DNA from: Falsirhodobacter sp. alg1
GTDB taxonomy: Bacteria; Pseudomonadota; Alphaproteobacteria; Rhodobacterales; Rhodobacteraceae
NCBI RefSeq assembly: GCF_000739715.2
Contig: NZ_BBJC02000003.1
Location: 87,338-151,337, forward strand
DNA length: 64,000 nt
Direction: 5' to 3'
The notes under the pieces are model-generated. The model saw only the letters and a list, made by a program, of their open reading frames with translations. It searched no databases and was not told where the DNA came from. Below, piece after piece: positions 1-64,000 of this stretch (the first letter of the stretch is position 1; each line of letters begins with the position of its first letter). A program made the translations under genes and the position numbers.

Positions 1-488
1 GGAAAGGGGGGGAAAGCCTCAAACCCGTCGCGCCCGACGATATAGGCCACCGGCGTGCCATGCAGGTTGCCGGAAACGGTCGTATCCGGTGTGTGGAAAT
101 CGGAATGGGCATCCAGCCACAGCAGGAACAGCGGCCGTCCGGCCCCCCGGGCGTGCGAGGCCGCCCCGGCCACGCTGCCAAGCGCCAACGAATGGTCACC
201 CCCCATCACGATCGGAAACCGGCCATCGGCAAGCGTGGTCTGCACCGAGGCGGACAGGGCCTCGGTCCAGCCGATCGTTTCGGCCAGATGGTGGACGGCA
301 GGGTTCGAGGAGGTCGCATCACGCAGGGCGGGAAGGGCCACATCGCCCCGATCCTCTACGGTGTGCCCAAGGGCAGTCAGGGCGCTGCCGATCCCCGCCA
401 CACGATAGGCGGCAGGCCCCATGAGGCAGCCTTGGCGCTGCTGGCCGCTATCGATCGGTGCGCCGATCAGGGTGCAGGATATTGTCAT
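1..488 (-). CDS. rocF: Arginase (3' end beyond window)
   Basis: Hydrolyses L-arginine to ornithine and urea with a binuclear manganese centre. The leftward frame starts at the ATG at 488-486 (MTISCTLIGAPIDSGQQRQG) and stays open to the window edge, about 162 residues. It contains the ureohydrolase metal motifs GGDHS and WLDAHSDFHTP, the second followed by SGNLHG, which is arginase-like rather than agmatinase-like. GAGGG lies upstream of the start. The gene is divergent from ccmF, with a 124-bp gap. The C-terminal half, including the last metal ligands, is outside the window. Family assignment is secure; the symbol is by analogy. Confidence 0.9.
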   Translation of the reverse strand, partial: MTISCTLIGAPIDSGQQRQGCLMGPAAYRVAGIGSALTALGHTVEDRGDVALPALRDATSSNPAVHHLAETIGWTEALSASVQTTLADGRFPIVMGGDHSLALGSVAGAASHARGAGRPLFLLWLDAHSDFHTPDTTVSGNLHGTPVAYIVGRDGFEAFPPF

Positions 489-612
489 GGCGTCCCTCGT
501 TGCTTTGCGGCGCCAGCCTAGCAGGCCAGACGGCCATGGCCAGCCCAAGACGCTTCAAACTCGTCCTCAACGGGCCTATGGTCCGGGCAACGCAGCTGTA
601 AAGGGCCACGCT

Positions 613-2568
613 ATGATTACGGAACTCGGCCATTTCACGTTGATATTGGCGTTATTCGTGGCCGTGGTGCAATCCATCCTGCCAATGGTCGGGGCCCACA
701 AAGGCTGGTCAGGATGGATGGCGGTGGCCGAACCCGCGGCCAAAATCCAGCTGGTTCTGGTCGGTTTTGCCTTTGCCGCCCTGATGCACGCCTTTGTGAC
801 ATCGGATTTTTCTGTCCGTCTGGTGGTCGAGAATTCGCATACGGCAAAGCCGCTGCTGTACAAGATATCGGGCGTCTGGGGAAACCATGAAGGATCGTTG
901 CTGCTCTGGGTGCTGATCCTGTCCCTATACGGGGCAATGGTTGCATGGTTCGGGGGCAATCTGCCGGTCCGGCTGCGGGCGCGGGTCTTGTCCCTTCAGG
1001 GCATGATCGGGGTGGCCTTCATGCTGTTCATGCTGCTGACCTCCAATCCGTTTCTGCGGCTGGGGGATCCGCCGTTCAACGGGGCCGATCTGAACCCGCT
1101 GCTGCAGGACCCGGGCCTCGCATTCCACCCGCCGTTCCTGTACCTCGGCTATGTCGGAATGAGCATGTCGTTCTGCTTTGCCGTCGCCGCGCTCATAGAG
1201 GGGCGTGTAGATGCGGCATGGGCGCGCTGGGTGCGTCCGTGGACGCTGGCGGCTTGGCTGTTCCTGACCATCGGTATCGCCCTTGGTTCGTGGTGGGCGT
1301 ATTACGAGCTGGGCTGGGGCGGGTTCTGGTTCTGGGACCCGGTCGAAAACGCGTCCTTCATGCCGTGGCTGATCGGCGCTGCCCTGCTGCATTCCGCCAT
1401 TGTCGTTGAAAAGAGGGAGGCGCTGAAGGCCTGGACCGTGCTTCTTGCCATCCTTGCCTTCGGGTTTTCGCTGATCGGTACATTCATCGTCCGTTCAGGG
1501 GTGATAACCTCGGTCCATGCCTTTGCGAACGATCCGGAGCGGGGGGTATTCATCCTGCTGATCCTCGGGGTGTTCATGGGTGGATCGCTGAGCCTGTTCG
1601 CCCTGCGCGCCAGTGCCCTGGAAGCGAGGGGCATATTCGCGGCCATCAGCCGCGAGAGTGGCCTCGTTCTGAACAATCTGCTGCTGACGGTGTCCTGCTT
1701 TGTCGTGTTTCTGGGAACGATCTGGCCCTTGCTGGCCGAAATCCTTTGGGGGCGCACCTTGTCCGTTGGTGCCCCGTTCTTCAACGCGGCCTTTACGCCA
1801 TTCATGATCGCGGTTGCCATTGCGCTGCCTGTCGGAGGGCTGATCCCGTGGAAACGTGCCAAACTGGGTCGCGCGATCTGGATGCTTCGCGGCGCGCTGA
1901 CGTTGGCGATCAGCATAGCCGCCCTTGTCTGGGCCATGCAGACCGGCCGGTCGATATTGGGTCCCCTCGGGTGCGCGCTGGCCGCCTGGATCGTGGCCGG
2001 TGTGCTGGTAGAGCTGTGGCAGCGCGGAGGGCGTGGAACGCTGCGCGCGCGCCTTGGCCGGATAGGCCATCTGCCGCGTGGAGATTGGGGCAAAGCGGTG
2101 GCGCACGCAGGATTCGGGGTGACCATTTTCGGTGTCTGTGCGGTTCTTGCCTGGCAATCCGAAGATATCCGTGTGCTGCGCACCGGCGAGAGCTATGACA
2201 TCGGTCCTTATTCCATAACGCTGGATGCGGTGCATGAGGGGCAGGGGCAGAACTACCTGACCACCATTGCGGATATGCGCGTTGCAAAGGCGGGAAAGCA
2301 GATTGCCGTTCTGCACCCTGAAAAACGCTTCTATCCGGTGGCAAGGATGCCCACGACCGAGGCCGCGATCGACTATGGTATCACCCGCGATCTCTATCTG
2401 GTCATCGGCGATCCGCAGGATGATGGCGGTTACGCCGTGCGCAGCTATATCAAGCCCTTTGCAAACTGGATCTGGGGCGGGGCCATCCTGATGGCGCTGG
2501 GCGGAGTGGTCAGCCTGACCGACCGGCGGTACCGTATGGCCGCTGGCGCCGTGAGGGCGGCAGGATGA
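613..2568 (+). CDS. ccmF: Cytochrome c-type biogenesis protein CcmF
   Basis: Integral membrane subunit of the system I haem lyase that attaches haem to apocytochrome c at the periplasmic face. The 652-residue product has many hydrophobic helices and the tryptophan-rich WWD segment (GSWWAYYELGWGGFWFWD). The start is the ATG at 613 (MITELGHFTLILALF) with AAAGGG upstream; a longer open frame to 421 has no family-like sequence. The stop overlaps the ccmH start by 4 bases (ATGA), so the two are probably translated together. The usual upstream partner ccmE is not here. The triheme cytochrome at 51502 is one plausible client. Confidence 0.97.
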   Translation: MITELGHFTLILALFVAVVQSILPMVGAHKGWSGWMAVAEPAAKIQLVLVGFAFAALMHAFVTSDFSVRLVVENSHTAKPLLYKISGVWGNHEGSLLLWVLILSLYGAMVAWFGGNLPVRLRARVLSLQGMIGVAFMLFMLLTSNPFLRLGDPPFNGADLNPLLQDPGLAFHPPFLYLGYVGMSMSFCFAVAALIEGRVDAAWARWVRPWTLAAWLFLTIGIALGSWWAYYELGWGGFWFWDPVENASFMPWLIGAALLHSAIVVEKREALKAWTVLLAILAFGFSLIGTFIVRSGVITSVHAFANDPERGVFILLILGVFMGGSLSLFALRASALEARGIFAAISRESGLVLNNLLLTVSCFVVFLGTIWPLLAEILWGRTLSVGAPFFNAAFTPFMIAVAIALPVGGLIPWKRAKLGRAIWMLRGALTLAISIAALVWAMQTGRSILGPLGCALAAWIVAGVLVELWQRGGRGTLRARLGRIGHLPRGDWGKAVAHAGFGVTIFGVCAVLAWQSEDIRVLRTGESYDIGPYSITLDAVHEGQGQNYLTTIADMRVAKAGKQIAVLHPEKRFYPVARMPTTEAAIDYGITRDLYLVIGDPQDDGGYAVRSYIKPFANWIWGGAILMALGGVVSLTDRRYRMAAGAVRAAG

Positions 2569-3020
2569 AAGGTATTTTCTGTGCCGTGGCCCTGTCCCTG
2601 CTTGCATGGCCCGTATTTGCAGTGCAGCCGGATGAAATTCTGGCCGATCCGGCGTTGGAGGCGCGCGCCCGGCAGATCAGCCAGGGGCTTCGCTGCCCCG
2701 TATGCCGCAATGAAAACATTGATGACAGCAATGCCGGCATTGCCCGGGACTTGCGATTGCTGCTGCGGGAGCGGTTGGTGGCCGGCGACACGGATGAGGC
2801 CGCCGTGGACTATATCGTGGAACGCTATGGCGAATATGTACTGCTGCGCCCCCCCGCGCAGGGCACCACGATCGTGCTGTGGGCAGCAGGGCCGGGGCTT
2901 TTTCTGGTCGGGCTTCTGGGGGCAGGCATCTATCTTCGCCGTCGGCGGACAGCTGCGCCAGATGCCCCCCTGACCGAGGAAGAACGCCGCCGCCTCGCAG
3001 AGCTGACGGCGCGCGATTAA
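2565..3020 (+). CDS. ccmH: Cytochrome c biogenesis protein CcmH
   Basis: Membrane-anchored periplasmic thiol oxidoreductase that keeps apocytochrome CXXCH cysteines reduced for haem ligation. It has 151 residues: an N-terminal signal peptide ending near VFA, the redox motif LRCPVC (Cys44 and Cys47) followed by [13 protein letters not shown], and a C-terminal membrane helix near residues 100-125. It is the short CcmH form without the TPR (CcmI) extension. The start overlaps the ccmF stop. The gene converges on nhaA and the two stop codons overlap by 4 bases, so there is no room for a separate terminator. Confidence 0.96.
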
Positions 3021-4210
3021 CGCGATGGTGTCGGAGTTGCCTCGCGCTTGGACCGCAGCAGGATCAAGGCCCCCAGCAAGGCGGATAGGCCCGAACCGGC
3101 CAGAACACCTATCTTCAGTTCATTCTGCAGCGCCACCTCGGAATACGACAGCAGGCCGATGAACAGGCTCATGGTGAAGCCGATGCCGCACAGCACGGTC
3201 ACGCCATACACCTGACGCCATGTGGCATCGCGGGGGACATCGGCCCATCCGGCCTTGATGACAACCCAGACGGTCGAGAAAACGCCGACCTGCTTGCCGA
3301 TGAACAGACCCGCCGCGATACCAAGGGGCAGGGGATCCAGAAGGTTGCCAAAGCTCATCCCCTCGAACGAGACGCCTGCATTGGCAAACCCGAAGATCGG
3401 CACGATCAGAAACGTGGTCCAGGGTGAAATCGCATGTTCCAGGCGGTTCAGCGGGGCTGTCATGTCATCGGGTGCCGCGGGGGATAGCGACAGCGGGATC
3501 GTCATCGCCAGCAGCACACCGGCCACGGTTGCATGGACCCCCGATTGCAACGTGAAGAACCAGAGCAGAGCGCCCAGCACCAGATAAGGGCCAAGCTTCA
3601 TGACGCCGATCCTGTTCAGCGCCATCAACCCCGCAAAGCAGAGCGCCGCTGCGCCAAGCATCGTAAAATCCATGTCGGATGTATAGAAGATCGCGATGAT
3701 GGCCACGGCACCCAGATCGTCGATGATCGCCAACGCGGCCAGAAACACCCGCAATGACACCGGAACACGCGGCCCCAGAAGGGCGAGCACCCCGAGAGCG
3801 AAGGCGATATCAGTGGCAGAGGGAATGGCCCATCCCCTTGGATGCCCCAAATCCCCGGCCGCCAGATTGACGCCTACGAAAATCAGGGCGGGCACGATCA
3901 TCCCGCCCAATGCCGCAGCCCCCGGCAGAATGCGACGCGGCCAGGAGGCAAGCTGCCCGTCCAGCATTTCGCGTTTGATTTCCAGCCCGACGTTCAGAAA
4001 GAAGATCGCCATCAGCGCATCATTGATCCATTCCAGAACCGGAAGCGGCCCCAGATGGTAATGCAGCGCCGCGACGTAATCCTCGCCAAGCGCGGAATTC
4101 GCCACGATCAGGGCCGCAGCCGATGCCACGATCAGCACAACCCCCCCTGCCGTGGAAGAGTTGAGGAAATCACGGAACATCGAGGCGGGGCGTGGCAACT
4201 TACTGATCAT
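3017..4210 (-). CDS. nhaA: Na+/H+ antiporter NhaA
   Basis: Electrogenic Na+/H+ exchanger of the inner membrane used in sodium and pH homeostasis. The 397-residue product begins with [20 protein letters not shown], typical of NhaA, and has the paired aspartates of the ion site in [17 protein letters not shown], plus [12 protein letters not shown]. Length and helix number fit the family. It starts 9 bases after the ilvN stop on the same strand, so it may be read from the ilv transcript. A second Met in frame at 4180 is possible; neither start has a strong ribosome site. Confidence 0.96.
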
Positions 4211-4219
4211 CCCGCACTT

Positions 4220-4777
4220 CTACGCGCCTCGGGCTAGGCCCGCAACGCCCGTTCGCGCGATCTCGGCCAGACCCAGCGGGCGCATCAGATCGGCGAAAGC
4301 ATCGATCTTCTCGGCAGTGCCGGTCATCTCGAAGACAAAGCTTTCCAGCGTGGAATCCACGACATTCGCACGGAAAATCTCGGCCAGGCGCAATGCCTCG
4401 ATGCGGGCGTCACCTTTGCCTGCCACCTTGAACAGGGCCAATTCGCGCTGGACGGACGGGCCTTCGATGGTCAGATCCCGCACCTCGTGCACGGGAACAA
4501 GGCGGCCAAGCTGGGCTTTGATCTGTTCGATCACCCGCGCGGTTCCCGTGGTGACGATGGTGATCCGCGAACGATGCCCCGCGTGATCCACTTCGGCCAC
4601 GGTCAGGCTTTCGATGTTGTAGCCGCGGCCGGCGAACAGGCCGATGACCCGCGCCAGAACACCGCTTTCGTTGTCGACCATGATGGCCAGCGTGTGGCTT
4701 TCGATGATTTCGCCGTTCGGGTCACGCAGATCATAGGCCGAATGGCTGGAGGATCCGTGTTTGATATTGAGCGCCAT
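4220..4777 (-). CDS. ilvN: Acetolactate synthase, regulatory subunit
   Basis: Small subunit of acetohydroxyacid synthase, giving activity enhancement and valine feedback inhibition to the catalytic subunit. The 185-residue product carries an N-terminal ACT domain (HTLAIMVDNESGVLARVIGL, then GRGYNIESLTV) and a C-terminal half typical of IlvH/IlvN, with about 25 extra N-terminal residues as in other Rhodobacterales. It lies 34 bases behind ilvI with AAGGGAC before its ATG, so the two form one transcription unit controlled by the ilvI leader. Confidence 0.97.
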   Translation of the reverse strand: MALNIKHGSSSHSAYDLRDPNGEIIESHTLAIMVDNESGVLARVIGLFAGRGYNIESLTVAEVDHAGHRSRITIVTTGTARVIEQIKAQLGRLVPVHEVRDLTIEGPSVQRELALFKVAGKGDARIEALRLAEIFRANVVDSTLESFVFEMTGTAEKIDAFADLMRPLGLAEIARTGVAGLARGA

Positions 4778-4811
4778 GACTGTCCCTTATCCTGATTTGC
4801 GTCGGGGCCGG

Positions 4812-6563
4812 TTAAACCAGCGCGCCGCCCTTTTCACCGATCGCGCCCTGCACATCGGCCTCGCCCATCATCATCTCGTTGTGCGGTTTGCCCGAGGGAA
4901 TCATCGGAAAGCAGTTCTCGTGCTTTTCCACCCGGCAGTCGAAAATCACGGGGCCGTCATAGTCCAGCATTTCCATGATCGCATCATCCAGTTCGGCAGG
5001 ATCGCTGCAGCGGATACCCTTGCAACCGAAGGCCTCGGCCAGCTTTACGAAATCGGGCAGGCTCTCGGACCAGGAATGGCTGTAGCGTTCACCGTGCAAC
5101 AGCTCTTGCCACTGGCGGACCATGCCCAGACGTTCGTTGTTCATGATGAACTGCTTGACCGGCGCGCGGAACTGCATGGCGGTCCCCATTTCCTGCATGT
5201 TCATCAACCAGGACGCCTCACCCGCGACGTTGATCACAAGCGCATCGGGATGCGCGACCTGCACCCCGATGGAGGCGGGCAGGCCATAGCCCATCGTGCC
5301 GAGGCCGCCGCTGGTCATCCAGCGGTTCGGGGCTTCGAACCCCAGATATTGCGCGGCCCACATCTGGTGCTGGCCCACCTCGGTGGTGATGTAGCGGTCC
5401 CGGTCCTTGGTCAGGGCTTCCAACCGCTCCAGCGCATATTGCGGTTTGATCGTGGTGGTAGAGGGCGCGTAGCGCAGGCAGCGAACGGCACGCCATTCGT
5501 TGATCTGGTCGGTCCAGCGGGCAATCGCCTCATGGTTCAGTTTGCGTCCGCGTTCGTTCCACAGATCCAGCGTGGCCTGCAGGGTGGCCGTCATATCGCC
5601 GACGATGCCCAGATCGACGCGCACGATCTTGTTGATCGAGGACGGATCGATGTCGGCATGCACCTTGGTGGAGTTCGGCGAGAAATCTGCCACGCGCCCG
5701 GTAATCCGGTCGTCAAACCGCGCGCCGAGGCAGACCATCAGATCGCAGCCGTGCATGGCCATATTGGCCTCGTACAGGCCGTGCATACCCAGCATGCCCA
5801 GCCACAGCTTGCCACTGGCCGGATAGGAGCCGAGGCCCATCAGCGTGGAAGTGACATGGATGCCTGTGGCATCGGCCAGTTCGCGCAGCAGGCGGCTGGC
5901 CTCAGGGCCGGAATTCACGATGCCGCCGCCGGTATAGAATACCGGGCGTTCAGCGGTTTCGATCCATTCCACCAGCTGTTCGATGGCCTGCGGATCGGGC
6001 TGGGTGCGCGGCTGGTAGTGCGGCACCTTGATCTTTTCACGCGGGATGTAATCCGCTTCGGCAAACTGCACATCCTTGGGAATGTCGATCAGCACGGGGC
6101 CGGGGCGGCCGCTGGTGGCCACATGAAACGCCTCGTGGATGGTGGCCGACAGCCTGGATGTTTCCTTGACCAGCCAGTTGTGCTTGGTGCAGGGGCGCGT
6201 GATGCCGACGGTATCCGCCTCCTGGAAGCCGTCCGTGCCGATCAGGAATGTCGGGACCTGACCTGACAGAACCACCAGCGGAATCGAATCCAGCAGGGCA
6301 TCCGTCATGCCGGTCACCGCATTCGTTGCACCGGGGCCGGAGGTTACCAGAACGACACCCGGCTTGCCGGTGGAACGGGCATAGCCTTCGGCCATGTGGA
6401 CCGCACCCTGTTCATGGCGGACCAGAACATGCTTGATGTCGTTCTGCTGGAAAAGCGCGTCATAGATTGGCAGGACCGAGCCGCCCGGATAGCCGAATAC
6501 GACCTCGACCCCCTGATCCTTCAGGGCTTGCACCACCATGTTCGCGCCGGTCATCTGCGTCAT
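4812..6563 (-). CDS. ilvI: Acetolactate synthase, catalytic subunit
   Basis: Thiamin-diphosphate enzyme that condenses pyruvate with pyruvate or 2-oxobutyrate, the first common step of valine, leucine and isoleucine synthesis. The 583-residue product shows the N-terminal pyrimidine-domain motif GYPGGSVLPIYDAL with the catalytic Glu in VRHEQGAVHMAEGYARS, a central FAD-type domain, and a C-terminal ThDP/Mg site (GLGTMGYGLPASIG, then NNERLGMVRQWQ). The start at 6563 (MTQMTGANMVVQ) is preferred because GGAG sits 6 bases upstream; a longer frame to 6611 would begin inside the leader terminator. Expression is probably attenuated by the leader at 6592-6705. Confidence 0.97.
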   Translation of the reverse strand: MTQMTGANMVVQALKDQGVEVVFGYPGGSVLPIYDALFQQNDIKHVLVRHEQGAVHMAEGYARSTGKPGVVLVTSGPGATNAVTGMTDALLDSIPLVVLSGQVPTFLIGTDGFQEADTVGITRPCTKHNWLVKETSRLSATIHEAFHVATSGRPGPVLIDIPKDVQFAEADYIPREKIKVPHYQPRTQPDPQAIEQLVEWIETAERPVFYTGGGIVNSGPEASRLLRELADATGIHVTSTLMGLGSYPASGKLWLGMLGMHGLYEANMAMHGCDLMVCLGARFDDRITGRVADFSPNSTKVHADIDPSSINKIVRVDLGIVGDMTATLQATLDLWNERGRKLNHEAIARWTDQINEWRAVRCLRYAPSTTTIKPQYALERLEALTKDRDRYITTEVGQHQMWAAQYLGFEAPNRWMTSGGLGTMGYGLPASIGVQVAHPDALVINVAGEASWLMNMQEMGTAMQFRAPVKQFIMNNERLGMVRQWQELLHGERYSHSWSESLPDFVKLAEAFGCKGIRCSDPAELDDAIMEMLDYDGPVIFDCRVEKHENCFPMIPSGKPHNEMMMGEADVQGAIGEKGGALV

Positions 6564-6591
6564 CGCCGTCTCCAAATCCTTGCCGTACAAT

Positions 6592-6618
6592 GAAAAAAGC
6601 CCCCGAAGCATCGAGGGC
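6592..6618 (-). terminator. Rho-independent terminator in the ilvI leader
   Basis: Read on the minus strand, GCCCTCG and CGGGGGC form a 7-bp stem (one G-T pair) with a 6-base loop, followed at once by TTTTTT. It ends about 30 bases before the ilvI start, inside the 5' leader, so it can only act as an attenuator. See the antiterminator described in the findings. Confidence 0.75.
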
Positions 6619-6642
6619 GCATGGAAACCTTCCGGTCAACCG

Positions 6643-6744
6643 TTACCGGTCCTTGCGCCCCGAACCCCTGGATACAGTGTTCATAGCCATAACGGCCCCC
6701 GTCATTACAAGGGGCAAACTATGTTCGGCAGGATCCAAGGTCAA
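6643..6744 (-). promoter_or_regulatory. ilvI promoter and attenuator leader region
   Basis: Minus strand: a sigma70-like promoter, -35 TTGACC at 6744-6739 and -10 TAGTTT at 6721-6716, spacer 17. The predicted transcript starts near 6709. A 20-codon frame runs from the ATG at 6705 to the TAA at 6643 with two Val codons but no Ile or Leu run and no ribosome site, so it would be nearly leaderless. The arm GGGCGCA at 6660-6654 can pair with TGCGCCC at 6621-6615, which overlaps the left arm of the terminator. The promoter and the RNA pairing are visible; peptide-controlled attenuation is inference. Confidence 0.55.
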
Positions 6745-6787
6745 CACATAAAAGAACCTAAAAGATCAAATGTGCGTATTATTGTTA

Positions 6788-7405
6788 TTACCTGTGGTTT
6801 CCGTTTGAAACTTTATACGGTGCATCGCTGGAGTGGACCAAGCGCAAATGCGGACGCGCGGATGCGAAGGGGGATGCATCCTCGGCCATGCCCATGTGGG
6901 CAAGAGAGGCTGGCGGCAGCAGAAGCCGGTCGTATTGGGCGCGCACAGGGCTGAAACGTACAGGGGCAGGGCCGTGTTCGCCATGCAGTTCGATGCATCC
7001 AAGCGCCTGATCCACATTGCGGCTGGATTGGAGTGGCAGCAGCAGGATCCGCCCATGGGTTTGCGGCGTGCCCTGCGCACGGGTGCTTTCAAGACAGATG
7101 TTCAACTGGCCCGCCTGATCGAAAAGCGCATCGATGCGAGGAGCAAGGCTCTCGCGCTCGGTCGGTTCGATAAGGGATAGAAAGGGCATGCCCCTGACGT
7201 CCATTCCCATCAAATCGGACAATACGCCCCCCGCCACACGAAACCTGGTGACACCCGGTGCGATACGTTCGATCAGGAATACGTTCGGCAATGCATGGGG
7301 CAAGGAACGTGGATCGATCCGCGATCGATGCGGCACCTCGCCATCCTCGCGCTGCGCTTCCCAGTAGCGGCGCACCTGCGTAATGATGGGGTATTGTGTC
7401 GTCAT
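6788..7405 (-). CDS. PAS domain protein (PAS_5-like)
   Basis: A 205-residue soluble protein that resembles the alphaproteobacterial single-PAS family (PAS_5). The conserved opening is seen here as residues 10-60, with YW, RIDPRSLPHALPNVFLIER and RFRVAGG, followed by a PAS-like core up to about residue 140 and a proline-rich, probably disordered tail. No output domain is present, so it may act by protein contact. The start at 7405 (MTTQYPI) is chosen over 7420 because GGAG lies 6 bases before it. It is divergent from gmk and upstream of ilvI on the same strand, separated by the ilv promoter. The signal sensed is unknown. Confidence 0.75.
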   Translation of the reverse strand: MTTQYPIITQVRRYWEAQREDGEVPHRSRIDPRSLPHALPNVFLIERIAPGVTRFRVAGGVLSDLMGMDVRGMPFLSLIEPTERESLAPRIDALFDQAGQLNICLESTRAQGTPQTHGRILLLPLQSSRNVDQALGCIELHGEHGPAPVRFSPVRAQYDRLLLPPASLAHMGMAEDASPFASARPHLRLVHSSDAPYKVSNGNHR

Positions 7406-7564
7406 AGAAGGCTCCAACATTTCCTGCGACGATGGGACCGCAGGCCAGATATAACAAATTCAAGCTGTTCGTGCGATAAAACCGTTCACTGTCATAAGCT
7501 GTTATAGGCGCTTACGGCCAAATCCGCGAAGTTGATTTGAAATAGGTGCAAATTTTATCGAAGT

Positions 7565-7600
7565 CCCGCCAAAGATAAATAAATAGTTAATTTCGGCGGG
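7565..7600. promoter_or_regulatory. Inverted repeat upstream of gmk
   Basis: CCCGCC at 7565-7570 and GGCGGG at 7595-7600 flank a 24-base, almost pure A/T stretch. The arms can extend with AAA/TTT if one C is bulged. It lies between the divergent PAS gene and gmk, about 75 bases before gmk. The form suits an operator or a large-loop hairpin; no regulator is recognised. Confidence 0.35.
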
Positions 7601-7673
7601 TATTTTCCGATGTGCTTGACGTGGCGCTGCCTTTGCCGCAGACGCGCATCAAATGGCCAATGGGGGTAATCCG

Positions 7674-8306
7674 ATGCGACGCGGGCTTCTGCTTATTCTT
7701 TCATCACCTTCGGGCGCGGGAAAATCCACGTTGTCCAAGCGGTTGATGGCATGGGATCCGACAATCCGGTTTTCCATTTCGGCCACAACCCGCGCTCCCC
7801 GCACCGGAGAGGTGCATGGCAAGGATTACGATTTCCGCAGTCGTGAAAGCTTTCAGGATATGGTCGCGAATGGCCAGATGCTGGAACATGCCGAAGTTTT
7901 CGGCAATTTTTATGGCAGCCCCCGCGGCCCGGTCGAACTGGCAATGGCCGAGGGCCGGGATACGCTGTTCGATGTGGATTGGCAGGGTGGGCAGCAGATA
8001 CGCAATTCGCCATTGGGCCGGGATGCTGTTTCCATTTTCATCCTCCCGCCCTCGATCGCAGAGCTTGAAACGCGGCTGCGAGGGCGCGGTCAGGACAGTG
8101 ACGAGGTGATCGCCCATCGTATGGCCAAAAGCCGGGATGAGATCAGCCATTGGGCCGAATACGATTACGTTCTGGTGAATTCCGACCTTGACCGGACCGA
8201 GCAGGATTTGCGCATGATCCTGCAGGCAGAGCGGCTGCGTCGGGACCGGCAACCCGATCTGACCGACCTTGTGCGTGACATGAATACGGAGTTCGAGGGC
8301 CGATGA
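7674..8306 (+). CDS. gmk: Guanylate kinase
   Basis: Phosphorylates GMP to GDP with ATP. The 210-residue product has the P-loop [11 protein letters not shown] at its N terminus, the GMP-binding segment [21 protein letters not shown], and the lid-region YGSPRGPVE. Length matches the family. The start at 7674 (MRRGLLLI) has GGGGG upstream; the in-frame ATG at 7653 would add an atypical MANGGNP extension. The stop overlaps the start of the next gene by 4 bases (ATGA). Confidence 0.97.
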
Positions 8307-8839
8307 TCTATTCGCTGGATGATATTGCGCCCAGTCTGCCTGCCTCCGGAGAGGTGTGGATTGCCCCCGGAGCCCATGTGATGGGGAATGTGGTGCTGTC
8401 AGAAGGTGTGGGGATCTGGTTTGGTGCCGTGCTGCGCGGCGACAACGAGGAAATCCGTATCGGGGCCGGGTCGAACATCCAGGACAATGCTGTGCTGCAT
8501 ACCGACATGAATTTCCCCCTGAGTGTGGGAGAGGGCTGCACCGTCGGGCATCGGGCGCTTTTGCACGGGTGCGCCATAGGTGACGGTACACTGGTCGGCA
8601 TGGGTGCCGTTGTCATGAACGGTGCAAAGATCGGTCGAAACTGTCTGATCGGTGCCAATGCCCTGGTAACCGAAGGCAAGGAGATCCCGGATGGATCGCT
8701 GGTCATCGGCAGCCCTGCAAGGGTCATCCGCCCGTTGACCGCGGATGAAATCGCACGATCCCATGCTTCCGCGCTTGGCTACCGCCGGAATATGACACGT
8801 TTCCGCGATGGCCTGCAGCCGGTGAATCCGGCAAAATAA
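8303..8839 (+). CDS. Gamma-carbonic anhydrase family protein
   Basis: A 178-residue left-handed beta-helix protein of the YrdA/PaaY group. Hexapeptide repeats run from about residue 20 to 140, and the family metal ligands are present as histidines in [20 protein letters not shown]. It probably forms a zinc-bound trimer. Many YrdA-type members show little carbonic anhydrase activity, so the reaction is uncertain. Its start overlaps the gmk stop (ATGA), so it is co-translated with guanylate kinase. A weak 7-bp hairpin (ATAACCA/TGGTTAT, 8836-8857) covers its stop codon but has no T tract. Confidence 0.88.
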
Positions 8840-8911
8840 CCATGCCGGCTTGGTTATATCCGGGGCCATGCACCGTTTTTCCGGCTTCGGGGGATCATCG
8901 CGGCGCTGCCG

Positions 8912-8930
8912 TTGTCATAAAACTTTTGAA
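8912..8930 (+). promoter_or_regulatory. Possible Pho box half-site before phoR-like gene
   Basis: TTGTCATAAAA at 8912-8922 matches the first repeat and spacer of a Pho box (CTGTCAT plus an A/T tetranucleotide) in all but one position; the second repeat (CTTTTGA) matches poorly. It lies about 90 bases before the phoR-like start. A single good half-site is weak evidence. Confidence 0.3.
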
Positions 8931-9017
8931 TATGGCGGTGCAAAGGTAGGGTGAACTCAAATGGGCGGACTGCGAACGGCCCTGTCATCAAAACAAGGCT
9001 CAAAAGGGTCGATCCAT

Positions 9018-10085
9018 ATGAAAACCCCTGATGGTCTGGATATTCAGCGCGGGCTGGAAAGCACGCTGTTTTCCGAAATCGTGGACGGTATTCCTGTTGC
9101 CGCGCTGTTCATCGGCGATGAGGATCGGATCACCAATGCCAATGCCGCCGCGCGGATGCTGTTCGGCGAAGGGCTTGTTGGTCGCCATTACATCATTTCG
9201 ATGCGCCATCCCGGCTTGCTGGATGCGATCGAGGGGACCCGCCGGCACCGCCAGACCTCCCGCACGCGGTACATTGCCACCCGCGCCTCGGGGGAGGTGA
9301 CCTATCGCGTGACCGTTTCCCCGATTGCCAATACCAGCGTGCTTTGCGTGTTCGAGGATATCACCGAGCAGGAGCAGGCGGGCCTGATGCGCCGTGATTT
9401 CGTGGCCAATGTCAGCCACGAGCTGCGGACGCCCTTGACCTCGCTGCTCGGGTTCATCGAGACATTGCAGGGGGCCGCACGCGATGATGCCGTGGCCCGC
9501 GGCCGCTTTCTGGAGATCATGGCGCGGGAGGCAGAGCGGATGAACCGCCTTGTGCGGGATCTTCTGTCGCTCAGCCGGGTTGAGAGCGAGGAACGCGTGC
9601 GCCCGCGCACCTCCACGGATATTGTCGCATTGGTGAATACGGCCGCCACGGCCCTGCGGCCCACGGCCGAACAATCCCGCGTCGTACTGGAAGTGGTCGG
9701 GGAGGAGGGCCCCCTGAATGTGCCCGCCGATTCCGACCAGATGATGCAGGTTTTCCAGAACCTGATCGAGAATGCGATAAAATACGGGGCCGCCGGCAGT
9801 TGCGTGACCATTTCCGTCACGCGCGATAACAGCAATACCCAGCGTCTTGGCCCGACCGTGTCCATCGCGGTAAAGGATGAAGGTGACGGAATTGATCCGA
9901 TCCACATTCCGCGCCTGACAGAACGGTTCTACCGTGTGGACAACCACCGGTCCCGCGAGATGGGCGGGACGGGGCTGGGGCTGGCAATCGTCAAGCACAT
10001 CATCAATCGCCACCGCGGGCGCTTCCGCATCGAAAGCCGCAAGGGAGAGGGCAGCACCTTTACGGTAATCCTGCCGCAATCCTGA
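9018..10085 (+). CDS. phoR: Sensor histidine kinase, PhoR-like
   Basis: Two-component kinase of the phosphate-response type. The 355-residue product has a PAS domain (about residues 15-115), a HisKA domain with the phospho-acceptor His134 in NVSHELRTPLTSLLGF, and a HATPase domain with N box NLIENAIKYG, G1 DEGDGI and G2 GGTGLGLAIVKHII. No membrane segment is seen, as in other Rhodobacterales PhoR proteins, which sense phosphate through the Pst-PhoU complex. Unusually, no pst, phoU or phoB gene is adjacent. An in-frame ATG at 8961 with AGGTAGGG upstream is an alternative start adding 19 residues; 9018 has AAAAGGG. Confidence 0.82.
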   Translation: MKTPDGLDIQRGLESTLFSEIVDGIPVAALFIGDEDRITNANAAARMLFGEGLVGRHYIISMRHPGLLDAIEGTRRHRQTSRTRYIATRASGEVTYRVTVSPIANTSVLCVFEDITEQEQAGLMRRDFVANVSHELRTPLTSLLGFIETLQGAARDDAVARGRFLEIMAREAERMNRLVRDLLSLSRVESEERVRPRTSTDIVALVNTAATALRPTAEQSRVVLEVVGEEGPLNVPADSDQMMQVFQNLIENAIKYGAAGSCVTISVTRDNSNTQRLGPTVSIAVKDEGDGIDPIHIPRLTERFYRVDNHRSREMGGTGLGLAIVKHIINRHRGRFRIESRKGEGSTFTVILPQS

Positions 10086-10098
10086 TCTGCGGGGCCAC

Positions 10099-10119
10099 GC
10101 GGCGGGATCATCCCGCCGC
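10099..10119. terminator. Hairpin between convergent phoR and mazG
   Basis: GCGGCGGG (10099-10106) and CCCGCCGC (10112-10119) form a perfect 8-bp G/C stem with loop ATCAT, followed on the plus strand by TTTGG. It covers the mazG stop codon and lies just after the phoR-like stop, so it may end both transcripts. Confidence 0.6.
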
Positions 10120-10914
10120 TTTGGCCTGTTTTTCCGCCGCCTTTGCCTGATCCCACAGCCGATCCATTTCCAACAGATTGCTTTCGGCGGGGCTTTTCCC
10201 GGCCTGCTGCAAGGCACGTTCGATATGGCCGAAACGGCGTGTGAATTTATCGTTCGTGCGGCGCAGGGCGGCTTCGGGATCGATCTTCATATGGCGGGCA
10301 AGATTGGCCATGACAAAGAGCATGTCGCCGAATTCCTCCTCCACCTCGGTTTGGGTCAGGGTGTCACGGGCTTCTGCCAGTTCATCCATCTCCTCGCGCA
10401 GTTTGTCCAGCACGGGACCGATGTCGGGCCAATCGAACCCGACCCGGGCCGCCCTGTTCTGCAGTTTTACCGCGCGTGTCAGGGCAGGTAGCCCAAGCGC
10501 CACGCCGTCCAGTACACCGCTTTCGTTGCGGGTGGCCCGCTCTGCCGCTTTGGTTTCTTCCCATGCACGGGTCTGCCCTTCGGTATCGCGGGGGCCATCG
10601 TCGCCAAATACATGCGGATGACGGCGGATCATCTTGTCCGAGATGGAGGCCGCCACATCGGCAAAATCAAAATGGCCAGCCTCTTCTGCCATGCGGGCGT
10701 GGAACACGGTCTGCAGCAGCAGATCGCCCAATTCGCCCGGCAGTTCATCCCATGCCTCGCGGGTGATGGCATCCGCCACCTCATAGGCCTCTTCGATGGT
10801 ATAGGGCGCGATTGATGCGAAATCCTGCGCCACGTCCCATGGGCAGCCGGTCTGTGGATCACGCAATCGGGCCATGATATCGATCAGGCGGCGGATTTCT
10901 GTTTCGGCACGCAT
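10108..10914 (-). CDS. mazG: Nucleoside triphosphate pyrophosphohydrolase MazG
   Basis: House-cleaning hydrolase that converts (d)NTPs to monophosphates and pyrophosphate, and lowers ppGpp in E. coli. The 268-residue product has two tandem MazG domains. The N-terminal one starts LRDPQTGCPWDVAQDFASIA and has the EEAYEVADAI acidic helix; the C-terminal one has EEFGDMLFVMANLARHM. The start at 10914 (MRAETEIR) follows GGAGGG with a 9-base gap and matches E. coli MazG in length; an upstream in-frame ATG at 10941 is possible. Divergent from the M20 amidohydrolase. Confidence 0.96.
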   Translation of the reverse strand: MRAETEIRRLIDIMARLRDPQTGCPWDVAQDFASIAPYTIEEAYEVADAITREAWDELPGELGDLLLQTVFHARMAEEAGHFDFADVAASISDKMIRRHPHVFGDDGPRDTEGQTRAWEETKAAERATRNESGVLDGVALGLPALTRAVKLQNRAARVGFDWPDIGPVLDKLREEMDELAEARDTLTQTEVEEEFGDMLFVMANLARHMKIDPEAALRRTNDKFTRRFGHIERALQQAGKSPAESNLLEMDRLWDQAKAAEKQAKAAG

Positions 10915-10976
10915 TGCGTCGGCCCTCCATTTCCGGTTCATGGTTTCCTACTATCCCTTCAAATCCGGAGTCCACC

Positions 10977-12137
10977 ATGTCCATCCCGAACAGCATCGCC
11001 GCCTCAGCCGAGCAGATGAAGGGATGGCGCCAGCATCTGCACGCCCATCCCGAGCTGGCCTATGATTGCCACGAGACGGCGGCCTTCATCGCCGCGCGGC
11101 TGAGGGAGTTCGGCGTGGACGAGATCCATGAAGGGATTGCCACCTCCGGCATTGTGGCGATCATCAACGGGCAGGGCAACGGCCCGACGATCGGGCTGCG
11201 GGCGGATATGGATGCCCTGCCGATCATCGAACAGACGGGCGTTCCCCATGCCTCGACCGTTACGGGCAAGATGCATGCCTGCGGGCATGACGGGCATGTG
11301 ACGATGCTGTTGGGGGCCGCGAAATATCTGGCCGAAACGCGGGCCTTCACCGGGCGTGTCGCGCTGATTTTCCAACCAGCCGAGGAGGGCGACGGTGGTG
11401 CCAGGACGATGGTCGAGGAAGGTATCATGGACCGTTTCGACATTTCCCGCGTGTTTGGTATCCACAACTGGCCGAACAAGCCCTTGGGCCTCATGATGAC
11501 CAATCCCGGGCCGATCATGGCTTCGGTAGATACGGCAACGGTAACCCTTCGCGGCAAGGGCGGACATGGTGCCATGCCCCATACGACGGTCGATCCGGTC
11601 ACCGCGATGGTCAGCCTGGTTCAGGCGCTCCAGACGATCGTCAGCCGCAATACGTCGGCTCTGGACCAGCTGGTCGTGTCCGTCACCCAGATCCATGCGG
11701 GCAGCGCATCGAATGTCATTCCGGGTGAAGCGTGGATGACCGCGACGATCCGCTCTTTCACCCCCGAAATCCGCAAGCTGGCCGAAGAGCGTTTTCGGGC
11801 CATTGTTGCAGGGCAGGCGGCATCCTTCGGGGTCGAGGCGGATATCGATTACGATCTGGGCTATCCGCCCACGATCAACCATGCCGATCAGGCGCGCTTT
11901 GCCGCAGATGTGGCCGCAACCCTGACCGAGGTGGATGCGGATGTGCCACGCGAGATGGGGGCAGAGGATTTCTCGTATATGCTGGAGGCGCGGCCCGGTG
12001 CGTATATGTTCCTAGGTACGGGGCCGGGGGCAGGCCTGCACAGCGCGAACTATGATTTCAAGGACGAGATTGCGCCCTTGGGGGCTGCTTTCTTTGCCCG
12101 GCTGGTCGAGGCCGCGCAGCCGGTTCGGGAAGGCTGA
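10977..12137 (+). CDS. M20 family amidohydrolase (hippurate hydrolase-like)
   Basis: Metal-dependent cytosolic amidase of the M20D (HipO/IAA-amino acid hydrolase) group, removing acyl groups from N-acyl amino acids. The 386-residue product has the motifs RADMDALPI, HACGHDGHVTML (metal Cys and His), PAEEGDGGA (catalytic Glu pair) and, in the lid domain, GGHGAMPH. The start at 10977 (MSIPNSI) follows GGAG by 6 bases. The natural substrate cannot be read from the sequence. It stands alone, divergent from mazG and convergent with mannitol dehydrogenase, with a strong hairpin at its stop. Confidence 0.9.
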   Translation: MSIPNSIAASAEQMKGWRQHLHAHPELAYDCHETAAFIAARLREFGVDEIHEGIATSGIVAIINGQGNGPTIGLRADMDALPIIEQTGVPHASTVTGKMHACGHDGHVTMLLGAAKYLAETRAFTGRVALIFQPAEEGDGGARTMVEEGIMDRFDISRVFGIHNWPNKPLGLMMTNPGPIMASVDTATVTLRGKGGHGAMPHTTVDPVTAMVSLVQALQTIVSRNTSALDQLVVSVTQIHAGSASNVIPGEAWMTATIRSFTPEIRKLAEERFRAIVAGQAASFGVEADIDYDLGYPPTINHADQARFAADVAATLTEVDADVPREMGAEDFSYMLEARPGAYMFLGTGPGAGLHSANYDFKDEIAPLGAAFFARLVEAAQPVREG

Positions 12138-12150
12138 AAACAGCCTTCCC
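12127..12150. terminator. Hairpin between convergent amidohydrolase and mtlK
   Basis: GGGAAGGCTG (12127-12136), loop AAAA, CAGCCTTCCC (12141-12150): a perfect 10-bp stem that includes the amidohydrolase stop codon and lies just beyond the mannitol dehydrogenase stop. There is no T tract. It is well placed to end both transcripts. Confidence 0.65.
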
Positions 12151-12158
12151 GCAGGGGA

Positions 12159-13631
12159 TCAGAGAGTGCCGTCGAGATAGCGGGCAATGACGGCTTCGCT
12201 GCCGTCGGCCCAGACCGCCCGAAGGATCTGGTCGAAGCGTGCGGAAACGACCGCATTCTCGCCCAGATCGCCATAGACTTCATGCATGGCAAGCCAGGCG
12301 GACGGGTCCGTCTTGGCCTTTGCCGACACCGCCGTCAGCACATCCCAGTTCGGATCGTTCGGCTCGATCACCACGCCTTTTTCGCTGGTCCCGAAGCAAT
12401 AGCGGCACCAGAGAGCCGAGAGCAGGATCAGGCCCGTTGCATCATTGCCCTTGGCCACCACGTCACGGATGGACGGAACGATGAATTTCGGCTGGCGGTT
12501 CGATCCGTCCAGACACAGGCGACGGACAGTGTCCGCAACCTCGGGGTTGGAGCACCGCTCAAGGATCAGTTCCTTGTATTCCAGCAGGTCGGTCTGCGGC
12601 ACAGGCGGTACGATCGGCAGGATCTCGGTCGTTTCCACTTTATCCAGAAAGGCGCGGATCTGCGGATCCTGCATCGCTTCGTGCACGAAATGGATGTCGC
12701 GCAAACCGCCCGGATAAGCGAGGATGGCATGACCGCCGTTCAGAATCCGGATCTTCATCGTTTCATAGGCATCCACCGCGTCGGTGAATGTCACGCCGAC
12801 CTTTTCCAGCGCGGGGCGGCCATTCGGGAAGTTGTCTTCCAGAACCCACTGGCGGAAGGATTCCGATGTGACGGGGGCCGCATCGTCGATGCCCATGTCC
12901 GCGACCATCTGGCGTTCGCGGGGGCCGGTCGCCGGGGTGATCCGGTCTACCATCGAATTCGGGAAGGCCACATTCGCGGCAATCCAATCCGCCAGTTCGG
13001 CATCGAACAGACGGCACAGGCCGGTCACGGCATCGCGTGTGACATGCCCGTTATGGGGAACATTGTCGCAGCACATCACGGTGAATGCCGGTGTTCCTGC
13101 CGCACGACGCGCCTTCAGCGCGGCGATGATGGCCCCGAATGCCGTTTCCGGAGCATCGGGATGTGCAGCATCCGCCTGGATAGCTGGGTGCGACGGGCTG
13201 AAGGTGTTCGTTTTCGGATCAATGAAGTATCCGCCTTCGGTAACCGTCAGCGAAACGATACGGATTGCCGGATCGGTCATGGCCGCAATCAGCGGACCAT
13301 TGGTCTGCTCCACGGGGATGAAGTCGATCATCGATCCGATGACCCGTGTTTCTGATCGGTCGGGGTTCAGTTCGGATACGGTGGAAAGATAGTCCTGCGC
13401 GGCCAGCACATCCCGCATCTTGCCGTCCGGTGCCCGAACGCCCGCGCCGATGATGGCCCAGTCGTGGTCCAGACCCATCCCGAAAAGGTCATCCAGATAG
13501 ACGGCCATATGCGCGCGATGGAAGTTGCCGCAACCGATGTGCACGATTCCGGCCTTCAGTGCGGAACGGTCATAGGTCGGGGTAACGATGTGGGAGGGGA
13601 GGTCGCGAAGAGTGGCGTTGGAAAGTTTCAT
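12159..13631 (-). CDS. mtlK: Mannitol 2-dehydrogenase (long-chain polyol dehydrogenase)
   Basis: NAD-dependent oxidation of D-mannitol to D-fructose (also arabitol or sorbitol in relatives). The 490-residue product has an N-terminal Rossmann domain (GIVHIGCGNFHRAH) and a C-terminal helical domain carrying the polyol-dehydrogenase signature KIRILNGGHA with the catalytic Lys293. Length matches R. sphaeroides MtlK. It is the last gene of the polyol ABC operon, so it probably oxidises the imported sugar alcohol. D-mannonate or fructuronate reductase (UxuB) is a related alternative; the operon context favours mannitol. Confidence 0.9.
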   Translation of the reverse strand: MKLSNATLRDLPSHIVTPTYDRSALKAGIVHIGCGNFHRAHMAVYLDDLFGMGLDHDWAIIGAGVRAPDGKMRDVLAAQDYLSTVSELNPDRSETRVIGSMIDFIPVEQTNGPLIAAMTDPAIRIVSLTVTEGGYFIDPKTNTFSPSHPAIQADAAHPDAPETAFGAIIAALKARRAAGTPAFTVMCCDNVPHNGHVTRDAVTGLCRLFDAELADWIAANVAFPNSMVDRITPATGPRERQMVADMGIDDAAPVTSESFRQWVLEDNFPNGRPALEKVGVTFTDAVDAYETMKIRILNGGHAILAYPGGLRDIHFVHEAMQDPQIRAFLDKVETTEILPIVPPVPQTDLLEYKELILERCSNPEVADTVRRLCLDGSNRQPKFIVPSIRDVVAKGNDATGLILLSALWCRYCFGTSEKGVVIEPNDPNWDVLTAVSAKAKTDPSAWLAMHEVYGDLGENAVVSARFDQILRAVWADGSEAVIARYLDGTL

Positions 13632-13692
13632 GTCATCTCATCCAGTTGCCGCCATCGACGCCATGCGTTCGGGCGACCGTGTCAACGACGAA

Positions 13693-13725
13693 GGTTCCGG
13701 CGTCCGTCCTGCGGACGCCGGAACC
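13693..13725. promoter_or_regulatory. Strong intercistronic hairpin, smoK-mtlK
   Basis: GGTTCCGGCGTCCG (13693-13706), loop TCCTG, CGGACGCCGGAACC (13712-13725): a perfect 14-bp stem in the 101-base gap between the ATPase gene and mtlK. The minus-strand side lacks a T run, so it is more likely an mRNA-stabilising or partial-termination hairpin than a full terminator. Confidence 0.6.
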
Positions 13726-13732
13726 CCCAATG

Positions 13733-14725
13733 TCAAAGCGTGTTGCCAGCCGCGTCGAAGCGGTGAACCTTTGACCGGTCGGGCGTCATCCAGATCGTAT
13801 CACCGTGGTGGACATCCACGTTGCCGTTCGCACGAACGTTGATGATACCGAATTCGGTATCGACATGGAGGAAGGTGTCGGAGCCGAGATGCTCGCTGAC
13901 GGTCACCTTTCCCTTCCAGTCACCGGTTTCACCCACCGCGATATGTTCGGGACGGAAGCCGATCTCATGCGCATCATGCTTGGCCGCTTCGGCCCCGGTC
14001 ATGAAGTTCATTTTCGGGCTGCCGATGAACCCCGCCACGAAGCGGTTCTTCGGGTGGTTGTACAGATCCAGCGGGCTGCCGACCTGTTCGATCTTGCCGG
14101 CCTGCAGAACCACGATCTTGTCGGCCATGGTCATCGCTTCCACCTGGTCGTGGGTCACGTAGATCATGGTGGTCTTCAGCGTGTTGTGCAGCTCCGTGAT
14201 TTCCAGACGCATGTTCACGCGAAGGGCGGCATCGAGGTTCGACAGCGGTTCGTCGAACAGGAACGCCTGGGGGTTCCGCACGATGGCGCGGCCGATGGCC
14301 ACACGCTGGCGCTGACCACCCGAAAGCTGCCCCGGACGACGGTCGATGTAGCTGGCAAGGTTCAGGATCTCGGCCGCGTTGTTCACCTTCGCGTCGATTT
14401 CCGCCTGCGGAACCTTTGCCATCTTCAGCGGGAAAGCGATGTTCTTGCGGACCGACATATGCGGGTAAAGTGCATAGCTCTGGAACACCATCGCCAGCCC
14501 GCGCTGTGCGGGACGCTCGGCGGTCGCATCGCGACCGTCAATCTCGATCTTCCCGCCCGACACGTCTTCGAGACCGGCAATCAGGCGCAGCAGTGTGGAT
14601 TTGCCGCAGCCCGACGGCCCGACGAATACCACAAACTCGCCATCCTCAATCTTCAGGTCCAGCGGAGGAATGACTTCTGCATCGCCGAATCGTTTCGCAA
14701 CGCCTTTGAGTTCGATCTGACCCAT
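13733..14725 (-). CDS. smoK: Polyol ABC transporter ATPase
   Basis: Energy-coupling subunit of a carbohydrate importer of the CUT1 family (MalK/UgpC/SmoK type). The 330-residue product has Walker [10 protein letters not shown], the Q-loop [12 protein letters not shown], the ABC signature [14 protein letters not shown], Walker [14 protein letters not shown] and the switch His in [16 protein letters not shown]-terminal TOBE regulatory domain (about residues 235-330) follows. AAGGAAAAG precedes the ATG. It lies just downstream of the two permeases in the same transcript, with the gap to mtlK holding a strong hairpin. Confidence 0.95.
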
Positions 14726-14737
14726 GGTTTCTTTTCC

Positions 14738-15568
14738 TTATTTCACGGCGCCGAAGGTCAGGCCACGTACCAACTGCTTCTGGCTGAACCAGCCAAGAAT
14801 CAGGATCGGTGCAATAGCCATCGTCGATGCGGCAGAGAGTTTTGCGTAGAACAGCCCTTCGGGCGAGGAGTAGCTGGCGATGAACGCCGACAGAGGTGCC
14901 GAATTGGCCGCCGTCAGGTTCAGGGTCCAGAATGCTTCGTTCCACGAAAGGATGACGTTCAGCAGAAGGGTGGATGCGATGCCGGGAACGGCCATCGGCG
15001 TCAGGATGTAGATGATTTCCTTCGACAGGGTGGCGCCATCCATACGGGCCGCCTCAAGGATCTCGCCCGGGATTTCCTTGAAGTAGGTGTACAGCATCCA
15101 GACCACGATCGGCAGGTTCATCATCGTCAGGACGATGATCAGCCCGGTGCGCGTATCCAGAAGGCCGAAGTCACGGAAGATCAGGTAGATCGGAACCAGA
15201 ACACCGACCGCAGGCAGCATTTTCGTCGAAAGCATCCACATCAGGATGTCTTTCGTGCGGCGGCCGGGCACGAATGCCATCGACCATGCTGCCGGAATTG
15301 CGATGATCAGCGCCAGAATCGTCGATCCCAGCGAGATGATGACCGAGTTCATGAAGTGCAGGAAGTAGCGCGAACGCTCCTGCACGTCATGATAGTTGTC
15401 CAGCGTCCAGTTGAAGTTCAGGAACTTCGGCGGGATCGCAATGGCGTCCACCTCGGATTTGAAGCTGGTCAGGATCGTCCACAGGATCGGGAAAAAGATC
15501 ACCAATCCCACAGCCCATGCGCAGACCGTGACTACGGCCTTGCGCTGCGTCGTGCTTGCTCGTGCCAT
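14738..15568 (-). CDS. smoG: Polyol ABC transporter permease (MalG-type)
   Basis: One of two membrane subunits of the CUT1 polyol importer. The 276-residue product has about six membrane helices and the EAA loop contacting the ATPase, seen as EILEAARMDGATLSKEI. It starts two bases after the smoF stop (TGA-T-ATG) and is followed 12 bases later by smoK, so all parts are co-translated. The MalG-type assignment rests on length, the position of the EAA loop near residue 165 and gene order. Confidence 0.94.
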   Translation of the reverse strand: MARASTTQRKAVVTVCAWAVGLVIFFPILWTILTSFKSEVDAIAIPPKFLNFNWTLDNYHDVQERSRYFLHFMNSVIISLGSTILALIIAIPAAWSMAFVPGRRTKDILMWMLSTKMLPAVGVLVPIYLIFRDFGLLDTRTGLIIVLTMMNLPIVVWMLYTYFKEIPGEILEAARMDGATLSKEIIYILTPMAVPGIASTLLLNVILSWNEAFWTLNLTAANSAPLSAFIASYSSPEGLFYAKLSAASTMAIAPILILGWFSQKQLVRGLTFGAVK

Positions 15569-15569
15569 A

Positions 15570-16442
15570 TCAGGTCTCCAGATTCTTGCCGATCATCCGC
15601 ATCAGGAAGATCGCAACGATATTGGCAAGGATGACCGCAACAATGCCGCCTGCCGAACCGAGGCCCACGTCATACTGCAGCAGCGACTGCGAATAGACGA
15701 GGTAGGTGAGGTTGGTCGACGCGTTACCCGGACCGCCATTGGTGGTGACCAGGATTTCGGCGAAAACCGACAGCAGGAAGATCGTCTGGATCAGGATGAC
15801 AACGGTTGCCGCACGCGAGAGGTGGGGCACCATGATGTAGAAGAAGCGTGCCAGCGGACCCGCACCGTCCATCTCGGAGGCTTCGAGCTGTTCGCTATCC
15901 AGCGACTGCAGGGCGGTCAGCAGGATCAGCGTTGCAAAGGGCAGCCACTGCCAGGAAACGATCAGGATGATCGACAGCAGCGGCGCATGCGCCAGAAAGT
16001 CGAACGCGGGCAGCCCGAAGACGTTTGCGATCCATGCAAAGACCCCGTTCACCGGGTTCATGAACATGTTTTTCCATACCAGCGCAGAAACGGTTGGCAT
16101 CACGAAGAACGGCGCGATGACCAGAATCCGGACAATGCCCTGGCCCCACATCGGCTGGTCCAGCAGCAGCGCCAGCAGCACACCACCCACCGTGGTGATC
16201 AGCAGAACGCCACCCACCAGGAACAATGTGTTGACCAGCGACGGCCAGAAATTCGGGTCGGTGAAGAAATAGCTGTAGTTCTCCAGACCCACGAACGGAT
16301 TCTCACCGGGGATCAGCAGATTGTAACGCAGGAACGAAAAATAGATCGTCATCCCCAAAGGCACGATCATCCACATAAGCAGGAGGATGACGGCGGGAGA
16401 GATCATCAGGCGTCCAGCGGCGCGAGAGGCTTGCGTGGCCAT
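15570..16442 (-). CDS. smoF: Polyol ABC transporter permease (MalF-type)
   Basis: Second membrane subunit of the CUT1 importer. The 290-residue product begins MATQASRAAGRLMISPAVIL, has about six membrane helices, and an EAA loop (QLEASEMDGAGPLARF) in its last third. It lies 81 bases after the binding-protein gene and next to smoG. Together with smoE, smoG and smoK it forms a complete importer of the sorbitol/mannitol type; substrate choice is inferred from mtlK. Confidence 0.94.
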   Translation of the reverse strand: MATQASRAAGRLMISPAVILLLMWMIVPLGMTIYFSFLRYNLLIPGENPFVGLENYSYFFTDPNFWPSLVNTLFLVGGVLLITTVGGVLLALLLDQPMWGQGIVRILVIAPFFVMPTVSALVWKNMFMNPVNGVFAWIANVFGLPAFDFLAHAPLLSIILIVSWQWLPFATLILLTALQSLDSEQLEASEMDGAGPLARFFYIMVPHLSRAATVVILIQTIFLLSVFAEILVTTNGGPGNASTNLTYLVYSQSLLQYDVGLGSAGGIVAVILANIVAIFLMRMIGKNLET

Positions 16443-16523
16443 GCGTGCGGTCCTTCAGGGCTAGCAGTTCAGAAAAGGGTGGCGAAAGTCGCCACCCCCC
16501 ATATGACGATGGAAATCGTCGGT

Positions 16524-17843
16524 TCAGTTCTTCGGATAACCGGCACGCGACATTTCGCGCGAGACCAGGGACTGGGCCGCGGAAAGCGCCTGATCCGAGG
16601 TTGTCGATCCGGCAAGTGCCGCCGAGAACACCTGACCTACGGCAGTGCCGATGGCCTGGAATTCAGGGATGGAGACGAATTGGCCACCCGTATACGGCAC
16701 TTCCTGCATGGAGGGGCTTTGGGTATCCGCAGATTCGATCGCATTCAGGGTCGGCGTGGCAAAGGCTGCCGCGTCCAGATATTCCTGATTTGCATAGAGC
16801 GAGCTGCGCGTTCCCGGAGGAACATTCATGATCCCGTCCTTCTCGGCGACCAGGGCGCTATACTCCTTGGAGGTAGCCCAGGCGACGAAGGTCTTTGCAG
16901 CTTCCTGCTTGGTCGAGGTTGCCGGGATGGCAAGGTTCCACGACCACAGCCAGTTGCCGTGGTTTTCATGACCCGCCATTACGGGGAAGGGCGCATAGCT
17001 TACGTGATCCGAAACAGTGGATTCGTCAGGGTTGCTGACAAAGGCGGCTGCCACGGTGGCATCCATCCACATCCCGCATTTTCCGGTCTGGAACAGTGCG
17101 AGGTTTTCGTTGAAGCCGTTCGACGACGCACCCGGAGGTCCGTAGTTCGTCATCAGGTTCAGGTAGTTGTCCAGAGTGGCCTTCCACTCGGGGCTGTCAA
17201 ACTGGGGCTTCCAGTCGGTGTCGAACCAGCGCGCGCCCATCGAGTTGGACATTGCGGTCAGCAGGGCGATGTTCTCACCCCAGCCGGCCTTGCCGCGCAG
17301 ACAGATACCATAAACGCCCGCCGATTTATCGGTCATTTTTTCGGCAGCTTCGGCAATGAAATCCCAGTCGGGATTTTCGGGCATCGTCAGGCCGGCTTTT
17401 TCCAGCAGGTCCGTACGATACATCAGCATTGCGCTTTCGGCATAGAACGGGGCGGCATACATCGTGCCGTCAACCGTCAGTGCATCGGCAACGCGGGGCA
17501 GGAAATCGTCGGCGTCGTAATCGTCGCCCATGTCGTCCAGCGGGGCCAGCCAGTTCTGCTTGGCCCAGATCGGAACCTCGTAGTTGCCGATGGTCAGAAC
17601 GTCGTATTGGCCGCCGCGTGTGGCGATATCGGTCGTCACGCGCTGGCGAAGAATATTCTCCTCCAGTGTTACCCACTCAACCTGAATATCCGGATGTTCC
17701 GCATTGAATTCGGGCATCAGCCGCTGCATGCGGATCATGTCGCCGTTGTTCACTGTGGCCACGGTAATCGTCTCGGCTCCGGCCGGAATGGCCAGCGCTG
17801 CAAGACATGTGGCCCCAAGCAGACCGCGCATCGTAATGGTCAT
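16524..17843 (-). CDS. smoE: Polyol ABC transporter periplasmic binding protein
   Basis: Periplasmic receptor that delivers sorbitol/mannitol-type polyols to SmoFG. The 439-residue product has a Sec signal peptide (MTITMRGLLGATCLAALAIPAGA, cleavage after Ala23) and the fold of extracellular solute-binding family 1, with NGDMIRMQRLMPEFNAEHPD near the mature N terminus and the AKTFVAWATSKEY segment. GGGAGG lies 6 bases before the ATG. It is the first gene of the operon and lies downstream of a promoter with an operator-like palindrome at 17905-17917. Confidence 0.94.
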   Translation of the reverse strand: MTITMRGLLGATCLAALAIPAGAETITVATVNNGDMIRMQRLMPEFNAEHPDIQVEWVTLEENILRQRVTTDIATRGGQYDVLTIGNYEVPIWAKQNWLAPLDDMGDDYDADDFLPRVADALTVDGTMYAAPFYAESAMLMYRTDLLEKAGLTMPENPDWDFIAEAAEKMTDKSAGVYGICLRGKAGWGENIALLTAMSNSMGARWFDTDWKPQFDSPEWKATLDNYLNLMTNYGPPGASSNGFNENLALFQTGKCGMWMDATVAAAFVSNPDESTVSDHVSYAPFPVMAGHENHGNWLWSWNLAIPATSTKQEAAKTFVAWATSKEYSALVAEKDGIMNVPPGTRSSLYANQEYLDAAAFATPTLNAIESADTQSPSMQEVPYTGGQFVSIPEFQAIGTAVGQVFSAALAGSTTSDQALSAAQSLVSREMSRAGYPKN

Positions 17844-17883
17844 GGTCGTCCTCCCTTTTCGACCTGAGCATCTGCCCAGATCG

Positions 17884-17956
17884 GCGTCAGATGTTCACAA
17901 TTGCTGACGCCGCGTCAAGCTTGTTATATCATAAAAAGGGTGCGCCTGATGGATAA
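17884..17956 (-). promoter_or_regulatory. smoE promoter with palindromic operator candidate
   Basis: Minus strand: -35 TTATCC at 17956-17951, -10 TATGAT at 17933-17928, spacer 17, start expected near 17921. Just downstream is the perfect palindrome TGACGC-N-GCGTCA (17905-17917), and a further half-site GCGTCA lies at 17884-17889 (plus-strand reading). A repressor bound there would block elongation. The SorC-type regulator next door is the obvious candidate to bind it, by inference. Confidence 0.45.
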
Positions 17957-17979
17957 TTTTATAACTTTTTAACCAGCTC

Positions 17980-18912
17980 TCAGCCCAGCAGGGCCGTGGC
18001 CGTAGCCTCGTCGGTGACCAGTCCGCTCAGCAGCTCTCCGGCCAAAGCCCCTCGTAATGCAGGGATTTTTTTCATGCCGGAGGCAACGCCGATGGTCAGT
18101 CTGGTCATGTCCCGCTCCAGCCGGACGGCCGTCATGCGCTCGGTCAAAGAATTCTTTATATAGTTGCCGTTTTCATCATAAACGTGACCCAGAAGCTCAC
18201 CCACGGCGCCGGTCTTCTGAAGGGCCAGCAATTCGGATTCTGTTAGGAAGCCTTCTTGGCGCAGGGGGGCATCCGGTCCCATCTGCCCCACGCCGACAAA
18301 GGCGATATCGGCACTGCATCCCATATCCCGCACGCCGCGCAGGGCCCGCAGCCCCAGAAAGGTTTCGCATTCGGCCACCGTCTCGGTCAGCACCGGTGCG
18401 GACATCAGGTAATGCGGGGCGTTGATGCGGGTCGCGATCCGCATGATCACCTCGAAGTAGCTTGCCAGACCGTCGTTCGCGATATTCCCGATCAGGGAAA
18501 CCAGCGTATGGCGCGCATATTCGGTTCGGGGAATTTCGGCGGCCATGGCCGATAGCGCGCGACCCGTTCCCAGACCGATCACCTGTGCTTCGGGGCGCAT
18601 CAGAACCGTCTCGAACAGATCGGCTGCCGCACCGGCGATGGCCCGCGGATCATCCGCCCCAAGCGAGGGGGCCACGCGGACCTCCTTCAGCCCGAAACGG
18701 TCCCGCAAAGCTGATTCCAGCGACATGCAGGCCGCAATCGGATGCTCCAACCGGACGCGGATCAAGCCTTCGGACATTGCGCGACTGACCAACCTTTGGG
18801 CGCGTTGCCGCGAGATGCCCATTTCGGTGGCAATCTGGTCCTGTGTCCGTCCGCCGGCATAATAGAGCCATCCGGCGCGGGCTGCGGCATCACGCGGATC
18901 TGCGGGGGTCAT
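17980..18912 (-). CDS. SorC/DeoR-type sugar-binding transcriptional regulator
   Basis: Controls the adjoining polyol operon, probably responding to a sugar phosphate or polyol. The 310-residue product has an N-terminal helix-turn-helix (GRTQDQIATEMGISRQRAQR, about residues 20-45) and a large sugar-binding domain of the SorC type (residues about 60-310, with VIGLGTGRALSAMA and FVGVGQMG). The start at 18912 (MTPADPRDAAARAGW) lacks its own ribosome site but overlaps the stop of a short upstream frame that follows a strong one. A longer in-frame ATG at 18981 is possible but has atypical sequence. Same strand as, and 136 bases before, smoE. Confidence 0.88.
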   Translation of the reverse strand: MTPADPRDAAARAGWLYYAGGRTQDQIATEMGISRQRAQRLVSRAMSEGLIRVRLEHPIAACMSLESALRDRFGLKEVRVAPSLGADDPRAIAGAAADLFETVLMRPEAQVIGLGTGRALSAMAAEIPRTEYARHTLVSLIGNIANDGLASYFEVIMRIATRINAPHYLMSAPVLTETVAECETFLGLRALRGVRDMGCSADIAFVGVGQMGPDAPLRQEGFLTESELLALQKTGAVGELLGHVYDENGNYIKNSLTERMTAVRLERDMTRLTIGVASGMKKIPALRGALAGELLSGLVTDEATATALLG

Positions 18913-18956
18913 GTGACCGGGCCGCGATTGATAGTCATTTGGCTGAAACCTGTCAT
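18909..18956 (-). CDS. 15-codon upstream ORF overlapping the regulator start
   Basis: A tiny frame (MTGFSQMTINRGPVT) follows the very strong ribosome site GGGAGGAGGG (18970-18961) by about 5 bases; the ATG at 18959 one codon earlier is also possible. Its TGA (18911-18909) overlaps the ATG of the SorC-type regulator in the form ATGA. The regulator start has no ribosome site of its own, so translation reinitiation from this frame is likely. The peptide itself may have no function. Confidence 0.5.
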   Translation of the reverse strand: MTGFSQMTINRGPVT

Positions 18957-19102
18957 CATACCCTCCTCCCAAAGGCGGCATTGTTATCGCGCGTTAAAAA
19001 GCGGTCTGACAAGGGGCGGCGGCCGGGCAATTTTGGAAATCCGGTCTCTGGTCAATCCCGCATCAGCGTGGCAACCTGCTTGTAACACAGGACGGACCGC
19101 CA

Positions 19103-20173
19103 ATGCCCAATGCCAATCTGATCCCCGTTTTCGATGGACACAATGATTTCCTTCTCCGCCTTTATTTCGGGCCGGACCAACGGGAAAAGACGTGGTTGCA
19201 AGGGGGAACACAGGGGCATCTCGACCTGCCGCGCATGAAGCGGGGCGGTTTTGCAGGCGGACTGTTCGCCATTTACGTGCCCTCGCCGCGCCGCGACAAA
19301 ACCGGTGTGGACGGGATCATGAACAACCCGCCCTATGACATGCCGCTTCCCGCGCCCATTCCGGCCACTGCGGCGCAGCCCGTGGCACTGGCCATGGCAG
19401 GCCATCTGATGTGGATGGAGCGGTCGTCGGACGGGGCGTTCCGTCTGGTACGCTCGGCGCGCGAAATCGAGCAGGCCATGGATGATGGCGTCATTGCTGG
19501 TGTGATGCACATGGAAGGGGCCGAAGCGATTGCTCCGGATCTGGATGCGCTGCATGTTTTTCACGCATTGGGCCTGAAATCCCTGGGGCCTGTCTGGAGC
19601 CGGCCGACAGCCTTCGGCCATGGTGTTCCGTTCCGTTTTCCGGCGGACCCGGATATCGGTCCTGGCCTGACAAACAGCGGCAAGCGGCTGATCCGCGAGT
19701 GTAACGCCCTGAAAATACTGGTCGATCTGTCCCACCTCAATCAGAAGGGGTTTGATGATGTGGCCAGCCTGACGGATGCGCCATTGATCGCCACGCACTC
19801 CAATGCCCATGCCGTCACACCTTCTGCCCGCAACCTGACGGACAGCCAGTTGGAGATGATACGCGACAGCAAGGGGATGGTCGGGCTTAACTTCGGCACG
19901 GTCTTTCTGCGCGAGGACGGTCGGCGTGCCCCCGAAATCGGATGGGAGCCCGTGTTTCGCCACCTTGACCATCTGATCGAACGTCTCGGAGAGGATCACG
20001 TCGGATTCGGGTCGGATTTTGACGGGGCAACCATCCCCGAAGGGATCGGGGATGTGACGGGCCTGCCGACTTTGCAAGATGCCCTGCGCCGGCACGGTTA
20101 TGATGATGCGCTGCTTGAAAAGTTGTGCTGGCGCAACTGGGTCGGGGCGTTGCGCCGGACTTGGGGGGATTGA
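19103..20173 (+). CDS. Membrane-dipeptidase-like M19 peptidase
   Basis: Zinc dipeptidase of the renal-dipeptidase family, acting on dipeptides and sometimes D-residues or beta-lactams. The 356-residue product shows the metal ligands FDGHNDFLLRL, GVMHMEGAEA, LVDLSHLNQKGFDDV, THSNAHAV (His pair) and GFGSDFDG. No signal peptide or lipobox is seen, so it is cytoplasmic as in most alphaproteobacterial members. GGAC lies before the ATG. It is divergent from the SorC-type regulator and stands before glgP with an 80-base gap. The substrate is unknown. Confidence 0.9.
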   Translation: MPNANLIPVFDGHNDFLLRLYFGPDQREKTWLQGGTQGHLDLPRMKRGGFAGGLFAIYVPSPRRDKTGVDGIMNNPPYDMPLPAPIPATAAQPVALAMAGHLMWMERSSDGAFRLVRSAREIEQAMDDGVIAGVMHMEGAEAIAPDLDALHVFHALGLKSLGPVWSRPTAFGHGVPFRFPADPDIGPGLTNSGKRLIRECNALKILVDLSHLNQKGFDDVASLTDAPLIATHSNAHAVTPSARNLTDSQLEMIRDSKGMVGLNFGTVFLREDGRRAPEIGWEPVFRHLDHLIERLGEDHVGFGSDFDGATIPEGIGDVTGLPTLQDALRRHGYDDALLEKLCWRNWVGALRRTWGD

Positions 20174-20253
20174 CGCATCACGTCGCTTGACGGATCGGAA
20201 GAACGCCCTTCATCATCCGGGGACAGGCTTCCCATCAGTGCGAGATCCCGAAC

Positions 20254-22632
20254 GTGACCTCATCCCTTCTGCAGACCGATATCATGCGCCACCTGACCCT
20301 GACGCTGGGGCAGACACCGGATGCCGCATCGGTCACCGATTGGCGTATGGCACTTTCCCATGCCATCCGTGACCGCCTCCTGACGCCATGGCTGGAGGCG
20401 CAGGCCCGTAGCCGGTCCGAGGGGCGCAAACGGGTCTATTACCTGTCGATGGAATTCCTGATCGGCCGGTTGCTGGAAGATGCGCTGATCAACATGGGCC
20501 TGCATGACGAGGTGCGCGAGGCGATGGGCGCCCTTGGTCAGGATCTGTCTGCCATCATCGAGGATGAGCCGGATGCCGCATTGGGCAACGGCGGACTGGG
20601 GCGGTTGGCGGCCTGCTTCATGGAATCCATGGCCACGCTTGGCTGCCCCGCATTCGGCTATGGCATCCGCTATGAATTCGGGCTGTTTCGCCAAAGCTTT
20701 GATGAGGGCCGGCAGATGGAGGCGCCGGATGACTGGCTTGCGTGCGGCAACCCGTGGGATATTGCCCGCCCGATGCACCGCTATGCCATTCCGTTCATGG
20801 GAAAGGTCTCAACGAAGGACGGGGTTTCCGTCTGGCATCCGGGTGAAACGGTTTATGCGGTCGCCCATGACACTCCGGTGATCGGCTGGCAGGGGAAATG
20901 GGCAAATACCTTGCGCCTGTGGGCTGCGGAACCTGCAACGCCCTTCGATCTGGCCAGCTTCAATCAGGGGGAATATGCGAATGCAGCCTCTGCCAAAGTG
21001 CTGGCACATACGTTGTCCCGCGTGCTTTATCCCGATGACAGCACCTATCAGGGCAAGGAGCTGCGCCTGAAGCAGGAGTTCTTCCTGACCTCTGCCGCAT
21101 TGCAGGATATTCTGGCGCGCGCCGTTGCCGAAGGTGTGGATCTGCGCCGCCTGCACGATCATGTCGCTATCCAGATGAACGACACCCATCCTGCCATCGC
21201 AGGGCCGGAACTGATCCGCCTGCTGATGGATGAACACGGCATGCCGTTCGCCGATGCGATCACGATCGCGCAGGGCTGCCTTGGCTATACCAACCACACC
21301 CTGCTGCCCGAGGCGCTGGAGCGGTGGGCGACCTATACCTTCGGCACCGTGCTGCCCCGCCACATGCAGATCGTGGAGCAGATCGACGCGTGGCACCAGC
21401 AGCAACATCCCCGCCGCCCGCATTACGTCGGCATCGTGAAGCATCACGAGGTGCGGATGGGAGAGCTGGCGTTCATCACCTCCCATAAGGTGAACGGGGT
21501 TTCGGCCTTGCATACCGAACTGGTAAAGCAGACGCTGTTTCCCGAACTCCATGCACTGCATCCCGATCGCATCATCAACCAGACCAACGGTGTCACGCCC
21601 CGCCGATGGCTGAAGATGTGCAACCCGCCGCTGGCCGGGCTGATCACGGAAACCATCGGGCAGGGGTGGGAGGCCGATCTGGACCGGCTGCAAGACCTTG
21701 AGCCGCATATCGAGGAGCGGTCGTTCCGAACGGCGTTCGGTGCCGCCAAACGTGCGAACAAGGTGCGCCTCTCGAACTGGCTGAAAGAGACGCAGGGGCT
21801 GCAGATCGATCCCGACGCGCTGTTCGACGTGCAGGTGAAGCGTATCCATGAATACAAGCGCCAGCTTCTGAACATTCTGGAAACGATCGCCCGCTGGAAG
21901 GCGATCCGGGACAATCCGACTGCCGGTTGGGTGCCGCGTGTCACGATTTTCGGCGGAAAATCCGCACCGGGTTATGCCGTGGCAAAGGAGATCATCCATC
22001 TGATCAACGATGTGGCGGCGGTCGTGAATTCCGATCCCGTCACGGGCGATCTGCTGAAGGTTGTCTATCCGCCGAACTACAACGTCTCCATGGCCGAACG
22101 GCTTGTCCCGGCGGCGGATTTGTCCCAGCAGATCTCCACCGCCGGCAAAGAGGCGTCGGGCACCGGCAATATGAAGTTCATGATGAACGGTGCGCCCACG
22201 ATCGGCACGCTGGACGGTGCCAATGTGGAGATCCTGCAGGAGGTGGGGCCGGAAAACTTCTTCCTGTTCGGCCTGACCGCCGAAGAGGTGCTGACCGCGC
22301 GCGCCGACCCCGATGTGTCCCGCAAGGCGATCGAGGCCAGCCAGGCGCTGCGCGATGTATTGCAGATGATCGCCGAGGGGCGTTTTTCGCCCTCCGACCC
22401 TTCGCGCTACCATGCGCTTGTCAATCGCGTGTGGCACCACGATTATTTTCTGGTCGCACCTGACTTTGACTCCTACATTATCGCTCAGGGACAGGCGGAT
22501 CGTGCCTTCTCGGACCGGGATCGCTGGCTGGAAATGGCGGCGCGCAATACGGCCCGATCAGGCTTTTTCAGCTCTGACAGGACGATCCGCAGTTATATGA
22601 CCGAAATTTGGGGTGTTTCGCCCGCTATCTGA
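20254..22632 (+). CDS. glgP: Glycogen phosphorylase
   Basis: Releases glucose-1-phosphate from glycogen or maltodextrin ends. The 792-residue product has the PLP-binding lysine Lys641 in [15 protein letters not shown], the phosphorylase core [14 protein letters not shown] near the N terminus and [10 protein letters not shown] before the PLP domain. It begins at a GTG ([14 protein letters not shown]); the in-frame ATG at 20284 would remove ten residues. The glgB start follows 8 bases after the stop, with its ribosome site overlapping the glgP stop, so glgP heads the glg operon. Confidence 0.96.
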
Positions 22633-22640
22633 GGATTTGC

Positions 22641-24815
22641 ATGCCAGCTTCCCATACGGTTCCCGTGATTGACCACCACGAAGCGGCTGCACTTCGCGAG
22701 GGCCGGCACGGCAATCCATTTGCCGTTCTGGGTCCGCATCCGCTGGACAAGGCATTCGTCGTCACGGTCTGGCAGCCGGGTGCCACCCGCCTGTATCTGG
22801 AACCGGGCGGAGAGGCGCAGCCCGTGCCCGATCACCCCGGCCTGTTCCGTGGCCTGACCGCTACCACCGATTACCGCGTTCGGGCAACGAATGACGGCAC
22901 CGAATGGCAATATGACGATCCCTATCGGTTCGGCCCCGTTCTGGGGGAAATTGATGAATATCTGCTGGGCGAGGGGACTCACCGTGCCTTGTGGAAGGTG
23001 CTGGGCGCGCATCGCATGGTGCATCAGGGGGTGGATGGCACCCATTTTGCCGTTTGGGCGCCGAACGCACAGCGTGTCTCGGTCGTAGGGGATTTCAACA
23101 TCTGGGACGGCACGCGGCATCCGATGCGGTCCCGCGGGGCGACGGGTGTATGGGAAATCTTCATTCCCGGCGTAACCGAAGGTGCCCCCTACAAATACGA
23201 GATACGCACGGCCTGGGGGGAGATATTGCCCCATAAGGCCGATCCTGTCGGTTTCGGTGCTGAACACCCCCCGTCCACTGCATCCGTGGTGCGCGATATT
23301 GCCCACCCGCAGTGGACGGATGCAGAATGGATGGAGGGCCGGGCGGCCCGTCACAGTGTCGACGCACCCATTTCCATCTACGAGGTGCATCTGGGCAGCT
23401 GGCGGCGGGCAGAGAACGGCCGGATGCTGTCATATGCCGAGCTTGCGACGCAATTGGTGGATTATGCCGAATGGATGGGGTTCACCCATCTGGAATTCAT
23501 GCCGGTCTCGGAGTTTCCCTTCGATGGAAGCTGGGGGTACCAGCCTGTCGGAATGTTCGCGCCCACGATCCGCCATGGCACACCGGACGAGTTCCGGTCG
23601 CTGATCGATGCAGCACACAAGCGGGGTATCGGGGTGATCCTGGATTGGGTTCCGGGGCATTTCCCGACCGATCCGCACGGGTTGGGACGGTTTGACGGTA
23701 CCCCGCTTTATGAACACGCCGATCCGCGCGAAGGGTTCCATCAGGACTGGAACACGCTGATCTACAATTACGGCCGACGTGAGGTCACGAATTACCTGAC
23801 GGCCAATGCGCTTTATTGGCTGGAAGAATTCCATGTGGACGGGCTGCGTGTCGATGCCGTGGCTTCCATGCTCTATCGTGATTATTCGCGTCGTGAGGGG
23901 GAATGGGTTCCCAATGCCTATGGCGGCCGCGAGAATTTTGAGGCGATCGCCATGCTGCGGGATATGAATGCGACCGCCTATGGCCGCCATCCGGGCATCA
24001 TGACGGCGGCCGAGGAAAGCACTTCCTATCCCGGTGTGTCCCGCCCCGTGAATTACGGCGGGCTGGGGTTCGGCTTCAAATGGAACATGGGGTGGATGAA
24101 TGACACCCTATCCTACATTGCCAAGGATCCGATCCACCGCAAATACGAACATCATAAAATGACGTTCGGGCTGCATTATGCCTGGTCGGAAAATTTCATT
24201 CTGCCGATCAGCCACGACGAGGTGGTTCATGGCAAGGGCAGCATGATCGAAAAGATGCCCGGCGGCGGCGACCAGAAATTTGCCAATCTGCGGGCCTATT
24301 ACGGGTTCATGTGGGGGCATCCGGGTAAGAAGCTACTGTTCATGGGCTGCGAATTTGCCCAGGGACGGGAGTGGTCGCATCAGCAGAGCCTTGATTGGCA
24401 CCAGACGGATCTGGCCCCGCATCGCGGCGTGCAGATGCTGGTGCGTGATCTGAACCATCTTTACCGTGATACACCCGCGCTTTACCGCCACGATACGCGG
24501 CCCGACGGTTTCCGGTGGCTGGAGGCGGGCGATGCGGATGCATCGGTCTTTGCCTGGGTTCGCATGGGCAATCCGGATGAACCCATGGTGGTTGTGGTGG
24601 CAAACATGACCCCGGTGGAACGGCGCTATCGCATCGGGCTTCCGGCGGCGGGATATTGGACAGAGGCCCTCAATACAGATGCCGCAATCTATGGCGGCGG
24701 TGACCGTGGCAACCTTGGCGGTGTCACCGCCGAGGATGTGGCATGGCATGGACAACAGCAATCGGCGGAAATCACGCTTCCGCCGCTGGCAACGATATTT
24801 TTTCGACAGGGGTGA
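22641..24815 (+). CDS. glgB: 1,4-alpha-glucan branching enzyme
   Basis: Adds alpha-1,6 branches to growing glycogen. The 724-residue product has two N-terminal beta-sandwich domains (CBM48-type, to about residue 225), then the GH13 barrel with catalytic Asp405 in [10 protein letters not shown] and Glu458 in TAAEEST, the same numbers as in E. coli GlgB, and [12 protein letters not shown]. Start at 22641 (MPASHTVPV) follows GAGG that overlaps the glgP stop. Downstream, where related organisms carry glgC, there are only 93 bases before glgA. Confidence 0.97.
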
Positions 24816-24880
24816 TGGTTTCTTCCGGTTTCTGGGAACTGTCAGCCATAATGGGAACGTTGCCTCTGCAGGGTTGGTAG
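24815..24880 (+). other. 21-codon ORF in the glgB-glgA gap
   Basis: The glgB stop overlaps an ATG (TGATG at 24813-24817) that opens a 21-codon frame, [21 protein letters not shown], ending with TAG at 24878. It fills most of the gap where glgC is usually found. It resembles neither end of GlgC that I know. AGGGG lies only two bases before the ATG. It may be a chance frame or a coupling device for glgA. Confidence 0.25.
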
Positions 24881-24908
24881 AGCGCAAGGGCGGGGCGGGG
24901 AGAGGCGG

Positions 24909-26342
24909 ATGAGCAAGACGATAAGAGTACTTTCGGTGGTGTCGGAGTGCGTTCCGCTGTTGAAAACGGGCGGGCTTGCGGATGTCGCGGGGGCGTTGCC
25001 GGCTGCAATGGCGGCAAATGGGGCGGAAATGCGGGTTCTGATGCCCGCGTACCGGTCGTTGCGTTGGCGGTTGGACGGAATGGTGCCGCTTTTCGGTGAG
25101 GAGGATCTGTTCGGCGGGCCGGGTACGGTCTACGCGGGGCGTGTGGGCGGTATCGATTTTCTGTTGCTGGATGCGCCGCATCTGTATGATCGGGATGGTG
25201 GCCCTTACGCGGGTCCGCACGGGGACTGGGAGGATAACCCCCGTCGCTTTGCCGCCCTGTCATGGATCGGCGCGCGCATCGCCCGCGAGGGGCTGATCGA
25301 TGGTTGGCGTCCGCAGGTATTGCATGCCCATGACTGGCAGGCCGGATATGCGCCCGCCTATCTGGAATGGGGCGGGCCGCGGGATGTCAGCAGTATCATG
25401 ACGATCCATAACATCGCGTTTCAGGGATGGTCCGAGGCGCATATGCTGCGGGAACTGCGCCTTCCGGCCCATGAATTCCATGCCCATTCCCTGGAATATT
25501 ACGGTGGCCTGTCCAGCCTGAAGGCAGGCCTGGTCACAGCGGATCGCATTACGACCGTTTCCCCGAATTACGCGATCGAGCTGATGCGTGCCGAATTCGG
25601 AATGGGCCTGCAGGGCGTGCTGAGCGAGCGGGCGAGCATTGTGACCGGCATCCTGAATGGCGTGGATACGCAAGTGTGGAATCCGGAAAACGAGGATAAG
25701 CCCTATAGCGTGGACAAGCTGCGCGGGAAGATGGAGAACCGCAAGACGCTATGCGCCGCGTTCGATCTGGAGGTGCCCGGGCCGCTGGCAATCGTCGTCA
25801 GCCGGATGACCCATCAGAAGGGAATCGATCTGCTACCGCAGGTGCTGCCGGAGTTTATCGAGGCAGGAGGTGGCATTGCCATTCTGGGTGCGGGGGACCC
25901 GCAACTGGAAGGTGCCATGCGTTCGCTGGAAGTTCGCTATCCCGAACGGATCGGTGTCCGGGTCGGATATGACGAAGGGCTGAGCCATCTGATGTTTTCG
26001 GGCGCCGATGCCGTGCTGGTGCCATCCCGGTTCGAACCCTGCGGGCTGACGCAGATGTACGGCCTGCGGTACGGGACATTGCCGGTCGTGGCGCAGGTCG
26101 GGGGGCTGGCTGATAGCGTGATCAACGTGAACCCCGCTTCGATGATCGCGGGCGTTGCCACAGGGTTCACATTCTCCCCCACCGAGGCGGACGCCTTTTC
26201 AGGGGCGCTGCGGCGGGTGATAAAGCTGTGGGAGGACAAGCAGGCCTGGGCTCAGGTCCAGCGGAATGCGATGCGCCATCCTGTGGGATGGGAGGCATCG
26301 GGGAATGCCTATGCCAAGCTTTATGCCGAGTTGGTCCGATGA
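24909..26342 (+). CDS. glgA: Glycogen synthase
   Basis: Transfers glucose from ADP-glucose to the non-reducing end of glycogen (GT5). The 477-residue product has the ADP-glucose-binding KTGGLADVAGALP at its N terminus, HAHDWQAGYAPAYLEW, TIHNIAFQG, and the C-terminal VPSRFEPCGLTQMYGLRYG. GGGGAGAGG precedes the ATG. Its stop overlaps glgX by 4 bases. The enzyme needs ADP-glucose, but no ADP-glucose pyrophosphorylase gene lies in this cluster, so glgC must be elsewhere or the substrate comes by another route. Confidence 0.97.
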   Translation: MSKTIRVLSVVSECVPLLKTGGLADVAGALPAAMAANGAEMRVLMPAYRSLRWRLDGMVPLFGEEDLFGGPGTVYAGRVGGIDFLLLDAPHLYDRDGGPYAGPHGDWEDNPRRFAALSWIGARIAREGLIDGWRPQVLHAHDWQAGYAPAYLEWGGPRDVSSIMTIHNIAFQGWSEAHMLRELRLPAHEFHAHSLEYYGGLSSLKAGLVTADRITTVSPNYAIELMRAEFGMGLQGVLSERASIVTGILNGVDTQVWNPENEDKPYSVDKLRGKMENRKTLCAAFDLEVPGPLAIVVSRMTHQKGIDLLPQVLPEFIEAGGGIAILGAGDPQLEGAMRSLEVRYPERIGVRVGYDEGLSHLMFSGADAVLVPSRFEPCGLTQMYGLRYGTLPVVAQVGGLADSVINVNPASMIAGVATGFTFSPTEADAFSGALRRVIKLWEDKQAWAQVQRNAMRHPVGWEASGNAYAKLYAELVR

Positions 26343-28252
26343 ATCTGGGCGCGACGATCACCGCTGACGGCACACAGTTCGCTGTCTTCTCTGCCCATGC
26401 CGAGCATATGGATCTGTGCCTGTTCAACCCTGATCGTATCCTGCCAATGACGCGTGAGGGGGATATCTGGTCGGTCACAGCGCCGGATGTCGGGGCGGGG
26501 GATACCTATGCCTTTCGGGCGCATGGGCTCTATGCACCGGATCGTGGCTATTGGTTCAATTCCGACCGGCTGCTGCTGGACCCCTATGCCCGGGAACTGA
26601 CGGGTCCGCTGCGCTGGCAACCGGCCTTTCAGCCCGACGCCCCGCATCATCCCGAGGTGGACATGCCGCGCTGTGTGGTGCGGGCACCGCATGCCCCCCC
26701 GCGTGGCAGGCCGAATGTGCCATGGAACCAGACCATCATTTACGAGGCGCATGTCCGCGGCCTGACGATGAAGAACCCGAAGGTGCCAAGGGCCTATCGC
26801 GGCACATTCGAAGGGATAGGATCTACCCCGGTGATCCGGCATCTGAAACGGCTTGGGGTGACCACGCTGCAACTGCTTCCCGTGCAGGCCTTCATTGATG
26901 ACCGCTTTATCGTCGAACGCGGGTTGAGCAATTACTGGGGCTATCAGACGCTTGGCTATTTCGCGCCCGATCCGCGCTACGGAACTCCGGAACAATTCCG
27001 GGCCATGGTCCGGCAGCTGCACAAGGCCGGAATCGAGCTGATCCTCGATATCGTGCTGAACCATACAGGTGAGGGGGATGAACACGGACCCTCGCTCGCG
27101 TTCCGCGGTCTGGATGCCCCCAGCTATTACCGCATGTCGGACGGGCGGCTGTGCAACGAGGCCTGCACGGGCAATACGCTGGATTTCGACAATCCGATGG
27201 TGGTTCGCATGGCCATGGATGCCCTCCGGTTCTGGGCCGGGGAAATGGGGGTGGATGGCTTCCGCTTTGATCTGGCAACAGTGCTGGGGCGCAGGCCGGA
27301 CGGGTTTTCCGCACGAGCCCCCTTGTTCGATGCCATCCGGCAGGACCCGTTACTGCGTGATCTGAAGATGATTGCCGAGCCGTGGGACATGGGGCCGGAC
27401 GGTTATCAACTCGGGTCGTTCCCGCCGCCGTTCGCCGAATGGAACGACAAGTTCCGTGACGATATCCGTCATTTCTGGCGGGGAGATGGCTCTTACGGGG
27501 CACTTGCCGCGCGTCTGTCCGGTTCGGCAGAGGTGTTCGATCGGGACAATCGGCCTGCAACACGCAGCATCAACTATCTGACCTGCCATGACGGCTTCAC
27601 GCTGACCGATGTGGTCAGCTATGCCCATCGCCACAATGAGGCGAACGGTGAGGAAGGCCGGGACGGCCACCCCGAGAATATCTCTGACAACATGGGGATG
27701 GAAGGGCCGGACAAAGGGCTGAAAGAGGTTCGCGCCCTGCGCCGCAGGAATCTGCTGGCCACGCTGATGTTGGCCCAGGGAACGCCAATGGTCATGGCCG
27801 GTGATGAAATGGGAAATACCCAATACGGCAATAACAATACCTATTCACAGGATAACGAACTGGGGTGGGTGGACTGGTCTGCCGATCCAATGCGTGCGTT
27901 CCTGTCCAAACTCGCGATTCTGCGGTCGGATTGCCCGTTGCTGGGATACCCCCGATACCGCCATGGTACGGTGGGGGCGAACGGACGCCCCGATATCGCA
28001 TGGCTCGATGCAGATGCCCGACCGCTCAAACCGGATGATTGGGCGGACCTATCGCTTCTGACAATGGAGCTGAATGATAGCAGGGAAAGTCTGCTGGCGG
28101 TATTCAACCAAGGAGCTGCCCATCCGCTGACCCTGCCTTATGGCCGCAACTGGCAACTGGTGCTTGATACGACGCAGCCGGATGCGGACCAGCCGAATTG
28201 GGGGATTGAAGCCCCCGCCCATTCCGTGTTGGTCTTCCGGCACATCGATTAG
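26339..28252 (+). CDS. glgX: Glycogen debranching enzyme
   Basis: Hydrolyses the alpha-1,6 branches left on phosphorylase limit dextrins. The 637-residue product has a short N-terminal CBM48 domain (residues 1-120) and a GH13 isoamylase-type barrel with catalytic Asp311 (GFRFDLATVLGR) and Glu347 (MIAEPWDMGPDGYQLG), then NYLTCHDGFTLTDVVSY. It is some 20-60 residues shorter than typical enteric GlgX, mainly at the N terminus. The ATG overlaps the glgA stop (ATGA). Confidence 0.94.
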   Translation: MNLGATITADGTQFAVFSAHAEHMDLCLFNPDRILPMTREGDIWSVTAPDVGAGDTYAFRAHGLYAPDRGYWFNSDRLLLDPYARELTGPLRWQPAFQPDAPHHPEVDMPRCVVRAPHAPPRGRPNVPWNQTIIYEAHVRGLTMKNPKVPRAYRGTFEGIGSTPVIRHLKRLGVTTLQLLPVQAFIDDRFIVERGLSNYWGYQTLGYFAPDPRYGTPEQFRAMVRQLHKAGIELILDIVLNHTGEGDEHGPSLAFRGLDAPSYYRMSDGRLCNEACTGNTLDFDNPMVVRMAMDALRFWAGEMGVDGFRFDLATVLGRRPDGFSARAPLFDAIRQDPLLRDLKMIAEPWDMGPDGYQLGSFPPPFAEWNDKFRDDIRHFWRGDGSYGALAARLSGSAEVFDRDNRPATRSINYLTCHDGFTLTDVVSYAHRHNEANGEEGRDGHPENISDNMGMEGPDKGLKEVRALRRRNLLATLMLAQGTPMVMAGDEMGNTQYGNNNTYSQDNELGWVDWSADPMRAFLSKLAILRSDCPLLGYPRYRHGTVGANGRPDIAWLDADARPLKPDDWADLSLLTMELNDSRESLLAVFNQGAAHPLTLPYGRNWQLVLDTTQPDADQPNWGIEAPAHSVLVFRHID

Positions 28253-30791
<2,539 letters not shown>

Positions 30792-30905
30792 CAGACGCCT
30801 CCCTCTTCCCTCGGGTTTAGCACGCTTATGGTTGCCCGCAAGCGGGGGGTCGAAAAGTGTTTTGTATGCGTTATGTTGATGTTCAGGTAACGAAGAGGAA
30901 ACGGC

Positions 30906-32537
30906 ATGGACTCAGCGATGCGCCCGGTCGACCGGAATGACCGCAACTGGTGGCGTGGTGCCACGATCTACCAGATCTACCCCCGCAGCTATCAGGATAG
31001 CAGCGGCGATGGTGTCGGGGATCTCAGAGGCATCACGCGACGGTTGGAGCATATCGCGAGGCTTGGGGCGGATGCGGTCTGGGTCAGCCCGTTCTTCAAA
31101 TCGCCGATGCTGGATTTCGGCTATGATGTCGAAGATTACTGCGCCGTGGATCCGATGTTCGGCGCGGATGAGGACTTCGACGAGGTGATCGCCCGCGCCG
31201 ACGAACTGGGTCTGCGCGTCATGATCGATCTGGTGTTCTCGCACACCGCCTCCACGCACGCATGGTTTCAGGAAAGCCGCCAAAGCCGCGACAACCCGAA
31301 GGCGGATTGGTACGTCTGGGCAGATCCGTCACCCGATGGCACCGTTCCAAACAACTGGCTGTCGATGTTCGGCGGGTCGGCATGGCATTGGGATTCGCGG
31401 CGGGAGCAGTATTACCTGCACAACTTCCTCAGCTCTCAGCCTGACCTGAACCTGCACAACCCCGAGGTGCAGGAGGCGCTGCTCGATGTGTTGCGCTATT
31501 GGTTGAAAAAGGGTGTTGGCGGGTTCCGGCTGGATGTCATCAACTTTTACTTCTGCGACCGCTATCTGCGAAGCAATCCGCCCCTGCCGCGGGAGCTGCG
31601 CAATGACAGCATCGCGCCTTCGGTGAACCCCTATAACCACCAGTTGCACCTGTTCGACAAGAACCAGCCCGAGAACATCGATTTCCTGCGCCGTTTGCGG
31701 GCGGAGATGGAGCCATATGGCGCGGCCGCCGTGGGCGAGGTTGGCGATGCCCAGAAGGGGTTGGAGCTGATGGCCGAATACACCTCGGGCAATGACAAGG
31801 TGCATATGTGCTATCCTTTCGAGCTGCTTCAGCCAAAACGGCTGACCGCCGACAGCCTGGAGGATACATTCCACCGGATGAACCGGGCGGCCCCGGATGC
31901 ATGGCCCTGCTGGGCCTATTCCAACCACGATACGGTACGCCTGCCGACCCGGTGGAAAGCCTGTGATGCGGCGCTGAAGAATTATGCGGTGCTGTTGATG
32001 TGCCTGCGCGGTTCGGCCTGTATCTATCAAGGGGAGGAACTGGGTCTGCCCGAGGCGGAGGTGGCCTTTGAGGACATCCGCGATCCCTATGGCAAGGAGT
32101 TCTGGCCCGAGTTCAAGGGCCGGGACGGGGCCCGTACCCCGATGGTCTGGGAAAACCGCCCCGATGGCGGGTTCTCGACTTCGGAAAAGCCGTGGCTGCC
32201 CGTAGGCCAATCCCACCTGCCCCTTGCCGTAAGCGAGCAGGAAGGAACCGCCGGATCGATGCTGGAGCATTATCGGGCGGCCATTCGCCTGCGCAAGGAT
32301 CATCCGACCCTGCGCCACGGTGCGATGGATGCGATGTGGACCGACGGAGATCTGGCGCAATTCATGCGCCTCGGGACCGAGACGATCTTCTGTGCCTTCA
32401 ACCTCGGGGCAGGGGATGTCACCGCCCATATGCCTGATGGCAAATGGGAGGCGATCGGCCCTGATACGGGCACTGCGGCACCGGCCAAAACGGTCAAGCT
32501 GGGTCCGTTCGGCTTCTGCCTTGCACGGCGGGCCTAA
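30906..32537 (+). CDS. Alpha-glucosidase, GH13
   Basis: Hydrolyses short alpha-glucosides such as sucrose, maltose or trehalose derivatives in the cytoplasm. The 543-residue product opens with NWWRGATIYQIYPRSYQDSS, typical of oligo-1,6-glucosidase/AglA enzymes, has the catalytic nucleophile Asp210 in FRLDVINFYF, the acid Glu in AAVGEVGDA and the third acid in YSNHDTVR. AGAGGAAACGGC precedes the ATG. It shares a 114-base divergent promoter region with glk. The exact substrate (sucrose-, maltose- or isomaltose-type) cannot be decided; no transporter is adjacent. Confidence 0.92.
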   Translation: MDSAMRPVDRNDRNWWRGATIYQIYPRSYQDSSGDGVGDLRGITRRLEHIARLGADAVWVSPFFKSPMLDFGYDVEDYCAVDPMFGADEDFDEVIARADELGLRVMIDLVFSHTASTHAWFQESRQSRDNPKADWYVWADPSPDGTVPNNWLSMFGGSAWHWDSRREQYYLHNFLSSQPDLNLHNPEVQEALLDVLRYWLKKGVGGFRLDVINFYFCDRYLRSNPPLPRELRNDSIAPSVNPYNHQLHLFDKNQPENIDFLRRLRAEMEPYGAAAVGEVGDAQKGLELMAEYTSGNDKVHMCYPFELLQPKRLTADSLEDTFHRMNRAAPDAWPCWAYSNHDTVRLPTRWKACDAALKNYAVLLMCLRGSACIYQGEELGLPEAEVAFEDIRDPYGKEFWPEFKGRDGARTPMVWENRPDGGFSTSEKPWLPVGQSHLPLAVSEQEGTAGSMLEHYRAAIRLRKDHPTLRHGAMDAMWTDGDLAQFMRLGTETIFCAFNLGAGDVTAHMPDGKWEAIGPDTGTAAPAKTVKLGPFGFCLARRA

Positions 32538-32713
32538 CGGATGCGCATGCTGCCGCCGCTGTTCACGGTCAGCCAGTCGGGCCAACCGACCTGCCGTTCG
32601 AACAGCACCATTGCCCCGCAGGCGGCAATGACACCGAAGACCAGCAGCACCTTCCACATCGGTGGGGGGTGACGCGCCCAACGCGCCATTCGAACAAACC
32701 AGATCAAATTCAT
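32534..32713 (-). CDS. Small conserved membrane protein, 59 residues
   Basis: A leftward frame of 59 residues (MNLIWFVRMARWARHPP at the start, ending GGSMRIR). A basic amphipathic N terminus is followed by one hydrophobic helix (about residues 21-38) and a short polar tail with ERQVGWPDWLTV. Such small proteins are common in Rhodobacterales, as I recall, without an assigned role. Its stop overlaps that of the alpha-glucosidase by 3 to 4 bases. No strong ribosome site is seen, so confidence rests on composition and recognised sequence style. Confidence 0.65.
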   Translation of the reverse strand: MNLIWFVRMARWARHPPPMWKVLLVFGVIAACGAMVLFERQVGWPDWLTVNSGGSMRIR

Positions 32714-32836
32714 GCAGGTGTCTTTCAGCTAGCGTCTATGGTGCTGAACCTAGCGCGCCTCGGGGTATTTGCACAGGACCCCTTGCGCTTGGCAGATAGA
32801 GCCGCGAAAACCGCCGCGCGTGATACGGAGAACGCT

Positions 32837-33286
32837 ATGCCGACCCATCAGGAAGCCCGGAAACTACCCTACAGTGCCCAGCAGATGTATGATCTGGTGG
32901 CCGATGTCGGGTCTTACCCCAAGTTCTTGCCCTGGAACTCTGCCGCGCGCATCCGGTCGCGGACCCCGATCGATGGCGGGGGTGAGGTGATGGAAGCGGA
33001 TCTCGTGATCTCCTTCAAGGTGTTTCGCGAACGGTTCGGTAGCCGGGTCACATTGTGGCCTGAACCCAAGAAAATCGATACAGAATATCTGGATGGCCCG
33101 TTCAAATATCTGAAATCGACATGGTCCTTCAGCGATCTGCCCGAAGGCGGATGCGAAGTGGAATTTTTTGTGGATTTCGAATTCAAGAACGTGATCCTTC
33201 AAAGGATCATCGGTGTCGTCTTCAATGAAGCGATGCAGCGGATCGTGCGCGCCTTTGAGAAACGTGCGGCCGTGCTTTACGGCTGA
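32837..33286 (+). CDS. Coq10/RatA-type START domain protein
   Basis: A 149-residue lipid-binding START-fold protein of the COQ10/RatA group, thought to bind ubiquinone and assist its delivery to respiratory complexes; the E. coli relative was named a ribosome-association toxin. The family signature is clear: [23 protein letters not shown] near the start and [19 protein letters not shown] later. The start at 32837 ([13 protein letters not shown]) has GGAG 6 bases upstream; the long open frame before it has no family match. It overlaps the 3' end of cinA by 10 bases (convergent). Confidence 0.9.
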
Positions 33287-33750
33287 TCCAGCGCCTTTGC
33301 GATCAGCCCAAGGGCATGGTCGCGGGCAGCCAGCCTGACGGCCCCTCGTCCCAATGCCCCGAATTCACAGGTTTCCGAAATGGTCGGTGCGTTTGAACGG
33401 GCAAGGGCAAAGCATACCCGCCCTTCAGGTTTGAATTCGGACCCGCCCGGTCCTGCAATGCCCGTGATGCTGACGGCAATATCCGCAGCAGCGCGATGAC
33501 GTGCCCCTTCGGCCATTTCGCGGGCCGTCTCCTCGGAAACGGCGCCGGTTCTTTCCAGCGTTTCGGGGCGTACACCAAGCATGTCGATCTTGGCCGCATT
33601 GGAATAGGTCACAAACCCGCGTTCGAATACGCGGGATGCACCGGCCGGATCGGTCAGGGCCGCTGCCGTCATGCCTGCGGTGCAGCTTTCGGCGGTGGTG
33701 ATGGTCAGGCCGAGCGCGCTTGCCCGTGCGATCAGGTCGGCGGTATTCAC
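33277..33750 (-). CDS. cinA: CinA-type nicotinamide-nucleotide amidohydrolase
   Basis: Deamidates nicotinamide mononucleotide in pyridine-nucleotide recycling (PncC). The 157-residue product is the stand-alone CinA C-terminal domain, with [22 protein letters not shown] near the start and the conserved [17 protein letters not shown]. It lacks the N-terminal MoCF domain of full CinA. It begins with GTG at 33750, overlapping the pgpA stop (GTGA), so it is the last gene of ispDF-pgpA-cinA. Confidence 0.92.
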
Positions 33751-34238
33751 ATCAGCACCCCATGGGCAAAACCCGCAGCCAGCATCGTGGCAACGCCTGC
33801 AAACACCCCGGCCCAAAGGTCATCGGACAGCACCCCCCACGGGCCGCCCATGCGGTCGGCCCTGCCCACGAGCCATGGCTTCCATATGTCGAACAGACGG
33901 AAGAACAGGAATGCCGCAATCCACCCCGGATAGGCCACGATTGCCCAATCGCTAAGGCCGTGCCACCAGAATGCGGCAGAGGGAAACAGCAGCGCAAGCC
34001 ACTGGCCCGCAACCTCGTCGATCACGAATTCCGACGGGTCCTCATGTCCGGTACCCAGCTCGGCACGCAGGGTAAAATAGGCCAGCAGGGTGACCAGCAG
34101 CGTGGCGACGAGCAACCCCGGAAAACCGAAAGCGCGGTCGATCAGCAGCCCGATTATTAGCGCCCCCAAGGAGCCCCATGTGCCGGGGGCGGGGCGCAGC
34201 AGCCCCAATCCGAAACCGAGGCAGATCCAGCGTGTCAT
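33747..34238 (-). CDS. pgpA: Phosphatidylglycerophosphatase A
   Basis: Membrane phosphatase forming phosphatidylglycerol from its phosphate. The 163-residue product has several membrane helices and the PgpA signatures [12 protein letters not shown] and [18 protein letters not shown]. It overlaps ispDF upstream and cinA downstream by four bases each (ATGA and GTGA), indicating tight translational coupling. Gene order ispDF-pgpA-cinA is widespread in alphaproteobacteria. Confidence 0.95.
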
Positions 34239-35350
34239 TCCGATACCAGGGCGGCAGTGGCAATGGCGGCAATCCCTTCCTCGCGCCCGGTAAAGCCCAG
34301 GCGTTCGGAGGTGGTTGCCTTTACCGAGACGCGACCAAGGTCCACCGCCATGATCCGGGCCAGTTCGGCCTGCATCGCGGCGGCATGGGGGCCCACCTTG
34401 GGGTATTCACACACCAGCGTTATGTCGCAATTCGCCAGACGGTATCCGCGATCCCGCATCAGCCCGACGGCGTGTTCCAGAAAGATGTGGCTGGCAGCCC
34501 CTTTCCATTGCGGGTCGGAAGGGGGGAAGTGACGACCGATATCGCCCTCGGCCAAGGCGCCATAGATTGCATCGGTCAGCGCATGCATACCCACATCGGC
34601 ATCGGAATGGCCGACCAGACCACGACCGTGTGGCACCTTGATGCCGCACAGCCAGACGTGGTCCCCCTCCCCGAAGCGGTGGACATCATAGCCATTGCCC
34701 AAACGTAGATCCATTGCGCGCCCTTTCAGCAAACCCTCGGCCCGTTGGAAATCCTGCGGCCAGGTTACCTTGATATTATCGTCCTCCCCCTCGACGATGG
34801 CAACCTCGAGTCCCGCGGCGCGGGCCACGGCCACATCATCGGCGGCGGGGCCGCTATGCCGGTCATAGGCGTCGCAGAGGGCGGCATAATCGAACCCCTG
34901 AGGGGTCTGCGCGCGCCACAGATGTTCGCGTGATTCCGTACCAGTCACATGCGTCTCGCCACGCCATAATGCATCCGTGACCGGAAGGGCGGGGGCCGCA
35001 CCGGCTGCGGTGTCCAGTGCTGCAATCACGCGGCCAATCACGTCGGGCGAAACCAGCGGTCGGGCAGCATCGTGAATCAGGACACGGGCAACCCCGCGCC
35101 CGGTCAGCGCTTTCAGGGCGTTATGTACTGATTCCGTGCGACTGCTGCCGCCTTCTACCAGCTCCACGCCCAAGCCTTGGGCAAGGGGGCGATCGTCGGG
35201 GTGGATCACCAGAATCCGCTGCATTCCGGCAAAGGCATCCAGCGTATGGGCCAGCAGGGGGCGGCCCAGCAGGGACTGCCATTGCTTCGGCATTTCGCCA
35301 CCTGCGCGGGTTCCGCGTCCGGCGGCCACGATGATGGCTACGGTGCTCAT
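34235..35350 (-). CDS. ispDF: Bifunctional IspD/IspF isoprenoid enzyme
   Basis: Catalyses two MEP-pathway steps: CTP-dependent cytidylyl transfer (IspD, residues about 1-215) and cyclisation to MEcPP (IspF, about 216-371). IspD motifs are [24 protein letters not shown] and ITPE-like [10 protein letters not shown]; IspF motifs are [15 protein letters not shown] with metal ligands, [20 protein letters not shown] and [17 protein letters not shown]. This fusion is typical of alphaproteobacteria. The start at 35350 ([11 protein letters not shown]) is preferred; 35377 would add nine residues, and neither has a good ribosome site. Confidence 0.95.
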
Positions 35351-35472
35351 ACTGGCGATATGACACGCGGTTTTCATTCTGGAAAGTCATGTCTTCGCCA
35401 CAAATATATGCAAAACGAATAAAAATAAGGCGTTTGCTTTGTTTAGAAGCCTGTTTTCAATTGATGAAATTG

Positions 35473-35478
35473 TATAAG
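35473..35478 (+). promoter_or_regulatory. Possible -10 element before dusB
   Basis: TATAAG inside TTGTATAAGATC, 47 bases before the dusB start, in an A/T-rich gap between divergent ispDF and dusB. No clear -35 is present at the right distance. The nitrogen operon must start in this gap, so some promoter is expected here. Confidence 0.3.
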
Positions 35479-35524
35479 ATCAACTTTCGGCCTAATCCGA
35501 GGCTGACGCTTAAGGTTTAGGCAC

Positions 35525-36511
35525 TTGCCCATCAACATCGCCTCTGTCTCCATCGACCCCCCGGTCCTGCTTGCCCCTCTGGCAGGGATCACCGATTTGC
35601 CGTTCCGTCAGCTTGTCGGCCGTTTCGGCGCTGGGCTGGTGGTGTCGGAAATGGTCGCAAGCCAGGAGGTGGTGCAGGCAAAGCCCGCGGCCCGTGCGAA
35701 GGCGGAACTCGGCTTTGGCGAAGGGGCGACATCGGTACAGCTTGCAGGGCGTGATGCCTATTGGCTGGCAGAGGCCGCGCGATATGTCGAGGCGCAGGGC
35801 GCACGGATCATCGACATCAACATGGGCTGCCCCGCCAAGCGGGTAACCTCGGCCGGTGGTGCCGGTGCCTGCGGTTCGGCCCTGATGCGCGAGCCGGATC
35901 TGGCGCTGACCCTGATCGAGGCGGTGGTGCAGGCCGTGCAGGTTCCGGTGACGCTGAAGATGCGTCTGGGGTGGGATGATGACAGCCATAACGCGCCGGA
36001 AATCGCCGCGCGGGCCGAGGCGGCCGGTGTGCGGATGATCACCATCCACGGGCGTACCCGGTGCCAGTTCTACAAGGGCCGCGCCAATTGGGCCGCAATC
36101 CGTCCGGTGACCGAGGCCGTAAATGTTCCCGTGATCGCCAATGGTGACATCACGGATGCCGATACCGCCGCCGAGGCTCTGCGCCAATCGGGCGCGGATG
36201 GCGTGATGGTGGGGCGGGGCGCGCAGGGGCGGCCTTGGATTCTGGCCCAGATTGCGGCGGCGCTTTACGGAACGCCGGCGCCGGTGGTGCCGCAGGGGGC
36301 TGCGCTCGCCGACATGGTTATCGGGCATTATCAAGCGATGCTGGGATTTTACGGTATCGAGCTGGGGGTGAAAGTGGCGCGTAAGCATCTCGGTTGGTAT
36401 CTGGAGGCGGCAGGGGCGGTCAAGGGCAATGCCCTGACCGAAACCGACCCCGCAGCCGTAGAAAAGGCGGTTCGGGCGGCATTGTCCGAACCTGCGCGGT
36501 GTGCAGCATGA
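35525..36511 (+). CDS. dusB: tRNA-dihydrouridine synthase (NifR3)
   Basis: Reduces specific uridines in the tRNA D loop with FMN and NADPH. The 328-residue product has the Dus signature with the catalytic Cys102 in INMGCPAKRVTS, FMN-contact PLAGITDLPFRQL, and GRGAQGRPW. It is known as nifR3 in Rhodobacter, where it heads the nifR3-ntrB-ntrC operon, as it does here. The start is a TTG at 35525 preceded by AAGG; no in-frame ATG exists before the conserved N terminus. The stop overlaps ntrB (ATGA). Confidence 0.96.
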   Translation: MPINIASVSIDPPVLLAPLAGITDLPFRQLVGRFGAGLVVSEMVASQEVVQAKPAARAKAELGFGEGATSVQLAGRDAYWLAEAARYVEAQGARIIDINMGCPAKRVTSAGGAGACGSALMREPDLALTLIEAVVQAVQVPVTLKMRLGWDDDSHNAPEIAARAEAAGVRMITIHGRTRCQFYKGRANWAAIRPVTEAVNVPVIANGDITDADTAAEALRQSGADGVMVGRGAQGRPWILAQIAAALYGTPAPVVPQGAALADMVIGHYQAMLGFYGIELGVKVARKHLGWYLEAAGAVKGNALTETDPAAVEKAVRAALSEPARCAA

Positions 36512-37611
36512 GCGGCAGCATCGATCACCTGCCCGCCGGAGCAATCTGGGCCAGCCTGCCTGTGCCCGCCCTGCTGATCGATACGGCAAACCTGATTGCC
36601 GCCATCAATCCGGTTGCCGAGAATTTTTTGAATGCTTCGCAGAAAAGCCTGCTTCAGCAACCGGTTCTGGACCGTCTTTCGATTGATGCGCCGATGGATG
36701 AGGCGCTGGACCGGGTTCGGCGCAACCAGTCGGCCCTGTTCATCAATGATGTGGATGTAACCACCGGCGAACGCCCGCCCGTCCAGTGCAACGTGCAGAT
36801 AGCGCCTTTGGGGGATGTGCGCGGCCTGCTGCTGCTGCTGATCTCGCCGCGTGAACTTGCGGACAGGCTGGGGCGTGTGGATGCGGTCCGGTCGGCGGCC
36901 CGCTCCGCCATCGGAATGGCCGAGATGCTCGCGCATGAGATCAAGAACCCTCTGGCCGGTATTTCGGGGGCGGCGCAGCTGATTTCCGAAAACCTCAATG
37001 CCGAGGATCGGGAACTGGCGGATCTGATCGTCGAGGAAACCCGCCGGATCGTGAAACTGCTGGAGCAGGTGGAGCAATTCGGCAATATCCGCCCGCCGGA
37101 ATGCCGCGCTGTGAACATCCATGATGCGCTGGACCGCGCCCGCCGCTCGGCGGTCGTCGGATTTGCCGCAAAAATGCAGATCATCGAGGATTATGACCCG
37201 TCCTTGCCCGCCACCTTTGCCGACGCCGACCAGTTGATGCAGGTTTTCCTGAACCTGATCAAGAATGCGGCAGAGGCGTCGGGCAAGACCGGCGGAACGA
37301 TCCGGTTGCGCACCTTCTACGATCTTGCCCTGCGGTTGCGTCGCAAGGACGGGCAGGGCAGCGCCCTTCCGCTGCAGGTAGAGATCATCGACGACGGTCC
37401 GGGCATCAAGCCCGAGATCGCGGAATCCATTTTCGATCCGTTCGTTTCGGGTCGTGAGAACGGGACAGGCCTGGGCCTCGCGCTCGTATCCAAGATCATT
37501 TCGGATCATGGCGGTATCATTTCCGTCGATTCCGTGCCCGGACGGACCGTATTCCGGGTTTCCCTTCCAGTTGCCCCGCGAGAGGCAGCGCAGCCTGCGA
37601 TGGAGATTTAA
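36508..37611 (+). CDS. ntrB: Nitrogen regulation sensor kinase NtrB
   Basis: Soluble kinase/phosphatase for NtrC, controlled by PII proteins. The 367-residue product has an N-terminal PAS domain (about residues 10-120), His143 in MLAHEIKNPLAGISGAAQLI, an N box (NLIKNAAEASGKTGG) and G boxes DDGPGI and GTGLGLALVSKII. The start at 36508 overlaps the dusB stop; the open frame upstream belongs to the dusB coding region. ntrC starts immediately after the ntrB TAA. Confidence 0.96.
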   Translation: MSGSIDHLPAGAIWASLPVPALLIDTANLIAAINPVAENFLNASQKSLLQQPVLDRLSIDAPMDEALDRVRRNQSALFINDVDVTTGERPPVQCNVQIAPLGDVRGLLLLLISPRELADRLGRVDAVRSAARSAIGMAEMLAHEIKNPLAGISGAAQLISENLNAEDRELADLIVEETRRIVKLLEQVEQFGNIRPPECRAVNIHDALDRARRSAVVGFAAKMQIIEDYDPSLPATFADADQLMQVFLNLIKNAAEASGKTGGTIRLRTFYDLALRLRRKDGQGSALPLQVEIIDDGPGIKPEIAESIFDPFVSGRENGTGLGLALVSKIISDHGGIISVDSVPGRTVFRVSLPVAPREAAQPAMEI

Positions 37612-38976
37612 ATGGACGGCACCATTCTTGTTGCAGACGACGACCGCACCATTCGTACCGTGTTGACGCAGGCGCTGACACGCGCGGGATGCAAGGTGCA
37701 TGCGACCTCGTCGCTGATGACGCTGATGCGTTGGGTGGAGGAGGGAAAGGGCGATCTGGTCATTTCCGATGTGGTCATGCCCGACGGGAACGGACTGGAG
37801 GCGCTGCCGCGCATCTCCAAGCTGCGTCCGGGGCTGCCGGTCATAGTCATCTCGGCGCAGAACACCATCATGACCGCCATTCAGGCCGCCGAGGCCGAGG
37901 CCTATGACTACCTGCCCAAACCTTTCGACCTGCCGGATCTGATGAAGCGTTCGGCGCGCGCGCTTGACATGAAGCGCCGCGTGCCACCCCGTACGGCCGC
38001 ACCGCGTGAAGGTGCCGATGATCTGCCGCTGGTCGGACGCACGCCTGCAATGCAGGCCCTTTACCGGCTGGTGGCGCGTGTGATGAACACCGATCTGGCT
38101 GTTCTGATCACCGGGGAATCCGGAACGGGGAAATCGCTGATTGCCCGCGCGATCCACGATTTCTCGGACCGTCGGACGCAGCCCTTCGTGGTGGCCCAAT
38201 CCGGCGATCTGCAAGGGGCCGACGGGCCTTCGGCGCTGATGTCGCGGGCAAAGGGGGGCAGCCTCGTGTTCGACGAGGTGGCCGATTACGATGAGGATAC
38301 GCAGGCCCGCATCGTACGCCTGCTGGACCAGATGGGCGAACACGCGCCACGGATCATGGCGACCTCGCAAAGCGATCTGCAGGCCCGGATGGAGCAGGGA
38401 TCCTTCCGTCAGGATCTGTTCTACCGTCTGGGGGGCGTGACGCTGCATGTGCCGGCCCTGCGCGAACGGGTGGATGATATTCCGCTGCTGGCCGAACATT
38501 TCTTGGCCCGCGGAGAGCGGGATATGGGCACCGTCCGTCGGCTGAACAGCGACGCGCGTGAACTGGTCCGCGCCTATAGCTGGCCGGGCAATGTGCGGCA
38601 GCTGGAAAATACCCTGCGCCGCCTGATCGTGACCTCGGGCGAGGCAGAGATCACGAAATCCGAGGTAGAGGCCGTGCTGGGCGCCCAGCCCGCGATGGAG
38701 CCGCTCAAGGGCGGGGGCGAGAGCGAGAAGCTGTCGGCTTCGGTTGCCCGCCACCTGAAGCGGTATTTCGATCTGCATGGCGGGGCACTGCCGCCCCCCG
38801 GCGTCTATCAACGCATCCTGCGCGAGGTGGAAGGCCCGCTGATCGAGATCGCCCTTGATGCCACTGCGGGCAATCAGGCCAAATGTGCTGATCTTCTGGG
38901 GATCAACCGCAATACCCTGCGCAAGAAGATAACGGATCTGGATATTCGCGTGACACGGCGGCGCAAGCTGATGTAG
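37612..38976 (+). CDS. ntrC: Nitrogen response regulator NtrC lacking GAFTGA
   Basis: DNA-binding response regulator for nitrogen control. The 454-residue product has a receiver domain (phospho-acceptor Asp in [13 protein letters not shown]), an AAA+ domain with Walker A GESGTGKS (168-175) and Walker B at Asp221-Glu222 (GSLVFDEV), and a C-terminal Fis helix-turn-helix ([19 protein letters not shown]). The sigma54-contacting GAFTGA loop is missing: only 45 residues separate Walker A from Walker B. This matches R. capsulatus NtrC, known to activate sigma70 promoters. GGAG lies 6 bases before the ATG, inside the end of ntrB. Confidence 0.95.
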
Positions 38977-38990
38977 CACCGCAATGAGGG

Positions 38991-38996
38991 TATAAT
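38991..38996 (+). promoter_or_regulatory. Consensus -10 before ntrY
   Basis: A perfect TATAAT 15 bases after the ntrC stop, 45 bases before the ntrY TTG. The best -35 at 17 bases (CTGATG, 38968-38973) matches three of six positions. It suggests that ntrYX-trkAH can be transcribed apart from ntrBC. Confidence 0.4.
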
Positions 38997-39040
38997 CATG
39001 TGCCCGAAGGTTCAGCCCCGTTGGGCAAGGGGACGCCTTT

Positions 39041-41263
39041 TTGCGATCTACGACACGTAACTCGATCTTTCTCTGGTTGTCGCGGCTCCGCAGGCATCCG
39101 CGGGCGCAGACGGCGGCGACATTGTTTCTGGTGGCGCTCGGGCCGATCCTGACAGCGGCGACGCTGCTGTTTCTGGGGCCGATGAAGCTTTCCAGCAGCT
39201 CTCCGATCTTTCGTTTGGTGCTGCTGTCGGATCTGGTCTATGTGCTGGTCGTGGCGGCATTGGTCACCTCGCGCGTGGCGCAGATCCTGTCGGACCGTCG
39301 CAGCAAATCGGCCGGTTCGCGCCTGCACCTGCGGTTGTCGGGCGTGTTCGGGCTTGTTGCGCTGATACCCACAATTCTGGTGGCCGTATTCGCTGTCGTG
39401 ACCCTGAATATTGGGTTGGAGGGATGGTTTTCGGACCGGGTGCAGCGGGTGGTCGGCAATTCATTGGCCGCGGCACAAGCCTATGACAATGAACACCGTG
39501 AGGATCTGACCTCTGACGCCAATGCGCTGGCCGCCTATCTCGACACGGCAAAACGCAGCAGTTTCTTCCTGCAGGATGATCAGCTGCGCCCGATCCTGAG
39601 CCAGGGGCAGGAGCTGGTTCAGCGGGGATTGCGCGAAGCCTTTCTGATCGACGGTGGCGGCGAACTTCGGACGCGGGGAGAGCGGAGCTATCTGTTCGAC
39701 TTCGAGCAGCCGACGCTGGCCCAGATCGACGAGGCGCGCCAGAACGGAATCTCGTTGATCCAGGATTGGAGCAACAACGAATTCCGCGCCATCGTGCGGC
39801 TGGATGCCTTTCCCGACAGGTTTCTGTATGTCAGCCGCGAGGTGGACGGCCAGATCCTGAGCCTGTTGGACGATACCCGTGAAACCGTGCGGCTGTACCA
39901 TCAGCTGGAGGCGGATCGTGGCCGGATGCTGTTCGAATTTGCGCTTCTGTATCTTGGGTTTGCGGTTATCCTGATCCTTGCGGCAGTGTGGCTGGGGCTT
40001 TGGTTTGCGGAACGGCTGGCAGGGCCGGTAGGCAGATTGGCGGGGGCGGCGCAGCGTGTCGGCTCCGGTGATCTGGAGGTGCAGGTGGTCGAAGAAGATG
40101 GCGATGATGAAATTGCCATTCTGGGCCGTCTGTTCAACCAGATGACCCGCCAGCTGAAAGGGCAGCGCGATGATCTGGAAAGCAGCCATGCCCATGTCGA
40201 GAGCCGGCGCCGCCTGTTTGATTCCGTCCTGTATTCGATTACGGCGGGGGTGATCGGGCTGGATGCCTCGGGGCGGGTCGATTTCGTGAACCGGTCGGGG
40301 CGCAGGCTGCTGGATATGGGGTCGACCGAGCTGCCGCTGGATGTTGCCGTCCCCGAATTCGCACATCTGTTCCGGCGGTTGCGGGAAATGGGCGGCACCG
40401 TGCAGGAAGAGGTGCGGCTGGTTCGCAAGGGCAAGATCGAAAGCCTGCTTGTGCGGATGTCCGTACGGGAAACGCCGGAAGGGCTTGAGGGCTATGTTGT
40501 CGCCTTTGATGATGTAACCGAACTGGTCAGCGCACAACGGATGGCAGCATGGGGGGATGTTGCCCGCCGGATCGCCCATGAGATCAAGAATCCGCTGACC
40601 CCGATCCAGCTGTCGGCCGAGCGGATCAAACGCAAGTTCCGTCCCATGGTCGGTGATCTGGGCGGTGACCTGGAGCAATATACAGATGTCATCGTGCGCC
40701 AAACAAACGATCTGCGACGGATCATCGATGAATTTTCGCGATTTGCCCGCATGCCGGAACCTGACCGCGCCGAGCATGATTTGCTGCGCCTGATCCGCGA
40801 AGCTGTCCTTTTGCAGGCCGGATTGCGGATTTCTACGGATTTGCCCGAAGGCACATTGATGGTGGATGTCGATTCCACCATGATGTCCCAGATATTCACA
40901 AACCTGTTGAAGAATGCGGGCGAAGCTGTTGAAGATGAAGCGCTAAAGGGAGACGAACATTACGTGCCGGAGATCCGCGTATCTGTCAGGACCGAAGCGG
41001 AGGCAGCGGTTATCCGCGTAGCCGACAACGGTGTTGGTCTGCCGCCGGATAGAACACGGCTGTTCGAGCCCTATGTGACAACCCGAGAGAAAGGCACGGG
41101 GTTGGGCTTGGCAATTGTGAAAAAAATTGTTGAAGAGCATGGCGGAACGCTGGCTTTGACTGATGCACCTGTGTTTGAAGGAATGTCCCATGCGGGGGCG
41201 CTTGCGGAAATTCGTTTGCCGCGCAGCCACCGTAAAGGAAAGAAAGACGGAGAAAACCGATGA
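39041..41263 (+). CDS. ntrY: Nitrogen regulation sensor kinase NtrY
   Basis: Membrane histidine kinase partnered with NtrX. The 740-residue product has three N-terminal membrane helices (about residues 26-46, 57-76 and 97-122), a periplasmic domain to about 288, a fourth helix (289-315), HAMP, PAS (about 380-480), HisKA with His513 in RIAHEIKNPLTPIQLSAERI, and HATPase (NLLKNAGEAV, GTGLGLAIVKKI). The start is a TTG at 39041 with AAGGGG 7 bases upstream; no ATG is available in frame. The stop overlaps ntrX (ATGA). Confidence 0.94.
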   Translation: MRSTTRNSIFLWLSRLRRHPRAQTAATLFLVALGPILTAATLLFLGPMKLSSSSPIFRLVLLSDLVYVLVVAALVTSRVAQILSDRRSKSAGSRLHLRLSGVFGLVALIPTILVAVFAVVTLNIGLEGWFSDRVQRVVGNSLAAAQAYDNEHREDLTSDANALAAYLDTAKRSSFFLQDDQLRPILSQGQELVQRGLREAFLIDGGGELRTRGERSYLFDFEQPTLAQIDEARQNGISLIQDWSNNEFRAIVRLDAFPDRFLYVSREVDGQILSLLDDTRETVRLYHQLEADRGRMLFEFALLYLGFAVILILAAVWLGLWFAERLAGPVGRLAGAAQRVGSGDLEVQVVEEDGDDEIAILGRLFNQMTRQLKGQRDDLESSHAHVESRRRLFDSVLYSITAGVIGLDASGRVDFVNRSGRRLLDMGSTELPLDVAVPEFAHLFRRLREMGGTVQEEVRLVRKGKIESLLVRMSVRETPEGLEGYVVAFDDVTELVSAQRMAAWGDVARRIAHEIKNPLTPIQLSAERIKRKFRPMVGDLGGDLEQYTDVIVRQTNDLRRIIDEFSRFARMPEPDRAEHDLLRLIREAVLLQAGLRISTDLPEGTLMVDVDSTMMSQIFTNLLKNAGEAVEDEALKGDEHYVPEIRVSVRTEAEAAVIRVADNGVGLPPDRTRLFEPYVTTREKGTGLGLAIVKKIVEEHGGTLALTDAPVFEGMSHAGALAEIRLPRSHRKGKKDGENR

Positions 41264-42639
41264 GCAGCATCCTGATCGTGGATGATGAACGCGATATCCG
41301 CGAACTGATCGGCGATATTCTTCAGGACGAGGGGTTTACCGTACGTCTTGCCGGTAATTCCGATGATTGCATGGCCGCAATCGAGGCAGAGGCACCGTCG
41401 CTGATCATTCTGGATATCTGGCTGAAAGACAGCCGGATGGATGGCATCGACATTCTGAAGACCGTCAAGCGCAACAATCCCGATGTGCCGGTGGTGATCA
41501 TTTCAGGGCATGGCAACATCGAGATCGCTGTCGCCGCGATCAAGCAGGGGGCTTATGATTTCATCGAGAAGCCCTTCAACATCGATCAGTTGATGGTGGT
41601 CGTGACGCGGGCGATGGAAGCATCGCGCCTGCGCCATGAAAACAACGAATTGCGGCGCAAGGATACCACATCGTCGGAGATGCTTGGCCAATCGCTTGCG
41701 TTCAAGGCGATGCGTGCGCAGCTGGACAAGGTCACGAAATCCAACGGTCGGGTCATGCTGTCCGGTCCCGCAGGGTCGGGCAAGGAAATTGCCGCCCGCT
41801 ATATCCATGCCAATTCGAACCGTGCGGATGCCGCCTTCGTATCTGTATCCTCGGCAGGCATAGAGCCGGAGCGAATGGAAGAGGTTCTGTTCGGTCGGGA
41901 AACCTCCGAGCGGGGGTTGGAAAAGGGTTTGCTGGAACAGGCACATGGCGGCGTCGTCTATTTCGACGAGGTGGCGGACATGCCGCTTGGAACCCAGTCC
42001 AAGATGCTGCGGGTGCTGGTCGAACAGCAGTTCACGCGGGTCGGGGGCGTGGAAAAGGTGCGGGTGGACCTGCGGGTAATCTCCTCCACCTCGCGTGATC
42101 TGCGGGCCGAAATTGCGGCAGGCCGTTTCAGGCAGGAACTGTATGACCGGCTGAATGTCGTGCCCATTTCGGTTCCCTCGCTGGAAGACCGGCGTGAGGA
42201 TATTCCGATGCTGGTGCGCCATTTCATTGCCGGCCTGCACCGTATTCAGGGGTTGCCGCAACGCCAGCTTTCGCCGGATGCGGAGGCGACATTGCAGACC
42301 ATGCACTGGCCCGGCAACGTGCGGCAGCTGCGCAATGTGATCGAGCGGGTGCTGATCCTCGGGGATGGCAGCGGGCCGATCGAGCCGTCGGAACTGCCGG
42401 GCATGACCCCGGTCATCGAGAGCGGCGACGGCAAGATGCTGATCGGCGGAGCTTTGGCAACGATGGCCCTGCGGGAGGCGCGGGAATTGTTTGAACGCGA
42501 ATATCTGTTGACGCAGATCAACCGCTTCGGTGGTAATATCAGCCGCACAGCCAGCTTTGTCGGGATGGAACGTTCCGCATTGCACCGCAAACTGAAATCC
42601 CTTGGCGTGGTCAAGGGTCGGGATTCCGAGGACGAATAA
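41260..42639 (+). CDS. ntrX: Response regulator NtrX
   Basis: Response regulator phosphorylated by NtrY, affecting nitrogen, redox and cell-envelope genes in alphaproteobacteria. The 459-residue product has a receiver domain (DDERDIRELI, then LIILDIWLKDSRMDG), an AAA+ domain with Walker A GPAGSGKE (169-176) and Walker B Asp236-Glu237 (VVYFDEV), and a C-terminal Fis-type helix-turn-helix (NISRTASFVGMERSALHRK). The position of GAFTGA is filled by ETSERGLEKG, so sigma54 contact is unlikely. The TAA overlaps the trkA ATG by one base. Confidence 0.95.
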   Translation: MSSILIVDDERDIRELIGDILQDEGFTVRLAGNSDDCMAAIEAEAPSLIILDIWLKDSRMDGIDILKTVKRNNPDVPVVIISGHGNIEIAVAAIKQGAYDFIEKPFNIDQLMVVVTRAMEASRLRHENNELRRKDTTSSEMLGQSLAFKAMRAQLDKVTKSNGRVMLSGPAGSGKEIAARYIHANSNRADAAFVSVSSAGIEPERMEEVLFGRETSERGLEKGLLEQAHGGVVYFDEVADMPLGTQSKMLRVLVEQQFTRVGGVEKVRVDLRVISSTSRDLRAEIAAGRFRQELYDRLNVVPISVPSLEDRREDIPMLVRHFIAGLHRIQGLPQRQLSPDAEATLQTMHWPGNVRQLRNVIERVLILGDGSGPIEPSELPGMTPVIESGDGKMLIGGALATMALREARELFEREYLLTQINRFGGNISRTASFVGMERSALHRKLKSLGVVKGRDSEDE

Positions 42640-44015
42640 TGAAAGTCATCATTTGCGGCATCGGACAGGTCGGGTGGCAGATTGCCCGGCAGCTTTCGGG
42701 TGAACGGAACGATGTGACCGTTATCGATATGTCCGATGATCTGGTGCGACGGGCGACCGAAACACTGGATGTGCAGGGGGTGATCGGCTTTGCAAGCTAT
42801 CCCGACGTGCTGCACCGTGCAGGTGCCAAGGATGCCGATATGGTCATCGCGGCGACCCGTTCGGATGAAGTGAACATGGTCATCTGCCAGGTGGCGCATT
42901 CGATTTTCGAGGTGCCGCGCAAGGTGGCACGTCTGCGAGCGCAAAGCTATCTCGATGCGATCTATGCCGATCTGTACCGGTCGGGGCATATGCCGATCGA
43001 CGTCGTGATCTCCCCCGAGAAAGAGGTGGCCGAGGCGGCGCTGCAAAGGTTGGCAGCACCATCTGCCTTCGATACCGAAAGCTTCATGGACGGGCGTGCC
43101 CAGTTGCTGGGGATTGCACTGGAAGATGACTGCCCCGTTCTGAACACGCCCTTGCGCCAGTTGAACGAACTGTTCTCCACTCTGCGGGCGATCGTCGTCG
43201 GTATCCGTCGCGACGGAAAGCTGTTTGTCCCCGAGGCGAAGGACCAGTTGTTCGCCGGGGATTCGATCTATGTGTTCACCCATCATGAAGACGTTCCGCG
43301 CGCGCTGGAGATTTTCGGCAAGGCGAGCCGCCGTCAGGAACGTATCATCATTCTGGGGGGCGGTGCCGTCGGCTTGACCGTGGCACAGCGCCTTGAAACC
43401 CACAGCCGCCGTATCCGCACGAAAATCATCGAACGGAACCGTTCCCGCGCCGAATTTGCGGCCGAGGCGCTGAGCCATACCATCGTGCTGAACGGCGATG
43501 CGATGGATAACGAGCTGCTGGCCGAGGCGGATATCACCGGCGCGGATGCGGTTCTGGCCCTGACGGATGATGACAAGACGAACCTGCTGGCAGCGGTGCG
43601 GGCCAAGCAGGCCGGCTGCCCGTTGACCATCGCGCTGGTCAATGATCCGACACTGGTTCCGCTGATGGGGCCGCTGGATATCGATGCCTACATCAACCCG
43701 CGGGCCACGACCGTATCGTCGATCCTGCGGTACATCCGGCACGGTCGCGTGCGTCAGATCTATTCCATCGGTGATTCCGAGGCGGAAATGATCGAGGCGC
43801 AGGTGCTTTCCACCTCGTCCATGGCTGGAAAGGCCGTTCGGGATATCGCCTTTCCCGAAGGCGTGCTGGTGGGCGGTATCCTCAAGGGGGACCGGGTGAT
43901 GAAGCCGACCGCCGACCTGCGGATCGAGGAGGGGGATATCGTCGCGATCTTTGCCATGACCAAGGATGTTCCCGAAGTGGAACGTCTGCTGCAAGTTTCG
44001 ATCGATTTCTTTTGA
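42639..44015 (+). CDS. trkA: Trk potassium transporter peripheral subunit TrkA
   Basis: Cytoplasmic NAD(H)-binding gate of the Trk potassium uptake system. The 458-residue product has two RCK_N Rossmann domains (VIICGIGQVGWQIARQL at the start; IILGGGAVGLTVAQRL near residue 235) and two TrkA_C domains. It overlaps ntrX by one base (TAATG) and trkH by one base (TGATG), so the ntrYX and trkAH genes form one translation chain, an arrangement also known in other Rhodobacterales. Confidence 0.96.
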   Translation: MKVIICGIGQVGWQIARQLSGERNDVTVIDMSDDLVRRATETLDVQGVIGFASYPDVLHRAGAKDADMVIAATRSDEVNMVICQVAHSIFEVPRKVARLRAQSYLDAIYADLYRSGHMPIDVVISPEKEVAEAALQRLAAPSAFDTESFMDGRAQLLGIALEDDCPVLNTPLRQLNELFSTLRAIVVGIRRDGKLFVPEAKDQLFAGDSIYVFTHHEDVPRALEIFGKASRRQERIIILGGGAVGLTVAQRLETHSRRIRTKIIERNRSRAEFAAEALSHTIVLNGDAMDNELLAEADITGADAVLALTDDDKTNLLAAVRAKQAGCPLTIALVNDPTLVPLMGPLDIDAYINPRATTVSSILRYIRHGRVRQIYSIGDSEAEMIEAQVLSTSSMAGKAVRDIAFPEGVLVGGILKGDRVMKPTADLRIEEGDIVAIFAMTKDVPEVERLLQVSIDFF

Positions 44016-45520
44016 TGGCCTCCGTCCGTACGGTCCCTATGCTGATCTGGGTATTGGGGGTAGGTGCGCTTGCCATGTTCCTGCCTGCCGCGCATGGATT
44101 GGTGCGCGGCCATATGGAGGTGTCACGCGCGTTTTTCTATTCGGGCACCCTGTTTCTGATATTTGCGGGCATGATGGCGCTGGCAACAGCCAACTACCGC
44201 CCCACGAACCTTGCGCGCAACCATCTGGCCTCTCTGGTCGGGGCCTATCTGATCGTGCCGGTGATGCTGGCGGTGCCGTTCCAATGGGCGGTCGGAGATA
44301 CGTCGTTTTTCAACGCATGGTTCGAAATGCTGTCCTCGTTCACCACGACGGGGGCAACGCTTTATGATCGACCTGATCGGTTGAGCGATACGCTGCATCT
44401 ATGGCGCGCGCTGGTCGGGTGGCTGGGCGGGTTTTTCGTTATCCTGAATGCCGTTGCAGTGCTTGCGCCCCTGAACCTCGGCGGGATCGAGGTCTTGTCG
44501 GGGCGGGCACCGGGCCGGCAGAACCTGAAGGCCCTGATCGAGGTGGCCGAACCGGCAGAGCGCATGTTCCATCATGCGATCCGCCTGTTGCCAGCCTATG
44601 GCGGACTGACGCTTGTGCTTTGGGTAATCCTGCTGGCCATGGGTGAAAACGGGCTTTTCGCGCTGTCCTATGCAATGGGTACACTGTCGACATCGGGAAT
44701 CTATCCGGGCGTCGATTATTCCCATATGCCCGGACTGCATGTCAGTGAAATTGCGGTTTTTGCGTTTCTGACGGTTGCAATCACCCGGCGCATGTTGCCC
44801 GGGCGCGTCCTGATCGACCGCTCTGCCCGATTGCGCGACAACCCCGAGGTCAGGTTCGCAGCCATGTTGATGCTGACGGCCCCCACGGTGCTGGTATTGC
44901 GCCACTGGTTGGGGCAGGTCGATTATATCGGCGGGATCGGGGAGTTCTCGCAGGCAATGTGGGGCAGCCTGTTCACCACGCTCAGCTTCATGACCACCAC
45001 AGGCTATGTCTCGGGGGGCTGGGATGTGGCGCGGGGCTGGTCGGGGTTGGACAGTTCGGGCCTGATCCTGCTAGGGCTGGCGGTCGTCGGCGGTGGCGTG
45101 GGCACCGCGGCGGGCGGGGTGACGCTGCTGCGGGTCTATGCCCTGTCGCGGCATTCCCACCGTGAGATGCAGCGGATCATCCACCCTTCGTCCATTGGCG
45201 GGGGCAGTCCGGTTGCCCGCCGTCTTCGTCGTGACGGGGCCTATGTGGCATGGATATTCATCATGCTGTTCGGCGTGACGGCTGTGGTGGCAATGCTGCT
45301 GCTGGGGCTGGTGGGAATGCGGTTCGAACCTGCGGTCATTCTGACCATGTCGGCGCTGACCACCGCCGGTCCCCTGGCCAGTGTGGCGGGCGAAGTGCCG
45401 ATCTTCTGGTCCGCCCAGACAGATGTGGCCAAGTTCATTCTGGGCATTACAATGATATTCGGCCGGGTCGAAACGCTTGTGGTGCTGGCGCTGCTCGCCC
45501 CCTCAAGCTGGCGGCGATAG
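44015..45520 (+). CDS. trkH: Trk potassium uptake channel TrkH
   Basis: Potassium-translocating membrane subunit. The 501-residue product has about ten membrane helices with four P-loop segments; FTTTGATLYD and FMTTTGYVSGG are the clearest selectivity-filter regions, and LTTAGPLASV ends the fourth. The ATG at 44015 overlaps the trkA TGA; a TTG three bases earlier is in frame but not needed. A 110-base gap with the hfq promoter follows. Confidence 0.95.
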   Translation: MASVRTVPMLIWVLGVGALAMFLPAAHGLVRGHMEVSRAFFYSGTLFLIFAGMMALATANYRPTNLARNHLASLVGAYLIVPVMLAVPFQWAVGDTSFFNAWFEMLSSFTTTGATLYDRPDRLSDTLHLWRALVGWLGGFFVILNAVAVLAPLNLGGIEVLSGRAPGRQNLKALIEVAEPAERMFHHAIRLLPAYGGLTLVLWVILLAMGENGLFALSYAMGTLSTSGIYPGVDYSHMPGLHVSEIAVFAFLTVAITRRMLPGRVLIDRSARLRDNPEVRFAAMLMLTAPTVLVLRHWLGQVDYIGGIGEFSQAMWGSLFTTLSFMTTTGYVSGGWDVARGWSGLDSSGLILLGLAVVGGGVGTAAGGVTLLRVYALSRHSHREMQRIIHPSSIGGGSPVARRLRRDGAYVAWIFIMLFGVTAVVAMLLLGLVGMRFEPAVILTMSALTTAGPLASVAGEVPIFWSAQTDVAKFILGITMIFGRVETLVVLALLAPSSWRR

Positions 45521-45555
45521 GGTGATTTCTGGTCTGGAAACTGTCGCGGCGGCAC

Positions 45556-45583
45556 TTCATAGTTGCTAGGCCCCGCTTATATA
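45556..45583 (+). promoter_or_regulatory. Candidate hfq promoter
   Basis: -35 TTCATA (45556-45561) and -10 TATATA (45578-45583), spacer 16, in the trkH-hfq gap; the start would lie near 45590, leaving a 40-base leader with AAGG before the hfq ATG. Confidence 0.4.
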
Positions 45584-45630
45584 GTAAGGCAGGGTAGGGA
45601 CACCGCATAAAAACGATAAGGCATGCATAA

Positions 45631-45864
45631 ATGGCCACTGACAAACAAAACCTTCAGGACGCTTTCCTCAACCACGTTCGCAAGGCGAAAGTGCCTGTCA
45701 CAATTTTTCTGATCAATGGCGTAAAGCTTCAGGGCGTGATCAGCTGGTTCGACAATTTCTGTGTGCTGTTGCGTCGCGACGGACAGTCGCAGCTAGTGTA
45801 CAAACATGCGATCTCGACCATCATGCCGGGTGCGCCGATCAACCTTTATGAAGGTGAAGACTGA
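45631..45864 (+). CDS. hfq: RNA chaperone Hfq
   Basis: Sm-like hexameric chaperone for small RNAs, controlling nif and photosynthesis genes in related bacteria. The 77-residue product has Sm1 ([19 protein letters not shown]) and Sm2 with YKHAISTI, and a very short C-terminal tail ([12 protein letters not shown]), as in other Rhodobacterales. AAGG precedes the ATG. Its TGA overlaps the likely ATT start of hflX by one base, and GAAGGTGA at the end of hfq is the hflX ribosome site. Confidence 0.97.
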
Positions 45865-47174
45865 TTTCCGATACTGATGATACGCGCGGCCCTGTCGCCT
45901 CATATTCAACCGAAGCTGCGCTGACACGGGCTTTTGTTCTTCACCCCGATCTGCGTGCGAAATCATCGCGGCGCCTGCCGGAGCATGGTCTGGCAGAGGC
46001 TGTGGCGCTGGCTGCTGCCTTGCCCGGCCTGGAAGTGGTGGGGGCCGATGTCGTGCCCGTGCCAAAGGCGACGCCGGGCATGCTGTTCGGTTCGGGCAAG
46101 GTTGAGGAACTGGCGGCACGCTTCAAGGCCGAGGATGTGGCATTGGTGCTGGTGGATGGACCCGTCACGCCCGTGCAGCAACGCAATCTGGAAAAGGCAT
46201 GGGGGGTCAAACTGCTGGACCGGACCGGCCTGATCCTCGAGATCTTTGCCGATCGTGCCGGAACGCGCGAAGGTGTGCTACAGGTCGAACTTGCAGCACT
46301 GTCCTATCAACGGACGCGGCTGGTACGGGCGTGGACCCACCTTGAACGGCAAAGGGGCGGCCTCGGGTTTGTCGGTGGCCCGGGCGAAACGCAGATCGAG
46401 GCGGACCGCCGTGCGATCGATGAACAGATGATCCGCATCCGGCGTCAGCTGGAAAAGGTCGTTCGCACCCGTGAATTGCACCGTGCCGCACGGCGCAAAG
46501 TGCCGTTTCCGATTGTGGCGCTGGTGGGATATACCAATGCGGGCAAATCCAGCCTGTTCAACCGCATGACCGGTGCCGATGTGATGGCGAAAGATATGCT
46601 TTTTGCCACGCTGGATCCGACCATGCGCTCGGTCGAGCTTCCGACCGGGTTTACGGTGATCCTGTCCGATACGGTGGGGTTCATTTCCGAATTGCCGACC
46701 CAACTGGTCGCGGCCTTTCGCGCCACATTGGAAGAGGTGCTGGAAGCCGATCTCATCGTTCATGTGCGGGACATCTCGCACCCCGAAACGGCCGAACAGG
46801 CTGCGGATGTCGGGGATATCCTTGCCAGCCTTGGGGTCGATCCTTCGGTTCCCATGTTCGAGGCATGGAACAAGCTGGATCTGGTGGATGCCACCGCGCG
46901 TGAGGCGATCCAGAAGCGTGGTGCCACCTCGGGTGAGGTATTCCCCGTATCCGCCGTCACGGGTGAGGGGATCGATGCGCTGATCCAGGCGATTACCAGC
47001 ACATTGGATGAACCACGTGAGCTGGAAGAGCTGACGCTGGATCTGGCTGACGGCCGGCGCCGGGCATGGCTGCACGAGGAAGGTGTCGTGGAGGCGGAGC
47101 GGGCGGATGAAACCGCCCACCACATGACCGTCCGTTGGACAGGGCGGCAGAAGGCGCGCTTCACGCGCCTTTGA
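45864..47174 (+). CDS. hflX: GTPase HflX, probable ATT start
   Basis: Ribosome-associated GTPase that splits stalled or heat-damaged ribosomes. The product is 436 residues if it starts at the ATT at 45864, close to E. coli HflX (426). N-terminal HflX domain: TRAFVLHPDLRAK, PGMLFGSGKVEEL, GGPGETQIEADRR; G domain: GYTNAGKSSLFN, SDTVGFISELP, and NKLD in AWNKLDLVD. The first usable ATG/GTG/TTG in frame is the GTG at 46002, which would remove about 46 conserved residues. GGTGA lies 6 bases before the ATT. See findings. Confidence 0.88.
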   Translation: MSDTDDTRGPVASYSTEAALTRAFVLHPDLRAKSSRRLPEHGLAEAVALAAALPGLEVVGADVVPVPKATPGMLFGSGKVEELAARFKAEDVALVLVDGPVTPVQQRNLEKAWGVKLLDRTGLILEIFADRAGTREGVLQVELAALSYQRTRLVRAWTHLERQRGGLGFVGGPGETQIEADRRAIDEQMIRIRRQLEKVVRTRELHRAARRKVPFPIVALVGYTNAGKSSLFNRMTGADVMAKDMLFATLDPTMRSVELPTGFTVILSDTVGFISELPTQLVAAFRATLEEVLEADLIVHVRDISHPETAEQAADVGDILASLGVDPSVPMFEAWNKLDLVDATAREAIQKRGATSGEVFPVSAVTGEGIDALIQAITSTLDEPRELEELTLDLADGRRRAWLHEEGVVEAERADETAHHMTVRWTGRQKARFTRL

Positions 47175-47178
47175 CCGG

Positions 47179-48399
47179 TCAGTTCGGGCGGACCTTCACC
47201 TGACGCATCTTCATGCCCGACGTGGTTTCCGCGTCGGTCATGGCCACGAAATACCGACCTGCGGGAAGCTCGGTTTCGATCGTGGCAGAGGATACGGACC
47301 CGCTGCTTGGCACTGTCTGGATCTGCGTTCCGTCTTCGGCAAACAGGGCAAGGTTGAACCCGCTGGTGACACTCAACCCCTCGACGGTTACGCCGCGATC
47401 TTCTTCCACCTCGAAGGTTGCCCAAAGCGTTTCATCATCGCTGAACGTCTGCGTGCCCAGTTCTTCATCGGCCAGGGCGCCAAGTGCTTCGATCTGGGTG
47501 CCATCGCCGTCCTGCGGAACCGACAGGTTTGACGGATCGACAGGGGCCGTGCCCTCATTGGATGTGGTATCCGTTTCACCGCCAAGCGCGGTGGCCGATA
47601 TCTGGAACGCGCCCTCATCGGAATCGAACGGACTTACGATGACGCAATAATCCCCCGGTGCGAAGGTGGAGCGCACGCGGCTGTCGGTCCCGCGCATTTC
47701 ATCGCTATCGTCATTTTCATAAAGCGTGGCGCCTTCGGAATTCACCACCTTGAGGACGGTATCGATCGCGTCGCTTGTGGCATCGATCTGCAAGTCTGTC
47801 TGGTCGCTGACGCTGAAGCGGAACGGCGCACCTGCGGCGGATTGGCGGGTAACCATACCACGGGCGGTTTGCGTACCGGCCCCCGTCATATCATCGCTCA
47901 GCACAGGAGCGGTTTCGCACATGGCCGCAACGGCCCGATTGTCGGCTGCATTGGGGTCGGGTGGCAGACCTTCGTACCCCAGAAGAATGATGCGGGGGCT
48001 GGCCACAGGTACGGAGGTCGCGATCAGGCGCACTTGGGCGCAATAGTTTCCGGGTTGCAAGGTCGCGCTTAGACGCGCGTCCAGTGACCCCGTTCCGTCA
48101 TCGTCATACATGATCATGTCGCCATTGCTGTCAAACAGCGTCAGCAAGGCATCGTTATCCCGCGCAAGGGTTTCCAGTGTGATGTCGGTAGGTTCAGTAA
48201 CTTCGAACTCGACATAGCTCGGTTCCGACCGCTCCGGCTGCATCATCACCGTCAGATCATCGAAGCCGGGTGCGATGGTTTCGCCAATCGGTTGCGTCAG
48301 GATGGAAGGTTGTCCGCAAACGCCAGACTCGGACTGTGCCAATGCAGGCAGGCAGGAAAGAGCAATAACAGAAGCGGAGGCCCCAAGAGTTTTAATCAC
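47179..48399 (-). CDS. Secreted protein with three PPC-like repeats
   Basis: A 406-residue exported protein of unknown role. It has a signal peptide (starting VIKTLGASASVIALS, cleavage after ALA) and three repeats of the bacterial pre-peptidase C-terminal type, about residues 50-150, 175-270 and 290-400. Two repeats carry acidic loops (YDDDGTGSLDARLS and ENDDSDEMRGTDSRVR) and the PGxYC or PGDYC turn. No catalytic domain is present. The GTG start at 48399 with AAGGA 8 bases upstream is preferred to ATG 48444. It is convergent with hflX, only four bases apart. Confidence 0.75.
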   Translation of the reverse strand: MIKTLGASASVIALSCLPALAQSESGVCGQPSILTQPIGETIAPGFDDLTVMMQPERSEPSYVEFEVTEPTDITLETLARDNDALLTLFDSNGDMIMYDDDGTGSLDARLSATLQPGNYCAQVRLIATSVPVASPRIILLGYEGLPPDPNAADNRAVAAMCETAPVLSDDMTGAGTQTARGMVTRQSAAGAPFRFSVSDQTDLQIDATSDAIDTVLKVVNSEGATLYENDDSDEMRGTDSRVRSTFAPGDYCVIVSPFDSDEGAFQISATALGGETDTTSNEGTAPVDPSNLSVPQDGDGTQIEALGALADEELGTQTFSDDETLWATFEVEEDRGVTVEGLSVTSGFNLALFAEDGTQIQTVPSSGSVSSATIETELPAGRYFVAMTDAETTSGMKMRQVKVRPN

Positions 48400-48582
48400 A
48401 GGATCGGTCCTTGTTGCTAGGATGGGGCATATTCCCCGGCGCAACCCTAACGGTCATGCCGCCAAATTGAAAACACGTAACGGCAACGTGCCGGGAATGC
48501 AGACCCCATCCGCTGAATGTTGCCAACCAACGGGGCAGGCGCAGGTTTATGCAGCGCATTGCAATAATTTTGTAAATATCGC

Positions 48583-48611
48583 TTGCGGGCAGAAACCATT
48601 ATCGCTAAAGA
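48583..48611 (+). promoter_or_regulatory. Candidate promoter for tRNA-Val
   Basis: -35 TTGCGG (48583-48588), 17-base spacer, -10 TAAAGA (48606-48611), ending 10 bases before the mature tRNA 5' end. The implied 5' leader would be very short. Confidence 0.35.
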
Positions 48612-48621
48612 GCACCTCGTG

Positions 48622-48697
48622 GGGCCGTTAGCTCAGTTGGTAGAGCGTTTCGTTTACACCGAAAATGTCGGCGGTTCGAACCCGTCACGGCCCACCA
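48622..48697 (+). tRNA. tRNA-Val (anticodon TAC)
   Basis: A complete cloverleaf: acceptor stem GGGCCGT/ACGGCCC, D arm GCTCAGTTGGTAGAGC, anticodon stem TTTCG/CGAAA with loop TTTACAC (anticodon TAC, valine), T arm with GGTTCGAACC, discriminator A and an encoded CCA. It stands alone on the plus strand between the PPC-repeat gene and the dehydrogenase cluster. No duplicated 3' end that would mark an integration event was found downstream to 52907. Confidence 0.97.
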
Positions 48698-49014
48698 CCT
48701 TACAATATCTCCGAACGATCCAAGGCATTGTGTCTGCGCAGCGGGCGCAATCACTTTGCACGTTCCCTGCCATACATGATTTCCCATTTCTAGACCGCCT
48801 TCGCCTTATGCGGAGTCTGCCCGGAAACGTGCCTTGCAAGGTCGGGTGGCGGACATGTTTTAATACCCAATCGTGAAACCAATTGAATTATTCCCCTTGC
48901 GGGATGGACTTTGGAAATGAGTGCGTTAGGCTTTAGGTGCGACCAAGCGTCGCGGAGCACCCTATCCTGACGATAGCCACCAACGCCGGGGTTTCTCCGG
49001 CAGGGAGCAATTAC
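48698..49014. other. Non-coding gap after tRNA-Val
   Basis: A 317-base stretch with no convincing gene. It must contain the promoter of the dehydrogenase operon, but no clear -35/-10 pair is seen. The only structure noted is a small hairpin CCGG-GGTTTCT-CCGG about 25 bases before the first dehydrogenase gene. Confidence 0.5.
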
Positions 49015-49716
49015 ATGACCGATCTTCCAGGCCTGCCAAGTCGGCGCAGTTTCCTGAAAGCCACGGCGGCAGGGGCAGCGCTTAGCGGCCTTGCGGTATC
49101 CGCCAAGGCGCAATCCACCCCCCCGCCTGTTCCGCTGCATGAATACGAGCCCGAGTATTTCCAGCCCGAAGAATGGCAGTTCATCCTTGCGGCGGTATCG
49201 CGGCTGATCCCGTCCGAAGGGGAAGGGCCGGGCGCGATCGATGCGCGGGTGCCGGTGTTCATCGACCGTCAGATGCTGGATACCTACGGAACCGCCTCGG
49301 ACTGGTACATGGAAGGGCCGCATGATCCGGCTGCGGACCCGCTGCTCGGCTGGCAATCGCCGCTGACGCCTGCGGAAATCTATCGTCAGGCCATTCCGGT
49401 GTTCAATGCATGGTGCAAGGACACCTATGATGCGGAATTCGCCGATCTGGGTGATGACGATCAGGATGCCGCCCTTACGTCGCTTCAGAAGGGCGAGGTC
49501 GGGCTTCGGGCCGAACTGCGCGATTTCTTCACCATCCTGCTGTCCAATACCAAAGAAGGCTATTTTGCCGATCCGATGTATGGCGGCAATCACGGCATGC
49601 AGGCATGGCTTTATATCGGCTTTCCGGGCGCGCGGGCAAACTACAAGGAATGGGTGGAGCGGTATAACGTCGAATATCCCCTCGGCCCCGTTTCCATCAA
49701 AGGCGAGAGGGCATAG
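49015..49716 (+). CDS. Dehydrogenase gamma subunit (gluconate 2-dehydrogenase subunit 3 family)
   Basis: Small subunit of a membrane-bound FAD dehydrogenase of the gluconate/sorbitol/glucose type. The 233-residue product has a twin-arginine signal (SRRSFLKATAAGAALSGLAV, cleavage after AKA), then the subunit-3 fold with FQPEEWQFILAAVSRLIP and the late GGNHGMQAWLYIGFPG. The partner GMC subunit has no signal of its own, so it is probably exported folded with this one. GGGAG lies 8 bases before the ATG. The GMC gene starts two bases after the stop. Confidence 0.9.
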   Translation: MTDLPGLPSRRSFLKATAAGAALSGLAVSAKAQSTPPPVPLHEYEPEYFQPEEWQFILAAVSRLIPSEGEGPGAIDARVPVFIDRQMLDTYGTASDWYMEGPHDPAADPLLGWQSPLTPAEIYRQAIPVFNAWCKDTYDAEFADLGDDDQDAALTSLQKGEVGLRAELRDFFTILLSNTKEGYFADPMYGGNHGMQAWLYIGFPGARANYKEWVERYNVEYPLGPVSIKGERA

Positions 49717-49718
49717 CA

Positions 49719-51488
49719 ATGGCACGTCAGGAAAAGAAGAAAGACGTCGTGATTGTGGGCCTCGGCTGGACCGGTTCGATCATCGGGATGGAGCTGGCGC
49801 AGGAAGGGCTGGAGATTGTCGCGCTGGAACGCGGACCGGAACAGAACACCGTTCCCACGTTCAAATATCCGCAGATGATCGACGAGCTGAAGTACGGCGT
49901 CCGGTTCGGGCTGATGCAGAAGCCCAGGAATTCCACCCTTACCATTCGTCGGACGCAGGCCGAGACGGCATTGCCGTATCGCAGCCTCGGGTCGTTTTTG
50001 CCGGGCGACGGTGTGGGCGGGGCTGGGACGCACTGGAACGGCCAGAACTGGCGGCCGCAACTGCCCGAATACAAGTTGCGCAGCTATGTCGAGGAGCGCT
50101 GGGGCGCAGGGATCATTCCCGAAAACATGACCCTGATGGATTATCCCTTCAGCTATGACGAGATGGAACCCTTCTTTGACCGGTTCGAGCGTGTCGCCGG
50201 GATTTCGGGCAAGGCGGGCAATATCAACGGCGATATCATCGAGGGTGGAAACCCGTTTGAAGCGCCCCGGTCGCGGGATTATCCGATGCCCCCGATGCCG
50301 CATACATGGGACGGCGAAAAATTCCTCAACACCACCAAGGCGATGGGCTACCATCCATTCCCGTCCCCGGGCGGGATCGCATCCACCTCCTATGTAAACG
50401 AATACGGAATGCAGATGGGGCCGTGCAACCACTGCGGTTTCTGTGAGCGGTACGGCTGCTACCAGTATTCCAAATCATCCCCCCAAACCTCCATTCTGGA
50501 TGCCTTGCGCAGAATGCCGAACTTCAGCTACCGCACCGGTGCCGAGGCGCTTCGGGTGGAAATGGCAGCAGATGGCAAGACGGCGACCGGCGTCACCTAT
50601 TTTGACGAGGCGGCGCAGGAAGAGGTGTTCCAACCCGCCGATCTGGTCATTCTGGCCGCCTATTCGCTGCACAACGCCCATCTGATGCTGGTTTCGGGCA
50701 TTGGCCAACCCTATGACGCGGTGACGGGTGAAGGGGTGACGGGCAAGAATTACGCCTACCAGATCACCGGCGGCTACTCGCTGCATTTCAAGGATGAATC
50801 ATTCAATCCGTTCGTCGGTAGTGGTGCGAACGGCATCACGCTGGATGATTTCTCTATCAGCCAGATCGATTTCGAACGCGAGGGTTTCATCGGCGGGGCC
50901 TATTGGCGTGCGGGACAGACCAATGGCCAGCCCATCCGGTCGATGTCCCTCCCGGCGGGAACACCCAGCTGGGGCGCCGGATGGAAGGAAGCGGTGGGAG
51001 AATGGTACGGCCACGCGATGGGTATCAGTGCCCATGGCTCGCATATGGCCTACAAGACCAATTACCTGGATCTGGACCCGACCTACAAGGACCGGCACGG
51101 TCGGCCGCTGATGCGCATGACATTCAACTGGCAGCCGAACGAACTGCGGATGAACGCATTCATGGAACGCAAGATCGGTGAGGTCGTGGAACAGATGGCC
51201 CCGGATCTGTCAAATCCCAGCTTCAAGAAGGACGGCGCGCAATATGACGTGCGGCCCTATCAGACGACGCATAACGTCGGTGGCACCATCATGGGGGAAA
51301 ATGCGACCGAAGGGCCGTTGAACCGCTATTCCCAAGCGTGGACCCAGCACAATGTTTTCGTAATGGGTGCAGGCAACTTCGTGCAGAACACGCAGTACAA
51401 CCCGACAGGGCTGGTTGGCGGGCTGGCATATTGGACAGCGCATGCGATCCGTACGCAGTACCTGTCCAATCCGCGGCCGCTGGTTTGA
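49719..51488 (+). CDS. FAD-dependent GMC dehydrogenase, catalytic alpha subunit
   Basis: Periplasmic flavoprotein oxidising a sugar acid, sugar or polyol and passing electrons to the cytochrome subunit. The 589-residue product has the FAD-binding VVIVGLGWTGSIIGMELA, GGAGTHWNGQNWRPQ, a four-cysteine cluster CNHCGFCERYGC (Cys236, 239, 242, 247) that probably binds Fe-S, and the C-terminal GMC pair THNVGGTIMG and HNVFVMGAGNFVQN with NPTGL. It lacks a signal peptide. Closest in type to gluconate 2-dehydrogenase and FAD-sorbitol dehydrogenase large subunits; the actual substrate is undetermined. Confidence 0.92.
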   Translation: MARQEKKKDVVIVGLGWTGSIIGMELAQEGLEIVALERGPEQNTVPTFKYPQMIDELKYGVRFGLMQKPRNSTLTIRRTQAETALPYRSLGSFLPGDGVGGAGTHWNGQNWRPQLPEYKLRSYVEERWGAGIIPENMTLMDYPFSYDEMEPFFDRFERVAGISGKAGNINGDIIEGGNPFEAPRSRDYPMPPMPHTWDGEKFLNTTKAMGYHPFPSPGGIASTSYVNEYGMQMGPCNHCGFCERYGCYQYSKSSPQTSILDALRRMPNFSYRTGAEALRVEMAADGKTATGVTYFDEAAQEEVFQPADLVILAAYSLHNAHLMLVSGIGQPYDAVTGEGVTGKNYAYQITGGYSLHFKDESFNPFVGSGANGITLDDFSISQIDFEREGFIGGAYWRAGQTNGQPIRSMSLPAGTPSWGAGWKEAVGEWYGHAMGISAHGSHMAYKTNYLDLDPTYKDRHGRPLMRMTFNWQPNELRMNAFMERKIGEVVEQMAPDLSNPSFKKDGAQYDVRPYQTTHNVGGTIMGENATEGPLNRYSQAWTQHNVFVMGAGNFVQNTQYNPTGLVGGLAYWTAHAIRTQYLSNPRPLV

Positions 51489-51501
51489 GGAGCAGGATAA
51501 C

Positions 51502-52848
51502 ATGAAAACCTTTCTCCGTATTGTCGCAGGGTTGGTCGTTCTTGGCGTAGTGGCTCTGTTGGCGTTCATCTTCGTGCCGGTCCAGACAACCAAACCGACC
51601 GAGGATCTGGCCGACGACTGGAAACCTGCCGAGGGGCAGGGCGAATACGTGATGTATGCCTCGGATTGCGCGGCATGCCATACGGGCAAGGACGGTGATT
51701 TTGCCGGTGGTGTCGCGATTGACAGCCCGATGGGCGCGATCTGGGCCAGCAATATCACCCCTGACAAGGAAACCGGCATCGGAAACTGGACGCTCGACCA
51801 GTTCCGGGCGGCGCTTTATGACGGGATTGATGACGAGGGGGCGCACCTCTATCCCGCCATGCCCTACGAGAACTTTCGCAAGTTGAGCGAGCAGGACGTG
51901 CGCGCGCTCTATGACTACTTCATGAATGATGTGGCACCCGTGCATAACGAGGTTCAGAAGACCGAACTTTCGTTCCCGTTCAATTTGCGTTTCGGTATCC
52001 GCGCGTGGAATTGGCTGGCATTGACGGGGGACGCAGGTTTCGATCCCACGCAGGCGGCGGACATCCAGAACCGCGGGCAGTATCTGGTCGAAGGGCCGGG
52101 GCACTGTGCCGCCTGCCACTCGCCCCGTACCGCCTTCATGACGCAGGACGGCACGACCGCGGGGGACAAGAACTTCCTTGCCGGCGGTGAGATCGACGGA
52201 TGGCTTGCCCCCACCTTGCGTGGTGAGGATTCAGCCCCGCAAAAATGGTCGGTAGAGGATACGGCCACCTATCTGGCCACGGGGCGCAACAACCATTCGA
52301 CCGCGAACGGTGAAATGGGCTTGGTGGTGGAGCATTCGTTGCAGCACCTGACAGATCAGGACAATCTGGCGATTGCGGCCTTTCTCAAGGGGATCGACGG
52401 CGCGGATGTGACGGTGCCCGAGGATTTCGCATCGCTTGCGGATGCACCGCTGGCCTTGGAAGAAGATGCCCCGGACGCCGTTCCGACCGAGACGGAAAAG
52501 ATGCTTTCAGAAGCTACGGATCTGTCCGAAGGGGCGCGGCTGTATCTTGATAACTGCTCTGCCTGTCACTTCGTAACGGGAAATGGCGCGCCGCAGATTT
52601 TCCCTTCGCTGGCGGGAAATACGTTGGTAACGGCCGATCAGACCGAACCCCTCATTTCCATCATCCTGCATGGCGCGGATGTTCCATCCACGCAAAAGCG
52701 GCCGATGCATCTGGTGATGCAGGGCTATGCCGACCGCCTGTCGGATCAGGAGATTGCAGAGCTTGCAAGCTTTGTCCGCAGTGGATGGGGTAATGACGCG
52801 GCCCCCGTTACCGCAGCGGATGTCAAAGCCGTACGGGATGCGGACTAG
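51502..52848 (+). CDS. Triheme cytochrome c subunit of the dehydrogenase
   Basis: Membrane-anchored electron-transfer subunit taking electrons from the GMC subunit to ubiquinone. The 448-residue product has an N-terminal hydrophobic helix (about residues 5-27) and three CXXCH haem sites: CAACH at 56-60, CAACH at 202-206 and CSACH at 352-356. This matches the cytochrome of gluconate and alcohol dehydrogenases. AGGATAAC precedes the ATG, 13 bases after the alpha subunit. A strong terminator follows. It needs the Ccm system for haem attachment; ccmF-ccmH are at the left end of this window. Confidence 0.93.
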   Translation: MKTFLRIVAGLVVLGVVALLAFIFVPVQTTKPTEDLADDWKPAEGQGEYVMYASDCAACHTGKDGDFAGGVAIDSPMGAIWASNITPDKETGIGNWTLDQFRAALYDGIDDEGAHLYPAMPYENFRKLSEQDVRALYDYFMNDVAPVHNEVQKTELSFPFNLRFGIRAWNWLALTGDAGFDPTQAADIQNRGQYLVEGPGHCAACHSPRTAFMTQDGTTAGDKNFLAGGEIDGWLAPTLRGEDSAPQKWSVEDTATYLATGRNNHSTANGEMGLVVEHSLQHLTDQDNLAIAAFLKGIDGADVTVPEDFASLADAPLALEEDAPDAVPTETEKMLSEATDLSEGARLYLDNCSACHFVTGNGAPQIFPSLAGNTLVTADQTEPLISIILHGADVPSTQKRPMHLVMQGYADRLSDQEIAELASFVRSGWGNDAAPVTAADVKAVRDAD

Positions 52849-52870
52849 GTCGCAATAAAGGGCACTACAT

Positions 52871-52897
52871 AAGGGGCGGCTTCGGCTGCCCCTTTTT
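52871..52897 (+). terminator. Terminator of the dehydrogenase operon
   Basis: AAGGGGCGGC, loop TTCG, GCTGCCCCTT: a 10-bp stem with one G-T pair and a UUCG-type tetraloop, followed by five Ts on the plus strand. It also sits just beyond the end of the thiamin operon on the other strand. Confidence 0.9.
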
Positions 52898-52907
52898 CAT
52901 GAATGGT

Positions 52908-53630
52908 TCAGCGGGCGATCCGGTGGGCCAGCGCACCGATGATGGCCCTGAAAACCAACGACAGGGCGACGGTGGCGAAAAGGGCCGCGAACAGCATGTC
53001 GGTTTTCATCCGGGCGTTCGAGGCGATCATCACCGCCCCCAATCCGCGCGAACCGCCCACCCATTCACCGATGATGGCACCTACCGGCGCATAGACGGCC
53101 GCCAGCCGCAGCCCCGTTGCCAAGGAGGGCTTTGCTGCGGGAATGCGCAGCTGCAACAGCATCTGCCGGGGCGTGGCCCCAAAGCTTTGCATCACCTCTC
53201 GTTGGTCTTCGGGCGGATTCATCAATCCGTCCAGCCAGGCGGCTGCCACTGGAAACAGGGTCAGCAGCATGACCACCGCCACCTTTGGGGCCATGCCATA
53301 CCCCAGCCATAGTGTCAGCAGCGGTGCCAAGGCGAAGACGGGGACGGTCTGGCTGAATGTCAGCAGGGGCATGCCGGCGGCACGGAGCGCGCCGGATACC
53401 GTCATCATCAGGGCCAGCGCCATTCCCAGCAGCGCCCCAAGGATGAAGCCGATGCATACTTCGGCCAGCGTGAACCCTGCCGCGCGTGCCAAGGTGGTGC
53501 GCCCCTCCCAAAGGGCACTTGCCACACGCTCGGGCGGGGGAAGGAGGTAAGGGGGCAGGCCTGTCAGAACGACGGCGGCTTTCCACCCCAGCAGGAATAG
53601 AACAAGGATCAGCGCAAAGCGGGCCAGAAT
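52908..53630 (-). CDS. thiX: ThiX-like ABC permease, probable ATT or CTG start
   Basis: Membrane subunit of a thiamin-precursor (HMP/formylaminopyrimidine) importer. The frame shows helices from LARFALILVLFLLGWKAAV onward, then LPPYLLPPPERVASALW, and the permease EAA-type loop (SFGATPRQMLLQLRIPAAKP). If it starts at the ATT at 53630 it has 240 residues, the usual length; the first GTG (53525) would delete the first helix. GGAGG lies 4 bases before the ATT and 7 before a CTG at 53627, both inside the end of tenA. The matching ATPase (thiZ) is not present downstream. Confidence 0.82.
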   Translation of the reverse strand: MLARFALILVLFLLGWKAAVVLTGLPPYLLPPPERVASALWEGRTTLARAAGFTLAEVCIGFILGALLGMALALMMTVSGALRAAGMPLLTFSQTVPVFALAPLLTLWLGYGMAPKVAVVMLLTLFPVAAAWLDGLMNPPEDQREVMQSFGATPRQMLLQLRIPAAKPSLATGLRLAAVYAPVGAIIGEWVGGSRGLGAVMIASNARMKTDMLFAALFATVALSLVFRAIIGALAHRIAR

Positions 53631-54271
53631 TGCGCCTCCAATTGCGTGGCGGTGGCGAAACGGTTTGTCAGATCCTGCCAGTACGGCACTGACCTGGGGC
53701 TTTCGCCAAGGCGTGACGCAATGGCCCCGTCGATCAGCGCCCCGGTTTCATGGCAAAGTGCCTGATAATCCGCACCGCCATAGGTTTCGATCCATGCACG
53801 ATAGGGGGTATCCGTGGTGCCCTGCACCAGCCGCGCCCCAATCTCGCCATATCCCAGAACGCAGGGGGCCAGCGCGGCCAGCAGATCAAGAAAACCGCCC
53901 GTATATCCGGCATCCATCACATACCGCGTATAGCCAAGCGTTGCAGGCGTTTCGGCCGTGGCCAGCAGATCCGCCCTGGAGAGGCCCGCTTGGGCGCAGA
54001 TGCCGATATGCAGGGCCATTTCGTCATGCAGCAGGGCATGGACCATCGTGGCGCAGGCCCGCATTTCGGAGGGATCCCCGGATTTGGCAATGGCCAGCCC
54101 CCATGCGCGCGAGAAGTGCCCCAGAAACAGGTAATCCTGCGCCAGATAATGCAGGAACGTGGCCTGCGGCAGGGTTCCATCCGCCAGTGCCGCCAGAAAT
54201 GGCGCGCGGGTATAGGCGTCCCAATCCGGTGATGCCGCGCGCCATGATTCAAAGTTGTGTCCATATGTCAT
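53609..54271 (-). CDS. tenA: Thiaminase II / aminopyrimidine aminohydrolase TenA
   Basis: Hydrolyses aminomethyl-pyrimidine to HMP, salvaging the pyrimidine half of degraded thiamin. The 220-residue all-helical product has the catalytic Cys137 in LAPCVLGYGEIG, plus YLAQDYLFLGHFSRAWGLA and ALLHDEMALHIG. It is the cysteine-containing TenA class. It overlaps thiY upstream by four bases (ATGA), and its 3' end contains the ribosome site for thiX. The thiXY-tenA combination indicates salvage of imported formylaminopyrimidine. Confidence 0.94.
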   Translation of the reverse strand: MTYGHNFESWRAASPDWDAYTRAPFLAALADGTLPQATFLHYLAQDYLFLGHFSRAWGLAIAKSGDPSEMRACATMVHALLHDEMALHIGICAQAGLSRADLLATAETPATLGYTRYVMDAGYTGGFLDLLAALAPCVLGYGEIGARLVQGTTDTPYRAWIETYGGADYQALCHETGALIDGAIASRLGESPRSVPYWQDLTNRFATATQLEAQFWPALR

Positions 54272-55200
54272 TGGCCGGGATCCATCGCGTAATCGGAAAC
54301 GGGCAGGGCGCTGTCAATCAGCCCCGCTTCGATCAGGAATGCCTCGAACCCCGCATAGCGGCCATGATCCAGCGCTGCCGGGCTTTGAGAGAACCGCGGC
54401 AGTGTCGCGTCCCATGCGGCATGGTTCAGCTCGTCATCCAGATCGGGATAGGCGCTGACAAAGGTTTGCCATGCCTCGGTCGGGTGGTTGATGGTCCATT
54501 GCGCGCCCCGTTCGATGGCAGCCATGAAATGGCGGGCCATTTCCTTATCCAGGCCGTCCTTTCGGGCGATGAATACCAGCTCGTCGTAGCTGGGGATCCC
54601 CTGTTCCTCCACGAACAGGCACCGCCCCTCGGCCCCTTCCAGTGCCATCTGGGTCAGTTCGAAGTTGCGATACCCCCCAAGGGTCGCATCGACCTGCCCC
54701 GTCAGAAGGGCGGGGGTCAACGACCATGAAACATTGACCATTGTCGCGGCATCCTCGGGCAGGCCCGCGTGGCGCAACATGGCCCCCATCAGGGCTGTTT
54801 CCACGCCCGGCACGGAATAGCCCACGGTTTTTCCCGCCAGATCGGCGACGCTTTCGATCCCGCTGTCGGCCAATACTGTCACGCAGTTCAGCGGGGTTGC
54901 AACCAGCGTGCCGATACGGATTACGGGCAGCCCTTCATGGACCTGCAGATGCAGATGGGGCTGATAGGTGACGGCGATATCCACCTGGCCGGAGGCAACC
55001 ATCTTTGGCGGGTCCGACGGATCGGCGGGGGGAATGATCTCGACCTCCAGCCCCTCATCGGCGAAGAAACCTTTCTCTGCGGCGATGATGATCGGGGCAT
55101 GGTCGGGGTTAACGAACCAATCGAGCATCAGCCGGACCGGCTTTGCCGGTGCGACGGTGGGAAGCGCCACAAGGGCGGCTGCAAGGACCAAACGGCTCAT
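54268..55200 (-). CDS. thiY: Thiamin-precursor binding protein ThiY-like
   Basis: Periplasmic receptor for N-formyl-aminopyrimidine or a related thiamin breakdown product. The 310-residue product has a signal peptide (MSRLVLAAALVALPTVAPA) and the NMT1/THI5-like fold, with LMLDWFVNPDHAPIIIAAEKG and DIAVTYQPHLHLQV; relatives have the same WFxNPDHAP stretch. The start at 55200 overlaps the thiF stop (ATGA) and the stop overlaps the tenA start. An ATPase subunit is missing from the operon. Confidence 0.9.
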   Translation of the reverse strand: MSRLVLAAALVALPTVAPAKPVRLMLDWFVNPDHAPIIIAAEKGFFADEGLEVEIIPPADPSDPPKMVASGQVDIAVTYQPHLHLQVHEGLPVIRIGTLVATPLNCVTVLADSGIESVADLAGKTVGYSVPGVETALMGAMLRHAGLPEDAATMVNVSWSLTPALLTGQVDATLGGYRNFELTQMALEGAEGRCLFVEEQGIPSYDELVFIARKDGLDKEMARHFMAAIERGAQWTINHPTEAWQTFVSAYPDLDDELNHAAWDATLPRFSQSPAALDHGRYAGFEAFLIEAGLIDSALPVSDYAMDPGQ

Positions 55201-56135
55201 TCTGAATCTCCGGCGGCCAGAAGGGCGATCTCGCCCGGCCAGTTGGGGGAAAGGGTGGCAGCGGCGTGCCATGCGCGCAGGCCGCTGCGGCAGGCGAATA
55301 CAGTACGGCGTGCCGGATCGGGCGTGCCGTTGCGTACGGCCCAGGGAACGGCAGGAACGGGGGCTTCGGTGGCATCCCGCAGTTCGATGACCAGATCCTG
55401 CGGTGTCAGATCGGTGCGGGCAACAAAGCGGGGGCCGCTTTGCGGTTCGGCGACCCCGTCAAAGCGGAAGGTGGAAGGCCGTAATCCGTCAAACCGCAAT
55501 ATTTGGCCCAGGGGCGAGGGGTGTATGCCGATCAGAACGGCCAGTGCCATCTGGGCCTGTGCCGCCCCCAGCATTCCCACCATCGGCCCCATCACGCCTG
55601 CAGTTTCGCATCGGGCTGCCCTGTCCGGCAGATCGGGAAACACCGCCCGCAGCGAAGGCGCACCGCCACAGAATCCGCCCACATATCCACCCGTTTCCAA
55701 TGCCGAAGCCGAGATTAGTGGGACACCTGCAGCCAGACACAGGTCCGACAGGGTATAGCTGGCGGCAAAACTGTCGGCACAATCCAGCACAATATCGGCT
55801 GCGGCGATCCGGGGCGGGGCATTGGCCGGATCCAGCAGGCTGACCACGGGCGTCACCACGGTGTCGGCATTCAGTGCCGCCATTTCCATCTGTGCGGCAA
55901 GGGCCTTGGGCGCGCCAAGATGACGGCCATAGATCGGCTGGCGATGCAGGTTCGATTCCTCGACCCGGTCGGGATCTATCAGGGTGATATGCCCAATGCC
56001 GGCCCCCGTCAGATATTGCAAGGCAGGCACGCCCAGCCCGCCAGCCCCCACGATCAGCACATGCGCATGGCCGATACGGGATTGCCCCTCCGTGCCGACG
56101 GCGGCCACCTGCATCTGGCGGGCATAGCGCATCAT
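55197..56135 (-). CDS. thiF: ThiF adenylyltransferase with C-terminal rhodanese-like domain
   Basis: Adenylates the C terminus of ThiS so that sulfur can be loaded. The 312-residue product has the ThiF/MoeB domain (residues 1-225; nucleotide loop VLIVGAGGLGVPALQYL, GHITLIDPDRVEESNLHRQ) and a short C-terminal rhodanese-like domain with Cys282 in VFACRSGLRAWHAA. A Cys-x-x-Gly-x-Arg loop in this position suggests that the same protein accepts and passes sulfur, as in MoeZ/MOCS3-type proteins. The ATG overlaps the thiE stop and the TGA overlaps thiY. Confidence 0.92.
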   Translation of the reverse strand: MMRYARQMQVAAVGTEGQSRIGHAHVLIVGAGGLGVPALQYLTGAGIGHITLIDPDRVEESNLHRQPIYGRHLGAPKALAAQMEMAALNADTVVTPVVSLLDPANAPPRIAAADIVLDCADSFAASYTLSDLCLAAGVPLISASALETGGYVGGFCGGAPSLRAVFPDLPDRAARCETAGVMGPMVGMLGAAQAQMALAVLIGIHPSPLGQILRFDGLRPSTFRFDGVAEPQSGPRFVARTDLTPQDLVIELRDATEAPVPAVPWAVRNGTPDPARRTVFACRSGLRAWHAAATLSPNWPGEIALLAAGDSE

Positions 56136-56713
56136 GACAGCCACTCTGCCATGCGGGCCTCGGGGTTCGGGTTCAGCGTGATATCGGTCACGGCCGATGC
56201 GATATCCGCGCCTGCGGCCAGTGCCAGTTTTCCGCGTTCCGGCGTCAGCCCGCCAATCGCTACCAGCGGGATATCTCCGATCAGCCGTTTCCATTCCCCC
56301 AGTTTTTCAACGCCCTGCTGTTCCCACTTCATCTTTTTCAGAATGGTGGGCCATACGGGGCCAAGTGCGATATAATCCGGGGTCAGGGTCAACGCGCGAT
56401 CCAGTTCCGCATGGTCATGGGTGGAAATGCCCAGTTTCAGACCACCGGCACGGATGGCCGACAGATCGGCGGTATCCAGATCTTCCTGTCCCAGATGCAG
56501 CCAGTCACACCCCAGATCCAGCGCGATCTTCCAGTGATCGTTCACCACCAGAATTGCCCCTGCGGCGCGGCACATTTCCTGTGCGCGGGCAATCTCGGCC
56601 TTTGTGTCGGGGTGATCTTTCAGCCGGATCTGCACCATCCGCACGCCAAGGGGCAGGGCGCGGGCAATCCAGTCCGCACTGTCGAAAATCGGGTAGAACC
56701 GTGGCAATGTCAC
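56132..56713 (-). CDS. thiE: Thiamin-phosphate synthase
   Basis: Joins HMP-diphosphate and the thiazole phosphate to thiamin phosphate. The 193-residue product shows [57 protein letters not shown] (phosphate region) and [20 protein letters not shown]. It is somewhat short at the N terminus relative to E. coli ThiE (211). The GTG start at 56713 overlaps the thiG stop (GTGA). The stop overlaps thiF (ATGATG). Confidence 0.95.
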
Positions 56714-57471
56714 AGGAATGCCTTTCCGATCAGGGGGGTGGAGGGGGAGGCCATGTCGCGTGGCCCCATCGGATCGGCCGCACGGGCAAGGCGACCGGCC
56801 TCGATGGCCAAAGACAGGGCATGGGCCATTGCGGCAGGATCGCCCGCCTGCGCTACGGCGGTATTGGTCAGGATCGCGTCGAACCCCATTTCCATCGCCT
56901 GGGCGGCATGGCTGGGCAGGCCGATGCCCGCGTCGATCACCATCGGCACATCCGGCAGATGCGCGCGCAAGGTGGCCAGACCGTATGGATTGTTCAGCCC
57001 GCGCCCCGAACCGATAGGTGCCCCCCATGGCATGAGCACTTCGCATCCCGCCTCCAGAAGCCGTTCGCACAGGATCAGATCCTCGGTGCAATAGGGAAAC
57101 ACCTGAAACCCGTCGCGGCACAGGGCAGTCGCGGCTTCGACCAGCGCGAACGGATCGGGCTGCAGCGTGTCGGCATGGCCGATCACCTCCAGCTTGATCC
57201 AGCTGGTTCCGAACAGTTCGCGCGCCATCTGGGCGGTCGTGATCGCCTCACGTGCGGTGTGGCAGCCTGCGGTATTGGGCAGCAGGTGGACATCCAGCCC
57301 CTGTATCAATTCGCGGAATGCCTGACCGCCGCCACCCTCGCGCCGAAGGGAAACGGTGGCAATTCCCGCGCCCGAAGTGCGGAACGCCTCGGCCAGAATG
57401 GCGGGGGAGGGGTATCCCGCCGTGCCGAGCATCAGGCAACTGTCGACCTGTGTGCCATAGAACCTTGGCAT
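56710..57471 (-). CDS. thiG: Thiazole synthase
   Basis: Builds the thiazole ring from DXP, ThiS-thiocarboxylate and dehydroglycine. The 253-residue TIM-barrel product has the Schiff-base lysine in [17 protein letters not shown], the phosphate-binding [18 protein letters not shown] and [26 protein letters not shown] precedes the ATG, three bases after the thiS stop. Confidence 0.96.
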
Positions 57472-57474
57472 CCT

Positions 57475-57669
57475 TTATCCCCCCTGCATGGGCGCAAGCA
57501 CTTCAAGCAGCGCGCCCTCGGTCAATGCGGTGGTGCCGCGTGCGGCAGCGGGAACGAATGTTCCGTTCAGCGCGGTGGCAACGGTGCCGGTAAAGCCGGC
57601 CTCGGTCAGGGCTTCTTCCACCGTGGTGGCGGCCAGCGTTCGCTGAGTGCCGTTAATCGTGATCTTCAT
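57475..57669 (-). CDS. thiS: Sulfur carrier protein ThiS
   Basis: Ubiquitin-like sulfur carrier. The 64-residue product runs from MKITINGTQRTLAATTVEEAL to the essential C-terminal Gly-Gly (PMQGG), which ThiF adenylates and which then carries sulfur as a thiocarboxylate. GGAG lies 8 bases before the ATG. It overlaps the end of thiO by 17 bases in another frame. Confidence 0.96.
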   Translation of the reverse strand: MKITINGTQRTLAATTVEEALTEAGFTGTVATALNGTFVPAAARGTTALTEGALLEVLAPMQGG

Positions 57670-58606
57670 CCATGAACTCCGGTCGTTGACCTGTTGTGAT
57701 GTGGTCGGCCACCATCTGCGCGACGGCAGGGGCCAACAGAAAGCCGTGTCGGTACAGGCCGTTGGCATAAAGCGTATCGCCATGGCGGCGGATGCGGGGC
57801 AGGTTGTCGGCAAAGGCCGGGCGCGCATCCGCCCCCGTTTCGATGACCTCGGCCTCGGCCAGTGCCGGATGCAGGGCATAGGCCGCCGACAGCATTTCAA
57901 GCATGGCCCGCACGGTGACAGGGCCGCGATTGTCGCTCTCGATCATCGTGGCGCCCAGCATGTACAGCCCGTTGCCACGGGGGACGATGTACAGGGGGAT
58001 GCGCGAATGCAGCAGGCGCACGGGTCGGGTCAGATTCAGGTCCGGGCAGCGCAGAACCAGCATCTCCCCCCGTACGCCACGCAGATCCGTCAGCCGGTCC
58101 CGCGCGGCAAGGCCCCGCGCATCGATGATCCGGCCCGTTGCGGGCGCTCCGAATTCCACCTCCGACAGGCCTGCCGTCAGTCGTGCCAGGGCCGTGCGGG
58201 GGGACAGGTGCGCCTCGGTCGGGAAATACAGCCCTTGGGCGAACCTGCCTGCCAGATCGGGTTCCAACGCCGAGATCCCGTCGGCATCCAGCGTTTCGTA
58301 ATCGGTGGTGCGGCGGGCAAAGCGCGACAGTTCGCTGCGATCACGTGCCGGGCTGATGACCAGCGTTCCGGCATGGGTCACAGGCACGCCGCGTCCGGCC
58401 CACCATGCCGCCGCCAGACGGCCAAGACGCACCACGGGCTCCTCGGCCGAGGCACCCTCGCAAAAGGGGGCCAGCATTCCGCCCGCATACCATGAACACG
58501 CCTCCGGTCCGGCCGGGCGGCCTGCAATGCGGACGGGAACGCCACGTGCGTGTAATTCGCTGGCGATGGACAGTCCCATCACCCCTGCACCAAGCACGGT
58601 AATCAT
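57653..58606 (-). CDS. thiO: Glycine oxidase ThiO
   Basis: FAD enzyme oxidising glycine to dehydroglycine for thiazole formation, the oxygen-dependent alternative to ThiH. The 317-residue product has the FAD Rossmann motif ITVLGAGVMGLSIASELHARG, AGGMLAPFCEG and the C-terminal DNLPRIRRHGDTLYANGLYRHG with GFLLAP. The start at 58606 overlaps the thiD stop (ATGA). The presence of thiO rather than thiH indicates an aerobic lifestyle. Confidence 0.94.
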   Translation of the reverse strand: MITVLGAGVMGLSIASELHARGVPVRIAGRPAGPEACSWYAGGMLAPFCEGASAEEPVVRLGRLAAAWWAGRGVPVTHAGTLVISPARDRSELSRFARRTTDYETLDADGISALEPDLAGRFAQGLYFPTEAHLSPRTALARLTAGLSEVEFGAPATGRIIDARGLAARDRLTDLRGVRGEMLVLRCPDLNLTRPVRLLHSRIPLYIVPRGNGLYMLGATMIESDNRGPVTVRAMLEMLSAAYALHPALAEAEVIETGADARPAFADNLPRIRRHGDTLYANGLYRHGFLLAPAVAQMVADHITTGQRPEFMDEDHD

Positions 58607-59397
58607 TCCTGACTCCAGAGTTCGTGGAAATGGTGGACCGGCCCATGCCCCTGACCGATGGCCAACCGATCCGCCGCGCGGATCGCACCGTGCAGCCATT
58701 CGTGGGCGCGGGCCAATGCGGCCTCTACGGGCATGCCCCGTGCCAGACCCGCCGCAATTGCGGCCGACAGCGAACATCCCGTACCGTGCGTGTTGCGGGT
58801 GGCGATGCGCGGGGCGGTGTATCGCGTCACCTTATCCCCGATCAGCAGGTCCGTGCAGATATCCCCTGCCGCGTGTCCCCCCTTCATCAGCACGAAACGC
58901 GGGCCCAGGGCCCGAAGCGCGCGGCCCTGTTCAATCCGCTCAGCTTCGGTCAGGGCCGGGGTGGTGCCCAGAAGCCGGGCCGCTTCGGGCAGGTTCGGGG
59001 TCAGCAGATCGGCACGGGGCAGCAGCAATTCGATCAGCGCCGCAATTGCACCTTCGGGCAGCAGCGCATCACCGGATTTCGCGATCATCACCGGGTCCAG
59101 AACGACGGGGCAGTCGGGCAATGCATCGGCAACGGCAAGGATGGCCGCCTCATCGCCGACCATGCCGATCTTTATCGCATCGGGCGGTATGTCTGTCGCA
59201 ACCGCGCGGATCTGGGCCGCGATCATATCAGGGGCGACGGGGGCAACCGCCATGACGCCACGGGTGTTCTGTGCGGTAATGGCGGTGATCGCGCTGGTGC
59301 CATACACCCCGAGCGCGGAGAACGCCTTCAGGTCCGCCTGAATGCCCGCGCCGCCGCCACTGTCGGACCCTGCGATGGTCATGGCCGTAATCGTCAC
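58603..59397 (-). CDS. thiD: HMP / HMP-phosphate kinase
   Basis: Phosphorylates hydroxymethylpyrimidine twice to the diphosphate. The 264-residue product has MTIAGSDSGGGAGIQADLKAF at its N terminus, DPVMIAKSGDALL and the anion-hole NTHGTGCSLSAAIAAGLARG. The GTG start at 59397 follows GGAGG by 6 bases; an ATG at 59382 is an alternative. It is the first gene after the TPP riboswitch. No thiC lies in this operon, so HMP must come from salvage or from a thiC elsewhere. Confidence 0.95.
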   Translation of the reverse strand: MTITAMTIAGSDSGGGAGIQADLKAFSALGVYGTSAITAITAQNTRGVMAVAPVAPDMIAAQIRAVATDIPPDAIKIGMVGDEAAILAVADALPDCPVVLDPVMIAKSGDALLPEGAIAALIELLLPRADLLTPNLPEAARLLGTTPALTEAERIEQGRALRALGPRFVLMKGGHAAGDICTDLLIGDKVTRYTAPRIATRNTHGTGCSLSAAIAAGLARGMPVEAALARAHEWLHGAIRAADRLAIGQGHGPVHHFHELWSQE

Positions 59398-59492
59398 ATA
59401 CGCCTCCGGTTCTAGGGGGCATGACGTACGGGTGAACGGGATTCTGCCTTGGCCTATCGCGGATGGATTGCCCCGCGAACAGTTGTGGCACA
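59398..59492 (-). promoter_or_regulatory. Expression platform between TPP riboswitch and thiD
   Basis: Minus strand, 95 bases. TCGCGG and CCGCGA can form a local hairpin; alternatively the GGGGCA inside it can pair with TGCCCC close to the thiD ribosome site (GGAGG). The two pairings compete, which would suit translational control. There is no T tract, so a transcription terminator is not evident. Confidence 0.4.
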
Positions 59493-59581
59493 CTCGTTCC
59501 CTACGCCGGCATGACCCGGATCAGGTTCGATGGGTCAGTGCCAAGCACCTCTCAGCCCCGGTAACGGGACCCCCCAACGAG
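59493..59581 (-). promoter_or_regulatory. TPP riboswitch (THI element)
   Basis: Minus strand. P1 is closed by CTCGTT (59581-59576) with AACGAG (59498-59493). The conserved pieces are all present: GGGGCTGAGAGG, then CGAACCTGATCCGGGTCATGC and CGGCGTAGGGA. When thiamin diphosphate binds, expression of the downstream thiD-thiO-thiS-thiG-thiE-thiF-thiY-tenA-thiX operon should fall. Confidence 0.97.
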
Positions 59582-59832
59582 TTGTTGTCCATTACGCTAC
59601 GAGCGGGAGGGCAGACTTACAACCGGATTTTGCAGCAGGACGAATATTCCGAGTTTTTTGGATTATCTGTCCAAGTGTTCTGCGTGGGTGGCGCGAGGGA
59701 AATGGGGTTCCATAACGAATGCCTTGATTGGATTTCCGGTACTTTTTCCAATCCAGAAGGTGAAATATTTATCTTGCCCCGACCGTCTGGCAGTCCGAAA
59801 TAGCGGGCATGTTCATAGAAGGGTGACAGGCC
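59582..59832. other. Divergent gap: thi promoter and sulfur-operon promoter
   Basis: About 250 bases between the riboswitch and the rhodanese gene; both promoters must lie here. A weak pair on the minus strand (TTGTAA, 17 bases, TAGCGT) is the best thi candidate. On the plus strand, GATTGGA and TCCAATC (59726-59753) form an inverted repeat with a 14-base spacer before the rhodanese start. Neither is convincing. Confidence 0.35.
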
Positions 59833-60744
59833 ATGAAGACGATTGTTCTTGGCGCGCTGACGGCCATGGGGTTGGGCAGTCTGGTGAATGCGGGTCCGTT
59901 GATGACCCCGATGTCATTGGCCGAGGATAAGGCAGCGCCCCTTATTCTGGACATTCGCGGCGCGGCCTATGACAGCGGGCATATCGAAGGGGCCGTTTCG
60001 GCTCCTTATCCGCTGTTTCGTGGCCCTGCGGAAAACCCGGGTCAGTTGGTGCCCGAAGAGGAGTTGGAGCAGCGTCTGCGCGCCCTTGGCGTCACTCTGG
60101 ATCGGCCGGTTGTTGTCGTACACCAAGGCAGTGATGATACCGACTTTGGCGCCGCGGCCCGGGTATATTGGACGTTGAAATCATCAGGCGTCACCGATCT
60201 TGCAATCCTGAATGGCGGCATGGACGCCTGGCGTAATGCCGGCTTGCCCGTGGATGACGATCCGGTCGTTCCCGTGCCTTCGGATGTGGATATCATCTTT
60301 TCGGACCAGTGGCTGGCCTCCCGCGCGGATGTACAGGACATCGTGGCGGGCAGGCAGAACGCGGCTCTGGTCGATGCCCGTCCACCTGCCTATTACGAGG
60401 GAAGCATGGCGCATCCGGCTGCCGATCGGCCCGGCACCTTGCCCGGTGCGCAGAATTTGCCGCACAGTGAATTCTTTGGCGGCTCAGCGCAAATTGGGGA
60501 TACGACGCTGGCGCAATCTGTCGCAGCACGTTTGGGCTTGGGCGCCGAGGCAGAGGTCGTGTCCTTCTGCAATACCGGGCATTGGGCAGCCACCGAATGG
60601 TTTGCGCTGTCGGAACTGGCAGGGATGCCCAATGTAAAGCTCTATCCTGAATCCATCGTCGGATACTCTCAGTCAGGTGGAGAGATGGAAAATACGCCGA
60701 ACCTGTTCCAGAACCTGCTGCGTCAGGTGCGGGGGGCGAACTGA
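59833..60744 (+). CDS. Periplasmic thiosulfate sulfurtransferase (tandem rhodanese)
   Basis: Transfers sulfane sulfur from thiosulfate or a persulfide. The 303-residue product has a signal peptide (MKTIVLGALTAMGLGSLVNA) and two rhodanese domains (about residues 25-145 and 155-290); only the second carries the active-site Cys246, in SFCNTGHWAAT. GGTGA lies 8 bases before the ATG. It overlaps the importer gene by one base (TGATG), implying that the sulfur handled in the periplasm is passed to import. Confidence 0.9.
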   Translation: MKTIVLGALTAMGLGSLVNAGPLMTPMSLAEDKAAPLILDIRGAAYDSGHIEGAVSAPYPLFRGPAENPGQLVPEEELEQRLRALGVTLDRPVVVVHQGSDDTDFGAAARVYWTLKSSGVTDLAILNGGMDAWRNAGLPVDDDPVVPVPSDVDIIFSDQWLASRADVQDIVAGRQNAALVDARPPAYYEGSMAHPAADRPGTLPGAQNLPHSEFFGGSAQIGDTTLAQSVAARLGLGAEAEVVSFCNTGHWAATEWFALSELAGMPNVKLYPESIVGYSQSGGEMENTPNLFQNLLRQVRGAN

Positions 60745-61856
60745 TGGCTGCGGCACAAACCGGCGGTGCCTTGGGGCGGGGCGGCCTGATCGCCGCAGCT
60801 TTGGCAATCGTTGCGATCGTAGCCCTGTTTGTCGGCGCGCGCTACGGGCTGCTGCTGGCCATCGGGCTGGGGTTCGGCGTGGCGCTGGAGGGATTGCGCT
60901 TTGGCTTTGCCGGCCCGTGGCGTGCGATGATCCTGCGCCGTGATCCTGCGGGTATTCTGGCACAGCTTCTGGCTATCGGGTTGGTGGCTATCGTCGCCTT
61001 TCCCCTGCTGGCCACACATGGCGCAGAACTTTCGGGGGCAGCCGCGCCGATCGGCTGGGCCATGGCCGGCGGCGCGTTCGTGTTCGGCATGTGCATGCAG
61101 ATCGTTCTGGGGTGCGGGTCCGGCACCCTGGTCAATGCGGGCAGCGGCAATCCCGTCAGCCTGTTGGCATTGCCCTTCTTTGCAGTCGGCAGTTTTGCCG
61201 GGTCCTACAACCTTTTGTGGTGGACCGATCTGGGATCCCTTCCCATTCTGGTGCTGGAAGGCGGGCGAGGGCTGGCGATCACGGTCGTATTGCTGCTGGC
61301 CGTTGCGGCAGTCCTGATGCTGCTGGCCGCCCCCGGCACACGCATGCCGTCCGGTCGGCTGCTGGTTGCCGCAGTGGCGGTTGCAGCGCTTGCGCTGGCC
61401 AATCTGGTCGTGGGCGGCCAGCCTTGGGGGGTGGTATACGGATTGGGCCTATGGGCGGCCAAGGCTGCATCGACATTGGGCATGGATCTGTCTGCCTCGG
61501 GCTTCTGGGCGGCGCCGAACAACGCCGCGCGATTGGGGCAAAGCGTGCTGACGGATGTGACCTCATTGACCAATCTGGGGATTGTGGCAGGCGCGTTCGG
61601 GGTGGCCGCGTGGCGTGTGGGTGGACTGTCGCAACCCATCCCGAAGCTGCCGGCACGGGCGTGGGCCGCAACGGTCGTGGCCGGATTTCTGTTGGGGTAT
61701 TCCTCGCGCCTTGCATTCGGGTGCAATGTGGGCGCGTTCTTCTCCGGTATTTCCACCGGAAGCCTGCATGGATGGGTGTGGTTCGCGATGGCGTTTCCGG
61801 GCGCTGCGCTGGGCGTGTGGCTACGACCGATACTGGGACTGGAGGCGCGCCGATGA
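60744..61856 (+). CDS. YeeE/YedE-family (TsuA-like) sulfur-compound importer
   Basis: Membrane protein probably taking up thiosulfate or another sulfane-sulfur compound. The 370-residue product has about nine membrane helices and the YeeE signature cysteines Cys117 and Cys124 (GMCMQIVLGCGSGTLVNAG) and Cys327 (AFGCNVGAFFSGISTGSLHGW), comparable with the cysteine relay of TsuA. Its ATG overlaps the rhodanese stop, and its stop overlaps the 54-residue gene (ATGA). No TsuB (TusA-like) gene follows. Confidence 0.9.
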   Translation: MAAAQTGGALGRGGLIAAALAIVAIVALFVGARYGLLLAIGLGFGVALEGLRFGFAGPWRAMILRRDPAGILAQLLAIGLVAIVAFPLLATHGAELSGAAAPIGWAMAGGAFVFGMCMQIVLGCGSGTLVNAGSGNPVSLLALPFFAVGSFAGSYNLLWWTDLGSLPILVLEGGRGLAITVVLLLAVAAVLMLLAAPGTRMPSGRLLVAAVAVAALALANLVVGGQPWGVVYGLGLWAAKAASTLGMDLSASGFWAAPNNAARLGQSVLTDVTSLTNLGIVAGAFGVAAWRVGGLSQPIPKLPARAWAATVVAGFLLGYSSRLAFGCNVGAFFSGISTGSLHGWVWFAMAFPGAALGVWLRPILGLEARR

Positions 61857-62017
61857 CACGCCGTATGACAGCATTTCTTGCCGTTGCCGGATTGGCTGCA
61901 ATGGTGGCGCTGGATGTGGCAGGGGCCCCGCCGAACCCCTACCAGGCGCCGCCAATGCTGGCGCTTGGGTCAGGGGTTGCGGCAAGTGGCGGCTTTTGCG
62001 GCGCGTTGCCGAATTAG
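61853..62017 (+). CDS. 54-residue secreted peptide with a single cysteine
   Basis: I do not recognise this gene. It begins MTRRMTAFLAVAGLAAMVAL, a basic signal-like N terminus, with a likely cleavage site after VAGA; the mature peptide would be about 30 residues, rich in Gly, Ala and Pro, with one cysteine near the end ([10 protein letters not shown]). The ATG overlaps the importer stop (ATGA), and the TAG overlaps the stop of the convergent efflux gene. Coupling to the importer suggests a part in the same sulfur system; the function is unknown. Confidence 0.6.
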   Translation: MTRRMTAFLAVAGLAAMVALDVAGAPPNPYQAPPMLALGSGVAASGGFCGALPN

Positions 62018-63354
62018 GGGGCGGGGTAGGCCCCCGCACCAAGCGCGATTTGCAGCGTGGCATAATCCACAGCCATGTCACGGATCGAGTCGACCAGCGA
62101 CAGGCGCGCCGATGCCAGGGACCGGTCGGTATCCAGCAGATCCAGCAATGACAGGGCGCCCGCCTCGAAGTTCTGCTGCGACAGGTTCAGCGCACGTTCA
62201 TAGGAGGCTGCCGATCGGGCATACGCATCTACGGTCTGCTGATCGCGCCGCCATGTGCTGTTGGCCGATTGCACATCCTCGATCGCGTCAAGCACGGTGC
62301 TGCGCCATTCGATTTCGGCTTGCCGCGCCTCGGACGCCGTTTCGTCGCGGACTGCCCGCAATTGCGGCTGGTTCAGCAGCGCCAACGAGATGGATGGCCC
62401 GAAGCTCCACGCGTTGCTGCCCCCTTCGGTGACGGACCCTGAAAGGGTGACCGAAGGATAAAGATCGGCAGTGGCTGCGCCCAGATCGGCCACGGCCGAG
62501 GCGAAATCACGCTCGCTTTCGCGGACATCGGGACGGTTGCGGACCAGATCCGCAGGAACGCCCGTGGAAACGCCGCCCCGCGCACGGGGCTGTGGCGCGC
62601 CGCGCTGCATCTGGGTGACCAGCGGTTGTGCCGGTTCTGCCAGAAGGGTGGCGATGGCATAGACGTTGGTCAGGAAGGTGGTTTCCAGTTCCGGCAGGGA
62701 GGCGCGCGCACTGTCCAGCAATGCCTGCACCTGTGCTTCTTCCAACTCGGTTGCGGCACCTGATGCCCGCTGCGCCACGGTAATATCCAGCGTGCGCTGA
62801 CGGCTGGCGATGGTCTGGCGCGTCAGCTCGATGGCGTTCTGGGCATAGCGCGCATTGAGGTAGGCCCCGACGATCGAGGTCAGATAGGCCAGTCGGGTCA
62901 CGCCCTCGTTTGCCTGTGCCGCCCCCAGATCGGCCACAGCCGCCTCCCGTTCACGGCGGATGCCGCCGAACAGGTCGATCACGAAATCCGCATCCAATGT
63001 GGTGGAACTGTTGGTGCCTGCGCTGATGGTATCGCTGCCGCTGCGGGTGGAACTGCCGGTGATGTCTCCATCCACCGAGGCCGACAGACCGGTTTGCCGC
63101 AGGGCAGCCTTTGCCGCAGTAATCCGTTCATAGGAAGCGGCAATGTCGAGGTTCTGCTTCAGACCGCGCGATACCAGCGTGTTCAGCATGTCGTCGTTAT
63201 AGGCAGTCCACCATTTGCGCGAGGCAACCTCGCCAATGGCCGCAGCGCTGCTTTCGTTGAAGGTCGACGAGACCTTCATGTCAGGCATCGTATAGTTCGG
63301 GCCAACTGCACAACCGGCTACACCCAACATCAACACAAATGGATAAAATTTCAT
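62014..63354 (-). CDS. RND efflux outer-membrane lipoprotein (NodT/TolC family)
   Basis: Outer-membrane channel of a tripartite drug efflux system. The 446-residue product is a lipoprotein ([15 protein letters not shown] lipobox, Cys15) with two OEP repeats, about residues 45-245 and 265-440; [20 protein letters not shown] and [18 protein letters not shown] are typical. Its ATG overlaps the stop of the RND pump gene (ATGA). The membrane-fusion subunit would lie beyond the window. Confidence 0.94.
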
Positions 63355-64000
63355 GAGGTCGCTTTTTCCTTTGTGCGGAAGATTTTACGAATGATGACAA
63401 AAAAGGCCGGTACAAGAAAGATGCCGAGAAGCGTCGCCGTGGTCATCCCCCCGAGCACCCCGATCCCGATAGCATTCTGCGCCCCTGCACCGGCCCCCGT
63501 GGCGGTGGCCAATGGCACGACCCCGAGGATGAACGCGAAAGAGGTCATCAGGATGGGGCGAAGCCGCTGACGTGCAGCCTCCAATGTGGCCTCTACCAGA
63601 CCGCGCCCCTGTTTTTGCAGATCGACGGCGAATTCGACAATCAGGATGGCGTTCTTGGCGGCAAGGCCGATGGTGGTCAGAAGGCCGACCTTGAAGTAGA
63701 CGTCATTGGCCTGTCCCGCCAGCATGGCCGCCGAAAGGGCACCGATGATCCCGACCGGCACGGCCAGCATCACGGCAAACGGGATCGACCAGCTTTCATA
63801 AAGCGCGGCAAGGCAGAGGAATACCACCAGAACCGAGATCGCATAGAGATAGGGTGCCTGATCGCCTGACAGCCGTTCCTGATAGGACAGCCCCGTCCAG
63901 GCCGCACCGTAGCCACCCGGCATCTGCGCAACCAGCTCTTCCATGCGGGCCATCGCCTCACCCGACGAAACGCCCGGCGCCGGTGTGCCCGACAGCTCGA
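63351..64000 (-). CDS. RND multidrug efflux transporter (C-terminal part)
   Basis: Inner-membrane proton/drug antiporter of the HAE1 (AcrB/MexF) family. The leftward frame is open to the window edge, and only the last 215 or so residues are present. They align well with Acr[77 protein letters not shown] and [18 protein letters not shown]. The start and the proton-relay residues lie outside the window. It is upstream of, and coupled to, the outer-membrane lipoprotein gene. Confidence 0.95.

Follow-up and report, generated by a model that had tools for sequence, protein, structure and literature searches.

Well-described genes with conserved near-cognate start codons are rare. In E. coli, infC starts at ATT, a codon through which the gene is autoregulated (PMC5472188), and the infC start of S. 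aureus is AUA (PMC13009471). Streptomyces sigR starts at GTC in 32 of 34 species and at GTT in the other two, and is repressed by IF3 (PMC5472188). The AUA start of staphylococcal ccpN and the AUU start of cvfC1 were found by start mapping combined with comparison, and near-cognate reporters in S. aureus gave about 10% of the AUG output in poor medium (PMC13009471). On the E. coli 70S ribosome, CUG can pair with the initiator tRNA in the P site (PMC11497404). Overlapping stop and start codons of the ATGA and TGATG types let a terminating ribosome restart (PMC6728339). A literature search, judged by titles and abstract openings, found no paper on the start codon of hflX.

The window analysed here is a 64,000-nucleotide stretch of the Falsirhodobacter sp. 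alg1 genome. On its forward strand, hfq (45631–45864; TIGR02383, 113.2 bits; PRK00395 model, 127.7 bits; PF17209) ends in GAA GGT GAA GAC TGA, with the stop at 45862–45864. The hflX frame lies one base back and is bounded upstream by a TGA at 45855–45857, after which it reads AGA CTG ATT TCC GAT ACT. As the first-pass annotation had observed, with correct coordinates and letters, the frame then holds no ATG, GTG or TTG before the GTG at 46002–46004, which lies 46 codons past ATT. Two near-cognate codons touch the hfq stop, so that a stop/start overlap is present at 45861–45866 in either case: CTG (45861–45863) overlaps the stop by four bases (CTGA) and ATT (45864–45866) by one (TGATT). The predicted gene spans 45861–47174 and encodes 437 residues from CTG or 436 from ATT. 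Its product is HflX by TIGR03156 (428.7 bits against a cut-off of 216.75, residues 23–380 counted from ATT), and PF13167, PF16360, PF01926 and PF19275 each score above their cut-offs. With moderate confidence, we place the start of hflX at CTG, with ATT as the second codon, which would embed a near-cognate start in the hfq stop. The geometry had earlier been likened to that of trkA and trkH, whose overlap, TTGATG, does lie at 44012–44017. It combines a TTG across the stop with an ATG directly after it, and the same double pattern is found at the hfq-hflX junction of 26 relatives.

CTG ATT is present at the hfq-hflX junction of all seven Falsirhodobacter genomes in our set, one of which is identical at the junction to the Falsirhodobacter deserti record (L034, L006; CTG ATT ACC in L034). 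Five of them have no canonical start ahead of the conserved TRA-VLHP block of HflX, and the other two (L008, L010) have a TTG 11 bases past the first base of the hfq stop. To place the genus in its family, we collected 202 distinct junctions from 220 loci with hfq adjoining hflX, a sample that leans towards the relatives of the window. The sources were 30 loci from 61 genomes, 80 loci representing best matches only, another 30 loci, and 80 further rows drawn among the matches listed in a search that matched 384 of 394 genomes.

The frame relation of the window, together with a TGA stop, was found in 151 of the 202 loci. The codon across the stop is TTG in 70 of these (including L204, in which the overlap is followed by an in-frame stop), CTG in 66 and GTG in 15; ATG occupies the four-base overlap in none of the 151. 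ATG directly at the place of ATT (TGATG) occurs in 35 of the 202 loci, all with the window-like layout. The first-pass annotation had reckoned with a relative carrying ATG at this place combined with a sequencing error here; the first part was found in these 35 loci, the second was not, ATG being absent from all seven genus genomes. No canonical start precedes the conserved block in 43 of the 202 loci: 39 have CTG where the window has it, within the CTGA that holds the hfq stop, two have ATA, one GTA-ATC and one CTA-ATT. Genus codes are attached to 30 of the 39 CTG loci, which cover 26 different codes. In 11 further loci a canonical start is found only more than 24 bases downstream, L204 being left out for its in-frame stop. 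Of the 51 loci whose layout is broken, by another frame or a TAA or TAG stop, 45 have a canonical start no more than 24 bases from the stop; the same holds for only 17 of the 66 loci with CTG (Fisher p = 5e-12, without correction for relatedness). The six exceptions among the 51 are L093, L149, L171, L188, L192 and L197. Four of them with TAA or TAG hfq stops (L093, L149, L188, L192) have GTA-ATC, CTA-ATT, ATA and ATA at the overlap, respectively, and no canonical start before the block. Because 27 of the 66 CTG loci, including L008 and L010 from the genus, do have some canonical start before the block, CTG is not necessarily the start of these 27. The earlier claim of a near-cognate start overlapping the hfq stop is supported by a position that is conserved among relatives.

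A further 20 loci were read apart from the 202; two belong to the own family and the other 18 to different families of the class. hfq adjoins hflX in 19 of them (the exception is L276). L273, from another family, reads CTG ATC ATA without a canonical start before the conserved block; in L275 and L281 the CTG is followed further on by a canonical start, and in L268, L270, L277 and L278 the codon spanning the stop is TTG or GTG.

In this layout the last hfq codon sets the putative hflX start codon, so that codon choice in one gene would fix the start of the next. Where Hfq ends in Ser and no ATG follows at +2, a C-ending last codon, which would create CTG, is found in none of 24 loci, while 10.5 are expected from each locus's own usage. 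C-ending codons are likewise found in two of 10 loci with a final Asn (6.2 expected) and in one of seven with a final Ala (3.1 expected). TCT and AGT, otherwise uncommon Ser codons, account for 40 of 48 codons in the last Ser column and for at most 11 of 47 in any of nine other conserved Ser columns. This bias suggests that many relatives keep TTG there through their choice among synonymous codons, which is how a start codon would be expected to behave. Hfq ending in Glu in the same layout uses GAG in five of five loci (2.3 GAA expected), too few to interpret.

The presence of CTG is not independent evidence, because it follows automatically from an Hfq ending in GAC TGA. GAC closes Hfq in 57 of 65 loci and ranks fourth of 19 Asp columns, so it is neither avoided nor clearly favoured. 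We considered selection for the weak codon itself and set it aside: GAC is used in 57 of 66 cases, above the 44.0 expected by usage, but a column-by-column comparison again places it fourth of 19. The tree requires 25 changes between CTG and other codons. Pair tests corrected for relatedness, with 5, 6 and 2 supported pairs, leaned as expected, none of them significantly.

Could translation begin elsewhere, or could the open stretch be an artefact? GTG 46002 is the first canonical start in the frame, and residue 47, the position of this codon, is by coincidence also where the phmmer alignment with E. coli HflX starts. Initiation there would leave 46 upstream codons untranslated, which we regard as very improbable. 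The TIGR03156 match begins at residue 23, 24 residues before the GTG, the match to human GTPBP6 at residue 19, and Pfam GTP-bdg_N at residue 42. Within the genus, residues 25–48 diverge by 0.153, 0.139 and 0.516 at codon positions 1, 2 and 3, a coding pattern. The domain match and the coding divergence ahead of the GTG argue that the stretch upstream of it is translated. The first-pass annotation had recognised N-terminal HflX sequence in these 46 residues, and its implied view that the GTG lies too late is supported. Moreover, the canonical starts of the 45 broken-layout loci lie at the hfq stop and not at the position of the GTG. By itself the open stretch carries little weight: when the codons of the frame were shuffled, the first 48 were free of ATG, GTG and TTG in 1.5% of trials, but 6 of the 46 window ORFs of at least 150 residues, hflX included, have at least 48 open codons before their first canonical start. 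Besides hflX, 11 window ORFs have leads of at least 30 codons; as a control, six of these were scanned for Pfam domains over their extended frames. The domain follows the first canonical start in five of the six, and the remaining one has no Pfam match; among the ORFs examined, hflX alone has a known domain starting ahead of its first canonical start. Elsewhere in the window, an 876-residue ORF on the reverse strand (36349–38979) has 86 open codons before its first canonical start, a GTG, and its extended frame has no Pfam match. A sequencing error is excluded by the identity of CTG ATT in all seven genus genomes, and nothing was found in its favour; as the HflX frames also run without stops, the probability of an error or a pseudogene is negligible. 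An Hfq-HflX fusion, produced by a −1 frameshift at the end of hfq, would agree with the −1 position of the hflX frame relative to hfq in 173 of the 202 loci. However, no slippery heptamer was seen by eye in GAAGGTGAAGACTGATT, and each of the 29 loci in other frames has its own canonical start before the conserved block, which makes a fusion highly improbable.

The choice between the two near-cognate codons is closer. The first-pass annotation had named ATT 45864 as the best candidate and CTG 45861 as the other option. If ATT were the start, CTG would be no more than the last codon and stop of hfq read in the hflX frame, the coupling to hfq would be the same and the protein would begin Met-Ser-Asp. 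ATT is invariant in the seven genus genomes, although in each of 15 other invariant Ile columns none to two of the seven use ATT (9 of 105 codons in all) and ATC is the usual codon, and the leader after this ATT differs by 0.32, 0.34 and 0.58 at codon positions 1, 2 and 3. The same place holds ATG in the 35 TGATG loci, and a start followed by Ser or Thr and then Asp or Glu recurs among the N-termini listed. Three loci with TAA stops and no near canonical start (L093, L149, L171) have ATT or ATC there without an NTG before it, which shows that a locus may have no better start than an ATT or ATC in this position. On the other side, ATT, ATC and ATA are all absent from this place in 20 of the 39 canonical-free CTG loci, and in nine of the 39 CTG is the only one of CTG, ATT, ATC and ATA in the whole leader. 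In the clade of 38 rows (support 90) that holds the genus, L118 and L121 keep CTG with AAC in place of ATT, and in L133 and L048 the ATT or ATC is preceded by TTG. In Rhodobacter maris (L063), CTG is followed by AGC. ATT could also be retained as an AT-rich second codon. An ATT start is less probable, though with real support, and the preference for ATT gives way to CTG, which is likelier because it occupies the place of the relatives' TTG or GTG and because 20 of the 39 loci have no ATT, ATC or ATA next to it. ATT, ATC or ATA follows CTG in 32 of 61 loci and TTG or GTG in 8 of 55, as if the codon mattered; common ancestry and an AT-rich second codon are milder readings of this excess. The two codons are adjacent, in frame and both invariant in the genus, and use of both would yield two N-termini one residue apart. 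We consider this improbable, as loci with only one of the two exist.

In the preferred reading, with CTG as the start, a ribosome ending hfq at TGA would sit over the hflX start and could re-initiate with fMet, and the weak codon would keep HflX low relative to Hfq. A Shine-Dalgarno-like GGTGA lies within hfq at 45853–45857 and ends 6 bases ahead of ATT, as described earlier. As support for ATT it is weak, since GGTGA (−8.5 kcal/mol) occurs in three of the seven genus genomes and GGCGA (−4.6 kcal/mol) in the other four; no strong conserved Shine-Dalgarno motif was found before the weak codon in these genomes. With the motif unconserved, its spacing is unusable as a judge between CTG and ATT. 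Taken together, the overlap of stop and start and a near-cognate output of about a tenth of that of AUG in S. aureus reporters (PMC13009471) suggest a rate of HflX synthesis that is probably low and tied to hfq. As judged by comparison among relatives, the shared non-standard start is probably real and may hold the amount of HflX low.

The parallel with infC that had been drawn from E. coli extends to the genus itself. The infC gene of Falsirhodobacter sp. alg1 (L234, G000:C4:354787-355287) has no ATG, GTG or TTG in frame before its conserved N-terminus, where ATA GCC CGC AGA CCC follows AAGGA. An ATA at the conserved infC N-terminus with AAGGA upstream is present in all seven genus genomes, and in only one of these, L236, are there ATGs, far upstream. 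A search of 21 genomes found the motif in 13: the seven of the genus, five other family members (one of which, L228, has an ATG just upstream) and one member of another family; the other eight yielded nothing usable. Since infC apparently starts at ATA, a start of a type that is policed by IF3 in other organisms probably exists in Falsirhodobacter sp. alg1. We also considered a special initiator tRNA as the cause of the unusual starts. The initiator-like tRNA-Met of the own genome (L265:885-961) has the stem TCAGG/CCTGA, with an A-U pair replacing the first of the three G-C pairs of the E. coli anticodon stem. This arm pattern is shared by 17 of the 21 genomes searched, among them members of other families of the class, and therefore gives no explanation for this clade.

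Whether the hflX start answers to IF3 as well is a more tentative matter. HflX is a ribosome-splitting factor of the stress response, dispensable in E. coli at normal growth, and IF3 holds the split subunits apart (PMC9067457). It is conceivable, though unlikely, that in part of the Rhodobacteraceae hflX is under the same start-codon policing as infC, its CTG or ATT start being repressed by IF3. If so, a shortage of free IF3 relative to ribosomes would raise HflX, up to a ceiling set by the coupling to hfq. By splitting ribosomes, HflX would in turn supply free 30S subunits for IF3, a feedback between ribosome splitting and initiation fidelity. A gene finder restricted to ATG, GTG and TTG would clip HflX by 46–47 residues. 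The TTG, CTG, GTG and ATG variants of this one gene pair form a natural series that could be used to study re-initiation and the effects of IF3.

With its putative CTG, hflX joins the genes with conserved near-cognate starts, and what is unusual about it is a predicted start hidden in the stop of the preceding gene. Such starts carry regulation in infC, sigR and ccpN (PMC5472188, PMC13009471). Like infC, hflX is a translation-factor gene, but infC here has AAGGA a few bases upstream, whereas hflX overlaps the hfq stop, and its Shine-Dalgarno match is weak and not conserved. The likeness to sigR lies in a conserved non-canonical start on a stress-response gene, and sigR shows that control by IF3 reaches beyond infC; it differs in its GTC codon and its extensive conserved ribosome-binding site, and the available text of that report mentions no overlap with an upstream stop (PMC5472188). 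The near-cognate starts of ccpN and cvfC1 are conserved as well, but are preceded by extended Shine-Dalgarno motifs, and no stop/start overlap is described in the available part of their account (PMC13009471). CUG initiation complexes of E. coli were studied in vitro with a variant tRNA and are less stable than those on AUG, GUG or UUG (PMC11497404). With the ATGA and TGATG pairs, hfq-hflX shares the four-base or one-base overlap; these are ATG-type overlaps, CTGA and GTGA not being found in the main text (PMC6728339).
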